From Neovahlkampfia damariscottae (Eukaryota > Heterolobosea > Selenaionea > Neovahlkampfiida > Neovahlkampfiidae): a stretch of DNA of 64,000 bases. This document shows, in pieces, positions 1-64,000 of this stretch; the stretch's first letter is position 1, and the number at the start of each line of letters is the position of its first letter. The notes under the pieces are model-generated. The model was not told where the DNA came from. It did no database searches and saw only the letters and a program-made list of their open reading frames with translations. The stretch lies in the NCBI GenBank assembly GCA_016618085.1, contig JABLTG010000009.1:168591-232590 (forward strand), written 5' to 3'. The translations under genes and the position numbers were made by a program.

Positions 1-2433
1 AACCATAAATTTTAATCCAAGAAGGATCTTTCTTTAATGAATCTGATAATATTGGAGATTGAGATAATGTTTGAGATGCAAATAAATGTAATGATATTTC
101 ATTATATTTTTGTTTACATTCTTGAAAATATTTTTTTAATAATATTTCAACAATTTGTAATAAATCATCTTGATTTTCAGATAAAATTGAAGAAATTAAA
201 AATAATTCTTTCATCCAAATTTCAACTTTTTTTGCACCCTATCAAAATGTTAACCAATAATAATTGTTTACTAATAAAATAGGTTGTGAATCAGATAATT
301 CATATGAAAATATTGATTTTGATTTTTGATGATCTAAATAAGGTTGAAATGCTTCTTTTGTATTTAACATATCATCTAAATCATTTTTATAATCATTTTT
401 TAATTTTGGAATTAATCTTTCTTTTATATTTTGATTTGTAAATTCAATTAATTTTTGAGTTTCTTTTGTATTTATTAATAAACAACAATCTTGTACAAAT
501 TTTGATATTGGTTTAAATAAATATAATAAATTTAAAATAGTAAAGTTTGTATAATCTGAAATTAAAAATATTGATGTTCTTTTTGTTGTTTCTCTAACTA
601 ATTCATTCTTTTCATCAACATTACTTAAAAATCTAAATTTTAATTTTTTATCTTTATTATCATTATTTAAATTTAAATTTAAATTTGAACTTGATTCAAT
701 ACCAAATAATTCATTTAACATTTTCATTAATTCATCTTGTATTATATTCCATTGATGTTGCATTGTCATTACTCTTGGTGTATCTTGTGATGCTAATGTA
801 TCCAATAATATTGATGAAAAATCACGTTTAATATTTTCTTGTTTTTCTTCCGATATAAATTCACCTTTTGTTTGAGTTCGAAACATATTCATAAACATCT
901 ATTATAAATTAGTGATTGATATTTATCCATTTACCTATAAATTTATAAATCATTATTAAAATATATCTTACCTAAAATAATAGATATTAGTTAATATTAA
1001 ATAACTTACATTTGGTATAGTATTAGCTTTTAATTGAAATAAAACTTGATTCTCACCAGATGAAAAATAAGTCAATAAGAATTTTCTAAATATTTTTCGT
1101 TTTTTAAATTTTAAATTAAATCTTACTCAATACTTGATAAATAAACTGAATCAGTATTGGATATTATCTTTAAATTTTGTAATTTTGATTGTAAAGCATC
1201 ACGTATTTTTTCTTGAATTTCTTTGGTTACTTTAATATTTAATAAAATATGAAAATTAGCTAATGGATCAGTTTTACTTGACCATTCTTCTGCTGATATT
1301 TCTCTTTTATTCTATTCAAAATAATTAAAATTATATCATTTTCAAACATAATTTGGATCATTAAACTTTTCTTCAATACATTCAATGACGAATTTTTGAT
1401 TTTTTAAAACAGTCTTTAATCGATCAAATAATCCATTTATAATTTCAGAAACTAATTTTTCTTTTAAAATTGAAGATATTGTAGGATTCTTTTCTTTTTT
1501 AAAATTCCATCCAAAATGATCTTGTTTATATTTTGATATAAAATCTGAAATAAATGATTCCATAATTGATCTTAATTTAAATCTAACTAATTGTATTAAT
1601 CTACTTTGAGTTTCTGATATTTTTCCTAATTTGTCCAATGAATCAATGATCGTCTTCATCATTTGTTTTGGATTTGCACTTTTAATTTGAACATAAATAT
1701 GTTTTTGTAATTCTTCAATTAAGAATTCATGTATATTCTTTTTCGTTTTTTTTATTGATTTATTGATTTCTTCAATGGCTGTAATATTACGAAGTTCTTC
1801 TGATTCAATCTTTTTGGTAGTTTCATCAATTAAATCAACTGCTTTTAAATAATTCTTCTCTTGAATTGCTTTTTCTATTAAATTTGGTGCTTCTTGAACT
1901 TGTTCTCTTTTTAATTTTTTTAAAAATGAATTAATTGGTGGTTTTCTTACACTAAATTTAATATTTTCAAAAATTCTGTTTGTTCTAAATATGTTGAATA
2001 CAGTTCGGAAATATCTTTAAAATTTACTTTTTTTTTTTTTTTTCTCACCTTCAGATCTTGAAGTCAATTCTTCTCGAACAGAAGAAAGTTCTTTTGAAAG
2101 ATCTTCTATTTCTGTTTGTGATTCTTCTAACTGTACACAAATATCTGAGAAACTTTTGATTGTTTTATTAAAAGCTTTATAATGACGATTCACAATTTTA
2201 TCTCCAGCTATTTTTAATTTTTCATCATGAATTATCAACTGATCTAAGTCTTCTTGAGGATTCTTTTTTACATTTTTTAACGATCTTGCCACAATGTTGA
2301 TATGACTAAACTGTTCATCCTTGAACTCATTTGGTATTACAGCTAAAGTTTGTTCAAGAAATTGAGTTAACTCGTAGTCAGAGGTCATTATTGCAGAATT
2401 GTCCAATGAGAATATTGGAGAAACACTCAACAA
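1..2433 (-). CDS. SEC8: Exocyst subunit Sec8 (EXOC4), cut by the left edge
   Basis: Sec8 belongs to the exocyst, which tethers secretory vesicles at the plasma membrane. The first exon (2433-2043) encodes the family's amino-terminal charged coiled coil, including KTIKSFSDICVQLEES. Downstream exons (about 2004-1670, 1662-1342, 1300-1130, 898-272 and 238-1) are mostly alpha-helical and fit the rod-like Sec8 body. Two tiny introns join them cleanly: one after SRSE that restores DISELYSTYL, and one at 271-239 (33 nt) that restores GAKKVEIWMKELF. The C-terminus runs off the window. The start could be the ATG at 2433 or the in-frame ATG at 2388 (MTSDYEL). The identification rests on the N-terminal domain and overall shape; the middle is poorly conserved. 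Confidence 0.75.
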
Positions 2434-2713
2434 TTTATTTTTGCAAAGAATAGTTTAGTCAGTGGAATTTTATTAATTTTTAAAATGAATGAATTTGTGG
2501 AATTTGCTACTCTTCAAAACTTCAAATCAAGAAGACCGAAAAAACCGGTATTTATTTGAAATTTTCTTGAGGGATAAGATTGAAATCCTATCTCTTACCT
2601 TCAAAAACTTCACTTTTCAACTGACAAAACCTAAATAAACTTCGAAACTTGAAAACAATTTTTTTGAAATATTCAATTTTTTTATTATGGGTTATAATGA
2701 AAGGAAATGTAAT

Positions 2714-4450
2714 TCAAATATCAGAGAATAATTCAATAACATTTCTTGCTTCTTTTTGTGGATCACCTTGTACTAAAGAATAAATTCCAGGTTTAAATTT
2801 TTCGGCCATTGACAAAATAATAAATAAATCATGTTGATTTAATAAATCTAAATTCTCTCTCAAATCTTTCATATTTACAGATTTTGATAAATCATGACCA
2901 CTTTTTAAGATATTAATACATTTAATTTCACAAACGATTCAAATTCAACATATTTAATCAATAATAGAGATTGTTTCATAAAATGTTTCATCCATTCTTG
3001 AGCAAATGATTTTCTTAATCTCATATCAACTTTAAACAAAATTAAATCAACAAATTGATTGATTAATGGAGAAACATGATTTAATTTTTGATAATTATTT
3101 CTAAATTGTCTATTTTTTTCTTTTAATTTATGTTTAGATTGTGGGTAATTTGAAAAATAATTCTCTTTTAAAGGAATAAAATAATTATACAATTGAAATA
3201 TCCTTTAAATATTAAATATATTCATTATTTCTTACCAAACTTTCTTATTAATTATATCAATAATTGAAATTGGATATTTTGAACTCATTAATGAATCAAT
3301 TGGAACTACTTTTAAAATATCTCTTGTTTTTGATTTTACAACTAAACCTTGTACTTGAATTTCAGGAATGAAACAATTCTTCCTTTAAAAAATTAAATAT
3401 ATATTATCAACTTACTCACGAACTGATTGACAAAGTGATATTTCATTTTGTAATAAACATAAAGATAAAGTTTGAATCCACATATTTGTATTCTTTACAT
3501 TATCTCCAACTACTACAGAATGACCATGCATCATTAAATGACCAGTTAATGCTCTAAAAAAAAAAGTTAAATTTCAATATTCTTTTTACTTTAATAAAAA
3601 TTCATAATCTTCTTTATCAGTAATATCACCATTAAATAATGTATCTTTAATTGAATATTCATCTATTCCTGAATCATATAATGCATCAAATAAATCAACA
3701 AAATCTGATAATTTATTACCTAATTCACTCATTGCACTTGATACATCATATTTTAAATTAGTTGAAAGATATTTTAAAATTTGTCCTAAAGTTATCATTT
3801 TATCAGAAATGATATTTTGAATTAATAAAAATTTTTTTAATTTTGATTTATCTAAAATTAAAGATATAGTATACATTGTTGAATTTGAAAGTAAATATCT
3901 TGCTTGAAAATAACATGTTAATATCATTAAGTGTTGATCAGGCATGTAGTTGAATTTAATTTCAACTTCATCTCCAATATCATCTTCACGACCTTGTAAA
4001 CACTTTTAAAATGATTCAATATTTCAAACCTAATTCACCAAATATTGGAAATTTTGATACAAAGTCTAAAGTTTCTCCATCAAGTTTGGTGTGTTTTCCA
4101 GGCCAAAAACGAATTAATTTTGGACCAAGTGTATTGTCCCAAACTGAAACTAATACACCTTTTATGTTTGGACTTTCTACAGAAGAAATTTCTGAAGTTA
4201 CATCATCAAAAGAACTATCGGTATAAATTTTTTCTCTGTTTGAAGATAATTCCTCTGAAGGTGTTTCTGTGGAATCCAAATTCTTGAAAAAGTCTAACTT
4301 TGGTATATTCATTGATATTCTTCTCAAATATTCTGTATTTTTCTTAGGTTCAGTATTTGAACTTTTTCGTTTTAAACTTCCTTCTGATTCTTGTGAAGAT
4401 ATCAAATTCTTTTTTGAGTTTATTTTATTTATTTTTTGTAACGAAGTCAT
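2714..4450 (-). CDS. C9orf72: C9orf72-like DENN-family protein
   Basis: Homolog of C9orf72, the DENN-fold protein that in animals forms a complex with SMCR8 and WDR41 and acts in autophagy and small-GTPase control. Spliced translation gives, in family order: GVLVSVWDNTLGPKLIRFW and the LDGE turn (longin/uDENN); GHLMMHGHSVVVGDNV (animal form has CGCSVVVG); VGLVV-type core strands; WMKHFMKQSLLLIKYVE; and a C-terminal HDLFIILSMAEKFKPGIYSL. Introns are about 30-45 nt, for example one ending just before GREDDIGDEVEIKF. An N-terminal Ser/Lys-rich extension precedes the longin part. The frame is open up to 4825, but that upstream part overlaps a better-looking plus-strand reading frame, so I place the start at the ATG at 4450; this is uncertain. 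Confidence 0.85.
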
Positions 4451-4652
4451 TTGTTTACGTTTATCACAAGAATTCCCAGAAAATAAAAGAGGAATTGATT
4501 GGCTGAACTCAAGTTGACTTGACGTATGTGAAAGTACTTGAATAGTAAAATTGAATTTCAAGTTCAATAAAGAAAACACCATATTTAGTGATTCACTTTT
4601 CTTTAAGTTCACAACATTTCCAAAATTTTTCCGCCAATTTAATTTTAAAATT

Positions 4653-4838
4653 ATGGAAAACAAAGAATTCCAAAGTTTTACAGCAAAACCCAAATTTGAA
4701 AAATCAAAAGTTGATATTTTGGACTCAGATGATTCGAACAAAAATGTATTCGCAAATCCATCAAAAGTATTTTCTTCTAAAACATTAGTCATCATCACTG
4801 AAAATTCCTCACAAAAACGCTTCATAAAAACCAAATAA
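4653..4838 (+). CDS. Possible small hydrophilic protein, 61 aa
   Basis: Short frame beginning MENKEFQSFTAKPKFEKS and ending in TAA at 4838. Its composition (Lys, Ser, Asp rich; AAA/GAA/TCA codons) looks like the accepted genes nearby, while the overlapping minus-strand frame does not. It would be divergent from C9orf72 and lie 60 bp upstream of the SDR gene. I recognise no domain. It could equally be an open stretch in a shared 5' region. Confidence 0.3.
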   Translation: MENKEFQSFTAKPKFEKSKVDILDSDDSNKNVFANPSKVFSSKTLVIITENSSQKRFIKTK

Positions 4839-4898
4839 ATTTTTCTGTGATTATATTTATGTTGAATTAAATTCCACCAATCATTTTCTGAAAAACCA

Positions 4899-6000
4899 TG
4901 TTCATTTTTGACCTATTGATCACTGGTCTTGGATATTTATTCTTCATCAGTTTGATTATAAATATACTATTTGTCATTCTACCTCATTTTTTCCCAAATC
5001 AAAATTTAAAAGAAAAATACCAAACGAATTGGGCACTTGTATTCATTCCTTATTTAATTTTCCAAAGGTAACGGGTGGTTCAAGTGGAATTGGTTTTGAT
5101 TTAAAAATATTAACCTCTCAAAAAGGATTAAAGTAAGACATACTCAATGATTTATTCTTCAGATTAGTTTCAAAATTAGCTGAACAAAATATTAATGTAA
5201 TCATAATCGCCAATGAATTTTCAACCAATTTAAAACATTTAATAGATAAACATAAAAATGTTGAATTTAAATTTCTTTCAATTGATTTATCAAAAGATGA
5301 TTCATTTGATGAAGTTATAAAAAATATAAAAAATTATGATATTAGATTATTATTCAATAATGTTGGATATTTAAATTGTAATGTAATATTTAAATAAGTT
5401 AAAATTCGTAAAGACATTTGAATCTATTGATTTAGAATCACATATTAAACATATTAATTGTAATTTAATGATTCATGTAAAATTGAGTCATTATTTTTAT
5501 TCAAATTTGATAAAAAATAAATTAAAAGGTGGGATATGTTTTACTAGTTCATGTGTACCAATATTACCATCACCATTTATTTCAATTTATGGTTCAACAA
5601 AATCATTTTTATCACAATTTTCAAGATCATTATCTATTGAAGCCAAATTAAATAATATTGATGTATTTTCATTTAATCCACAATTTAATGATACAAATCT
5701 ATATAAAAATTCACCGAAACTTTTAGTTTTAAAAATTATGAGTAAAATTAACCATCATTTAAATTTATTTTTTTTTGAAAAAAAGAAATATTTGGAAGTG
5801 ATCCAAATGATTGTTCAAATTTAATATTCAATTGTATTGGTAGAATAACATCATATGATCAAGGTATTTATTCTTTCATTTCCAATTTATGTTCAAAATT
5901 AATTGATAATAATATTTTAAGTCCATTATTAGGATTGAGTTTCAAAATATTGAGTGATGAAGATTTAATTTTGAATCAAAAAAAAATAAAAAATTTATAA
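4899..6000 (+). CDS. Short-chain dehydrogenase, 3-ketoacyl-CoA reductase (KAR/HSD17B12) type
   Basis: Membrane SDR of the very-long-chain 3-ketoacyl reductase/HSD17B12 group, likely in the ER in fatty-acid elongation. An N-terminal hydrophobic anchor (LFFISLIINILFVILPHFF) precedes the Rossmann motif VTGGSSGIGLKLVSKLAEQ. The NNVGY segment matches NNAG, and the catalytic Ser and YGSTKSF (YxxxK) are present. At least five short introns are needed: 29 nt before VTGG, 33 nt (5093-5125) and 30 nt (5133-5162) flanking a 7-nt exon, 31 nt after LFNNVGYLN, and 44 nt before IFGSDPND. The last one removes an apparent frameshift near 5740-5783. The TAA at 5998-6000 abuts the stop codon of the convergent RhoGAP gene. 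Confidence 0.8.
5126..5132 (+). other. 7-nt micro-exon in the SDR gene
   Basis: GATTAAA lies between a 33-nt intron (5093-5125) and a 30-nt intron (5133-5162), both GT-AG. Including it turns SGIG into SGIGLKLVSKLAEQ, the expected helix after the glycine motif; skipping it changes the frame. Inferred from the sequence only. Confidence 0.65.
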
Positions 6001-8330
6001 TAAAATGGTATGAGCTTTAGTGTTTTGAATAATTTTCAAATTTGAATCACTTTGACATTCAATTAAAATATGTTGACCATCATCAAATGATAATGTTTTT
6101 GTTTCAATAATACCTCTAATTGGCATTTTAATATATAATACCATTGTTTCTGTATCATTTGAAAAGTTTTCTTGAAGTAAAACTACATCATCTTTTTTAA
6201 TTGAACCTGTACAAGTGAAGAATGGTTTACCTTCACAAAATACTTCAAATGGTTTTTCTTTTGTGCAAAATATATTGGTTAAATAAAAATAAATTTCTTT
6301 TTTCTTATTTTCATCATCAATTGTTAATGTTACAATTTCATCATTTTCTGTATCAGGTAAATATAAAATTGAATCAGAAATTTGTTTAATCATTAACTTT
6401 TCTTCTTCTTGTAATGTTTTTTCTTCTAATATTTTCATTTTTTCAATCATTGATAATTTACGTGGTAGAGGAGGTAAATCTTTTTTTTGTTTAAATGATG
6501 ATGATGATTGTAGTGATGAATTTAATGTAATATTTTGTTGTTGTTGTTGTTGTTGTTGTTGTTGATCATTCATGTCATCAGGTTCACAATAATTTTCAAC
6601 AATCATTGATGCAAAAGATACTCTTGAATTTGGTGAAAAATAATGTTTTTTATCATCTTCTACAACTCTTTTCATTGGTTTTAAATTTTGCATTGAATTC
6701 ATTTTAACATTTGGTTGTTGTAAAGAAGGTGATGTTAAAGATCTAAATCTTTCTGAAATATTATCTTCATTTAAAGTAGGTGCATTTGATTGTGTACGTG
6801 TTCTTGGTTGATTCTTTTCTTTTTGTTCTTCTTTTGCTTGTTTAATAGATTGATCATTGAATAAATCTTTTAATTTTGGATAAAATTCAATTAAATGTTG
6901 ACATGTTGTTAATATTTTACCATTATCTCTTGCAAATATTAATGGATTTGGATCTTGTGTTCTTAATATATTTGGTCCAAAACAAATACCTAAATTATTT
7001 GGTGACATCATATTATTATTTGAATTTAATGATATTTTATATAATAATTCTAATAATAATCCTAAACAATATCTATTTTGTGGTGATAATTGATTTAATA
7101 AATTTTTATATTCTTTTAATCTTTCTTGTTCATTTTTAATTTCAGAAACTTCTAAAAAATTTGAATATAATTCATAAGTTAAAATTGGTGTTGGCATTTT
7201 TCTAATTAATAATTTAAAACATGATGCAATAGTTGGAACATCTGTATAATGTTCTAAATCAATAGTTTTACCAGAATCAAATGTACTATTATTTATTTTT
7301 TTTTTTTAATATTTACTTTTTTCTTACGCTTGTAATTTTTTAATTTCATTATCAGTTCCATTAATTCTAAAAATACCTTGACAATCAACTCCTTTTCTAT
7401 GTAAATAAGTTATAAGTTGTTGAAAAACAATTGGACATAAATCTGTTTCATTTTTTCTTTTTATTATTTCTGAAAATTCAACTCCAAATATTTTTAAATT
7501 TTCTTTTTCTTCTTTTCCAAGATATTCAGGTACATCTATAGGTGGTGTTTCTGGAATAACTAAAAAGTTTTTAACTTCTTGAAGAATTTGATAAGTTTCA
7601 ATAATATTATTTTGATATCCTGTAATAAATCTTCTTAAATAATTTGAATAATCAATATCTCTTCTTTTTTTAACATATTCAAATTCATCTAATGCTAATT
7701 TATGAAATGAATCTAATTCTTCACCAATAGTTTCAAGTTCTTCACTTGCTTGTTCTAATTTTACTTGATCAACTGTTTTTGCATTCTTTATTGTTCGAAA
7801 TTTATTTAATTGAATATCATTCCTTTTTATTTTATTTTTTTTTTTTTTTACTCTAATTTATATTGTTTATAATTCTTTTTTGTTTCTTCACATCTTTCAA
7901 TATCTTTTATCAAATCTGAAACATTTTCAAAAAAACCTTCTTGAATTTCAGTTGCCATTTTTTGACGACTAACTGATATATATTCTAAAGTAGCTCCCAT
8001 TGTTTGAAGTATTAAAGATAATTCACTTCTTGATTTTTCATAAGGGTCTTCAGTATCTTCTGTCCCGTTTTTAACATATTGAACAGTTTGAGCATAATCA
8101 ATAAGTTCTTGAGATATATTTTTTTCAACTGAAGAAAAATTTTGACAACTCTTTTGATATTTTTGATTTAAACCATTCACTGTTTTAAAATGATTTAAAG
8201 TCTTTTTATATTCTTCATTTCCTTCTTTAAAATCTTGTGAGTCTTCAGAGGTTTCTACTTTTCCAAGTGTTTTGTAAAATAATTCTTTTGTGCTGGTCAC
8301 AAATGAACCTTGAGTTGATTTTTTTGACAT
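5995..8330 (-). CDS. BAR-domain RhoGAP
   Basis: GTPase-activating protein for Rho-family GTPases with an N-terminal BAR-like membrane-binding coiled coil (first ~230 residues, from MSKKSTQGSF through the next exon) and a RhoGAP domain. The GAP shows the arginine finger in GIFRINGTDNEIKKL, then KMPTPILTYELY and MSPNNLGICFGPNILR. The C-terminal third is low-complexity with a polyglutamine run (about 6535-6565), a proline-rich PPLPRKL site and a final beta-rich region. Two introns are visible near 7835 and 7300. The longer frame starting at 8354 begins with TTG; ATG 8330 is preferred. It probably acts on the actin cortex at curved membranes. The 3' end abuts the SDR gene. Confidence 0.85.
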
Positions 8331-8483
8331 GTTTTGGTTGGTGAAAATATCCAATAAGATTAAAAAGAAAAATAAAAATTCGAAATTGATATTTTATTCA
8401 TTGAAGAGACAATTGTATTTTTTAACTTCCCAGACTATTTGAATACCAACTAATTTCATTGGTTAACATCCTAAACAAATTTG

Positions 8484-8816
8484 ATGAAGATTTTATTGAC
8501 AATATTTCTCTTTTTTTTTTTAATATTGTGTTGTCAATCCAAGTTATTTTCATTTGTAGAACAAGAAACACCTTTAGAAGCATGTTTTAAAGAATTTATT
8601 GAAATGGATACAGATGAAGATGGATTTTTAGAGAGACATGAATTTGAACATGGTGTATTTTCACAATTAGGAGAATTGTTAACAGATGAACAAATGAATA
8701 TTATAATAGATGAAGCTTATAAAGGAACAGAAAAGAAAGACATCCTTTCAGTAACAGAAAAATGTAAAGAACAATTTGAAAAAGAAAAAGAATTTAAAAT
8801 AAAAATGAAACTTTGA
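8484..8816 (+). CDS. Secreted or luminal EF-hand protein, ~110 aa
   Basis: Begins with a clear signal peptide (MKILLTIFLFFFLILCCQ). One canonical calcium loop, DTDEDGFLERHE, has acidic residues at the coordinating positions and the central Gly. A second, weaker helix-loop-helix follows (LTDEQMNIIIDEAYKG). The C-terminus is Lys/Glu rich, with no obvious retention signal. No intron. Likely a small secretory-pathway calcium-binding protein of unknown role. It converges on the PAK-like kinase gene with 2 bp between the coding ends. Confidence 0.8.
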   Translation: MKILLTIFLFFFLILCCQSKLFSFVEQETPLEACFKEFIEMDTDEDGFLERHEFEHGVFSQLGELLTDEQMNIIIDEAYKGTEKKDILSVTEKCKEQFEKEKEFKIKMKL

Positions 8817-8818
8817 AT

Positions 8819-10855
8819 TTATTTAACAAAACCATATTTTTTTAAGTATTTTGGAATAAATTTAGTATCACATCTTTTTTCTAAGAATGGATGTTTAAGT
8901 AATTCAGCAGCGCTTGATCTTTTTGAAGGATCTTTTTGTAAAGTTTTTCCAAGAAAGTCTAAAAATTCATCAGACCAGTCAGAAGGATACATAACTGTTG
9001 GTGAAGGGTTTGAAGTAATTAAAAATAAAGCACGTACAGGTGTATCTTCCATATAAGGAGGTTCACGATCAGCAAATTCAATAATCATAATTCCAACTGA
9101 CCAAATATCAATTTTTGTGTCATATTCATCACCTTTAATAACTTCAGGAGCCATCCAATACTAATTTTAAAAAATTAAAAAAAAATTAAATTTTCTTACA
9201 GGTGTACCAACAACAGATCGATGTTTTTGAGCATCACTACAACAAAAACCAAAATCAGCCAACTTAATTTCTCCTTTTGTATTCACCAATAAGTTATCAC
9301 TTTTAATGTCACGATGCATTCTATTTTTTTTTTTAAAAAAGATTTCATATATTTTACCTTCCTCTTGAGTGTAAAAATTCTAAAGATTTTAAAGTTTCAT
9401 AAGTAATAGCAGCAATTTGTTCTTCATTAAAAGTAGTTTCAAATATAATATCAGTTAATTTTCCACCATCCATAAATTCCATTGCAATCCAAATTTCGTT
9501 TCCAACTTTCCATGTTCCTATATAAGCAGTAATATTTGGATGTTGTAATTCTTTCATGATAAATATTTCAGAAGCAACTTCATCAGCTCTAAATTTATTA
9601 TTATTCATCATAATTGATTTAATAGCACATTTAATATTTTTCTTTTTATGAATTGCTTTATAAACTTTTCCAAAACAACCCTCATCAATATATGTTAAAT
9701 CTTTAAATAAAGTATTTGGATCTTCTGGTTCAATAAAATCTTTAAGTTTTGGTTTTCCTTTTTTTTCTAATTCTTCTCTTGTAATTTGATGTAATTTTGG
9801 TTCGTCTTTTTTATTTCCAATACCTCTTTCAACATATTTAATAGCAGCAACAGCATCTTCAGGATGTTCAAGTACTTCGGATTTTTGAATACCAGAGGAT
9901 TTTAAAATTGTTTCCCATTCTTTTGGTAAACCTTTTAATCCAGTTGGTGCATTTGGATCAATTCCAATATGCATATCATGTGTTACCTAAATTTAAAAAA
10001 AATAAGTTATAAATTCATTACATTTGTTGGTCCAGATATACTTAATTTTGGTTTAGTTGGTGCACCTTTTTCTTCTTTTTTCAATTTTCCAATTTTTGGT
10101 AATAGTATCTTTTTTTCTTCTATAATTTGTTCATGAAACTTTTCCATTCCTTTGATACTTCCACCTGATTCAAGACCTACATGTACATTATGTTTAAAAT
10201 CTTTTGGTCCACTAATTGCTAATTTTTTTTGTGTGGTTGGTTGTTGAGGTTGTTCAGGTTTTCCAGTTCCAGTTGGTGTTCCAAATATTTTTTGAAGAAA
10301 AGTTTTTTTTTCACGAATTTCTGTCATAACTAATGATCTTTGTTCTGCCTGAGCATCAACACTTCGTTGATCATTTATATCATCATTTTGTGAACTTTCA
10401 ACTTGATTTTCTATTTCAATTTGTTGTTCTTCTTCAGTTTCTTGTTGAATCATAGAAGGTGATTTTTTTGGTACTGGTGGTTTTGGTTTATCCCAACTTG
10501 GTTTTTGATTTTTTTCTTCACTTTCATCTGTAGAAATTACACTTAGTCTTGGTTTGTTTGTTGATGAAGGTACAGGTGGTTTTTCTTTGTTGACAGGTGA
10601 TGAATTCGAGAGTTCATCATCTTCATTTGACTCACCATTTGGTAAAGGTGGTGGTTTTCTTCTCGTTGGTTTTGGTGCTGATGGTTTTGGTGGCTTATTT
10701 GGAATTTTTGGACTGGAAGTTTCTTCTTCGCCTTCCAAAATTGGTTTTGGATTTTGAGGAATTGGAGGTTTCCCAACCATTGTCCTCTTTTTTGGTGGTG
10801 GTGGTTTTATCATTGAATTTAACCATTCTTGTTCATTTTCATCGACTTCTGTCAT
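8819..10855 (-). CDS. PAK-like Ser/Thr kinase with two CRIB motifs
   Basis: STE20/PAK-family kinase, an effector of Cdc42/Rac. The N-terminal ~200 residues are proline-rich (PPPPKKR, KPPPLPNGE) and likely bind SH3 domains. Two CRIB motifs follow: ISGPKDFKHNVHVGLE, and ISGPTNV+THDMHIGID across an intron near 10005-9970. The kinase has the P-loop DEGCFGKVYKA (first Gly replaced), lysine in CAIKSI, HRDIKSDNLL, ADFGFCC, the activation segment HRSVVGTPYWMAPE, and DIWSVGIM. All catalytic residues are present. Three introns of about 33-37 nt. Typical PAKs have one CRIB, so the doubled motif is unusual. Likely role: cortical actin or myosin-I regulation. Confidence 0.9.
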
Positions 10856-10974
10856 AGTGAAAAAATGGTCAACAAAAGAAAGTAAATGCTATTGGTCAAA
10901 TAATCCACCAATTAAATAATTACAAATTATAAAATCTTCATTGTGGCGAAAGATCAAAAAATTTAATTTAATTT

Positions 10975-11748
10975 TTATTTTTCTAATTCTTCATATGTTG
11001 TTTTTCCTTCATATGTTTCAATTTTAACCAAAGAACCATTTTTTGGTCTGTTTCTTCCTTCACTCCAGTTTGCAATTTGATCGGATAATTCTTCCAATGA
11101 AGTCCAATTTTTAAAATTTGCATTTGGCATTGCTGATCTGTTGTTTGGTGTGTCAATGACCGTTGGTAATATCGCAACAGTAGATGAATTTTCAGGAAGC
11201 CCACAATCTTTGGATGATAATGAAGACACTAAATGATGAACTGAAGCCTTTGCCATTCCATATGCAATCATTTGTGGTGTTGGTTTTAGTGCACCTTCAG
11301 CACCTGTTAGCAGTAGAAACCCATCACTAGAATAATTTAAATTATTTTTTTTGAAACTCTTTCAAATAATCAGCTGCTATTTTTGCTCCAATTGCAGATG
11401 TGTGGACAGATTGTTGTATCATTAAATTCAGATTTTTTAAAAAGTCGTCACTTTTTACGTTTCCACCACTCCAACCTTTGAAGAAATTAGATTTCGTTTT
11501 TCCAAATTACCTCCAGCAACAGTGATAACAGCATCCAATTTTTGATTTTTTAAAGCCAATTTTATTTCATTTGAGATAAAATCAGATTGTTCAAGAAAGT
11601 TATCAGTAGAATTAGGTGTTATATTTTTTGAAGCATTTTTATTTGCAGTAAAGTCTAATGAAATAGTTGTCCATCTCATAGAATTGAATTTTTTTACAAT
11701 TGCTTGACCCAAAGCACCTTTACCACCATAGACAAGGACGTTCTTCAT
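10975..11748 (-). CDS. QDPR: Dihydropteridine reductase (QDPR)
   Basis: NADH-dependent SDR that regenerates tetrahydrobiopterin from its quinonoid dihydro form, the cofactor of aromatic amino-acid hydroxylases. Starts MKNVLVYGGKGALGQAIV (animal VLVYGGRGALG), then DAVITVAGGWSGGN, SDGFLLLTGAEGALKPTP and the catalytic YGMAKASVHHL (YxxxK), then ILPTVIDTPNNRSAMPNA and the conserved end KNGSLVKIETYEGKTTY. Two introns, 34 nt after AGG and 31 nt before DGFLLL, join in frame. Length fits the family. It implies a BH4-dependent pathway in this organism. Confidence 0.95.
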
Positions 11749-11990
11749 GAATAATTCAAAATATTGGATCTATTGGCGGAATAATTTCATCCAATTATTA
11801 TTAACATAAAAGTGATTGGTCAATGAATAACAACAGGTGATTTGTCAACACTTTCCGTTGACCAATGATTTAAAGAGAATTTTTTGACCAATAATATTTA
11901 ACAACTTCTTTTCTAACGGTTTACAAACTTCACTGAAAAAACCGTTACATTTGACGTCTGAACTGCAAATCTAAAAACTTTATTCAAGCA

Positions 11991-14498
11991 ATGTTGATGT
12001 CAAGACCTACAGATTTCGAACAATTACCACAGATATTTCAAACAACACCGACAAAAAACAGAGAGAGTTTCCAAAATTTAAAAAGTTTCCAGAATGTAAA
12101 AAAAAAACAAGAAACGTCAGAATCTCAATACTATCAAGGAAATTATACATCTTTTTCATACGAAGAAGGACTATTAACAACCTCATATCAATCCAGACCA
12201 CAACATCCAATAGGAACACATCATACTCCTCAAAATAGCTGGAATTCACAAGAAAATCATTTTTTTTCATCACTTTTAGATGAAGAAGCAATAAATTCCT
12301 ATAATTTATTTGGAATGGGTGCCCAAAAAGATCAAAGAGTTTCTCCTTGGACAAAGTCTGCTTCAAACAAATCACCATCAAAAGAACCAACACCTTTTTC
12401 AAGTCATTATGGTTTTCCATCACTTTTTAACACAGAAAATGATGACTCTACAGATTTTATGACAAGTAGTTTTTTTTCAGGTAGTGAAAAAGAAGAAATT
12501 ATGTCAAGTTCAGGAAATTATTCATACCCACCACATAATCAAAATGGACATTATTTCAATCCAAATGCTCCTTCATTTGTTCCAAAAACATTTAATGAAG
12601 ACGGATTTTTGCCGAATTCCTATCAAGAACCTTCATTTATGAGAGAAGAATTGAGAGTAACAATTGAAAAGAAAACAAAACCGATCAATAAGTCCAAAGA
12701 AAAATTTGATTCACAAAATGGAGAACAACAGTACAAAATGTTTGTTGAAAAAATGAAAGAATTTGAAGCAATTGAAGATATAGTTGAAGTTGCAGAAGAA
12801 TTTTTTCAATTTTCTCCAAAAGTTATTCATTGGAAAATTTGTTTGGACATTGCTGAAAAATACAAAAAATCCAATAATGTTGAACAAGCTACAATTTGGT
12901 ATAGCCATGTAAATCAAATGAAACCATATCATCCTCAAGCTTGGATTGACCACGCAAAAATTCATGAAGATGCAGGAAATTTGGAAGAATGTCAAAAATT
13001 ACTGACCATTGGATTATCATATTGTCCTTACAATGAAAATCTTCTCATTCGTGGAATCAAATTTTATGAACAAAGAGGAAATTTAATGGCAGCTCGTTCA
13101 TTTTTATCAAGATTAAGACAAATTCCTTTGGAAAAATCATGGAAAATAATGTTGGAAGGAGCACTTTTAGAAGCAAGAGCAGGAAATATTTCAATCTCAA
13201 GAAAAATATTTCAATACTTGATGGAAAATGTTCCTTTACATGGACCAATTTATTTTGAAGCCTACAAATTAGAAGTGAATAGCGATAATTTAAATACAGC
13301 TTTCAAAATTGTACAAAAAGGACTTTCAAATCTTCCAAAATATGGTCCTTTATGGTTTGCTTCATTTAATTTGCTTGAAAAACTTTCAAATGGTGATTTA
13401 TCAAAACTTAGAGAAGAAGCAGAAAGAGGAGTTTCTTTCATTTCTAAAGAATTGATTTGGAAAGTTTATTTTGAATTAGCTCAAGTTGAAGAAAGAGCTG
13501 GTAATGTTGAAAATGCGAGAGAAGCTTTCGTTAATAGTTCACTTTACGCCTTACCAACTCTCAGATGGAAAGTTTGGATGGCTGGCTCAAGATTAGAATT
13601 AAGCGTTGGAAATATTGAATTTGCAAAAGTTCTTTTGAATCGTGCATTAGAAGAAGTTCCAAATAAAACAAAAGCTATCATTCTCTTGGAATGTGCGAGA
13701 CTTGAAGAATATATTGGTGATCTTGAAAAAGCAAGAGAATTCATAAAAAGAGCACAAAAAGAAGCAAAACATGAATGGAAAGTATTTCTTGAAGCAATTT
13801 TATTGGAAATGAGAGCTGGAGAAACTGAAAGAGCAATCGAGGAAGCAGTTGAAGCTTTGAAGATTCACAAACGAACAGGAAGACTTTGGGCAATGTTGAT
13901 TCAATTAAAATATATTGAAGGTGAAGATGCACAATTGAAAGTTTTCAAAGAAGCTCTTAATGAAGTTCCAAAATCAGGAGAGGTTTGGTGTGAAGGAGCT
14001 AGAATCAGAATGAATCCGCTTTATTCAAAATTTGATCTTGTAAAAGCAAAAAAATATTTGAAGTTTGCAATTAATTTCACTCCACAATATGGTGATTCTT
14101 TCATTGAATATCTCAAATTGCAATTATTAACAAAAGGTCCACTTACACTTCAACGTTTAACAAAATTTGAACAAAAATGTGTCAATGCTGATCCAAATTA
14201 TGGTCCACTTTGGTATCATTGTAAATTGACTCCACTCGATTCAACAAGACAAGTTTTAAAAAGAGCAAAACAATTACTATTATTGAATATGTCACAAAAC
14301 AAATGTATTTTCCAACAAAGAATTGTAGAATCACAATCAAATGGAAGTATTGATAATGAATCCATTTTTGAAAAAAAATATCCAAAAGAATATTTTATCA
14401 CAGGCTTACCTTATTTAAGAATTGTATTTAAGAGTTCCATCATTGAAGATTCATTCAAAAGAAAATTAATCTTTGGATTTTCAGACAACATCATTTAA
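11991..14498 (+). CDS. HAT/TPR-repeat protein, 835 aa
   Basis: Single long frame without introns. The first ~240 residues are Ser/Asn/Gln rich and probably disordered. From about residue 250 to 780 there are tandem ~34-residue helix pairs of HAT type with the Trp/Glu/Ala pattern, such as WKVYFELAQVEERAGNVENA, WKVWMAGSRLELSVGNIEFA and WKVFLEAILLEMRAGETERA. Such arrays occur in RNA-processing scaffolds (PRP6, CRN/CLF1, organelle HCF107-like proteins). The exact orthology cannot be told from the sequence. A C-terminal ~50 residues lacks repeats. Probably a nuclear or organellar RNA-processing scaffold; that part is inference. Confidence 0.8.
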   Translation: MLMSRPTDFEQLPQIFQTTPTKNRESFQNLKSFQNVKKKQETSESQYYQGNYTSFSYEEGLLTTSYQSRPQHPIGTHHTPQNSWNSQENHFFSSLLDEEAINSYNLFGMGAQKDQRVSPWTKSASNKSPSKEPTPFSSHYGFPSLFNTENDDSTDFMTSSFFSGSEKEEIMSSSGNYSYPPHNQNGHYFNPNAPSFVPKTFNEDGFLPNSYQEPSFMREELRVTIEKKTKPINKSKEKFDSQNGEQQYKMFVEKMKEFEAIEDIVEVAEEFFQFSPKVIHWKICLDIAEKYKKSNNVEQATIWYSHVNQMKPYHPQAWIDHAKIHEDAGNLEECQKLLTIGLSYCPYNENLLIRGIKFYEQRGNLMAARSFLSRLRQIPLEKSWKIMLEGALLEARAGNISISRKIFQYLMENVPLHGPIYFEAYKLEVNSDNLNTAFKIVQKGLSNLPKYGPLWFASFNLLEKLSNGDLSKLREEAERGVSFISKELIWKVYFELAQVEERAGNVENAREAFVNSSLYALPTLRWKVWMAGSRLELSVGNIEFAKVLLNRALEEVPNKTKAIILLECARLEEYIGDLEKAREFIKRAQKEAKHEWKVFLEAILLEMRAGETERAIEEAVEALKIHKRTGRLWAMLIQLKYIEGEDAQLKVFKEALNEVPKSGEVWCEGARIRMNPLYSKFDLVKAKKYLKFAINFTPQYGDSFIEYLKLQLLTKGPLTLQRLTKFEQKCVNADPNYGPLWYHCKLTPLDSTRQVLKRAKQLLLLNMSQNKCIFQQRIVESQSNGSIDNESIFEKKYPKEYFITGLPYLRIVFKSSIIEDSFKRKLIFGFSDNII

Positions 14499-14768
14499 AA
14501 TGTTACCAACAGCCAAAAAAGAACAACTAAGAAGATGACACAATGAATATCAAAGAAATTTTGATATTCAATAATCTGTAAATAATAAAATGTTCTTTGA
14601 ATATATTTGATCGATCATGCGAAACTTTATTTGCTGTGAAAAAAATCAAGTCAAGTACTTTTGTATCAACTTGAATTTTGTCTGTTTTTAAACCAGCTTT
14701 GAACATATTCAAGTTTATTCAAGTGATTTTTGATCGTTTATTTCTGTTGAAAAATTGGCAGTAAAAAA

Positions 14769-15208
14769 ATGGAAAACTTTTATCATGCAGAACTCAGAGT
14801 CAACAAACTTAAAAATCCAAACCTAAAAACAATATCAAAACCAAAAAGAAAAGTTGCTCTGAAAAAAAAACAAGTTCAAAAAAAACACAAAAACTTCAAA
14901 AATTAAGAGACAACTATGATGACGAAGGTTTGATAGAATTTGATGATGAAATAGAAGAAGAAACTTTTAAAACTAAATCTGGATACATTTGGCAATACAA
15001 AGACGGAAGTTTTCAAAATTACGATTTAGAGGCTTCAGAAACTGTAGAAGAAGTATATCAACAATGGTTAAAAAATCCAGGTGATTTTGATGTAAGAAGT
15101 GTGCAAAGTGGCCAATTTGGCTACATGGTTGATTTCAGAAAATTGGAACAAATGAATATTGTTCATGAAAATCACACAATAAGGCAAATTAGAAGAGTAG
15201 CATGTTAA
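14769..15208 (+). CDS. WWE-domain protein
   Basis: The C-terminal ~80 residues are a WWE domain: the first Trp in SGYIWQYKDGSFQNYD, a central QQWLKNPG, then GYMVDFRKLEQMNI and the Arg-rich end TIRQIRRV. WWE domains bind ADP-ribose units or mediate contacts in ubiquitin and PARP proteins. The upstream frame has no ATG; a 50-nt intron (14799-14848) would join the ATG at 14769 (MENFYHAELR) to a Lys-rich linker. That start is inferred. No catalytic domain is attached, so it is either a stand-alone reader or part of a larger gene not seen here. Confidence 0.6.
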
Positions 15209-15357
15209 ATATAAGTAAACTATTTAAATTGTTGAAGAATAAAATATTCATTTTGACTAACAAATTGTGTCCATTCATTGAAGTCTTTCGAATAATTTGA
15301 CGAAAAACTTCTTTTTCAAAAAATTCACAATTTTAAAAAGTATTTAAAAAATCCACC

Positions 15358-15429
15358 ACCGAATCCGGGGTTCGAACCCGGGTTTTCACGGTGAGAGCGT
15401 GACGTCATAAACCACTAGACTAATCCGGT
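15358..15429 (-). tRNA. tRNA-Glu (anticodon CTC)
   Basis: Folds as a standard cloverleaf on the minus strand: 7-bp acceptor (ACCGGAT with ATTCGGT, one G-U), 3-bp D stem, 5-bp anticodon stem TCACG/CGTGA with loop CTCTCAC (anticodon CTC), 4-nt variable loop, and T arm CCGGG-TTCGAAC-CCCGG. CCA is not encoded. No intron. A run of T on the transcribed strand just after the gene (15345-15350) can act as RNA polymerase III terminator. Internal A and B boxes match the consensus. Confidence 0.95.
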
Positions 15430-15513
15430 GTGCACAGGTATGGTTGGAGAAAAATCCAATGGGTTCGAAAAATAAACTGCAAACGTTTATTTTTTTTTTT
15501 TTTTTGGGGAATC

Positions 15514-17026
15514 TCATTTTTTCTTTTTAGATTTATTTGTTTTTTTTGTTTTTTTATTTTCATCAACATTTTCAGGGGCCTTCAAGTTTTCTGAATTTTC
15601 AATAATTTCATTTTTCTGTGAAATTTTTAGGAGTTTCAAAACTTGTGATCCATCAACTGTGATAATTTCCAGCACATTTTCTGGGATTTTCTTTCTATTC
15701 TTCAAGAAACTCTTTAATACAGAAACAAAACGATCAAATTCATCTTCTTCTTTCGAAGAGAGAATTGCTTTTAAAACTTCAATTTCAACTTCATTCAATT
15801 CATGATATTTGAAGAACTTCTTGAAATTTTTTTCTGAATTAGGAGCAGATTTTGAAATTTCAGTTAAATGATCAAATTCTTTGTTCATTTTTTTCCAAAG
15901 GTTTTCAGAAAAATTTTTGAGTGATCTTTTAACATCTTCATTTTTTGTGAGGACTGAAAATACTTCATCCATTTCATTGTCTAGAACTTTTATCCATAAT
16001 TCAGCTTCCGACATTTTTCCAATTTGAAATTTATTAGTAGAATCATGCAATTTTCGGTACCATGTTGATTTAACCTTGTACAAATTTTGATTTTCAATAT
16101 TCAAAACAAATCCTTCTATATTTTTCAATTGTGATATTTTTTCAATTCCACTCTCTAAATCATCACCAAATTCATAATTTTTTACAATTTCAACTTTATA
16201 TTTTTCTGCACTTTCTTTCATATTCATATATTTGACATATTGACCTGTCAGATTATTTCTGATTCCAATTAGAATAAGTTTTGTCTCTTGATATTCAATT
16301 ATAATTTGATTTTTTGGAGATGTAAATTCAAATATTGGTGTAAAACCTTCATCCAACCAATGTTTTGAAAATAAAATTATATTCACTTTTGATTCATTTT
16401 TTAATTCATTTTCTTTTGAAAAGTTGTAGAATTGTTGATTTTCAAAAATGAATTCTTCAACCTTATTGCTCACTTCATTATTGAATCCCATTTTAGTTTT
16501 AAACCTTATGATATCATCATTTTCTTCTTTTATTAATATTGCAGTCACCTAACATTTAAATATACTTAATTTGAATTACCATTGAACCATCTTGAAGAAA
16601 ATTAAATCAAAAAAGAAAGAAATACCTAATTTTTCCAACCAGTAATGTTCTTTTCCCTTCAAATTTATATTCTTGGAGTTACATTCTTCAAGTTCTCCAT
16701 TAATATTGAAAAATTTGTGAAACGGACGATTGATACATTTCCCTGTGTTTTTATCAAAAACCAAACCTTTCACATTGATTGAATTATAGAAGATATTTAC
16801 CTCGAAGTTCTCTTAAAATTTGAAAATTCTCTTTTTCTTTTTTGTTTTTGGCTTTTTTTGGATTTGGAAATGTTTTTTCACTGTAAAAACGATAATTAAA
16901 ATAATATTGATTGTTTTTTTCTATTTCATAGAAACACTTTCCAATTTTTTCTTTTGTTTCTTCAATAGCCTCCCTTATTCTTGATATGTCATTCAATATT
17001 GGAAAAGAAAACTCCTCTTCGTTCAT
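15514..17026 (-). CDS. T4 Rnl1-like ATP-dependent RNA ligase
   Basis: RNA ligase of the T4 Rnl1 / fungal Trl1-ligase type, which seals 3'-OH and 5'-phosphate RNA ends through a lysyl-adenylate. After splicing, the nucleotidyltransferase motif I reads WLEKLDGSMVTAIL (Lys-x-Asp-Gly-Ser). Upstream is GLVFDKNTGKCINRPFHKFF, the region before motif I. Motif IV/V is EGFVLNIENQNLYKVKSTWY, with the Lys-x-Lys that contacts ATP. A C-terminal helical region (from about 16030) ends in a Lys-rich tail. Three introns: 34 nt, then 34 and 31 nt around an 11-nt exon. Start is ATG 17026; the longer frame begins with TTG. In tRNA splicing it would need separate end-healing enzymes, which are not in the window. 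Confidence 0.85.
16580..16590 (-). other. 11-nt micro-exon encoding part of RNA-ligase motif I
   Basis: ATGGTTCAATG is flanked by a 34-nt and a 31-nt GT-AG intron. It supplies the Asp-Gly-Ser-Met of motif I, so the active site exists only if this exon is included. Confidence 0.7.
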
Positions 17027-17035
17027 GTTGGCCAA

Positions 17036-17320
17036 TAAAAATCAATTTTTCAAACTGAGGTTGAAATGGTTATTAAAACATTGATCTTAACTCTTCCATT
17101 GAAATCTACAAGGATAAATTTGTCATTATTAAAGAATCCAGACACAACAAAGAATTTTTATTTTCATTTGCTGGTGGCTTAGTTTCGAAAAGTTGCAAAA
17201 AGTTGAATGGAAATTTTAGAAGTTGAAAACAGTGAATTAAATTACATTGTTAATATTATCAAGAAGTTATTGATGGTAATTTTACTTCTGGTTTGTACTA
17301 TTTAATTTGAAATTAATTTT
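17036..17320. other. Intergenic stretch, nothing convincing seen
   Basis: Between the RNA ligase and DnaJ genes. Short open stretches occur on the plus strand (for example from 17067) but with no recognisable domain, composition or splice pattern. It probably holds the ligase promoter and the 3' end of nothing visible. Confidence 0.4.
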
Positions 17321-17875
17321 TTATTCTCTTTTTTTTTTAATTGAATTGTTTGGTTTTTTTTCTTCTTCTCCACAACAAAAACAAGAACAAAACATAAAAC
17401 AACAAGCAAACATTCCAAAACAATTGATAAATAAAAATACAAAAAATAAAAATGAAAAATCAAAATGAAATGAATAATTCATTCCACCATGACCATGTTG
17501 AAAATTGAAAAAATTGTCAAAATCAGTTTCAAAATCTGGAGTTTCATAATAATTTCTTCTTTCATAATAATGTTCTCTCTCATCTGTTTCTCCATAAAAA
17601 TCAAAACTTCTTTTTTTTTTTGGATCCTTTAAAATTTCATATGCTCTACTTATCTTTTGAAACTGTTTTTCTGCATTCTTTTTGTTTATTTCTCCTTTTA
17701 TTCTGTCTGGGTGATATTTTAATGCCATCTTTCTGTAAGCCTGTTTTATTTCTCTTGGAGATGAATTCCTATTCACACCAAGAATATGGTAAGGATTCAT
17801 ATCATCTCTGCATTCCATTTGATGAGAAAAAAGTAACAGTATCAGAAATGTGAAAACAAAATGTAACTTCATCAT
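17321..17875 (-). CDS. ER-type DnaJ (Hsp40) with C-terminal membrane segment
   Basis: Signal peptide MMKLHFVFTFLILLLFSHQ, then a complete J domain with NPYHILGVNRNSS, YRKMALKYHPDRI (HPD) and AYEILKDPKKKRSFDFYG. J domains activate Hsp70, here presumably the ER BiP type. The C-terminal third has a strongly hydrophobic, Phe- and Cys-rich segment (FLFFVFLFINCFGMFACC) that is probably membrane-spanning, and a basic tail. No Gly/Phe or zinc region, so it is a type III J protein. The frame extends to 17941 but starts there with TTG; ATG 17875 puts the signal peptide at the end. Confidence 0.85.
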   Translation of the reverse strand: MMKLHFVFTFLILLLFSHQMECRDDMNPYHILGVNRNSSPREIKQAYRKMALKYHPDRIKGEINKKNAEKQFQKISRAYEILKDPKKKRSFDFYGETDEREHYYERRNYYETPDFETDFDNFFNFQHGHGGMNYSFHFDFSFLFFVFLFINCFGMFACCFMFCSCFCCGEEEKKPNNSIKKKRE

Positions 17876-18023
17876 TTCTAAAATCCATACGATTGGATAA
17901 ATTTGGGTGACATTAAATTCCATGTATTCACACCAATTCAAGATTAAAACTCAACATAATTCATTGATTGATGAATAAACTTTGTTCTCCTTTTTTTTTG
18001 AAGAAAAATTATCGGAGTTTTAA

Positions 18024-18030
18024 CCAATCA
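18024..18030 (+). promoter_or_regulatory. CCAATCA box upstream of ATM1
   Basis: CCAATCA ends 20 bp before the ATM1 ATG. The same heptamer, on either strand, lies close upstream of many starts in the window (for example 20941, 22661, 28225, 29806, 29922, 35023, 51352, 53084, 59537). The function is inferred from position only. Confidence 0.5.
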
Positions 18031-18050
18031 CATTTTTCAAATTCACAACA

Positions 18051-20229
18051 ATGCATCGAACACTACGACAAAGTTTTCAGAAAAACAATCAAAAATGGAT
18101 AAAATTACATTCACCTACAAATATATTTGTTACTAAATCACATAAACAGTCTTATCTTCCAGTAATTCCTTTTTTTTTTGAACTTTCAGAAACAACAAGT
18201 TGCAACTTTTCAACAATTTCCATCTGATGGTGTTCAACCAGATGGAATTTCAAAGGAAAAGTTTGGTAAAGTTATCTTAAAAACACTGTCAGAATATCTG
18301 TGGCCAAAAGAAAACGCAAGTTTAAGAAGAAGAGTCATTTTATCTTTAGGATTACTTGTTGGATCAAAGGTATGCTATTGTTATTTGTTTATACTTCAAA
18401 AGTTATTAAATGTAACTGTTCCATTTATTTTCAAGTCTGTTATTGATATTTTTTCATCACCTATTGCTGAATTGAGTATAGGATCCGCATTGGTTGTTGG
18501 TCCAATATCATTAATTGTTGCCTGTAAATCAGATTTATAATTAATATTTCAATTAGATGGTATTGCACGTGCTGGTGCATCATTATGTAGTGAATTAAGA
18601 AATGCTGTATTTGCAAAAGTTGCACAATCATCAATTTCTTCAATGGGTTAGTTGTTTAAAAATAATTCATAATATATTCATTTAGCACTAAAAGTATTTG
18701 ATCATTTACATAATTTAGATTTAAAATTTCATTTATCAAGAAAGACAGGAGGATTATCAGCAATTATTGATAGAGGAAAAAGAGGAACAACATTTATTTT
18801 AAATTCACTTGTTTTTAATGTTATACCAACTATATTTGAACTTAGTATTGTTTGTGGACTATTATATTATAATTTTGGAATTGATTTTTCAATTACAGCA
18901 TTTTCAACAATATTATGTTATGCTTTATTTACAATATCTGTTACATCTTGGAGAACTAAATTTCGTAAAAATATGAATAGAGTTGAAAATGAAGCATCAT
19001 CAAAAGTTATTGATTCTTTAATAAATTATGAAACTGTAAAATTTTTTGGAAATGAAAAACATGAAGCAAATAAATATAATACATTTTTAAAGGAATATGA
19101 AAATGAATCAATTAAAGTTCAATCAAGTTTATCATTTTTAAATTTTGGACAACAATTTATTTTTACAAGTGCGTTAACAATAATGATGATTATGACTGCA
19201 AAAGGTGTTATGACTGGAAACTTTACAATTGGAGATTTAGTTTTAGTTAACACAATGTTATTTCAATTATCAATTCCACTTAATTTTCTTGGAACAATAT
19301 ATCGTGAAATAACACAAGCTATTGCTGATATGGAAAATATGTTTCAATTATTAAATGTTCATACAGAAGTGAAAGATAAAGAAAATGCAAAAGAATTAGT
19401 CATTACTAAAGGTGAAATTAAATTTGAAAATGTTTCTTTTTCTTATGATGAAAAAAATCAAATTTTAAAAAATGTTTCATTTACAATTCAACCAGGTATG
19501 AGAGTTGGAATTTGTGGGACATCTGGATCAGGAAAATCTACCATTTTAAGATTACTTTTTAGATTTTTAAATCCTGACTCAGGTAGAATTTTAATTGATG
19601 ATCAAGATATTTCAGATGTCACATTAGAATCTTTAAGAAGATTTATTGGTGTAATTCCACAAGATACTGTATTATTTAATGATACAATTTATTATAATAT
19701 TAAATATGGAAATATTCATGCAAATGATGAACAAATTAAACAAGTTATTAATAAATCATATTTGAAAGAAACAATTGAAAGATTATCAGATGGTTTAAAT
19801 ACTTATGTTGGAGAAAGAGGACTTAAATTATCAGGTGGTGAAAAACAACGTGTTGCAATTGCTAGAACTCTCTTAAAGAAACCAAAAATTTTATTATGTG
19901 GTAAAATACAAACTTATTATTTATTTCATTTATTTGACAGATGAAGCAACAAGTGCATTAGATTTAACAACAGAAAAGAATATTATGTCATCATTATATA
20001 ATATCTCTGAAGGAATGACCACATTGATGATTGCTCATCGTTTATCAACAATTCAACATGCTGTAAGTTTATATTTTTAAAAAAATAACAAAAAAAAAAG
20101 GATATTATATTTGTGTTGGGTGAATCTGGTAAAATATTAGAAACTGGAAATCATGCTGAATTATTATCAAATCCAGATGGTGTTTATTCAAGTATGTGGA
20201 AAAAACAAGAATATGAATTTACCAATTAA
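18051..20229 (+). CDS. ATM1: Mitochondrial ABC transporter ATM1 (ABCB7)
   Basis: Half-size ABC exporter of the inner mitochondrial membrane that exports a glutathione-linked sulfur compound for cytosolic Fe-S protein assembly. The N-terminus is basic and Ser/Thr rich, as in a matrix targeting peptide ([20 protein letters not shown]). The membrane domain includes [34 protein letters not shown] and [12 protein letters not shown], all ATM1 hallmarks. The nucleotide-binding domain has Walker [11 protein letters not shown]-loop [10 protein letters not shown], signature [13 protein letters not shown], Walker B with DEATSALD, and the H-loop AHRLST. Six introns, at least one of them (18370-18402) 33 nt long and stop-free in frame. 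The last two split [11 protein letters not shown] and HA|DIIF. It works with the same Fe-S pathway as the ISCA2 gene at 45.8 kb. Confidence 0.95.
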
Positions 20230-20234
20230 AGAAT

Positions 20235-20930
20235 TTATAAATCTGATGTCCATAATAATACATTATCACCCATTAATTGAATAATTAAAGTTGAGTCTTT
20301 GTATTGAGTATCATCTAAATCATCTTTTACTTTCATTGCATCATCATAACACTCTTTTGTAAATGATATTGCTTTTTTAGTTTCACATAAATCTTCATAA
20401 TAAAATACACCCATATTTAATGATAATCCTAATCTGGTTGGATTAGCAACACCCAAATTTTTGGCTAATTCGAAACCATGAAGATAAGCAGAAGTTGCTG
20501 AACTTAAAATTTCCTTTTTCATAATTCTTGGAACGTATTGACAGTTATATCGAAAACAATCACCTTTCATTTTATAATACATAACTTTTGATTCCAAATC
20601 TTTGGAATTTGGTATCAAAAAATTATCTAAAAAAAAAACTTTTTCTTTTACGTGTGCAAATAATTCTTTTTCAATTTTTTGTTTCAAATTATTAAATTCA
20701 ACAATATCAATATTATTTTTTCGAGATATAAATGAATCCATTATTCTAAGAGATGCTCTTTTATCTCCAACCACAAATTTTGAAGAAACTGAAAATAAAT
20801 CTCTTTCAAAACTTGACAAACTCGGATTTATTTTGATATATTCTTTCATGAAATTATACATATCAGAATATTGTTCAATATTTTCACAAACCTGTGCCAT
20901 TTGAACGAGTCTTGATTGTGAATGATTCAT
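20235..20930 (-). CDS. 14-3-3 protein
   Basis: Phosphoserine/threonine-binding dimeric adaptor. Conserved blocks: LFSVSSKFVVGDKRASLRI, MKGDCFRYNCQYV, PTRLGLSLNMGVFYYEDLC and the C-terminal KDSTLIIQLMGDNVLLWTS. The Lys, two Arg and Tyr that hold the phosphate (K in SSKF, R in SLRI, RY in FRYN) are all present. It is more divergent than most eukaryotic 14-3-3s and lacks the acidic C-terminal tail. No intron. Start is ATG 20930 because the longer frame begins with TTG. It converges on ATM1 with 5 bp between stop codons. Confidence 0.95.
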   Translation of the reverse strand: MNHSQSRLVQMAQVCENIEQYSDMYNFMKEYIKINPSLSSFERDLFSVSSKFVVGDKRASLRIMDSFISRKNNIDIVEFNNLKQKIEKELFAHVKEKVFFLDNFLIPNSKDLESKVMYYKMKGDCFRYNCQYVPRIMKKEILSSATSAYLHGFELAKNLGVANPTRLGLSLNMGVFYYEDLCETKKAISFTKECYDDAMKVKDDLDDTQYKDSTLIIQLMGDNVLLWTSDL

Positions 20931-21060
20931 TTGAAGACTTTGATTGGACAATGAAACATTCAATCAAATTTGAATAAAAAATTCACCAAAATGAATATTT
21001 TTAAAATTATGATAAAAAGAAAAATCAGTTATTGGTTCCACCAATGAAATTGTATTCTGG

Positions 21061-22070
21061 ATGTGTTCAAATCAACAAAATAAAGTTGTTCCACTTGAAA
21101 TCAGAAGGCATTGTGCCATACTTTTCGATCATGCAATGTACATATTTGGAGGAATATTAGATACAGGAGAATATGTAAATATCATGTACAAATACAACTT
21201 TGGAACTGAAAAATGGAAAATTATTAATCAAATCAATCCACCTCAACCTAGATGTGCACATACATGTACACTATATAAAGATGAAATGTATTGTTTTGGT
21301 GGATCAAAAGGTATTCAAAAATTAAGTGACTTTCATAAATTTTCGTTTTCAAATTACGAATGGAAAGAAATAAAAGACTGTAGAGGAAATAGACCTGGAA
21401 GAACAGCATATCATTCATCAAATTTATATAAAAATAAATTACTAATTTTTGGTGGATTTGATGGAACAACAATGGATGTAAAAATAATTAAATAAATTAA
21501 AAAAAAAAAAAGATCAAAGATTTATATGAATATAATTTTGAAATGAATGAATGGAAAATGATTGAAACAACAGGTTTACCATTTTATTTTCAATGTGCAT
21601 CACATTCTAGTGTTATATGGAGAAATGAAATGTATACTTTTGGATTTAATTCAAATGAAATTTATTGTTTAAATTTAGAAACCTATAAATGGAGATTAAT
21701 TGATATATGTGGTACAATAACACCAACTGATAGAGTTTGTCATTCTTTTATCAAACAATATGATTCAATGTATATATCAGGTGGTATTTATTCAGAAGAA
21801 TCATTTCCAGATTTATATGAATTCAATTTTAAATTAAAGAATTGGAATTTAATATCAAATGAATTACCTAAAAGAAATAAGCATTCTTCTGTTTTGTACA
21901 AAAATACTATTTATTTTTTTGGTGGAACAAATTTTGATCCAATAAATTCAACGAATTCAAATTCAAATTTACTCTGGAAATTTGAATTGACAAAAAATAT
22001 CACAAAAAATATTTTGGAAAATAAGAATTATGAAGATTTAATTTTTAAGTTCAGTTCGGACTTTGAGTAA
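21061..22070 (+). CDS. Kelch-repeat protein
   Basis: About 325 residues that form roughly six kelch blades; the GG and aromatic positions are visible in AMYIFGGILDTGEY, EMYCFGGSKGIQKLS, KLLIFGGFDGTTMD, SMYISGGIYSEES and TIYFFGGTNFDP, with W-x(6)-type ends. One intron (GT-AG, about 34 nt) at 21478-21511 joins TTMD to IKDLYEYNFEMNEW. No BTB or other added domain. Beta-propellers of this kind are protein-interaction platforms; no specific partner can be inferred. Confidence 0.85.
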
Positions 22071-22089
22071 AAATAAAAATAAAAAAATA

Positions 22090-22539
22090 TTATTCTAAAT
22101 TTTTTATTTCGTTTTTGATTACTTCATAACTTTTGATATTTCTGTTATTGTATTCAAGTTTTAAAGCACCATCTTTTAATACAACGAAGAATGGAATTGA
22201 TGGTACTCCTCTTTCATGAAGAAAAAAACCTATTTCTTTTCAGTTTTTTTTATGAAAAACTAACCGTGAAGTAAATCAGCTTGAGTGGATGAATTTAATT
22301 CTAAAATAGGTGATTCATTGAATTCAGTTGACAATTTTTCACAAATAGGATTTAATGATCTTTTTTCTTCTACCCAACTGCTAATTTAAAAATAATTTTT
22401 TTGTTTACTCATCAGTGCACAAAACGAATTTAAAATCTGATTTCTTTCCAAGCTCAGCAGTAAATTGAGCTTCTGTTCTGATTTTTATCAATTTTGAATA
22501 ATATTTGTGTTGTGACAAAAACTTTTTGCTTGAAAACAT
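22090..22539 (-). CDS. Thioredoxin-fold protein without CxxC, probably mitochondrial
   Basis: Three exons joined by 28- and 35-nt introns. The N-terminus MFSSKKFLSQHKYYSKLIKI is basic and hydroxylated as in a mitochondrial presequence. The rest has the thioredoxin pattern: KFVLCTDSSWVEEKRSLNP in place of the WCGPC loop, then SPILELNSSTQ, and HERGVPSIPFFVVLKDGALK with the cis-proline site (IP) and following beta strand. The two active-site cysteines are absent, so it is not an oxidoreductase. It may be a structural or chaperone-like member. The gene is missed by single-frame ORF calling. Confidence 0.65.
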
Positions 22540-22677
22540 TTAACCAATAAAATTCGTTAAAAACTGAATACATGCACTTTTCTACTATCGTTTATTTTCA
22601 AATTTTAACGGTGTAAATGACAAAAAATCAACTACATTATTTAAAACAAGTTTTCTGAAACCAATCAGAAATCACCA

Positions 22678-23145
22678 ATGTTCATCAGAGATTTGGTGCA
22701 CAAAGTGAAAAAGTAAGAAACAAAATTTGTTTATTGAGCAAAAGTCTTTTCAAGGATGAAGATTCAAGATTATTCTGGGAAGAAGTATCATATATTGATA
22801 AAAAGAAACCATACACACAAACAAAAGTTGAAACAAATCAAACTCAGATTTATTTGGAATACATTGATAGAAATCCTTTGATAAAGCACCATAATAAAAG
22901 AAGGTACATTTACTTTTACTTTTGACATTTTGAAAAAAAGAGTAGTTGGAGCTATTGCATTTTTCACCTGGCTTTTTTCAATAAATGTTCTGTGGAATGC
23001 TCAGGGGTATGAAGAAGCAACTGAAGAAGCAACTGTTGATAAATTTGAAAGAGAGGCTCTTGAAACAGTAGTGAATGTAAAGAGGGTTAATAAACAGGAT
23101 TTTGAAATGTACAGACAAATAAAACCAACTAATAAATATGAATAA
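22678..23145 (+). CDS. Single-pass membrane protein of unknown function
   Basis: Assembled from three exons with 26- and 37-nt GT-AG introns, starting at ATG 22678 (MFIRDLVHKVKNKSLF). It has a charged N-terminal half (LFWEEVSYIDKKKPYTQTK), then one hydrophobic segment (VVGAIAFFTWLFSINVLW) and an acidic then basic C-terminal tail. Size and layout resemble small accessory proteins of the inner mitochondrial membrane, but I recognise no family. The first exon is the least certain part. A CCAATCA box lies 10 bp before the proposed ATG. Confidence 0.45.
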
Positions 23146-23200
23146 TGCACAGAAGAAATTAATTTGTTTCTTTCACCAATTATTGTTTTCCATTTGTCCA

Positions 23201-24080
23201 ATGAACGAATTCTTTGGAAAAGTGGACACAACAGTAATTTTGTATGAAATAATGGATAAAGTGGCTTATCTAACATTTAATAAACCTGAGAAATTCAATG
23301 CTATTGGTACTTTCACACCTAGCACATTAAAATATTTGGTAGAAAAAGCCAATTTAGATGCTTCAGTTCACATTATTGTCTTAAGAGGTAAAGGAGAATC
23401 TTTTTGTTCTGGATATGATTCAAAAGAATTCCCAAATCCTAAAAATGATTTATTTACACAAAGGGGAACATATGATTCATTAAAAGATTATGAAACGATG
23501 AAATATTGAACAGATTGTTATATGTCATTATTCAACAGTTTAAAACCAGTTGTATGTTGCGTTAAAGGGTATGCTATTGGTGGTGGATCAGAATCGTCCT
23601 TTGTTGTGATGTTATTGTTGCTGAAGATAGTGCTTCATTTGGGTATCCTCTAGTCAGGTAAGTTACTTTTAGTTTACAAAGAATAGAATTTGGGGATGTC
23701 CAACTACCTTTATGTGGGTGTACAGATTAGGTTTAGAAAGATCAAAGAGAATTTTATTGACTGGTGATTTGATCACTGCAAAAACAGCAGAAAAGATTGG
23801 ATTAATAAGTCATTGCTTTCTCAAAAATGACATTTGATGAAAAAGTTAAAAAATTATTGATAAAAATGAAATCAATCCCAATAAATCAATTACAAATGCA
23901 AAAATTAGTTGTAAATCAAATATATTCAAACATGGGATTACAATCAACACAAATTCTTTCTACTTTATTCGATGGCTTCGCTAGACATTCACCAGAAGGT
24001 TTAGAATTCAAAAGAAAATGTGAAATTGAAGGATTCAAAAAGTTGTAAAAGAAAGAGATCAGTATATGTCAAAATTATAA
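23201..24080 (+). pseudogene. Decayed enoyl-CoA hydratase/isomerase gene
   Basis: Clear crotonase-family remnant: NKPEKFNAIGTFTPSTLKYL, the oxyanion-hole segment KGESFCSGYDSKEF, KPVVCCVKGYAIGGGS, then FGYPLVR, WGCPTTFMWVYRLGLERSK and LLTGDLITAKTAEKIGLI. It is broken in four places that no GT-AG intron can remove: an in-frame TGA near 23507 (where the family usually has W or an aromatic), single-base shifts near 23592 and near 23822, and another near 24047, after which the expected tail VKERDQYMSKL is still readable. One real intron (about 30 nt, near 23658) is intact. The family acts in fatty-acid or amino-acid beta-oxidation. Confidence 0.75.
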
Positions 24081-24298
24081 ATACAGTTTTTGTAGTTCAA
24101 AAAATTTAATTTCTTTGATGAAACTATCATCCATCTCGTAAATGATACAATTACAAAATGTACTGAAATTTGTTATTTGATGTGCCTCTTAATTTTACAA
24201 GTTCAGAAAATAAATCCAACTTTCTAGCATCAAGGCAACAGGTAGTAAATTGCTGCTTGAAAATATTATTGAATATTGAAAAATAAAAATAAATTTGG

Positions 24299-24380
24299 GA
24301 AATAAAACAATTTTCAAAATTCAATCTTTCGAATTCATATTCGAATTTAAATTAAATTTATCATTCAACTTTTTTATTTC
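24299..24380 (-). promoter_or_regulatory. SECIS-like hairpin overlapping and following the SelW stop codon
   Basis: On the minus strand the 82 nt fold as a form-II SECIS. Helix I is GAAATAAAA with TTTTATTTC. The quartet is UGAU (24363-24360) opposite UGAA (24316-24313), giving the tandem G-A pairs. Helix II is an 11-bp stem, AAATTTAATTT with AGATTGAATTT, including two G-U pairs. An unpaired AAA (24348-24346) follows at the usual distance. Helix III is TTCGAAT/ATTCGAA with a 4-nt loop. Every element of the eukaryotic consensus is present. The basal helix includes the TAA stop codon, which is unusually tight. Confidence 0.75.
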
Positions 24381-24699
24381 ATCATTTTTCGGTGGACAAA
24401 CCCTTTTTCCAACAAAATTTTTTCAATATCTTCTATTTCAGGGTATCTGTCTCCATGAAGTTTTTTGGAATAAATAATTTCATCACCAACTTTCACGTCA
24501 AATGATCCAGGAGTTTGATGTTTATCATCTTTTATTAATTTGATTCCAGGAAAGTCGTTTTTTAAATTACCTTTCAAAAGTAAAAATCGAGACCTAACAA
24601 TTAGAAATAGAAAGCAAACCAACTACCACCTCATGAAGAACAGACGTTGCTGTAATGAATGGTCACAGAGTCCTCTTTCTGCTTCAAAGTTTCCTGCAT
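24374..24699 (-). CDS. SelW-type selenoprotein (Rdx family) with in-frame TGA
   Basis: Two exons give a ~99-residue Rdx-family protein (SelW/SelT/SelH, thioredoxin-like fold). Exon 1 starts at ATG 24699 and ends in VTIHYSNVCSS, followed by TGA at 24633-24631, the exact Sec position of the CxxU motif. A 26-nt GT-AG intron (24619-24594) joins to SRFLLLKGNLKNDFPGIKL, the family's first helix. Then come TPGSFDVKVGDEIIYSKK and GDRYPEIEDIEKIL, matching the end of SelW. A SECIS-like hairpin follows. A competing 23-nt intron would skip the TGA but yields a hydrophobic stretch unlike the family. Ordinary ORF calling starts only in exon 2 with TTG. Confidence 0.75.
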
Positions 24700-25443
24700 T
24701 ATTCATCCAATAAAAATCCAAAGAAATAACCAATGAAATCTAATTAACTTTTTTCACTGAAGATGAACCAAAGTTGCAATTGTATTTTGGCCAAAATATC
24801 CAAGTGAAGAAAATTTTAAATAAGAATTCTCGATCTGAATGAAGTTACATTCAGTTGAAGAAACAAATTCGTTTGAAACAAGAAGACTTTTTGGAAGGAT
24901 TTCGCAAATTAATGCTGTAAAAAGTTGCTCAGAATGAAGGAATTTTCAAAAATGGAGGAAAAAAGCATATTCAAAATGATGGAATTTTCAAAATGATGAA
25001 AAATAAAATAGTGGAGTTTGTGATCATTTTTTATTCAAAATTATTCAATCATCAATCATAAATTGTTCAACAAACTATTCAAACCTAGAATCAAGGAACT
25101 GTTTGGTTGAAAATAAAAAACAATTGCTGAATAATGTAATTCTTAAACAAGATGATGAACTGTATTCAATGAATCCAACTTTAAAAGAGTTTTCAGTTTT
25201 AGAAAATTAAATCATGAAAATATTTGTATATTGATGTAAATTATAATGAAGAAAATGATTTTGGAACCATTAATATTGAAAATATTTTGGATTATCAAAA
25301 TTGTAATGTTTTTGTAAATGAAATATTTAAAAAAATAGATTTTTGTTTGATTCAGGTTTATTTGAATAAATAGTTGGAGTACAGATAAGACTTGTTTCCT
25401 TTTTTTAATTCATCGACATGGTCCACATATTTGTCCAATCAAA
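24700..25443. other. Gene-free stretch with probable coding relics
   Basis: Contains interrupted protein-like pieces on the plus strand: LKKQIRLKQEDFLEGFRK near 24850, LLNNVILKQDDELYSMNP near 25130 and YIDVNYNEENDFGTINIE near 25230, separated by stops and frame changes. No intron set I tried joins them. A short motif (GATGGAATTTTCAAAA and variants) recurs near 24935-25000. I recognise no family. The end holds the promoter of the CHORD-like gene. Confidence 0.35.
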
Positions 25444-25981
25444 ATGTCAGAAAAGTCCACAAACAAGAAGAGAAAAATTGAAAAAGTTGAACTATCAAAT
25501 GATGATGAAACAAAACGTTTAAAAAATGTATTTCAAAACACAGATGCTCTTTTATTAATTGAGAAACTTCAATCTTTAACTGATAATAAAAAAACAGCTA
25601 AAATGTTATCAGAACTATTTCCATTAAAAGAGTTTCCTTCATTAAATTTATCTGCACATTGCTATAGATGCCATGAAAATTATGATCCAGATCATAATAC
25701 AAACGAACGTTGTATATTAGGTCATACTGGAGAAATAATGACTGAACAAACTGATGAAGGAATGCAAAATGGAACAGATGAGATGCTGTAAATATTCTAT
25801 TTCTAATAATAATAGTTACACATGGGAATGTTGTGGTGTTTCATTTAAATGTTCTTTAGAGGAGGATCCACTTGATTTTGAACCAACCAAAGGTATTTGT
25901 TTCAAAGGTACTCACACATCAAACAAAAAATATATTGAAGATTTTGTGGCATGTGATGAATGCTTTTCAGATGAAGAATAA
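25444..25981 (+). CDS. CHORD-like zinc-binding protein
   Basis: The N-terminal ~75 residues are charged and helical. A Cys/His module resembling CHORD follows: CYRCHENYDPDHNTNERC and GHTGEI, then after a 28-nt intron (GT at 25791) YTWECCGVSFKCS, and ICFKGTHTSNKK. CHORD modules bind zinc and act with Hsp90/SGT1-type machinery in other eukaryotes. The intron removes what looks like a frameshift and a TAA. It ends acidic (CDECFSDEE). Only one module is present, versus two in CHORDC1/RAR1. The stop is 2 bp from the convergent FKBP gene. Confidence 0.6.
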
Positions 25982-25983
25982 AT

Positions 25984-26444
25984 TTATTTTTTAATTTCTA
26001 AAAGTTCAACATCAAAAATTAAAGTTGAATTTGCTGGAATTAAACCTCCACCAACATTTTGATTTCCGTATCCAAATTCTGGTGCTATTGTTAGTACTGC
26101 TTTTTCACCAACAGACATTGTCAAAAATCCTTCATCCCTTTTAAAAAAATATTGTTAGTTTCACAATATTTACCATCCACTGAAAAAAATTAATAATTTT
26201 AATATTACCGAATAACTTGTCCGACACCAACTGTGAATTCAAAAGGTTGATTTCTTGCCACTGAAGAATCAAAAACTTTTCCATTTTTTTCTAATTTTCC
26301 TGTATAATGAGCTTTGATAACTTGACCAACTTTTGGTTTTACACCATTTCCTTCTTTTAATACTTCTTTTGTCAATCCTTTAAAAATTGAAATTTTTCTT
26401 GTTTGAGCCTCAAAGTGAAATGATTTTGTGAATTTTTTAAACAT
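25984..26444 (-). CDS. FKBP-type peptidyl-prolyl isomerase (copy 1)
   Basis: FKBP12-like rotamase with a ~25-residue N-terminal extension ([21 protein letters not shown]) that could be a mitochondrial presequence. Key segments: [49 protein letters not shown] and a C-terminal IFDVELLEI strand. The active-site Tyr, Phe, Asp and Trp are present. The Trp is in the GW encoded by a 6-nt exon (26174-26179) between 28- and 35-nt introns. A second copy lies at 59.6 kb. Confidence 0.9.
26174..26179 (-). other. 6-nt micro-exon in FKBP copy 1
   Basis: TGGATG between CAG and GT boundaries. With the flanking partial codons it encodes Arg-Gly-Trp of the invariant VIRGWDEG motif. FKBP copy 2 has the same exon at 59810-59815. 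Confidence 0.8.
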
Positions 26445-26492
26445 TTTTATTGGTTGAAAAAAACAATGAATTAGAACGAATAAAATAATAAT

Positions 26493-28168
26493 TTATACAA
26501 ATATTACTTCAATTTGATCACCTGCTTTCATTTTTTTAACTTTTTCATTTGAATCATATGAAAATCCAAATAAACTCTCTTTCATTTTTACACCTGCTTT
26601 GTGAATTCTAAATATTTTCAATGGTTTTCCTTTTACATATCCAGGTCTTTGATTACTCCAAACTGGTTCATAATCTTTAAATACTTTTAAAATATTCTGT
26701 TTTAAATCTTTTAAAGTTTTAATTTGATTCAATTCAATAGGTCGAAAATAAAATGTATTTCTTTCTCTAACAAGAATTGCACTATCATGGCTAACCAATA
26801 ATCCATTGTCTCTTATATATTGATCTGCTAATTTAATGCAAAGTCTACAATATGAATGAACAGTTGAAATATCTACTACTGATTTAAATTTATCACTAAA
26901 TCCAATTTTTTTATACTATTTTTGATCAAAAAATTAAAAAAGTATTCAATTTTACGTTTAACATTTTATCATAATCCTTTTTATTTTTTGATAATCTAAT
27001 CATTTCTTTTGCAAGTGATTTTGTGTCTGGAAAATCTGATGCCACCAAAACTGATCCTGGTTGTGGTTCATATTCACGTATATTTGGTGCACCAATATAA
27101 ACAGGTACAGTTCCAGTTTCAATACATTGAAAATATTTCTAAATAATAATTAAATTTCGTTGAAAATATAAACCTCAGTAATATAATCATCAGTTTTTGA
27201 ATTTTCAAAAGCAAGATGAAATTTATATTTTGCCATATTGATTACTTTTGGTATTGAACTTTGTGCATTTCTATTACATCTTCCATAACTTTCAACTTTA
27301 ATACCATATTTTTGTAAATCAGTGACAACTGAATCTCTACCTGATCTTGCATTACAATTTGAAATATATGCTGTTGCTAAAGCTGAACCAGTTTTTTCAA
27401 CCATTTTTTGATAGAAATTATGACCAATCCAACTATAATACCCTGCAGGTACATCAGAATCTAATCTTGTATTCATTTCAATATCATAGTTACTTCTACC
27501 AACATTTTCCATCTAAAATAAATTAAAGATATAAAATGTACTGTTAATGATATAGTCTTTTGATAAGGACATTTCTTTCCACCTCCATGAAGAAATCCAT
27601 CATGTTTATAATCTAAAGGTTGATGACCAACAGTATAACATTTTACATCACACTCTTTTCCAGGTGATGCTTGTACTAAATTTCTAACATTCATACCAAG
27701 TCCATTTTCAAAAATAATAATTGGGTCATTCTTAAAATCTCTTTTTACTCCATATTCTCTGCAACTTGGATGTCTCTCCTATTCAGAATTAATGACTATA
27801 TGAAATATTTTTACATCTATTTTTAATTCAATTTTTGGTGTTTGATAATTATATAAATCGAATACACCTTTTGGTAATTTTGTTGACTCTATTTTTTTTA
27901 ATTTATTTTCATCAGTAATCCAGCTCTGTTCTACTTTTTTCTTTTTCTCTTCAATTTTTGGTTTTTCTTGAATTTCTTCAACTTCTTCTTTTTCATCAAT
28001 TTTATGAAATGTATCTTCTTTTTCTATAATTTTGTCCATTGAATCTTTTGTTTTTATTTTTTTCGTATTTATAAATTCAAGTATCTCACTTTTGAAATCA
28101 ATAAATATGACTGTTCCTATGATCCATATGAGTATTAAAAAAACGAAAAATAATTTAAGTTTTGACAT
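26493..28168 (-). CDS. GT10 alpha-1,3-fucosyltransferase-like, type II membrane protein
   Basis: Golgi-type glycosyltransferase that would use GDP-fucose. N-terminal anchor LKLFFVFLILIWIIGTVIFI, then a Lys/Glu-rich stem (about 28080-27900). The catalytic core has PAGYYSWIGHNFYQKM, YGRCNRNAQ and the family signature FHLAFENSKTDDYITEKYFQ, then GTVPVYIGAPNIREYEP. At least four introns of about 30-40 nt. A C-terminal ~110 residues beyond the usual domain (about 26800-26493; WSNQRPGYVKGKPLKIF) has no family I recognise. GT10 enzymes fucosylate N-glycan cores or antennae. Confidence 0.85.
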
Positions 28169-28256
28169 AATCTCAGGGTTAGTTAAAACACCTTTTCGTT
28201 TTTTTTTTCGTTTCTGGACAAAGATGATTGGTTAAAAATAAAAGAGGTATAATAGT

Positions 28257-29792
28257 TTATTTTTTTAAACAATTATTCCATTTTTCAATAATACTATCAT
28301 CACAGTAATTTATTATTCTTTCCATTATTAATTTTAAATGACTTCCTAAAGATGGATTATAATCCATTTTATCTTGAAAATAATTAATAATTTTTTGAGG
28401 TAATTTTAAATGACCAATTAACTAAAAAAAGATGTGGAATTAGAATTATTTAAAATGTACAATTAATTCAATATCTTTTTTTTTATTACTTATACAAGTA
28501 ATTATAATTTTTGTAATTAAATTATGATAGATATTATGATTTGGATATTTAAATAATAAATCCTATTTAAAAAATATTAATTCATAATTTAAATTGACTT
28601 GTACCATAGAAATTGGTAAATATTTTAATAATACTTTATCTGAATTATTTAAATTTAATTTAAAAAATGAAAAAAAGAATTCAGTTATAGATAAACGTAT
28701 TAAACCTAATGGTTGATTTAATTCACCTGATGCAGTAATCAATTTATTGGTATTCTAAAAATAGATTTAAATATTAGTATTTGTATTTTACATTCTCTTT
28801 TAAAATATCGATTAATAAATCTATTTGATCAATTAAATCATGATTATAATTAAAATAAACTTTAAAAAAATCAATACAAGATTGAAATATTTCATCATTA
28901 TTTTTCTAAAAATAGATTAAAAGAATACTTTTGTTCAAACAAATTCTATCATTTTTTTAAATATATTTTTTGATATTTTTTTATGTAAAGTTGAATTCTT
29001 TTCTAAAAGTAATGAAAGTATAATTGAAGAATATTTTGATTTATCTTGTTCAAATAATGTAGTTTCAAATAAAGAAAGTAAGTTTAAATTAAATTTTGGA
29101 TCATTTTCAAAAAATTCAACTAAAAAATCGAATATACCTTCTACATTTATATTTGAAACTAAACTTGTAAATATATCTTCTTGTTTAATAAATGTTATAA
29201 ATTTCTAAACATTAAAAAGACTTTTTGAATCTTCTTACTTTTCTATAAGTTTCGTTTAAACTTCGAATTAATTTATTAATTAAAATAACAAATGGTTTGT
29301 TATAAATTTCATTGTCAAATGGTTTAACTTTTTCATTATTCGTTTCAAGTATAAACTGAAATAATTGATTTAAGTGAGACACAACAATTTCAGGTAATAA
29401 AACAGCTGTACCATAATCCGATAATAATACTTCAAATGCTATATGTGGGTACTTTTCTTTTTCTTTTTCATTTTTAGATTCATTTTGAATCAATACTTTA
29501 TCCAATAAATTTTGAACGTTCTTTTTTGTTGAAAAACTATTAAAAAGAGTTTAAAAGTATTATTCTTTTACATTGCATTTAAATAATCATTATTTATTTT
29601 TTTACAAAACAGTAATAAACTATCATTTTCTAATAAACCAATTACTTGATCCGTTGGAATATTTTTACCACAACTCTTTTTATGTGTTGACCAATCTTTT
29701 TTTTGATGCTCTATACAACAATAAGATACTTTTTTACATCTTGAACAACGTTTTAAATCTGATGTCGAACCACAAACAGAACAAACATCCAT
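28257..29792 (-). CDS. MYND zinc finger fused to a SAPS domain (PP6 regulatory subunit-like)
   Basis: The first ~45 residues form a complete MYND finger: CSVCGSTSDLKRCSRCKKVS, YCCIEHQKKDW, HKKSCG. The same exon then runs into a SAPS domain (LLENDSLLLFCKKINNDYL). Later exons give YPHIAFEVLLSD, LVEFFENDPKFNLNLLS, and GELNQPLGLIRLSITEFFF followed by DLLFKYPNHNIYHN, the SAPS core (animal forms read PPLGNTRL and LFFKYPWNNFLH). SAPS proteins are regulatory subunits of PP6/Sit4 phosphatases. Five or six introns of 30-40 nt. Because MYND and the SAPS start share an exon, the fusion is not a splicing artefact. The expected MYND role is recruitment of proline-rich partners. Confidence 0.8.
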
Positions 29793-29921
29793 CACAAGAT
29801 GTATTTGATTGGTGAAAATTTTTTTTTTATTCTCTTTAAAATTTAATAGTATTTTTTACATTTGAAAATATTCCTGTTAAAAAAAAATATAAAGAACCAA
29901 TTAAAATTGTGCCGAAAAACA

Positions 29922-29928
29922 CCAATCA
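29922..29928 (+). promoter_or_regulatory. CCAATCA box directly before the ACAD start
   Basis: The heptamer ends 5 bp before the ATG at 29934, so the transcript leader must be very short or include it. The divergent MYND-SAPS gene has its own copy in reverse at 29806-29812, 13 bp from its ATG. Confidence 0.45.
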
Positions 29929-29933
29929 AAATC

Positions 29934-32799
29934 ATGAAAATCGAAGTGGGTGATAATCAACAATTTGACTTTGATTCACTTGAAAGATATTTACAAAACA
30001 ATTCAAATATCATTGATGGGTTTAACTCAAACACAAAGATTCAATTGATCAAACAATGTTAGACATAAATACAAAAAATATTCATACTAATTTTTAGGTG
30101 GATCTGGTCAATCAAATCCAACTTATATTGTTGAAACATCTTCAACTAAATATATTTTAAGAAAAAAACCAAAAGGAAAACTTCTTCCAAAAGCACATGC
30201 AGTAAAAAAAAAAAAACAAAACATATTTAATCATGTATAGATTGATAGAGAATATATCATTATGAAAAATTTAAAGAAAGTTAATTTTCCAGTTCCAAAG
30301 ATGTTTATTTATTGTGATAATAAAACCATTATTGGTGAAGAGTTTTATTTAATGGAATTTGTGGAAGGGAGAATCTTTTTAAATTCAACTTTACCAAATG
30401 TTAGTAATAAAGATAGAAGAGAAATGTATATATCATTAATTGATACTTTATCTAAACTTCATAAAATTAATTGGAAAGATATTGGTTTAGAAGGATTTGG
30501 TAAACCAGATAATTATTATGAAAGACAAGTAATATACAAGATTTATTTTTTTAAAAAAAAGATTAAAACCTGGGAGAGACAATATAAATCAGCAAAAACA
30601 CATGAAATACCAGAAATGACAAAGTTAATTGATTGGTTATCTCAAAATGTACCAAAGAATGATAATTTAAATTCAATTGTTCATGGTGATTATAATATTC
30701 ATAATGTAATATTTCATCCAACAGAAAATAGAATTATAGCTGTAATATATATAAATTATTAAAATAAATTAAAAAAAAGGTAATTGATTGGGAATTATCA
30801 ACTATTGGACATCCATTTTCTGATTTAAGTTATATTTTAATGTGGTATCGTATGAAACCAATAAATGGATTACAATTTGGATTAAAAGGAACACAAGATA
30901 TTGGAATACCAAATTTTGATGAACTTTTTAATAAATATAAAAAAGAAACTAAAATTGAAAAGATTGAAAATTTTAATTTTTATATTGCATTTTCATTTTT
31001 AAGAATTGGTGGAATTACACAAGGTGTTTATAAAAGAGGATTACAAGGAAATTCAAGTCAAAAGAATACTAATATATTTAAGACTATTACAGAATATATT
31101 GCAAAAGAAGGATGGAAAGTAGCACAAGAATTTAAAAATGAATATTTAATGGATGGAATGTGTTTTGTTTCTTCAAAAAAAGTATTAAATTTAAAAAAAA
31201 GAATATCTGACTTTCTTGATGAACATGTACTTCCATTTGAATATATTTATGAAGATCATGTTAAAAAATATTGTAATGGTAAACATGTTTCACAATGGAA
31301 ATCTGTACCAATAATGGAAGAATGGAAAAAAAAAGCAAAAAAAGAAGGTTTATGGAATTTATTTTTATCAGATAAAAATGTTGGTGCAGGTTTATTAAAT
31401 GTTGAATATGCTATTTTAGCAGAAGAAATGTTTAAAAAATCATTCTTAGCTCCAGAAGTAAGTGTTTAATTATTTTGATTGAATCTATTTTTAGATTTTT
31501 AATTGTTCTGCACCAGACACTGGAAATATGGAAATATTACATTTATTTGGAACAAATGATCAAAAACAAAAATGGTTAAAACCATTATTAAATGGTGATA
31601 TTAGATCATGTTTTGGTATGACAGAACCTGATGTTGCTTCTTCAGATGCAACAAATATTGAATGTTCAATTCAAAAAGTAGATGATCACTATTTCATTAA
31701 TGGAAAAAAATGGTGGATCTCTGGAGCTGGAGACCCAAGGTAAGAATTATTATTCTTTAATTTTCTCCCCCAAAGATGTAAAATTTGTATTCTCATGGGA
31801 AAGACAGACTTCAATACTGATTTACACAAACAACAATCAATGATATTAGTTCCAATGGATACTCCTGGTGTTAAAGTAATTAGAGCTTTGAATGTATTCG
31901 GATACAATGATGCTCCAGAAGGTCATTGTGAAATATCTTTTGATAATGTAAAAGTTCCAATTTCAAATGTGTTACTAGGTGAAGGTAGAGGATTCGAAAT
32001 TGCTCAAGCTAGACTTGGACCGGGTCGTATCCATCATTGTATGCGTATGATTGGTTTGACTGAAAGATGTATCACACAAATGTGTAAAAGAGCTAATGAA
32101 AGGATTTCATTTGGTAAGAAAATATCAGATCATCAAGTAATTCAACATTACATTGCACAATCAAGAATGGAAATTGAACAAGCAAGATTATTAGTTTTAA
32201 AAACAGCAGATATGTATTGAATAATTTTAAATTAAGTTTTAGGATTGATCGTTTTGGTGTTAAAAACTCCAGAAGTGAAATTGCAATGATCAAAGGTAAA
32301 ATGATATTTTTATGAATTTTTGTAGTAATTGTTCCAAAAACAGCACAAGGTATTATTGACAGAGCAATTCAAGTTCATGGAGGTGGTGGAGTTTCAGATG
32401 ATTTCATTCTTTCAAGAGCGTTTATTGGTGCAAGAACACTAAGATTGGCAGATGGACCTGATGAAGGTAAAACTATTATTAATGACTGATCCATTATTAG
32501 TTCATACAAATACAGTTGCCAAAATTGAAATATTCAATCAATTATCACCTTTAGATCAAGAATTTTCAAAATGTTCAAAATATTTATCCCAAGTAAAATC
32601 AACAAAAGAAAAGATTAAATTATACGGACTTTATCAACAATCCACCTTTGGTGATCTAAAAAAAGAAATTCCATCAAGTTTAGATGAAAGAGAAAAAGTT
32701 AAAATCCAAAGTTGGAAATCCTATCGTGGATTAACCAAAGAAAATGCAAAGAAAATGTTTATTGAATCAATTCAAAGTTTAAGAAAATCAAGGTTATGA
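29934..32799 (+). CDS. APH-ACAD-ACBP fusion: ACAD11-like acyl-CoA dehydrogenase with acyl-CoA-binding tail
   Basis: Three domains in one gene. (1) Aminoglycoside-phosphotransferase-like kinase: [28 protein letters not shown] and [13 protein letters not shown]. (2) FAD-dependent acyl-CoA dehydrogenase: [63 protein letters not shown], and [12 protein letters not shown] with [14 protein letters not shown]. This is the ACAD10/11 order. (3) A C-terminal acyl-CoA-binding domain: [20 protein letters not shown] and [20 protein letters not shown]. About eight introns of 28-40 nt; one (33 nt, after DNYYERQ) is stop-free and in frame. ACAD11-type enzymes oxidise long-chain or 4-hydroxy acyl-CoAs; the ACBP tail could hold substrate. 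Confidence 0.9.
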
Positions 32800-33057
32800 A
32801 TAAAATTTCATAATGAATAATTCCCACAATAATATTTGAAAAAAATTCAAGCAAAAATGTTTTTTCAGAAAGATATATTTCTTCATATAATTCAGGAAGA
32901 TGCATTGAAAAATTTTAAAAAAGTTCAGTTTTTAAAGAATTGGATTTTAGTTGATGTGCTAGAACATTCAAACCTTCGTCGCTGTTGAAGCACTTTATCG
33001 TTTGCCCGACTTGGAACAAGGATTTACATCATTCTTTAAAAAAAAAAATTCAAATAT
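32800..33057. other. Intergenic, possible short relic
   Basis: Holds a short plus-strand open stretch from 32858 (MFFQKDIFLHIIQEDALKNF) that stops after about 46 codons. No domain, intron pattern or neighbour support. Otherwise no structure seen. Confidence 0.25.
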
Positions 33058-33708
33058 TTATTCTCTTAAATGTGCGTCATGTGATTTGAAAGTTTCAATG
33101 AACTGATTTGACTTAACATTTAATACAAAATTGTCTACAATTCCCTCTTTTAGAAATTCCTTCATTTTTTCAGGTGCAGCCACTAATTTATTAGATGATT
33201 TATCAACTATCCCCATTCTAAGCAATCCTTTTCCTAAATTTTTATCAGGTATATAAATGGGTTACCTATAAATTTATTATCTGTAGTTTTTAGGATGTGT
33301 TCCATGAAAATCCATTTTTCGTCACTTAAATTTTTAATCATACTTCGTCATTTACCATCCAATAATTTTAGTTACAATTTTATACACTTGAAATAAATGA
33401 ATTTGTTTTCGAAACTGAAAGCTTAAACCTCCTATCATCAAAGTGCAATGTTTTTTCACTAATTTTTCCCAAAATTTGGATCTTAATAATAATTCAGTTC
33501 TTGCAAATTCCATTGAAGTAAAATAATGACTATTATTCATATGTATATTATAATCTAATTGATCTGGTGTACAAATAAATTTAGTTTCAATTGTTTCATT
33601 GATTTCAACACTTTTTGAAAAGAAGCAGTGAATAATGGTAGATAACCATCTAATCCAATATAAAGGAAATAAGAATAAAATAAAAGCAAGCAAGAAATAA
33701 AATAACAT
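33058..33708 (-). CDS. THEM6-like hotdog thioesterase with N-terminal membrane anchor
   Basis: Starts with a hydrophobic segment (MLFYFLLAFILFLFPLYWIR), then the 4HBT-like hotdog fold: DYNIHMNNSHYFTSMEFART, LLLRSKFWEKL, GGLSFQFRKQIHLFQVYKI, and after a 31-nt intron DEKWIFMEHILK. A second intron (32 nt) joins KFI to GKGLLRMGIVDKS. THEM6-type proteins keep the D-x-N-x-H-MNN site and the aromatic core. Function in the family is poorly known (putative acyl-CoA thioesterase). The frame extends to 33750 but starts there with TTG. Confidence 0.75.
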
Positions 33709-33777
33709 TTGAAATGTTTCCTTGATTCTAATTCGGAGTTCATTATCCAATCACAAATTTGTTAAAAAAAATTTTAT

Positions 33778-34984
33778 TTAGTCAAACATTTGAACCACTG
33801 TGTTTTGAATTTTTTCAAATACTTTTTTAACTGTATCTGTTTCTGTTGAAGTACAAATAACAACTTCAATTTTTCTGTCTTCAACAGGATTTTGTGATAA
33901 AAATTTGTCTTTGATATATTTCAATCCATTATCATAATCACATCCACCTTTTAAATTAGAAATAAATAATTTTTACCATCATATTTTTCATCAAATACTT
34001 TCAAATCAATCTTTTTAATTTTTTCGGCGAATGTATCATTTTTATTGAAGAAAAGTATAATTGGAGTGTCTGTAAATTTTTTGTTAAAACAAATATCTTC
34101 AAATAATTTTAATGATTCTGCTAATCTCATTGTTTTTTCATCTTCATAACATGTCAAATCATATTCACTTAAAGCTGCAACAAATACAAGTGAATTTACA
34201 TTATCAAAAACATTCATCCATTTCTTTCTTTCATTTCTAAAAAGAATAAGAAAATATTATATAATTAAATACCTTTGACCACCAACATCAAAGATTTGAA
34301 ATTTAACATCATCAACTTGATATGCAATGTTTACAATACCAGTTGTTTTAACTCTACATCTAAGAATATCTTCTTCTGTAGGTACGAAACTTGATTCACT
34401 AATTCTATCAATGTGTCCATAAAAACTATAAATTATTAAATATTCTTTTTTTTTTTTTTTTTTACTATTCTGTTGAATCATAAAGTTGAAACTTATTTCT
34501 TTCATCTAAACATTCTTGAATAGCTTTATCACCCCAAAGTTTTTTTAAATTATCAGATAATTCTGAATTAAATAAAGAAGAAGCATTTAAAATATCCATA
34601 TCATCCAAGTCTTCAAGTTGTTGTGCAGCACTTTTGTTGTCTTCAGAAATCTCTTTTCCCAAAGTTTTTGCAGCTGAAACGAGAACTTTCATTGAATGAA
34701 TCATGTTTGCCATAATAGCATCTTTAAAAACTTGAATTTCTTTGTCAGAATATTTGTTGTTGTGTATAATTCTCATTTGTTTGAAGATTGTACCTTTTAT
34801 TTTTTAAATAAATTCATATTTTAATTTTCTTACTCTTTCCAGATTCACCAGCTCCTATAAGTAATAGTTTGACATGTTTTTCTTGTTTTTTATCTCCACC
34901 TTTTCCTGAATCTTTTCCACCAGTTGGCTGGCTACCTCCACCTTGAGGTTTACTTGAATCATCACCACCGAAGCAATTACCCAT
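33778..34984 (-). CDS. Heterotrimeric G-protein alpha subunit
   Basis: Starts MGNCFGG: Gly2 and Cys4 suit lipidation. All nucleotide-binding boxes are visible: LLLIGAGESGKSTIFKQM (P-loop, rejoined over a ~41-nt intron), RCRVKTTGI (switch I), FQIFDVGGQR (switch II), ILFFNKNDTFAEK (NKxD) and VICTSTETDT (the TCAT equivalent). The helical domain lies between. It ends VKKVFEKIQNTVVQMFD, somewhat unlike the usual C-terminal receptor-contact tail. About four introns. A Gly/Lys-rich linker follows the N-terminus. It signals downstream of seven-helix receptors; none is present in the window. Confidence 0.95.
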
Positions 34985-35263
34985 GATTTGTGTTTTTGTT
35001 TTTGGAAAAGTAAGATACAACTTGATTGGTTGAATTCATAACGGTAATAAATCACTCAAACTTCAAGTTAAAAATGAATAAAATATGATAAAAATGAGTA
35101 TTCAATTTGAAAAAAATATTGTCTTAATGGTCCAATGATACATTACTAAATATTATTGGTCTATTTCAAAAGTGTTTGAAGTGTTGACAAGTAACGTTCT
35201 CATGTCACTCAAATACCAATTAAGAAATAATTTAAAAATGATAAATTAAAAATGATTAATATT

Positions 35264-36447
35264 TTATTTTTTCAAAACAACTGAAATATATTCAATTGAT
35301 TCTTTATAACATTTTTTTTGATTTAATTTTTTATCATTTTGAATTAAAGATTCTAATTCTTTTTTTATTTCATTTTTCCAATTTTTATTTGATTTAATTT
35401 TCCATTTATCAAAAAGTAAAGTATTTGATAAATTTGATTTAATAAAATTTTCAATTAAAATATCTTCATCATTAAAATTCCATTCTAATGAACTATTAAT
35501 AGATTTAAATAAAATAGATTCATAATTCATTAATTGTTTACTATTTTAAATATTTAAAATTTAATACAATTACATACATAAATCCATCATTTGGTTTTAT
35601 AAATTCTCTTTTTGATTGAACCAATTTAAATGAATCATTTAAATTTAATTCATTTTCTTTCATTAAATATGCAATAATAAATGATGCCTATTTTATTTAA
35701 ATATTTTATAACTAATTACACTTCTACTTTTACCAATAACACAATGAACTAATATTTTTTCTTTTTTTAATTTAATTTCATTAATGAATTGTATTGCTTC
35801 TTCAAAACAATCAATAATATTTTGATGTTTAACATCTTTTAATGGTATTCTTTTATAATTTAAATTTGATTTTTTTAATATTGGCCATTCTATATTAATA
35901 ATTAATAAATGATAATGGTAATGATGTAAATACCTTATATTTTAGTTAATAATAATTTACCTTCTGTTAAATTTAATACATTTTTAATATTATTCTTTTT
36001 TAAATTCTCATAATTTAATGCATCTTTACCTGATCCCAAATATAAAAAATCATTTAAAATTTCAGAATAACCTTCTGGAATATTATCTTTTTTTTTTTTA
36101 AATTCATTTTTTGATAATTGAATAAATCTATTTTGATTCTTTCCTTTTGATTCTGTAAATATATTAAAATATTCAGATATGGAATGAATAAATCTTCTTT
36201 CATTAGAATTTAATGTTGTTGGAAAATCATATTTTTCTAATTTTTTATTCAAACAAAACTTTTCAACCAATTCAAATAATTCTTTAAATTTTTTATCATT
36301 CAAATAAATTAAATCATCTTCTTTTAATTTTAAAAAATTATCAATCTTATTCCCAAAAAAATAAAATTCAATATTCTTTTGAGTAAACTTTTGTCCGTTA
36401 TTTTCTTTTGAGTACTCTTTTTTAAAAGATTCTTCAAATTCTGACAT
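35264..36447 (-). CDS. R3H domain plus dual-specificity phosphatase
   Basis: The N-terminal half contains an R3H-type motif (NERRFIHSISEYF followed by ESKGKNQNRFIQLSKN: Arg-x3-His and the conserved R at the end), a single-stranded nucleic-acid-binding fold. The second half is a DSP: SEILNDFLYLGSGKDALN, NVLNLTE, NYKRIPLKDV and the active site ILVHCVIGKSRSASFIIAY (HCx5R with Ser). The catalytic Cys and Arg are intact. A helical C-terminal extension (~90 residues) follows. Introns near 35940-35890, 35710-35680 and 35560-35525. The substrate is unknown; R3H suggests RNA proximity. Confidence 0.75.
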
Positions 36448-36616
36448 GGTTGTTGTTATTGGATTTATATCAACATATAATACTAAATATGAATATATCT
36501 ATACCTATTTACCTTTTGAGTTATTTGTATAAACTTGTATTTTCATTTTGGGTTATGAACGTTAGACAATAGTGTATTATTATTATTGGTCAAATATATT
36601 CAAATTTGAAATTGAA

Positions 36617-37713
36617 TTAACTTTTACATTTTTGTTCAAATTCAAATTTTTTAAATGAATTTTGATTTATATAAGATTTAAATGATTCAAAATTACAAAA
36701 TTCATCATTTCCACAAAAATTTAAAATTTGATGATTAAAATTATAATGAATTGAAATAAAATAATTATCATTTTCTTTAAAAAGAGAAAATATAATATTT
36801 GATGCATAATTTGGAAATTCACCTGAATATAAATTAAAATAACCTAATATTGGTGCAATTGAAGTATCATGACCTGAATAAATAATTAATTTCTTTTCAT
36901 TTTTTTTTTTAATTTTATTTTTAAATTTTGATAATAATCTCTTTATAAACATACTAATACCAAATTTTAAATAATTTTTATCATTAATATAATTTAACCA
37001 TTCCCATTCAACAATACTTTTAATTTCATTTATCATTTCTTTTGTAATTCCTTTTGGTAATTCTTTTGAATGTGATTCTCTACAATTAAATATATCAAAT
37101 AATTTTAACCAATAATTCTCTAATTCTTTAATTTTAAATATTAAATTTAATTCTTTTTTAAAATTTTCTTTTTCTTTTTGAAAATTAATAAATTTTAAAT
37201 CATTTTTAATATTTTTCATTATTTCATTAACTTTTGGACATATTCCTGCATTTGGATAAATATCATCTATAATTTTAATTTTCTTTTTAAAATTAATTTT
37301 ATTTGATGAAAATGGATATAAACCATACATTAAATATTTAACTGATGTTATTGTTCGACTAAAATTAGTTGATTCAATTTCAATTTCATATTTATTATAT
37401 TTTGATGATAAAAATGATTCTCTATTTATATAAAGTCTTCTTAAATCATTTCCAATTTGATAGTGTTGCATTCTACCTTTATATGTTAAATGTCCAAGTG
37501 GACACTTTTCATTTTTATATTCATCTGTACAATTAAAATGTTCATGTAAATCTAAAAATTCATGAGCTGGTGTTCTATCTCCATGTCTACATATGTAGTT
37601 AAAGTTAAAACCCATTATCAAACTAAATACCTCAATATTATTTGTATCATTATTAACTCTTTTTTAGCAAAACATATAATCATTAAAATAAAAAATAAAA
37701 ATAATTTCATCAT
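36617..37713 (-). CDS. Secreted histidine acid phosphatase
   Basis: Signal peptide MMKLFLFFILMIICFAKK in exon 1. A 44-nt intron then rebuilds the active site IILRHGDRTPAHEF (RHGxRxP). The second catalytic pair is SGHDTSIAPILGYF (HD). Cysteines at CPLGHLTYKGRMQHYQIG and NAGICPK are typical of the family. Predicted lysosomal or secreted acid phosphatase. The frame without splicing appears to start MGFNFNYICRHGD, which is intron read-through. Confidence 0.9.
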
Positions 37714-37782
37714 TCTCTCTCTATAGTTGTTGAAACAAAAAAAAAAATATAACGATTTGGTTGGTTGGTTCGTTTCAAAAAT

Positions 37783-38723
37783 TTATTCTAATTTTGAAAT
37801 TGAAACTTTTCCATCATCACAAATGTATGCTATGTGTTGTCCAGAGATATCAAAACTATTAATTCCAAATGATGAGCACTCTTTTATAAAAAAATCTTTT
37901 TCATTCAAATTTTCGTGTTTCCAATATATTAATTCACCATCCTCATTGCACATCACCACTTTATTTTGTTGATTAGGAATAAATTGTATTTTCCAAATTA
38001 TTGAATTTGAAGGTTTACTTGAAAATATAGGTGCTTTCGTTTTTCTTGTATCCCACATTGAGACAATTCCTGAAACTCCTGAAGTTATTACTTTTTCTGG
38101 TTGCGATGGATGAATTTGTGCAGATAATATGGAATTTGAATCTGAAAAACTAAAAAAAAAAAATTAAAAAAAATTGTGATATACTTTGTCAATTGATGAA
38201 TTTCTTTTGTATTTGACTGGTTCGAATCCCAAATTTTAACAGAAGAGGAGGTAGTTAAAAATTTTGAATTTGTAGAGGAACCTGAAAATCTTACACAATG
38301 AATTGGAAGAGAATCTGCTTTGATTTTGTTTTTCACATTTTTTGAATCGAATATATTAACATAACCATCTTCACCAGCAGTTATTAAACTTGATTGACCA
38401 AAGTCTATTGAGGTTGTAGTTCCGTTGTGACAATTTGAATATGAATCTTGTACTTTGTATTCACCAGTTTTTGATTTACAATACTTATAAACATTACCAT
38501 TTGAACTAGCAGAATATATATTGTTATTATTAACTTTAAGATCAAATGACTCTCCTTCATGTTTTATCAAAGGTGTATTGATTAATTTATTTTCTTTTTT
38601 TTCCCAAATTAATAATGAATTATCACATTCATCATATGATCCAGTGACAATACTATCATTTTGTATCCAACATACACTTTTTGGATGATGAACAGCAAAA
38701 GAACTGAATTCTTCAATGGTCAT
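37783..38723 (-). CDS. Nup43-like WD40 nucleoporin
   Basis: WD40 beta-propeller, about 300 residues. Visible repeats: SSNGNVYKYCKSKTG, LITAGEDGYVNIFDSKN, LTTSSSVKIWDSNQ, KVITSGVSGIVSMWDTRKT, and a final EDGELIYWKHENLN. The C-terminal block FGINSFDISGQHIAYICDDG resembles the last blade of Nup43 (VNSLDVLGPNLVCG). Nup43 belongs to the Nup107-160 (Y) complex. One intron of about 45 nt near 38145. Start is ATG 38723. Assignment to Nup43 rather than another propeller is a judgement from the C-terminus. Confidence 0.6.
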
Positions 38724-38796
38724 TTGTAATTGGTTAATAATTTGTCCAATCAAATAATTTTCGAAACAGTTTAGAAAGTTTGCACAAAACAAAACA
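38724..38796. promoter_or_regulatory. 73-bp shared divergent promoter
   Basis: Separates the Nup43-like ATG (minus) from the first small membrane-protein ATG (plus). It contains ATTGG near 38730 and CCAATCA at 38746-38752. Confidence 0.45.
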
Positions 38797-38937
38797 ATGT
38801 TGACACCACAATTATCAATATTCAGTCCAGGAGATTGGATTACATTTCTTATTGCACTTGTCCTTGGAGTTATTGGATTTTTCATCCTTTTAGGTTGGAT
38901 TAAGAGAAGAAGAGAAGGTGGACCATCGGAAGAATAA
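38797..38937 (+). CDS. 46-aa single-pass membrane protein, copy 1
   Basis: Reads MLTPQLSIFSPGDWITFLIA, a hydrophobic helix of about 22 residues ending in FFILLGWIKRRREGG, and a short acidic tail. No intron, clear TAA. The neighbouring gene at 39091 encodes a shorter protein with the same MLTP start, the same Gly-Phe-Phe helix end and the same basic KRRR stop-transfer motif, so the pair is a tandem duplication. Family unknown; micropeptides of this form often regulate membrane complexes. Confidence 0.65.
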   Translation: MLTPQLSIFSPGDWITFLIALVLGVIGFFILLGWIKRRREGGPSEE

Positions 38938-39090
38938 AAAGAAACTTTTTGTAATTAATTTTTATTTTGAATTATCACTTATTTTATTGTCTTTCAATTT
39001 TAATCAAAAAGATTAAAATATTTTCTTCAAGTTGATTTTAGAAGGTATTTTAATCCAATCAATTTAATTCCATTCAAAAAACCAACAATA

Positions 39091-39228
39091 ATGCTCACAC
39101 CAAACTTACAAATCGGTAACATTTTATTTTTACATGCAGGAGATGTAATAGCTGTTCTCCTTGGAATATTTGCTTTAATTATTGGATTTTTCATGTTATT
39201 GGGATTTATTAAAAGAAGAAGAGGTTGA
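39091..39228 (+). CDS. 37-aa single-pass membrane protein, copy 2
   Basis: Two exons joined by a 24-nt GT-AG intron, the shortest in the window. It reads MLTPNLQIGDVIAVLLGIFA and continues IIGFFMLLGFIKRRRG to a TGA stop. Paralog of the gene at 38797. The same topology is predicted: luminal or outside N-terminus, cytosolic basic C-terminus. Too short to be found by ordinary ORF calling. Confidence 0.6.
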   Translation: MLTPNLQIGNILFLHAGDVIAVLLGIFALIIGFFMLLGFIKRRRG

Positions 39229-39283
39229 GAAGAGATTCAAAAAAAAATAAAAACATTTGTTGTAATAAAATGAAGGATATATA

Positions 39284-41253
39284 TTAATCAGCTTTAAGAT
39301 CTCTATAAATTCTTGTTACAAACATTTTTGTTGCTGAAAAACCAATAGTTCCACAAACTAAAGCTAAACCTAAACAAAGTAAAAGTGTATATCCATAATA
39401 AAAACTGAATTGTAATAATCCTGTCATTTTTGTTTTTACCATATAAAAATAAATTGAATAAAAATAAACATAAAAACTAATAGAAGCAGCAGACATAAAA
39501 CTTGTCCATTGCCATCTTTTTTTTTTTTTTAAAATGAATAAATAATGTTATTTACCTGTGATCTTCAGCATTTAACAGAAAATATGTACTAACAATAGAA
39601 ACACATGAAGTTACAATAATTAAAATAATATAAACCAATAACATAAAACCATAAACATAATAATATTTATAATTCCAAAATGAAGTAAATATAAAATAGG
39701 TTTCAATAAAAATAGATCCAAATGGTAAAATACCTGAAATTAAAATTAAAGTAAAACGATTTAAAAATAATGATTTAGTTGGTATTGGTGATGGATATTG
39801 ATTATATCTTAATTTTTCAATTTTTGGTGTCATATTTCTACCTAAAATAGTACCAACAACTACTAATGGACTTGTAATAAATATCCTAAAAAAATAAATA
39901 TTAAAAAATGTATCTTGATGACTTACCATGAAGCAATAATTAAAATAATATAACCAAATGCTACTGCACTTGCACTTTGATAAAATATTGCAATAGTATT
40001 AAGTATTGAACCAATAATACCACAAACACCTGGGAAAAATAAACTTGTTATAAACATTGTAAGTTTCCAAGATTCACCTCCATTTTGAATATAAAAACTA
40101 CTACTATAATAACCAGCAATAACAGATGTAAGACAATAAATAATAATAAAAGTGGTTAATAGAGCACCTCTATCATCATAATATGTACCAATAATTGCAA
40201 AGAATATTAAAAAGAACATTAAAATGGTTAATTGCCATCCTGTACCTAATAAACTTGAAAATAATTCAAGACCCATTGGTGGTCTAAATACATCACCATG
40301 TAATTGTTTCCAACCACTTTCATCAGGAAGTTCATCACCCTTTTAATGTTAATAATATATATTGTTTTTTTACTGATTCAAATGCTGCTTCTGCTTCTTT
40401 TGCTATTTTTGCTAATTCAGTTTTTAAAGTACGAATCAAAATAATAAAAACTAAACCAGCTAAGAATATAACCATCATAAATGAATTAAATATTGAAAAC
40501 CAATGTATTTTATGTTCAAAAAAGTTATCATCAAGATATTTATGAAAACGACGTTCATAAGTAATATCTGATTTCTTCCATTTTACACTGTATGTAAATG
40601 TTAATGAACTATCAACTTTTAATAAAACTGGATTTTGAGCAGTTAAATTAACTTCAACAATCTTTTTAAAAATATATATTAAAATGAAATAATATCCAAA
40701 CTCGATGTCCATTATATCCAATTGAATACTTTTGATGAGTATAGATAAAAGGTATATTTTTTCTACGTCCTTTTTTTGCATGACCTCCAACCATTGCCCA
40801 CATTGGTAAATCATCAAGATATAAAGTATAATAATATTCATTATTAACAGCATAACTTAGAGTTTTAACTAAAGCTTCATTCAAAATTAAAGCACATAAC
40901 GTTCTTTTGGTTACAGGTTCTATTATTTTTTTAATTAAAAATTTTAAATATCAAACCCAAATAAACAATTTTGTTTTTACTCTTTACTAACTCTATACCT
41001 TGAAAGGCTTCTCCAATAGAAGAAGATTTGAAGTCTAAATTATCTGGTTTACAGAATGGTAATGAATAAAATGGATATGTTTCTTGAGGGTTATGATGAG
41101 GTCCAACAACTGAAGCGTATAAAGGTACACTTTCACCCATTTTATACTATTTTGTTTAAAAAGAAATATTTAAATTACTATATGGTCACTTTCATCACTA
41201 CGTATTGATGAAATAAAAAATAAAATCAAAAAGATTTTTAAAATTGTCTTCAT
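39284..41253 (-). CDS. Nonaspanin TM9SF, copy A
   Basis: Nine-helix EMP70/TM9SF family protein of endosomes and Golgi, involved in sorting and, in amoebae, phagocytosis and adhesion. Exon 1 encodes the signal peptide [19 protein letters not shown]. The luminal domain has [18 protein letters not shown] and [14 protein letters not shown]. Then come the juxtamembrane [20 protein letters not shown] and eight further helices with [14 protein letters not shown] and [14 protein letters not shown]. It ends RIYRDLKAD, close to the KxD/E COPI-binding end of the family. At least six introns of 30-40 nt. Confidence 0.95.
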
Positions 41254-41448
41254 CAGGTTGTTTCGTATTTTTATTTTGACCAAAATTCAACCAATAAGAG
41301 TGTGACAAATTAAAATTGAATTTGAATAAAATTCAAAACGAAAAATAATTTGAAATTTGTGAATTTAATATAAAAAAAATTTCTCATCGTTTTATAGGTC
41401 AACCAAAGACCAATCAAACTTGTGGTAATTTTCAGTTTCAAAAAAATA

Positions 41449-41674
41449 ATGATGTTGCGCAATTTTTCAAAGTTTTTCAAAAAATCATCATCAAAACGTT
41501 TCAAAACAATGAATAGAATACAAAAATCAACACCTAAAATTGGTACAAATGAGCTAACAAAGTAATTTATTTTTCTATAATAATTTTTACTTAAGAAATA
41601 ATGAAATTACTCGTATTGCTCCAAAATTTAAAAACTCCAACTTAATACTATATCTTAATGATGATGATGGTTAG
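41449..41674 (+). CDS. Possible small basic protein, ~60 aa
   Basis: Starts MMLRNFSKFFKKSSSKRFKT, which looks like a mitochondrial presequence. One 34-nt GT-AG intron then keeps the frame open through EITRIAPKFKNSN to TAG after an Asp run. No homology recognised. Support is a sensible start, splice sites and composition only. It is divergent from TM9SF copy A, with CCAATCA at 41410-41416 upstream. Confidence 0.35.
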
Positions 41675-41771
41675 TGGTTTGAATTTCACTAAACTCAATT
41701 TAGATCTATAATTAATCTCGTTAACCTCTTTTTACAAAAAGATTGGTGATGACTAAAAAAAAAATATAAAT

Positions 41772-42591
41772 TTATTTTAATTGTTCAAGAGTACTCTTTT
41801 GTGAGTTTAATAGCATTGTAATATATTCTTTATCTTCATAAGTATTCATAAAATATTGATAACTTGTCATTAATCTCAACCATCCTAATATTTAAATTAA
41901 TTTCTTGATCACAATAATTCTTACCTTGTGAAGTATCTAAATTAAATTTTGATAATGCATTCATTTGTAAACCAAATAAATAGTCTTGAAATGCCAATAC
42001 TCTTTTTTCAAAATCCTTTTCTTCATTTTTTATCATTTTTAATCTTTGTTTTCCAGTTTCAGATTCTAATTCTTTTATCCAAATTAAACTTAATTCTCTC
42101 ATTTTTTTATTTCCAATATATTCAATATCTTTTATTTCAAATCCAATTTCAATAATTATTTTGAAGAATTGTCTATATTCTTTTAACATTATTTCATTCT
42201 GATTCAAGTACTTTTTTAATTGTAAATTAAATTGTTGAATATTTTCATCATTCTCTTCTCCTATATTGTTTTTAATTCAAAATAAATTATCTTACCTATA
42301 AAATTTGTTAATATCTTTTGTTGTATCATTATTAATATTTCAATAGTCTTTCTATATTTTAATCGAAATTCTCTTTCTGTATTTAATTTTCTAACTGATT
42401 CAAATAAATTGGTTGAACTATATAATGTTTTTTGAACAGATTTCATCAAGTCTTTTTTTTTAACATTAACAATATTTTTCTATTTTACATATTATTTCAT
42501 CTTCAGTTATACTACTGAATGAAGAGTATTGTTTATAATACAATGATGGTGTGGTCTTCAAAAACTTTCTAAATGTTGTTGTTTTTAACAT
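41772..42591 (-). CDS. Mitochondrially targeted helical protein of unknown function
   Basis: Four exons with 30-45-nt introns. N-terminus MLKTTTFRKFLKTTPSLYYK is a strong matrix-targeting sequence. The rest is almost entirely alpha-helical and charged (VRKLNTEREFRLKYRKTIEI, LQLKKYLNQNEIMLKEYR, DTSQGWLRLMTSYQYFM). No transmembrane helix or catalytic motif. I do not recognise the family; size and composition would suit a mitochondrial ribosome or respiratory-assembly component. It shares a 41-bp promoter with the Nudix gene. Confidence 0.6.
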
Positions 42592-42632
42592 CAAATTGTA
42601 ATTATCCAATCAAATTCATTTACTTGATTTGT
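42592..42632. promoter_or_regulatory. 41-bp shared divergent promoter
   Basis: All DNA between the start codons of the mitochondrial helical protein (42591, minus) and the Nudix gene (42633, plus). It contains one CCAATCA (42606-42612). Confidence 0.5.
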
Positions 42633-43482
42633 ATGTTCAAAAGAAACACAAAACTTTTTAAAAATTTAATTAAAACAAAAATACTATTTCAAAATGAAAA
42701 TATACCTGTATACTCCACAACTTTAAGTGTTAACACAAATGTTGAATTAGAAAATGTATTCAAAAGTGACTTATTCATAAATTGGAAAAATAATATTGAA
42801 AAACAAAATGAATACAAAATAAAAGAGATAGATATTCAATCAGTTGATTATTTTGGAAAAAGAATTGGATTTTTAAAATTAAAAGCTAATTGTATAAATT
42901 CTGAAGGTATTTCAATACCAGGAATATCATTTTTAAGAGGTGGTGCTGTTGGTATATTAATAATATTAAAATGTGAAAATGAAGAATATGTTTTATTAAC
43001 AGAACAACCAAGATTACCAATTGGTGATTTTAAGAGTTTAGAGGTATTATTAATATTAATTAAAAAAAAAAATAGATACCTGCAGGAATGGTAATTTGAT
43101 TAATTCATAATGAAATATTTAGATTGATAATGATGGTAATTTTAGTGGAAAAGCAGCAGAAGAAATAAAAGAAGAAACATCTATTGAAATAAAATCTAAT
43201 GAATTGATTGATTTAACATCTTTATCATTTGGAAATAATATAAAAGGAATATATTCAAGTGGTGGTGGTAGTGATGAATTTTTAAGATTTTATCTTGCAA
43301 AAAAAGAAATATCAAAAGAATTATTTGAACAATTACAAGGTAAATTAACTGGATTAAGAAATAAAGGTGAATTTATTAATTTAAAAATAATTAAATTATC
43401 AAATGCATATAAAGAATGTACTGATATAAAATTTATAACATCTTTATATTTGTATGAAAAGTTTTATTTAAATAAAGATTAA
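42633..43482 (+). CDS. Nudix hydrolase, ADP-sugar diphosphatase (NUDT14/NUDX14-like)
   Basis: N-terminal presequence-like stretch (MFKRNTKLFKNLIKTKILF), then GFLKLKANCINSEGISIPG and a Nudix core: RGGAVGILIILKCENEEYVL, TEQPRLPIGDF, IPAGMIDNDGNFSGK and AAEEIKEETSIEI. The box has the two catalytic Glu of EExT, but the usual Arg before them is replaced by Glu. After the box, SSGGGSDEFLRFYLAKKEI matches the ADP-ribose/ADP-glucose type. Introns of about 32 and 31 nt flank a 15-nt exon (43076-43090, IPAGM). Confidence 0.8.
43076..43090 (+). other. 15-nt micro-exon in the Nudix gene
   Basis: ATACCTGCAGGAATG, encoding IPAGM, the conserved residues just before the Nudix box. It lies between two ~32-nt GT-AG introns. 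Confidence 0.75.
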
Positions 43483-43523
43483 TCTTTACACCAATGAAAT
43501 TGTTTTTTTATCTCTCTTTTTTT

Positions 43524-45753
43524 ATGTCAAAAAATAAAATTGGATTGGAAGTAAATCCAAAATTTATAGAATGTATTTTAGAAGAAATTGAATTGGCAAA
43601 AAAGAAGAGACAAAGAAATTATATTCATACTTTATCAAAAGCATTAAATAGTCTCTATAAATATCCAATAAAATTGAACTCTGGAGAAGAAGCAACTGCA
43701 TTAAATGGTGTAGGTCCAACTTTAGCAAAAAAGTTAAATGAATATTTAAATATTGAGAGTACTTCAAAAAAGAGAAAAAGAGAACAAAACCAACAAGAAA
43801 ATGAAGAAAAACCAAAAAAAAAATTAAAAGAATATATTCCAAGATATAGAAGTGGTGGATGGGCTATTTTAATGGCTATGTGTAAAATGGAGAAAGAGAA
43901 GGAAATGATTGAATTTTCGAAAAATGAAATTATTGAAAGTGCTCAGGAGTATTGTGATTCTGAATTTTTTAAAACTGGAAAATCTCATTATACTGCTTGG
44001 AATTCAATGAAAACATTATTAAATAAGAATTTAGTATCAAAAGTTGGCAAACCTCAAAAATTTAAATTAGAACCAGAAGGAAAATTATTAGCAAAGGATT
44101 TAATTAAAGGTGAAAATAGAATGAATAATTTAGTTTCAAATATCGAAGAGGAATCAGAAGAAGAAGAAGAAGAAGAATATAGGAATGTTGAAAAAGATGA
44201 TAAAAAGAAAATGGAAAGAAAAAATAAAATAGATATTAGTGTTGAATTAATAATGACAGAAGAAGAAGAAGAAGAAGAAGAAGAAGAAGAAGAAGAAGAA
44301 GAAATAGAGACAAAATCAAAAGAAATTGAAGAAATTATCATATTATCAGATAGTGAAGAAGAAAAAGAAGAAAAAATTAAAGAATTAAATGAACCATTTG
44401 ATATATTTTATGTAAATGAATCTAATAAACATGTAAGATGTAAAGATGAATCACAAGTATTAATTTCAAAATTTGGAATATATTTTTTGATTAAATTAAT
44501 TTCAGTTAATAATGATGATTATTCAAATGAATCAAAATTAAAAATTGAAAAGATTGAAAAGGATGGATCAATATTAGCTTGGATATCAGATAGTGATTCA
44601 ACAGAAAACTCAAAAGATTTGATTAATGTTTTTAAAACGAATAAAAGAAAAGAACAGAAATCAATAATAAACAATACAATACCAAAAACAAATAAATCTA
44701 CAATCAAATCAAAAATAAAAAATGAAATATTAAAACAAACATTATCAAATTTAGATTCAAAAATCAAATCAAAATCAAAACTCAATACTAATCCAATGAA
44801 TAATCAACCAATTGAAAAAGAATTCCAACATTTTGAAGAATTCAAGAAATCAAAAAAGTTTGAAATAATATTATTAGTTGATCAAAGAGAAAGGTCAAGA
44901 GGAGATCGAAATCTAATTTATCAAAAATTATTAAAAAAAGGAATAAAAAGTGAACAAAGAAATTTAGAATTAGGTGATTTTTTATGGATTATCAAAAATG
45001 AATTGAATCAAGAATATGTATTAGATTTTATTGTTGAAAGAAAAATAGTAGATGATCTTGTTTCTTCTATATTTGATGGTAGATATAAAGAACAAAAATA
45101 TAGATTAAAAAAGACAAATATATCAAAAATATTTTATTTAGTTGAAGGAGATATATCAAAACATTACTTTTCTAGAATGGGTGAATCTATTAAAACATCA
45201 TTATTAAAAATACAAATTGAAGGATTTTATTTAAAACAAACTATTAATATTGAAAATACAATTGAATTTTTAATTTCAGTGACAAATCAAATTAATAATA
45301 TATTAAATAATAATCAAAATAATCATCAATTTAATGAATTAAATTCAATGAATCAAACTAATAATACTCATATTCAAAACCAAAACCAAAACCAAAACCA
45401 AACTCATAATAATACTCATACAATTTGTAATAATATTCAAAACATCATTTATTCAAATTATTTAACATTAAAACAATTTAATAATTCATTTTCAAAAAAT
45501 AAGAATTTATCAAAATCAGAAGTAATACAAATAATATTTAACATTTTAGATATTTGGTAGACAATTAACTTGTATAAATGGTGTTTCAAGTAAAAAAGCA
45601 ATGGCTATTATTGAACAATATCCATCTCCTTATCATTTAATTATGGCATTCAAAAATTCAGATTCAAATTTATTAACATCAATTAAATATGATGGAAAGA
45701 ATATTTCTACTCAATTAAGTAAATTGATTCATAATATATTTTGTTCAAAATAA
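43524..45753 (+). CDS. MUS81: MUS81 structure-selective endonuclease
   Basis: Catalytic subunit that cuts branched DNA with EME1. N-terminal helix-hairpin-helix (ALNGVGPTLAKKLNEYL), winged helix (RYRSGGWAILMAMCKM), a long acidic linker with a Glu run at about 44260-44300, then the ERCC4 nuclease: ILLVDQRERSRGDR, LELGDFLWI and IVERKIVDDLVSSI with FDGRYKEQKYRL (ERKx3D). After a 28-nt intron the C-terminal HhH2 reads FGRQLTCINGVSSKKAMAII. Start is ATG 43524; an in-frame ATG at 43494 is possible. A diverged paralog lies at 57.1 kb. Confidence 0.95.
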
Positions 45754-45764
45754 AAATTAATTTT

Positions 45765-46291
45765 TTATTCTTTTTTTGAAAATGAAGTACCACAACTACA
45801 TGTTTGTTGAGCATTTGGATTTCTATCTATTCTAAATGATGAACTCATCATATCTTCTTTAAAATCAATAGTAGAACCTAAAAAGTAATGAATCTAGATA
45901 CTTTATACCTTCAATAAAATCAAAAGATATATCATCTACAACCACTGAATCTTCAAATATACTATGAAATAATTAAAAACTATTTTAATGAATTTACAAA
46001 TCATCTGGATTTATTTCTTCACTGACTAAAATATTTAAAGAATCAATTGAAGTTACTTGAAAATTTTGAAGTGAATCCTGAACAACCTTTTTTGAAGTAT
46101 ATAAATATTATTTAAAAGTTACCTCCAGAGTCAATAAATATTCTCAACTTTGCATTTGGTTTTTCTTTTTGAGTCATAATTTCTTTTATTCTCTTTGTAC
46201 ATTCAGGTGTTATCACCAATGGATTTCTTGATTTGTCCAGAGTTATAAATCTTCGGAGTTGTGCGACGTGTTTGAATGAGTTTTTGTACAT
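45765..46291 (-). CDS. ISCA2: Mitochondrial Fe-S assembly protein ISCA2
   Basis: A-type scaffold that delivers 4Fe-4S clusters. N-terminus is presequence-like (MYKNSFKHVAQLRRFITLDK). Core: LVITPECTKRIKEIM, KLRIFIDSGGCSGF (first ligand Cys), then after a 31-nt intron EEINPDDFIFEDSVVVDD, FDFIEGSTIDFKEDMMSSSF and NPNAQQTCSCGTSFS with the two C-terminal ligand cysteines. Four introns of about 30-37 nt. Without the 31-nt intron the gene seems frameshifted. Same pathway as ATM1. Confidence 0.9.
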
Positions 46292-46457
46292 TTCAATTGG
46301 CGCATTTTCTTCAATTATTTTTAATATTTGTTTCTTGGAAATATTCTCAAAAATAATCCAAGTTCGAAGAATTTGCCTAATTATTGGAAATAACGATAAA
46401 TTATTGAACCAATCACATCTCTCATTCTGATTATTGGACAGCTCAAACTTCGAAGTG

Positions 46458-47445
46458 ATGCAAAACGAGAAAGACGAAGAGACTGGAGGTCAATGGAGTT
46501 TTAAAACAGCTTCAATACACCTGTTACAACTCGAAAAAAAACCCATGAGCGCAAAGGAGTTGACAAAGCGAATTTTGGATCAAGGTAGCCAAAATAAATC
46601 CGATTTTTCATTATTATTCAATAGAAATGGTTAAATCTAGTGGAAAAACACCTGATAGGACAGTTGCATCACTTATATATTCTGATATAAAGTCAAAAGG
46701 AGATAAATCTCAATTTATTGGTGGCAATATTTTTTTTTTTTCTAAATTTTGTCCAAAGCCTTTGGAAAAGGATTTTTTGGTTTGCAAGAATTCAATATGA
46801 CACAAGAGGAGATTGAAAAATATTCCAAGGATCATGATCTTGACACAAAACTAATGAAAAAGAGAACTGAAAAAAAAGTAAAAGAGGAAATCAAAAAGAA
46901 TAATGAAAAAGTGGTAAAAAAGAAAAATAGAGATAATGATATTCAAACCCCAGTCAAAAAGAAATTAAAAATTGATAAAAATGAAAAAATCAAAGAAGAA
47001 TCAAATGAAATTAAATCAAAGTTCTCAATTCAAGATGATGGATACTTGTATTTGAGATATGTTTTAGATATTAATAGAAGATTAAAACAAGAAGATAAAA
47101 CTGTGAGTTAAAAAAAATATTAATATTGAATAGTCAGAAGATGATTGTTTAATTTGTAAGAATGGAGGAGAATTAATTTGTTGTGATTTTTCAGATTGTA
47201 CTAAAGTATATCATTTATCATGTTTAAAATTAAATTCTGTACCTGATGAGAAATGGTATTGTCCAACACATTTTTGTTGTATTTGTCCAAAAGATAAACC
47301 AAATGCATTTTATCATTGTACAACATGTCCAAAAGCATATTGTGAAAAAGATTTAAATAATTTTGAACATTTAAAATTAAGAAAGAATTTTATTATTTGT
47401 AATGATTGTTTACCAACTTTTAAAAAAGAAATTGGAGAGAATTAA
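46458..47445 (+). CDS. HARE-HTH plus PHD-finger chromatin protein
   Basis: An N-terminal HARE/ASXL helix-turn-helix (PMSAKELTKRILDQEMVKSS, GKTPDRTVASLIYSDIKSKG, FGKGFFGL) is followed by a Lys/Glu-rich linker. The C-terminus is a PHD finger and an adjoining Cys/His module of NSD type: CLICKNGGELICCDFSDC, HLSCLKLNSVPDEKWYCPTH, CCICPKDKPNAFYHCTTC, ICNDC. HARE domains occur in DNA- or chromatin-modifying proteins and PHD fingers read histone tails. Three introns. The TAA overlaps the TERT stop codon on the other strand. Confidence 0.85.
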
Positions 47446-50400
47446 TATTGAATTTTAAATAAATCTTCGGAATAACATTCATCTGTAACCTTTTGTAATT
47501 CATTTTTTAAATTTTTATCTTCAATATATTTCAAAACATTATCTAACCATTTAATTAATTCGATATATTTTTTTTGTTTCTTTTTTAATACTTTTAAAAA
47601 TGCAAGAATAGTTAAATAATTCATTTTCTTTTCATTTAATGGTGAAAATGATTCATTTTCTTCAATAAATTTTATTCTACTTCTGGCAATTATCCAACCA
47701 TATCCACATAAATCTTCAATAGTTTCTTTTAAAAAATTGAGATTTAAAAATGGTAATGATTTAACAAAAAAATGAAATTTCATTGAACAGAAACACATCA
47801 TTTGAAATACATTTAAATATCTTTTTTAAAATTAATAAATGTACTACTTACATATTAAAATCATTATTTATTGTACTATCTAAAATTAAAGGTGAACATT
47901 TATATGCAACAGTTCTTTCAGAAATTAAAATATGTTCATTTCGTTTACTGTTTTAATGTTCGAACTAAATTTAATCCTGGATTTAAAATATATTTTGATG
48001 TTTGATCTTCAATATTTGTAATTCTTGAATAGTCAATATTGAAATTGAAGTTTTCAGAATTTATAATAAATCCACACCATTTTATGTATTTCATTGTTTT
48101 TACTTCTATTTTTTCTTCTCCATTTCTAATTGAAACTGGATGTGAAACCACAGTTTTATCTTTACTATTATTTTTAACTTTTTATTTCCCTTACTTTATG
48201 GTTAAACCATAAGATGAAAATCCTTGATGCATTTGAAGAATAAAATTTTTGGAATCCTCTTGTGAAGTTGTAACATATAAAAAATCATCAATCAATCGAA
48301 GTAATAATCCAATTTCATTTTGAGAAGAGTTTTCAGAAGATGATTTGTTTGTAAAAATAATTGCTGATTCATTTGATAATTTCCAATTTGATTCATTTGG
48401 TGATGATATTTTAGATGATGATGATGATGATTTAGAACTTTGATTTGAATTAGGTGTTGATTTAGAACTTTGATTTGAATTTGATGTTGATAATTGATTA
48501 AATACACCTGATAAATTATTTAAATGATGATTTTCAAGATGAGCATAAAAATAAGAACATAAAAGTGGAGATAAAATTGAACCTTGTGGAATACCAATAG
48601 TTTGATGATAATATTCATTATCAATTTTTACTATATGTTGTAATAAATGATTTTCTAATAAATTTAAAATATCATCTTTTTGAATAAAATTATAAATAAC
48701 TTATGATTAGTATTTATCAAATTATTATTTACCTTGATCTGAGAATATTGATTTTGGATATTTTTTTGATAAAATTTCATTTGCAAAATCAAAGAATTGA
48801 GGATAATCAATTGAATTTATTGCTTCTCTTTCATATTTTAAAGATACTTCATTTACAAAAGATCTTAAAATATTAAATCTTAAAATAACATATTCATCTT
48901 GTTGAAATATATCTGAAATAACATTAAATAATTTTTGAGTTGGAATTGAATCATATGCTGATTTAACATCTACAGATGAAAAATATAATTTTGAATTTTT
49001 AATATTTTGAGATAATTTAATTTTTGATTGTTGATTCCAATTTTTTAAAAAAGGAATTAATTTTTTATAAATATCATTTGAATTAAAAATAGAAGAACCT
49101 AAAATATTATTTGATTCATTCTTTTTAATTTCATTTTTTAAAATAAATAATGTATTTTTTAATATTGAATTTGTTGATTCTTTTTGATTGGTCTTTATAT
49201 TTTTAATTTTCTTTCCTAAATTAATAATTGGTCTAATAGTTTTTTGTTTTGGTAAGAATCTAACATTGGATAAAGGTAATTTATTATTATTTAATAATTC
49301 AATTATTTCTTCTTTTTTTAATTTTTTAAATATTTCATTTTCATTAATTAATGTATTTCTAGCAATATCTGATATTTTATTCCAAATATTTCTTTTAAAA
49401 TATAATATCTTTCTTCTATTATAACTTGTTTCAGTAATATAAAAATATTTTTTAATAATAAATATTATTAAATCTTTAAATATAAAATTTAAAAATGATT
49501 TCATTAAATTTCTTTGAATTTCAAAATCTTTTTTCTTTTCTCCATTTATTATTATTTTACCCCAATTAAAATCATTTAATTTTATATTCTTTATTAAATA
49601 TTCAAATGAAAATGTTTCATATTTCTTCATGCAAATAAATAATTCTAATTTTCTTTCAAATTCAATTATATTTTTATTAGATCCAAATAAATCATCAAAT
49701 GGTATTAATTTCTTTAAAAAACTCTTTAAAAAGTTTGTAACTTGACAATAATTATTATTTTGTTTCATTAAATAAATATATGATGTTGAATAAGATGATA
49801 TTATATCTTCTTCTTCATTGGTTAATATGTCATCATCATTATGATTGGTTAATATATCATCATGATCAATATCACTTTTATCATCATCTCTCTTAAACAT
49901 ATCATTATTCATTCCTTTATATTCATCTTCTTTTTGTGTTTTTAAAATAAAATCATTTTCTAATTCTTTTTCATGTATGGATGGACAATACTTTTCTAAT
50001 AAATAATTTATATTCTTTAATTTCTTTTGATTTTCAATTATTTTTTCCAAAATATATTCTAAAATTGGATAATCATTTAAATCAATTTCATTTTCTGTAA
50101 AGATATAATCTGATAATTCTTTAATAGATTTAATTTTATTTAAAATATCTAATGATTAAAATAAAGATATTTACGATTCTCTGGAAATTCATTTATAGTT
50201 TTAAAATTCTTTGAATAAAACATTTGTGATCTTGAAATTAAATTTGAGTTTGATGATATTTTAATTTGTTTTAATGTTTCATTTTTTAATTTTTTTCTTC
50301 TTTTTCTTTTTCTTTTTTTTTCTTTTTCTTCTTTCCATTTAAAATTGGAAATATTTAATTCATCTGGTATAATAAATGATTCTGTTAAAGATGGTGTTGG

Positions 50401-51300
50401 TGATGATATTGTTGATGGTATTGTTGTTATTGATGATATTGTTGTTGGTGTTGATGATGATATTATTGTTGGTGATTCATTAATATTGGATGATGAATTA
50501 TTTAATGTAATATTTAAACTAGATAAATCTAATAGTTTATCATTTAATTTATTTTCATGATGATTATATTCATTTTTAAAGATTGGAAATTTAATTTTAT
50601 AATGTTTCTTTTTTAATTCATAATGATGTGAGAATTTTGATTTTTTTAAATAAGATTCAAGTGGTTCACCTGTTATTTGTAAAAATGATTCATTTGGAAT
50701 AGATATTAAAATTAATTTAGTAGATAATAAATGTGTCATTATTCTATCTCCTATTCTTTCTAATAAATCCTCCCATATTCTTTCTTTATTTCTTTTAAAA
50801 TATAATAAACAATACCTTTAATTTTATTAACATTAGTATTTAAAAAATAGGATTGATATCCATAAACAAATGATAATGTACCTGAACCTGGTCTAGTTTT
50901 AGAATAACCAACTATATAATTTTAATTATTCTTTTTTCAAACTAGTTAATATATTTTTTGAGTTTATATTATTTTTTAATATATTTGTAATAACTTGATT
51001 AACAACCTCTTCTTGTGTAAAGTTTTGTGTTATATCATCAATATTCAGTAATATTTCATCTTCATTATCATCTTTATAAACAAAAGTTGAAGTCAAAAAA
51101 GTCATCATTCTTTCATCTGATTTTAAAAATATTTTGTTCACTAAATTCTTTTCTTTTTTATCTAAAATATCTTTCAAGTATTGATATAAAGTTTGAAACT
51201 CATTAGAGAAGAAAGATAATTGAGGACTCTTATTTATCTTGTTTTTAACTTTTTGTTTTTTATTAATTTGAAGTGAAGGTGTATCTATCTTTCTTTTCAT
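47442..51300 (-). CDS. TERT: Telomerase reverse transcriptase, complete
   Basis: Eight exons, about 1200 residues, with every TERT hallmark. TEN domain with GQ region: RPGSGTLSFVYGYQSYF, WEDLLERIGDRIMTHLL, FLQITGEPLE. RNA-binding domain: VTNFLKSFLKKLIPF (QFP) and IKKYFYITETSYNRRKI (T). Reverse transcriptase: NVRFLPKQKTIRPIINLG (1), LYFSSVDVKSAYDSIP (A), IGIPQGSILSPLLCSYFY (B'), LLLRLIDDFLYVTT (C, catalytic Asp pair), IKWCGFIIN (E). C-terminal extension: NIYLNVFQMMCFCSMKFHFF. Introns are 26-58 nt. Ser/Asn-rich insertions sit in the TEN-RBD linker and, of about 65 residues, between B' and C. It lies about 12.5 kb from the chromosome's own telomere. Confidence 0.97.
48330..48520 (-). repeat. Low-complexity insertion in TERT palm, with short tandem repeat
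   Basis: Encodes a Ser/Asn-rich stretch between motifs B' and C. The DNA contains a ~24-bp unit repeated twice (about 48430-48485, encoding NSNQSSKS twice) and a TCA run (48416-48430). Most TERTs have only a few residues here. Confidence 0.75.
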
Positions 51301-51375
51301 ATTTACAATACTTCTCTTTGTACTAGCTTAACTGATCTTTGAATAGATGTTTGATTGGATAAAAAATAAATTTCT

Positions 51376-52105
51376 TTATTTTATAAATGTGGCCGAAGTA
51401 AAATAAGAAAAAATGAAACCAATAAATATACCAATAATTAAAGATATTAAACCAACTCTTGTTTTCTTTGAAGAATATTCACCATCATAGATTCTTGTTT
51501 CTTCTGAAATGATGAATTGAGATAATGCGGATAATGAAATAGAATCACGAATATTTCCATCAAGTATATCATTCTTTAATTCAATTATTGATTTTTTAAT
51601 TATTTTTGTATCTTTATCTTCAAATTTTAATTTTGAAAAATCAAAAGTTGAAAGGTCACCTGTTGATTTATAAATTAATATTCTTGAATTTGATATCTCA
51701 GTATTCATAAAAAACTCTCTAAAAGGTTCAAAATTTTGTGAATATAATCCAAGTTGATCAGATAAAATACTTTGTAAAACAGTTTCAATTCTTTCTTCTT
51801 GTCCTTCTTTTTCTTCTTGTTCATTTAAAATAAATCCATTTGGTAATTCTAAAACATTTTCATTTACAGATGATCTATATTTTCTAATTAAATAAATGAA
51901 TCCACTTTCATCAACTGTTATAATACCAATTCTTAAAAAAAAAGAATAAATTTAAATAATTCTACCTTGTTGGTTGATTTAATAATATATCTTGATTATT
52001 TCTTTCAATTGAAAAGTTTGGATATTTAGAAAGTATATTCTTATTATAATTTCTTTTCACAAAATATTTGTTGTTTTGAAGTATTCTCTTCAACATTGAA
52101 TTCAT
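51376..52105 (-). CDS. Degenerate Nudix protein, mitochondrial and tail-anchored
   Basis: N-terminal basic presequence-like segment (MNSMLKRILQNNKYFVKRNY). Then an ADP-ribose-pyrophosphatase fold: GIITVDESGFIYLIRKYRSS, NVLELPNGFILNEQEE and, near the end, NIRDSISLSALSQFII. The Nudix box itself (QEERIETVLQSILSDQLGL) lacks the REx2EE catalytic residues, so it is probably inactive as a hydrolase. A C-terminal hydrophobic helix (VGLISLIIGIFIGFIFSYF) suggests membrane anchoring. One 34-nt intron. It shares a 28-bp promoter with cyclin C. Confidence 0.7.
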
Positions 52106-52133
52106 TGGTGGATTAATTGGTGAATAAAAAGAG
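52106..52133. promoter_or_regulatory. 28-bp bidirectional promoter
   Basis: This is the entire sequence between the start codons of the degenerate Nudix gene (52105, minus) and cyclin C (52134, plus). It contains two copies of ATTGGTG, one of them overlapping the minus ATG. Confidence 0.55.
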
Positions 52134-53020
52134 ATGAGTTTAACTAATTATTGGAAATCAACACAATATCAAAATTGGTTGAAGAAAAAGGATTCTAATA
52201 TTAAAATAGTTGATGAATTAGAAGAACATGAAAGAAAATTAATAACAAACTATTATGTTAGGAGTAAAGGAATAAAAATAAAAATATTAAAAAAAAAAAA
52301 AAAAAGAAATAAAAAAATTATGTGAAGCATTAAAATTACATCATAGAATTGTTTCAACAGCATCAATATATTTTAAAAGATTTTATCAAAAGTAAAAAAA
52401 AAGAAGGAGAATATTAACTTTTTAAATAGGAATTCATTAATAGAAACAGAACCAACATTAATTTATCCAACATGTATATTATTAAGTTCAAAAGTTGAAG
52501 AGAGTGCAATAACTTGTCATACTATTTTACAAGCCTTACGTAAATATTATTTTCTTTTTAACTTTAAAAAGAGATTAAAGAAATTACTATTAGTGATTTA
52601 GCTCAAACTGAATTTTATTTAATATCTGAATTAGATTTTAGTTTAATTGTATTTCATCCATTTAAATCATTAAAATTATTTTTAAATAACTCAGAAATTA
52701 GTTTCTTTTCACAAACATCAAGTAATACATTAATATATTAATGAATAGTAAATATATTAAATGATAGTTATTATTCTGATATATCATTACAATATCCACC
52801 TCATATCATTGCTTTATCTATTATTTATATTACTGGTATTTTAGAAAAAAGAGAAGAAAAAATTAGACTTTGGTTTGATCAATTAAATGTATCAATGAAT
52901 TCAATTGGTGAAGTTATAAATGAAATTGTTGATATGTATGAAATATTAAAAGATTTTGATTCAAAAATTTATATTTTATTACAAAAATATGAAAAAATAA
53001 AAAAAGAAAAAATACAATAA
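52134..53020 (+). CDS. CCNC: Cyclin C
   Basis: Regulatory partner of CDK8 in the Mediator kinase module. Start MSLTNYWKSTQYQNWLKKKD matches the family start (NFWxSSHYxQWI). Then ALKLHHRIVSTASIYFKRFY, YPTCILLSSKVEESAI, EFYLISELDFSLIVFHPF, and YPPHIIALSIIYITGI with IRLWFDQLNVSMNSIG. Both cyclin folds are complete. Four introns of 27-46 nt, the first next to a long A run. No CDK8 in the window. Confidence 0.93.
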
Positions 53021-53119
53021 AAATTTAGATATAATTAAAATTTGAAGGGATTTGAAAATTATAAAAAGAATCTTTTTTTTTATCCAATCAGATTATTCTA
53101 TTTTTCTAATTGAAGAGAG

Positions 53120-55159
53120 ATGATAAAAATAATCTTCGTTTTACTTTTAATTTTTGAAATATCATTTGGATATTTACCTGGTCTTGACCATCGTTTTTAT
53201 AGTAGAAGTGAAGTTATTGAAGTAAAAACAAGAAAGTTGGTTTCAAAACAAGCACTTCCTTTTGATTATTATTCTTTAAAATTCTGCAAACCAAATCCAA
53301 TTAAAAATTCAGCAGAAAGTTTTGGTGAAGTTTTGTTTGGAGATAGAATTGAAAACTCACTTTATCAAGTACATTCTCTCATTATTTAAATATATTTAGG
53401 TTCAAATGTTAAAAGAAGTAAAATGTAGAAGATTAGATAGATTTAAAGATATTCAATGTACAAATCCAAAAAAACAAGGTTGTAAACCAGTTGTATCAAA
53501 TTGTCAAAAATTAACAAAAGAAGATGTTACTAAATTTATTCAAAGAATTAAAGAGAATTATGAAGCTCAATTGTAAGATTTATAATTAATCATAAATTAT
53601 TATTAGTATATTTGATAATCTTCCAATTGCTAATCTTCAAAATCCACTTATTTGTGGAGAGTTACCAAGTTTAGTTTCAAAAAAAAAGTAAGAATATATT
53701 TTAAATAACTTTTAGATTTTATACAAGACCTGATGGATTTCCAATTGGATGTAAAACTAAAAAGAATGAATATTTTATTAATAATCATTTAACATTTAAA
53801 TTAAAATATCATTTAAATAAAAATATGAACAAGTATTCAATTGTTGGAGCAGCAGTAATACCATCATCTATTGATCATACTGAAACATCATGTGATGAAG
53901 ATAAACCATTACCTGAAGGAAGAGATAAACTTAAATTAAAAGTTGATACAACACAAAATATACAATGGACATATTCAGTTGTATGGGAATCAAGTGAAAT
54001 AAGATGGGCATCTAGATTTGATGCATATATTCAATCATCATCAGATGATTATAAAGTTCATTGGTTTTCTATTGTAAATTCATTAATGATTGTATTCTTT
54101 TTAACTGGAATGGTTGCAATGATTATGTTAAGAGCACTTCATAAAGATATTGCATTTTATAATGATGATAATGATACAGAAGATCCATCTGATGAAACAG
54201 GATGGAAATTAGTACATGGTGATGTATTTAGAAAACCAAATTTATCATCATTTTTAACTATTAATATTGGATCAGGAGTACAAATATTATTAATGTCAAT
54301 TGTAACATCAATATTTACAATACTTGGATTTGTATCACCATCTTATAGAGGTGGATTAATGTCTATAATGTTATTATTATTTGTATTTATGGGTATATTT
54401 GCTGGTTATTTTTCAATGAGATTTTATAAATTCTTTGATGGAGAATATTGGAAAACAGTTACATTATTAACATCATTATATTTTCCTGGATTAATTTTTA
54501 TTTCATTCTTTTTAATTAATTCATTTATATTTTTTTCATCTTCTTCATCATTAGCAGTACCATTTACAACACTTTTAATGATTGTATTATTATGGTTTGG
54601 TATTTCATTACCATTAGTATTTTTAGGTGGATATTTTGGATTTAAAAAAGATAAAATGAATAAACCAACACAAGTACATAAAATACCACGTCAAATACCA
54701 ACTCAAGTATGGTATATGCAACCTTATTTTTCAATTTTTATTGGTGGTATTTTACCATTTGGTGCAGTATTTATTGAATTATATTTTATAATGTCATCTA
54801 TTTGGTTACACAAATATTATTTTGTATTTGGTTTTCTTTTTATGGTATTTATAATTTTATTAATTACTTGTGCTGAAATTACAATTGTTATGGTATATTT
54901 TCAACTTTGTAATGCTGATTATAGATGGTGGTGGAGATCATTTTTAACACCTGCTTCATCTTCAATTTATTTATTTTTATATTCAATATTCTATTTTTCA
55001 ACAAAATTGAGTTCAGTTACAAATATTACAATGATGTTAGTATTCTTTGGTTATACAGCAATATTATGTTTATTCTTTTTTATTTTAACAGGTACTGTTG
55101 GTTTTTTTAGTACATTTTGGTTTATTAAATCAATTTATGGTTCAATTAAAGTTGAATAA
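53120..55159 (+). CDS. Nonaspanin TM9SF, copy B
   Basis: Second TM9SF protein, with signal peptide MIKIIFVLLLIFEISFGYLP. Luminal domain with LPFDYYSLKFCKPN and SFGEVLFGDRIENSLYQ. After three short introns: KVHWFSIVNSLMIVFFLTGM, then the long exon with GWKLVHGDVFRKPNLSSFL, YFPGLIFISFFLINSF, GGILPFGAVFIELYFIMSSI and a final FIKSIYGSIKVE. It differs from copy A by a longer luminal loop (about 53400-53800) and belongs to the TM9SF2/4-like group by its length. Role as for copy A: endosomal or Golgi sorting. Confidence 0.95.
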
Positions 55160-55167
55160 AGAATTCT

Positions 55168-56784
55168 TTATTTTCTCATCATTACTGAATCATATATTAA
55201 TTGAACATATTCATTTTCATATTTTTTTGATTTCTTTGATATCTTTTCAATTAAATTAAATGAATAATAAAGTTCAATTTCATCTTCTTTTTCAAAATAA
55301 AACTCTTTTAAATCATTTCCATTCTTTTTTAAAAAAGTTTTTAATTCAAATTTATAAACAAAATTGGTTTCTTTTTCTTCAATAACTTCAACATAAATCT
55401 ATTTTTTTTAGAAAACAACAATAAATCATACATCTGTTGAATTTCTAACTTGATGTGAATTAAATAATATTCTTAATTTCTTTCTTTCAAATTTATTTAT
55501 TAATTCATCAAATGCATTTTGTAATAAAGATAATGACATTTCAAAACATTTTTCAGAAATGATTGAATTACCAAATACCTTTTTTTATAAAAAAATAAGA
55601 ATTTAATAAAAAGTATCTGTACATAATAATCTATAATTTCACATGAAAGATATTCAAATCCTAATATATTTTTTGTATTATGATATGCTAAAAATATTCC
55701 ATCCATATTTCCCATTTCTTTATTTTAATAATTCATTTTTAATTCTTACTAGCTTGTAAACTATATTTTATGAATGCAGATCTAATTAAATCATAAAATT
55801 CTCTTTCATATGAACTATTAATACCTAAAATTGAATTTAATGTTTGATTAGAAAATAATTCATAATTATGAACATTTCTTCTAATCATTTGTATTGCTCT
55901 CTTTATTTTTTTTAGAATTAAAGTATTATTAATTACTGTTTTAATATCAAATGTTTTCTTTTTTCCATTAATTTTATCAGAATAACAATCTAATTGTGCT
56001 CTTATTAAAAACTTTCCAATTTTTGTATAACTATCAGCATTAATTAACTATTATTACAACTTACCAAAATTGATCTAAATCAATCATATTATTAGAATCA
56101 ATATATTTTGATGTAAATTCATTTTCATCCATACATAACATTCTTTCTAATGTTATTCCAAGATTTGATAAAATAGTTGGTTCAATATTACCTAAAGGTG
56201 GTTTATATGCATCAATACTCTTTTTATATTTAATAATTTAAATTTTACAAATAATTCATCATTATCAGAAGGTGTTAATGTAATCATTGATGGTTTTAAA
56301 ATTGAACGAACAAAATTTGAATTCTATAAAAATTAATAAAAAATAATACATTTGTACAAAATTTCTAAATGAATCCATTAAATAACTATTGGTTGGTTTA
56401 TGATTTGATAATTGAAGAAAAAGTAATGATAAAATGGATGACATTGAAGATGTAGATGATCTATATGATATATTTTCATTATTTGCAAGTTCTTTTAATT
56501 TTAAATCCTCAGAAGGTATTATATATTGACTTTGTATTTTTAATTCAGAAGGTTGAATTATATCTTTTAAAAAACTATTAAATTGTAATTTTCCATGGTG
56601 CTCCATTAAATGTAATCCTCTATCCTCAATTACTGATTCTAAATTATGCTAAATATAAAGTTAATATCATTAAGTTTCTTTTTACTTTTAACTTTGGAAT
56701 CTCTTCATTTTCAGGATGATATAATATTTCTCTCTTATCAAAATTGTCAATCTTTTTCATATTTGGTGTTTTGGTTGTATTCAT
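55168..56784 (-). CDS. Pet127-like mitochondrial RNA-processing protein
   Basis: Pet127 is a PD-(D/E)XK-superfamily protein that in yeast mitochondria helps process RNA 5' ends. Spliced exons give RSSTSSMSSILSLLFLQLSN, IEPTILSNLGITLERMLC, YTKIGKFLIRAQLDCYSDKI then KKKTFDIKT (the D..K nuclease core), RAIQMIRRNVHNYELF, SYEREFYDLIRSAFIKYSLQ and MGNMDGIFLAYHNTKNILGF. These blocks are in family order. About seven introns. The N-terminal exon is uncertain: the frame is open to 56838 with no ATG before 56784. Confidence 0.8.
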
Positions 56785-57114
56785 TTTTGGAAAATATAAT
56801 CCTTTGAAATTCAAATCAGAAGTACGATAATTATTCACTGTGCCATTTGATTGTTTCTAAAGTCTATTAATCTAATTATTGTGAAAGTACTTTTAATGTT
56901 TTTAAATGGTCAAAGATTTCACTTTGAAAATTATTCGTTCCTTTCACTATTTTGGTTGAATATTTCCTCATTTTCAATGACAACCAATCAAACTACTTCA
57001 TGGATTCAAAAAGAAAAGAAAACAATTTAACTGAATTAATCTTCAGTTTAAACAAAATATAATGTTGAAAAACTTTGAAAGTATATTATTGGTCAACGAT
57101 TCATTTAGATCTAA

Positions 57115-59519
57115 ATGTCAACCATTTCTTCAGAAAAATTCACTGTATTATTATTTAACTTTTTAGATTTTCAAGAGTATCACTTACGTGAAAATATCCA
57201 TATGACATATTCAATTAAAGTATGAAATCAAAATATACATCAAATTAATACGCATCTTAGAAAGTTCGAAATGCTCTTAGAATCTACAGTGGAACAATAA
57301 CTGATGTAGAAACTTTTTCAAAATTAGATGGTACTTTATGTAATCATATTATTAATTAAATAGGTGTGGGTGATACTCTCAAAGGCAAACTGGAGAGTCA
57401 TTTATTTTTTATCGAGAACTATAATTTATGGTTGACACCAAATTCCAAAAATTATAATATATTAAGATTTGTAGTTGATATGATGTTTGATGCTTTTCTG
57501 CTTGATGATGATGATAGAGTACAAAAACTGAAAATGTTCAAACAAGTTTATACAGGAGTAAAAGAATACAAAGAAGATATTATTGATATTGAAGATAAAC
57601 AATTAATTCATGATATACTTGGATTATCAGGAAATATTGCTAAAAAGATAAAAATAAGAATGAATTTATTTCAAGAATTTCAAGATGAAAAACAAAGAAA
57701 GGATGCAATACTACCACAAAAGATAACTCCAGATACTTCACCATCATCAAAAAAGAAACCTTATAAACCAAAATATGGATCAGATGGAGAGAAATTTGTT
57801 TATGTTCTTTATAAATTATGTCTTCTTTATATTGGAAAATACTTTGAACAAACAGAAATTATTGAATCAGATTATTGGGAATTTATGAGTGATAAAAAAT
57901 ATGTAAATATTCCATTAATTATTGTTCCATTAAAAAATAATGATTATATTGAAGAACTTGTTCAACCAAATAGATATAGATTGACAGAAAGTGGGATGCA
58001 ATTAGGTAAAGAAATTAATGAAAGAATTAGTCCATCACCTCAAATATCATCATCATTCCCACCATCAAGTGAAGTTACAAATGAAATAATTTGTTTGGAT
58101 GATGATGATGATGATGATTGTGTATTACCAGTTCAAAATAGTGAATTTGAAAAAGAAGAAAAAGAAGATGAAGAAATGAATGAAATAAATTTATGTACAC
58201 AAGAAGAAAAGGATGAGGAAGATGATGAATTATTATTATGTACTCAAGAAGATGTTGATCCACCATCAAATAATGAAGATGATGATATTATTGAAATAGA
58301 TGATGATAGTCAATCAAATGATTTATTTAAAGAATCAAAAGATATTATTGAAATATTATCACAAGATGATTCTATTGATGATATTCCACAAAAATTAGAA
58401 GCAAAGATTTTTGAAAAAGAAAAAGAAAAATTAATTGAACAAGATATTACTACAAATAATACTCCAAATCAAATATTAAATGAAACTATAGTTAATTCAT
58501 TATTGAATCAAAAGAATAATGAATTTCAATTTAAACCAAATACAGTAGTACAAACAACTATATCAAATATAATATCAAATCCATCAACAAATCAAATACA
58601 GACACATCTCTCAAACTCAAATATATCAAATTCTAGTCAAAAAGATAAAGAAATGATTCAAATGTTAAATTTGAATGCATTTTCAGATGTATTAAATCAT
58701 AAGAAATTATTTGATGATCCAAATAATTTTGATATTTTATTATTAGTAGATCATAGAGAAAGAGATAAAAATAATAGAGAAATATTAGATAATTTTATTG
58801 AAATGAATAAAAATAAATATGAAATTGAAAAATGTAATTTACAAGTTGGTGATTTTATTATTGGATTTAAATGTAAAAAAGATCAAAGAATCTATGTTAG
58901 TAATTTAGTAATTGAAAGAAAAATAGCAAGTGATTTATGTAAAATTAAAATAATTTAAAATTATTTAGTGGAAAGTATAAGAGATGGTAGAATAAAAAAA
59001 CAAATAAAAAATATGAATGATAATGGATTTAATAATATTATAGTTTTAGTTGAAGGACAATATTCTAATTTTTATAATGCACAATATAATGGAACAGAAT
59101 CATATCAAATTGAATTATTAAAAGAAATAAATGAAATGACATCCAATAATATTAAAGTTCAAATATCATCTACTATAATAAATACATGTGAATATATATT
59201 TAATTTAATGAATGAATATAATAAATTAAAAAATATTCAATTTAAAAATCTATTACATTCAAATAGAATATCTTTATATCAATTAAATCTTATGGTAGTG
59301 GAAAATAAAAAAAATAATAATTCAAATATTATTTCAAAATTGGATTTGAAATATTATTATTTAATGAATCTAGGAATTGATGAAGATATTGTTAAAAGAA
59401 TATTTAAAATTTATACTTTTAAATCATTAATTTTAAATTTTAAAAATAATAATAATTATTTGGAACCATTAATTGGAAAAGTTAAAAATGATTCACTTTG
59501 TCAATTTTTATTGAATTAA
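57115..59519 (+). CDS. MUS81-family endonuclease, diverged second copy
   Basis: Same domain order as MUS81: helix-hairpin-helix (TFSKLDGVGDTLKGKLESHL) assembled from three exons beginning at ATG 57115, winged helix region (GSDGEKFVYVLYKLCLLYIG), long Asp/Glu-rich linker with DDDDDDD (58095-58120), ERCC4 nuclease ILLLVDHRERDKNNREIL, LQVGDFIIGF and VIERKIASDLLESI with RDGRIKKQIKNM. The ERKx3D catalytic motif is intact. The C-terminal hairpin domain is weak (MNLGIDEDIVKRIFKIYTF). Four introns of 28-40 nt. It could be a specialised MUS81 or a paralog with a different partner. Confidence 0.85.
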
Positions 59520-59574
59520 AAATATATTTTATTTATCCAATCATCTTGTTTTGTTGAAGAAAATTGAGCGAAAA

Positions 59575-60046
59575 ATGGGTTACGATAAAAAAATCATCAA
59601 AGAAGGTAATAATAATTGAGATCTTATAAATAAGGAAACGGAGTTTATCCAAAAAAAGGACAAAAGATTCAAGCTCATTATACTGGCACACTTCAAAATG
59701 GAAAAAAATTTGATTCATCAGTTGACAGAAACAGACCATTTGAATTCATTGTTGGAGGAGGACAAGTGATTAGGTGAGTAAAAATATATATTTATAATTA
59801 TTGTAAAAGAGGATGGTATCTTACTTTCAACTAACTATTATTAATATTATATTAGGGATGAAGGATTTTTGACCATGTCAGTTGGAGAAAAAGCAATTTT
59901 GACAATTCAACCAGATTATGGATATGGTAATCGTGATGTTGGAAATGGTTTAATTCCACCAAATTCTGTTTTGGTAAATTATTAATAAGTTTCTCATTTT
60001 TTTTTTTTCAAAGATTTTCGAAGTTGAATTATTAAAAATTTTCTAA
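59575..60046 (+). CDS. FKBP-type peptidyl-prolyl isomerase (copy 2)
   Basis: FKBP12-like: [90 protein letters not shown]. Unlike copy 1 it has no N-terminal extension, so it is probably cytosolic. Four introns; the 6-nt exon 59810-59815 sits at the same place as in copy 1. Active-site residues are intact. CCAATCA box at 59537-59543. Confidence 0.92.
59810..59815 (+). other. 6-nt micro-exon in FKBP copy 2
   Basis: AGGATG between AAAAG and GTATC. It restores VIRGWDEG. Same length, phase and position as the micro-exon of copy 1. Confidence 0.8.
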
Positions 60047-60120
60047 TTTTTTACTACTCTCTTATAATAAACAAAACATTCATAAAAATTAAAAATGTAT
60101 TCATCATTTATTCAACAATT

Positions 60121-62827
60121 CTATTCAATATCATTAATGTCAACTTGTTGATTTTTATCTTTCAATTCTTGGTAATTATTTTGTAATCTTTTAAATCTAA
60201 TAAATAAGATAACAATAATTGAAATGATAATTAAAATGAATAAAATTGAAATGATTGGAATTGAAATTAAAGTCCAAAATGGAAATGTTATAGTTGTTGG
60301 ACATGATGAAACAAATGGTTCACCAATTTTATCTGACCAACATTTTGAATTAATTTTTTGATAATAATGATATCTTTTACCATTTTCACATTTACCAATA
60401 ATTTCTTTAAAATCAATTTTATCAATACAAATTTCACATCCATGATGAGAATACACATCTATTTGATTATCATTAATAAATAAAACATCCTTCTTTGGTG
60501 AGAATTTTCTATTTTGATCTGGATAACACCATAACTTTATTGTTGTTTGATTTAATATTTTATAATAATCTGATATTTTTAATTCAAGATATTCATTTTT
60601 AAATTTAATATTCATTAATTCACCCATAGATATTTTTGTTTCATTTCTCATTTCACATAAATATCCATTACATAATGTTTCATCTTTTTTTAAATTTAAA
60701 ATATATTTCTTATTTTTATAATTAATTTCTATATTATTCATTAATGTGCTATTATTTATTTAATAATTTTAATCATCTTACTTTAATTCATAAAAATTAA
60801 ATATTCTCATTGTATTATTTATTATTTCATTATATTCATTTATTCCACTTTTCCATTCACATTTTGAAGATGATCTTTTTGAAATAAATCCATTTAAACA
60901 TTTTTCACATTTATTTGATTTTGAATATGAAAATTCATTTTCATTACATTCAATACAATTTGAATATGAATTATTATCATTTGGTGTATATTTACCAGAT
61001 ACACATGAAATACATTTATGATTCAATTCAAATGTACCATTATTACAAGGTGAACAATCAGTACCACCACCAATACCATTAATACCATCATCAATATTAT
61101 TTTTAATTTGTATTATTTTTCTAATTGATATTTTATTACAATTTGAATTTGATGAATGTTTTTTACCCAAATGAAATGAAATAAATAAATGATCAATTTG
61201 AATATTTTGTATTTTGATTGTTATATTTTTAAATGAATTATCATTATTATTACAATTATTATCACATGATAATATATTTAATATAGTTTTATTTAAAATG
61301 AAATGAACTTCACTTCCAATGAAACATGATAAATTATATTCGAAATATATTTCTTTTGATTTATTTATTGGTATTTGAATATAAGAAATAGATTCACCAT
61401 TTCCAATTCCAGAATCAATCAAATTACCTAAATATCTCCAACCATTTGATTTACAATTACCACTACAATTTGATTTAAATTCATAATTTAAATTTAAATA
61501 ATTATAATAATTTTTAATTTCATTTCCTTTTTTACATGTTTTACATGTTGAATTTTTAATATTATTAAAATCACCAATATTACAATAATTACAATTTAAA
61601 TCTTTAAATTCTTGACCAATATCACATAGTTTATCATTTTCATTACAATTAATTTCTATTGGTTCATTTAATTTAATTGAATTTGGATTTGAAATATTAC
61701 ATAAAATTGGTTTAATATAATTTTCATATTTAAATTTTAAATTATTTGTATAATTACATTTTGAATAAGTAAAATAAATTGAATCATTTTTACATGGATA
61801 ATTTGTTGTAAAACATTTAATAGATCCCTATTATATTTTTAAATATAAATTAATTCATACTTCAAATGATTCTTCACCAAATGGACATGTTTCACAAAAT
61901 GATGATTTTTCTACATTTGAAAATGTATTTCTTGGACATTTTAAACATTGTTTTGAATTCTTTTTTGAATAATAACCTTTTTGACAATTTAAACATTTTA
62001 AATTTAATTCATTCATTCCTTCAATTTTTAAATTTCTAATTCTACTAATATCTTCACCATAAGATTGTGAAAAATCTTTTGAATAAATCCATTTAATTTG
62101 ATGAAATCCTTTTTTTAAATTAATTTTAAAATATTTCCAATTTAATTGTCTTGATTCTTGAAATAAAATATTTTCATTTAAATAAAAAGTAAGAAAATCA
62201 TAATATTCTTCAGAATCAACTTTATATTCAAATGATATACTTCCATTTAAATTTTTTATCTTTTTTTTTAATTTTTTATTTTTCTTACTTCAAATTGATA
62301 ATTTAATTCTGATTTTGAATAATCATCATTCATTCCACTTTCTATAAATTCATCTTTTGCAATCCAAGGAGAACAACTATAATTATTTGAATTACTACAA
62401 AAGGTTTTCATTTGTATTGGTAAATTATTCCATTCATTCAATTCAAAATCAAAATTAGAGAAAGTACCTGGTTCACATTCTTCACATTTTTTTGAAGTAG
62501 AATTCATAAAATATCCACTTTTACATTCAAATGTACAGTCAACTTCAATATTCTCTGGTAAACTTGTAACACCTAAATAATAAATGTAATTGTATATTTA
62601 CCTTTTGTACAAGTTGCAGGTGGTTTCCAATAATGAAATAGTATTTTTTTACCACCAGAACATGATGAATAGTGTGTTCCAATATCTTGGTCAGTACAAA
62701 AAGTGGTTTCATTGAAAGTGTTTATTTGAAAACCACAAGTGACATCCTTACAATGATGGGAAAAACAAGTTTGATGTGAAAGTGAAATCAAAAAAATTAG
62801 ACAAATTAATTTCTGTAGCACATTCAT
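60121..62827 (-). CDS. ELAPOR (KIAA1324/EIG121)-like type I membrane receptor
   Basis: Signal peptide MNVLQKLICLIFLISLSHQ, then a long Cys-rich ectodomain: HYSSCSGGKKILFHYWKPPA, CEECEPGTFSNFDFELNEWN, LKCLNCQKGYYSKKNSKQCL, KCPRNTFSNVEKSSFCETCP, GTDCSPCNNGTFELNHKCIS. It continues with a mannose-6-phosphate-receptor-like region (EICIDKIDFKEIIGKCENGK, then RYHYYQKINSKC), one transmembrane helix (LISIPIISILFILIIISIIV) and a cytosolic tail. Order and spacing follow animal ELAPOR1/2, endosome-lysosome proteins linked to autophagy and sorting. About five introns. It stops with TAG. It is the last recognisable intact gene before the telomere. Confidence 0.85.
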
Positions 62828-63848
62828 TTTTGTCTTGAGAAAAACTTGACCAATAAGATTGTTTTTCTCTCAAAACAAAACAAAACCAAAAATTCAAGTT
62901 CGAATTACTTGATCTTGATAGTTCTACAACATAATATATGACAGAATCGAAGGAAATATTCAAATCTTTCAAACCATGTTACATCACAAAAGGAAACCAT
63001 ACATGAAGCTGAATTAATTAAAAAACAGCTGTCGAAGTCTGATCTTGTATTAAAATTGGGAACTCAAGCAGTTGAATATCTTTTTGCGCTTTAAAAAATG
63101 AAATGATGGTTTGCTGTCAAAGAGAAGTTCTTCAAAATTGGAAACAGAAAAATTATTTATAACAATTAAGGGCTGTAAAAGAAAATGATCAAAAAACCCT
63201 CGAATATTCTCCAAACCTATTCAAAGTTTAGTTGAAAGCTCCTTTTGCAAATAAAGATATTTTCATTTTTGCCCAGATATAACATTTTGAAAATTTTTTT
63301 AAAAATGTGCATTAAATTAAATTTTTCTTTATCATGAAAATCTTTATTATTTTCATTATTTTCATCAACTAATCTAAACCCCATATCTTTTATATTAAAA
63401 GTAGCTGATGGGGTTTTGATATTTCTTGTCGTTGTTTGTTGAACTTGATTTGGGTTTGTTCTCCATGTAATTTTTGCTAATCAAATAAAGTCTATAAAAG
63501 ATTCTAACATGCAAAATTGTTATTCAGGACCAATTCACAATATGACGTTCAAATCAATATATCCAGCCATTCAGAACAAAATAACACCTAAATCAATATT
63601 AAACATTATATTTAAAAAAAAACGAAGAAACAAATTACCTCTGATTGAATTTGACCAAAAAAAAGTTCAAACTTGGTAAAGTTTGAAATAATTATGGTTT
63701 AAATGACCAATTGAAACATTGAAAGACTCCGTCGTCGATCCCAAACACGGGGAAGAATCAGTCATGCATGCAAATATTATAAATATTAATTAAACCGATC
63801 AATTGCATGATAGACCCGTTTTCATTAATTTGTGTTTTGTGTTTTGGA
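62828..63848. other. Subtelomeric region with coding relics, no intact gene
   Basis: Plus-strand pieces at about 62940-63220 look like one broken protein: TESKEIFKSFKPCYITKGNH, then EAELIKKQLSKSDLVLKLGT, QAVEYLFAL, CCQREVLQNWKQKNY and RAVKENDQKTLEYSPNL, separated by frame changes and stops. A minus-strand frame at 63480-63226 stays open for about 80 codons (KITWRTNPNQVQQTTTRNIK, TPSATFNIKDMGFRLVDE) without an ATG, so it may be an exon. Bases 63720-63780 are locally GC-richer. No known family. Confidence 0.4.
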
Positions 63849-64000
63849 TTTGGGTTTAGGTTTAGGTTTAGATTTAGGTTTGGGTTTTGGGTTTTGGGTT
63901 TTGGGTTTTGGGTTTTGGGTTTTGGGTTTTGGGTTTTGGGTTTTGGGTTTTGGGTTTTGGGTTTTGGGTTTTGGGTTTTGGGTTTGGGTTTGGGTTTGGG
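63849..64000 (+). repeat. Telomere, TTTTGGG repeats at the chromosome end
   Basis: From the inside outward: one TTTGGG, two TTTAGG, one TTTAGA, one TTTAGG, one TTTGGG (63849-63884), then 14 exact TTTTGGG (63885-63982) and three TTTGGG (63983-64000). The G-rich strand runs 5' to 3' toward the window end, as at a right-hand telomere. Degenerate TTTTG-rich sequence lies just inside (63831-63848). Confidence 0.95.

Follow-up and report, generated by a model that had tools for sequence, protein, structure and literature searches.

Selenocysteine (Sec) decoding directed by SECIS elements has been described for unicellular eukaryotes in the selenoproteomes of Dictyostelium and Ostreococcus (PMC2375036); SelW, SelH, TR and GPx are among the selenoproteins that the available text of that paper gives for Ostreococcus tauri. 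According to the available sections of PMC2397514, SECIS elements lying within coding regions are functional and less efficient than those of the 3'-UTR, and one SelW (Carcinoscorpius) has a SECIS predicted inside its ORF; a coding-region SECIS is also mentioned for the fowlpox GPx (PMC6769590, in part). A literature search found no publication on selenoproteins in Discoba.

The locus described here lies in a 64,000-nucleotide stretch of the Neovahlkampfia damariscottae genome (the window; G+C 24.2%) and shares with Selenoprotein W (SELENOW, Rdx family) the Sec redox motif, the size, the Rdx domain and a SECIS placed 3' of the coding region. It differs from SelW in its predicted 26-nt intron, located 12 nt after the Sec codon, and from the SelW chain 2npb around the motif, where the alignment has gaps (CSSUGGSWSRF here, SGACGYKPKY in 2npb). 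C17orf37 (2ljk), a Cys homologue of SelW also known as Rdx12, belongs to the same family; its CEPC aligns to CSSU and has Cys where Sec stands here.

The gene is a new example of a well-known kind, because SelW selenoproteins of unicellular eukaryotes and SECIS elements in coding regions are already in print (available text of PMC2375036 and PMC2397514), and the compact placement of its SECIS is of modest interest. It indicates that this protist decodes selenocysteine in the eukaryotic style.

Gene structure and family membership

The window contains, on the minus strand, a two-exon Rdx/SelW gene (24699-24374) followed by a SECIS-type hairpin (Table 1). GT-AG and GC-AG introns were enumerated from the ATGs near the gene start. 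The VTIHYSNVCSS-TGA-GG frame, starting at ATG 24699, met the RFLLLKGN frame through one intron (ends GTTTGC...GTTAG), and the remaining open splice solutions either dropped the CxxU stretch or used a different frame. The predicted splicing gives a product of 99 residues with CSSU at residues 20-23. The initial annotation had recognized an in-frame TGA at the Sec position of an Rdx motif and a 26-nt intron connecting it in frame to the rest of the fold. The first point was borne out by the PDB alignments, and the second agrees with the sequence, this being the sole joining intron and matching the junction of the relative P0002 described below.

Table 1. Features of the SelW locus in the window, and genes of the selenocysteine machinery in the genome
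Feature	Location	Strand	Remarks
SelW exon 1	24620..24699	minus	ATG 24699-24697; encodes MQETLKQKEDSVTIHYSNVCSS-U-GGSW; frame agrees with relative P0002
SelW in-frame TGA, U of CxxU	24632..24634	minus	PDB alignment: opposite a Cys of 2npb and, in 2ljk, opposite the later of the two Cys of CEPC
SelW intron (predicted), 26 nt	24594..24619	minus	GTTTGCTTTCTATTTCTAATTGTTAG; sole GT-AG intron found joining the CSS-TGA-GG and RFLLLKGN frames
SelW exon 2	24374..24593	minus	SRFLLLKGNLKNDFPGIKLIKDD...FVHRKMMK; stop TAA 24376-24374; Rdx match in genome-level profile search
Form II SECIS of SelW	24299..24380	minus	Unconstrained minimum-energy fold, descriptor scan, covariance model
SECIS helix I, 9 bp	24380-24372 with 24307-24299	minus	Contains the TAA stop codon
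SECIS quartet strands	UGAU 24363-24360, UGAA 24316-24313	minus	Fold
SECIS helix II, 11 bp	24359-24349 with 24327-24317	minus	Fold
SECIS unpaired AAA	24348-24346	minus	Fold
SECIS helix III, 7 bp	24345-24339 with 24334-24328	minus	Fold
tRNA-Sec	contig C93		54.4 bits, cut-off 47; anticodon UCA from alignment
SepSecS	contig C8		E 1.1e-104
SPS2	contig C99		Own in-frame TGA: KG-TGA-GCKIPQE
SBP2	contig C270		Chain 7zjw E 3.4e-26; next match L7a, 8.5e-5
EFsec	contig C46		Eukaryote-specific domains PF21208 and PF21131 over cut-off
PSTK	contig C284		PSTK models E 1.7e-27 and 2.1e-26

The spliced CSSU product passed the cut-offs of TIGR02174 CXXU_selWTH (NCBIfam; 36.3 bits, cut-off 34.2) and PF10262 Rdx (Pfam; 31.9 bits, cut-off 22.6), in agreement with the SelW-type identity first assigned to the gene. 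A PDB search with the same product (E up to 1) gave two matches, SelW 2npb (E 9.1e-5) and C17orf37 2ljk (E 0.0097), and U was placed on Cys in both alignments.

Three relatives at E ≤0.01 were found among 175 candidates (from 5.8 billion proteins): the genome's own deposited gene model (P0001, EukProt), P0002 (JGI metagenome) and P0123. These 175 candidates held no SelW relatives other than P0002 and P0123 beyond that model. P0002 showed 76% identity to the SelW product over 91% of the query, was aligned on both sides of the Sec site and ran continuously through the junction (CSSWGASWSRFLLLKGN). Around the intron site it reads VVTIHYSNKCSS-W-GASWSRFLLLKGN, where the W occupies the Sec position. 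Since P0002 is unbroken there, both the frame and the splice of the SelW gene are supported; its W may be a TGA translated under code 4, or a genuine TGG. In a structure predicted for P0002 (from three sequences; mean pLDDT 72.7, residues 21-23 below 50), a strand (13-18) and a helix (25-42) flanked the CxxU-equivalent site; together with the 2npb and 2ljk alignments, this places the CxxU between the first strand and the first helix. P0123 was 51% identical to the SelW product over 70 residues; it starts with an M aligned two residues beyond the Sec site, the start to be expected if an upstream TGA had cut the ORF call.

The deposited model P0001 is shortened and lacks the active site, as expected from the early remark that simple ORF calling truncates this gene; selenoproteins can thus be lost from the gene models of such genomes. 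P0001 is compatible with an alternative splice at GT 24626, whose 33-nt intron would avoid the TGA and yield a Sec-free product (MRWSRFLLL... or MNNAGNFEAERGLCDHSLQQRLFFMRW-SRFLLL...). This form has an open frame, and its intron length sits better within the range of the genome. However, it loses the first beta strand together with the CxxU motif, scores 25.6 bits with Rdx (vs. 31.9 bits for the CSSU product), leaves the SECIS purposeless and is contradicted residue by residue by P0002, which backs the other reading frame; we regard it as very improbable. A 23-nt GT-AG intron (24645-24623), which the initial annotation had itself set against its reading, would also remove the TGA in frame and give HYSNLVCFLFLIVRSRF, a SelW-like protein without CxxU, but it lowers the Rdx score to 26.6 bits, adds a hydrophobic stretch missing from P0002 and is shorter than every uniquely solved intron, so that we give it almost no weight. 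Both splices were rejected for their lower family score and their disagreement with P0002, and both still score above the Rdx cut-off because exon 2 supplies most of the score.

The locus is thus almost surely, as judged from sequence, a genuine eukaryotic SelW/Rdx thioredoxin-like selenoprotein gene in which UGA would be read as Sec after the 26-nt splice; every sequence test fits what looks like a real member of the SelW family shortened by the gene finder. The protein of 99 residues would most probably act as a small thiol/selenol oxidoreductase in which CSSU is the redox motif. Once the 26-nt intron is spliced out, the CxxU redox site of the mRNA would contain a UGA in frame; the SECIS immediately 3' of the coding region would bind SBP2, which would bring EFsec with Sec-tRNA(Sec), and the UGA would be read as selenocysteine.

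SECIS element of the SelW gene

The unconstrained minimum-energy fold recovered the form II SECIS proposed at the outset, with its UGAU/UGAA quartet, 11-bp helix, unpaired AAA and third helix, and also its pairing through the stop codon, which lies in the 9-bp helix I. The element has the UGAN/NGAN core, helix II and unpaired AA at 10-13 nt, and its spacing (12 nt from the quartet to AA and 31 nt from AA to GA) falls within both ranges given in the available text of PMC2375036 (10-13 nt and 15-39 nt). Four of 200 shuffles were as stable as this fold (z -2.41), and none of 200 when the sequence was trimmed to the hairpin (z -3.44).

A descriptor of quartet, helix and AA matched 8 times on both strands of the window, three times with 11 pairs, and among these three only the SelW element was mismatch-free. 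Ten first-order Markov surrogates gave 63 matches, 8 of them with at least 11 pairs; from these, the probability of a match of at least 11 pairs within ~60 nt after a given stop is roughly 4 in 10,000 (about 1 in 1,000 when estimated from the window's own two other 11-pair matches). The same descriptor recovered the SECIS elements of the C10 ORF, thioredoxin reductase (TrxR) and SPS2 described below, but failed to detect that of the SelH-like gene. When a covariance model was trained on four further SECIS of the genome, with SelW left out (R2), it placed the SelW element at the top of the window (30.7 bits, E 0.0015; runner-up 24.8 bits, E 0.024; E-values rough); the other matches, out of 17 at E up to 1, were treated as background. 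A chance hairpin was rejected on the basis of the descriptor counts in the window and the surrogates and of this top rank.

A second covariance model (R1) includes the SelW element; its score for SelW (47.7 bits) is no evidence, because SelW is in its training set. R1 gave 73 matches in the window at E up to 10, and those other than SelW were treated as background, including three under E 0.1 (24983-25039 minus, 62285-62334 minus and 16321-16373 plus). Across 16 other loci (61 kb), its matches at E up to 0.1 were confined to its own four training elements. As fair tests of these models we count only the scan of the window with R2 and that of the two GPx loci with R1, and covariation over the five elements overstates the support, because all five were chosen for this shape.

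The Rfam model SECIS_1 did not report the SelW element in the window at the gathering cut-off, in the genome at E up to 10 (133 of 496 candidates scored) or in the SelW locus (L019) at E up to 5. It was also silent at the SPS2 and SelH-like loci given to it, and none of its 3 genome matches reached its cut-off; the model is insensitive here for these reasons and, in our view, a SECIS_1 match is not a defining feature of a eukaryotic selenoprotein gene. The third of its genome matches (contig C197, 22.2 bits) was discarded, the ORF listing there showing no selenoprotein. At the gathering cut-off, the Rfam models gave a single match to the window, a tRNA gene (15357-15429 minus, 61.5 bits).

The SelW SECIS is the closest to its stop among the seven SECIS of the genome, with 8 nt separating the stop from the core AAUGA, versus about 22 nt for the SelH-like gene, 23 nt for the C10 ORF, 24 nt for SPS2, 24 and 26 nt for the two GPx genes and 41 nt for TrxR. 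The distance from the Sec codon to the SECIS core was 47 nt in TrxR, 122 nt in C10, 217 nt in the SelH-like gene, 239 nt in SelW and 1017 nt in SPS2 (introns of SelW and SPS2 excluded), and 447 and 410 nt, unspliced, in the two GPx genes. The design had been called unusually compact, which holds within this genome, but functional coding-region SECIS elements were already reported (PMC2397514, available text). The SelW element shares with those of fowlpox GPx and Carcinoscorpius SelW an overlap with translated sequence (PMC2397514 and PMC6769590, in part); here, in contrast, the part that extends into the stop and the end of the coding sequence is limited to the 5' strand of helix I, and the core lies 3' of the stop. 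Every ribosome that terminates at the UAA might unfold helix I, possibly along with the core located 8 nt downstream, so that completed translation of the same mRNA would throttle Sec insertion (a termination-coupled SECIS), an idea that we consider unlikely. AAUGA was preceded by UG in four of the five aligned SECIS of the genome; in Dictyostelium the core is preceded by UGUA (PMC2375036, available text).

Selenocysteine machinery and other selenoprotein genes

The genome (20,439,759 bases in 307 contigs) carries the eukaryotic Sec pathway: tRNA-Sec(UCA), PSTK, SepSecS, a Sec-type SPS2, EFsec and SBP2 (Table 1). The tRNA-Sec, SBP2, EFsec, SPS and SecS genes, whose collective absence would have spoken against the initial annotation, were accordingly all present. 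The tRNA-Sec gene was missed by ARAGORN, and the tRNA-Sec model gave six further matches at 47.2 bits, barely over its cut-off of 47; both of those examined were tRNA-Ser. The selB and PSTK models scored under their curated cut-offs. The best selB match (contig C200) looked by eye like an organellar EF-Tu and was rejected as EFsec in favour of the gene in contig C46. A U5 spliceosomal RNA gene adjoins SPS2 (L026:1949-2065 minus, contig C99; 45.7 bits, cut-off 40).

At least five further selenoprotein genes were recognisable (SPS2, thioredoxin reductase, two GPx and a SelH-like gene), and a sixth candidate has 37 residues. Thioredoxin reductase (contig C143, L022/L045) is large, ends in NC-TGA-G-stop (NCUG) and matched the TGR family (515.6 bits, cut-off 475.85). 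The GPx genes (contigs C221, L054, and C55, L055) have one TGA each, at the active site (NVASE-U-GLTP and NVACK-U-GLTP). In SPS2, thioredoxin reductase and GPx, the TGA stands at a known Sec site of the respective family. R1, naive to GPx, put a SECIS right after both GPx genes (E 3.7e-4 and 6.1e-5; 6.6 kb searched); a third match (E 0.028) fell within a GPx coding region.

The SelH-like gene (contig C47, L020 minus, ~1867-1489) has a TGA at the U position of SelH, and a SECIS-like hairpin. It reads GRT-U and seems to have lost the partner cysteine of CxxU; its scores were 20.4 bits with Rdx (cut-off 22.6) and 20.4 bits with CXXU_selWTH (cut-off 34.2). The 37-residue candidate (contig C10), MNNS-U-PSCYFALFFLIIQIVMSLFQRQPDEVAIERKR, has a TGA stop and one likely membrane span by eye, gave no match in Pfam or NCBIfam and is possibly a new selenoprotein family. 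Its SECIS (L021:1360-1570, C10:37457-37667) was the best genome match of the Rfam SECIS model (30.9 bits, cut-off 35), with a 13-bp hairpin (z -5.33). Folding energy did not support the SPS2 hairpin (z -0.29, with a minimum-energy structure other than a SECIS) or the SelH-like one (z -0.41); both are backed by the common motif and their position. The seven SECIS, together with the short introns, provide a small set of training data for this lineage.

A 290-aa frame in contig C10 (L018:955-1827) was also found to end in a Cys-type Rdx domain (FCTNC); it is an apparent peroxidase-Rdx fusion, the first half of which resembles, by eye, a dye-decolourising peroxidase.

Intron lengths and genetic code

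Fifteen junctions were tried. SelW and eight others were uniquely solved, the latter with introns of 28, 31, 34, 35, 35, 36, 38 and 39 nt. A further three junctions allowed two solutions each (31 or 19; 31 or 34; 38 or 41 nt); of the last pair, only the 38-nt intron leaves an in-frame stop. No intron solution was obtained for three junctions (SPS1, EF2 and PSTK). The SepSecS introns are 31 and 36 nt (by eye, translation-checked), one with the donor GTTTGT (vs. GTTTGC in SelW). The 26-nt SelW intron is shorter than the other uniquely solved ones (28-39 nt), yet it is in character for the genome, because the other introns are also short and the SepSecS donor is similar.

On the sequence evidence, TGA elsewhere in the genome is read as a stop, not as Trp. 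The two EF-1-alpha ORFs have four TGG each and no internal TGA, and one ends in TGA. Among the 26 window ORFs of at least 150 residues from ATG, not all of which are genes, the stop is TAA in 18, TGA in 5 and TAG in 3. As we read them, three of the seven SECIS-bearing genes (SPS2, C10 and one GPx) end in TGA, in keeping with termination at TGA where a SECIS is absent or too close. That the SelW TGA is a plain stop in a decayed gene, or Trp in an altered code, agrees with the W of P0002 at the Sec site but is extremely unlikely, given the tRNA-Sec and other Sec pathway genes, the six further genes that combine a TGA in frame with a SECIS-like hairpin 3' of the stop (2 of the 6 hairpins without energy support) and, for the altered code, which was rejected on this ground, the use of TGG for Trp and of TGA as a stop elsewhere.

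EF-1-alpha of animals and fungi carries an insertion; the two distinct EF-1-alpha genes found here (L028, contig C109, and L029, contig C247) both seemingly lack it. The best 120 of 8000 matches of the first (L028) were mostly metagenomic, and the closest among the matches listed were JGI proteins, with up to 94% identity.
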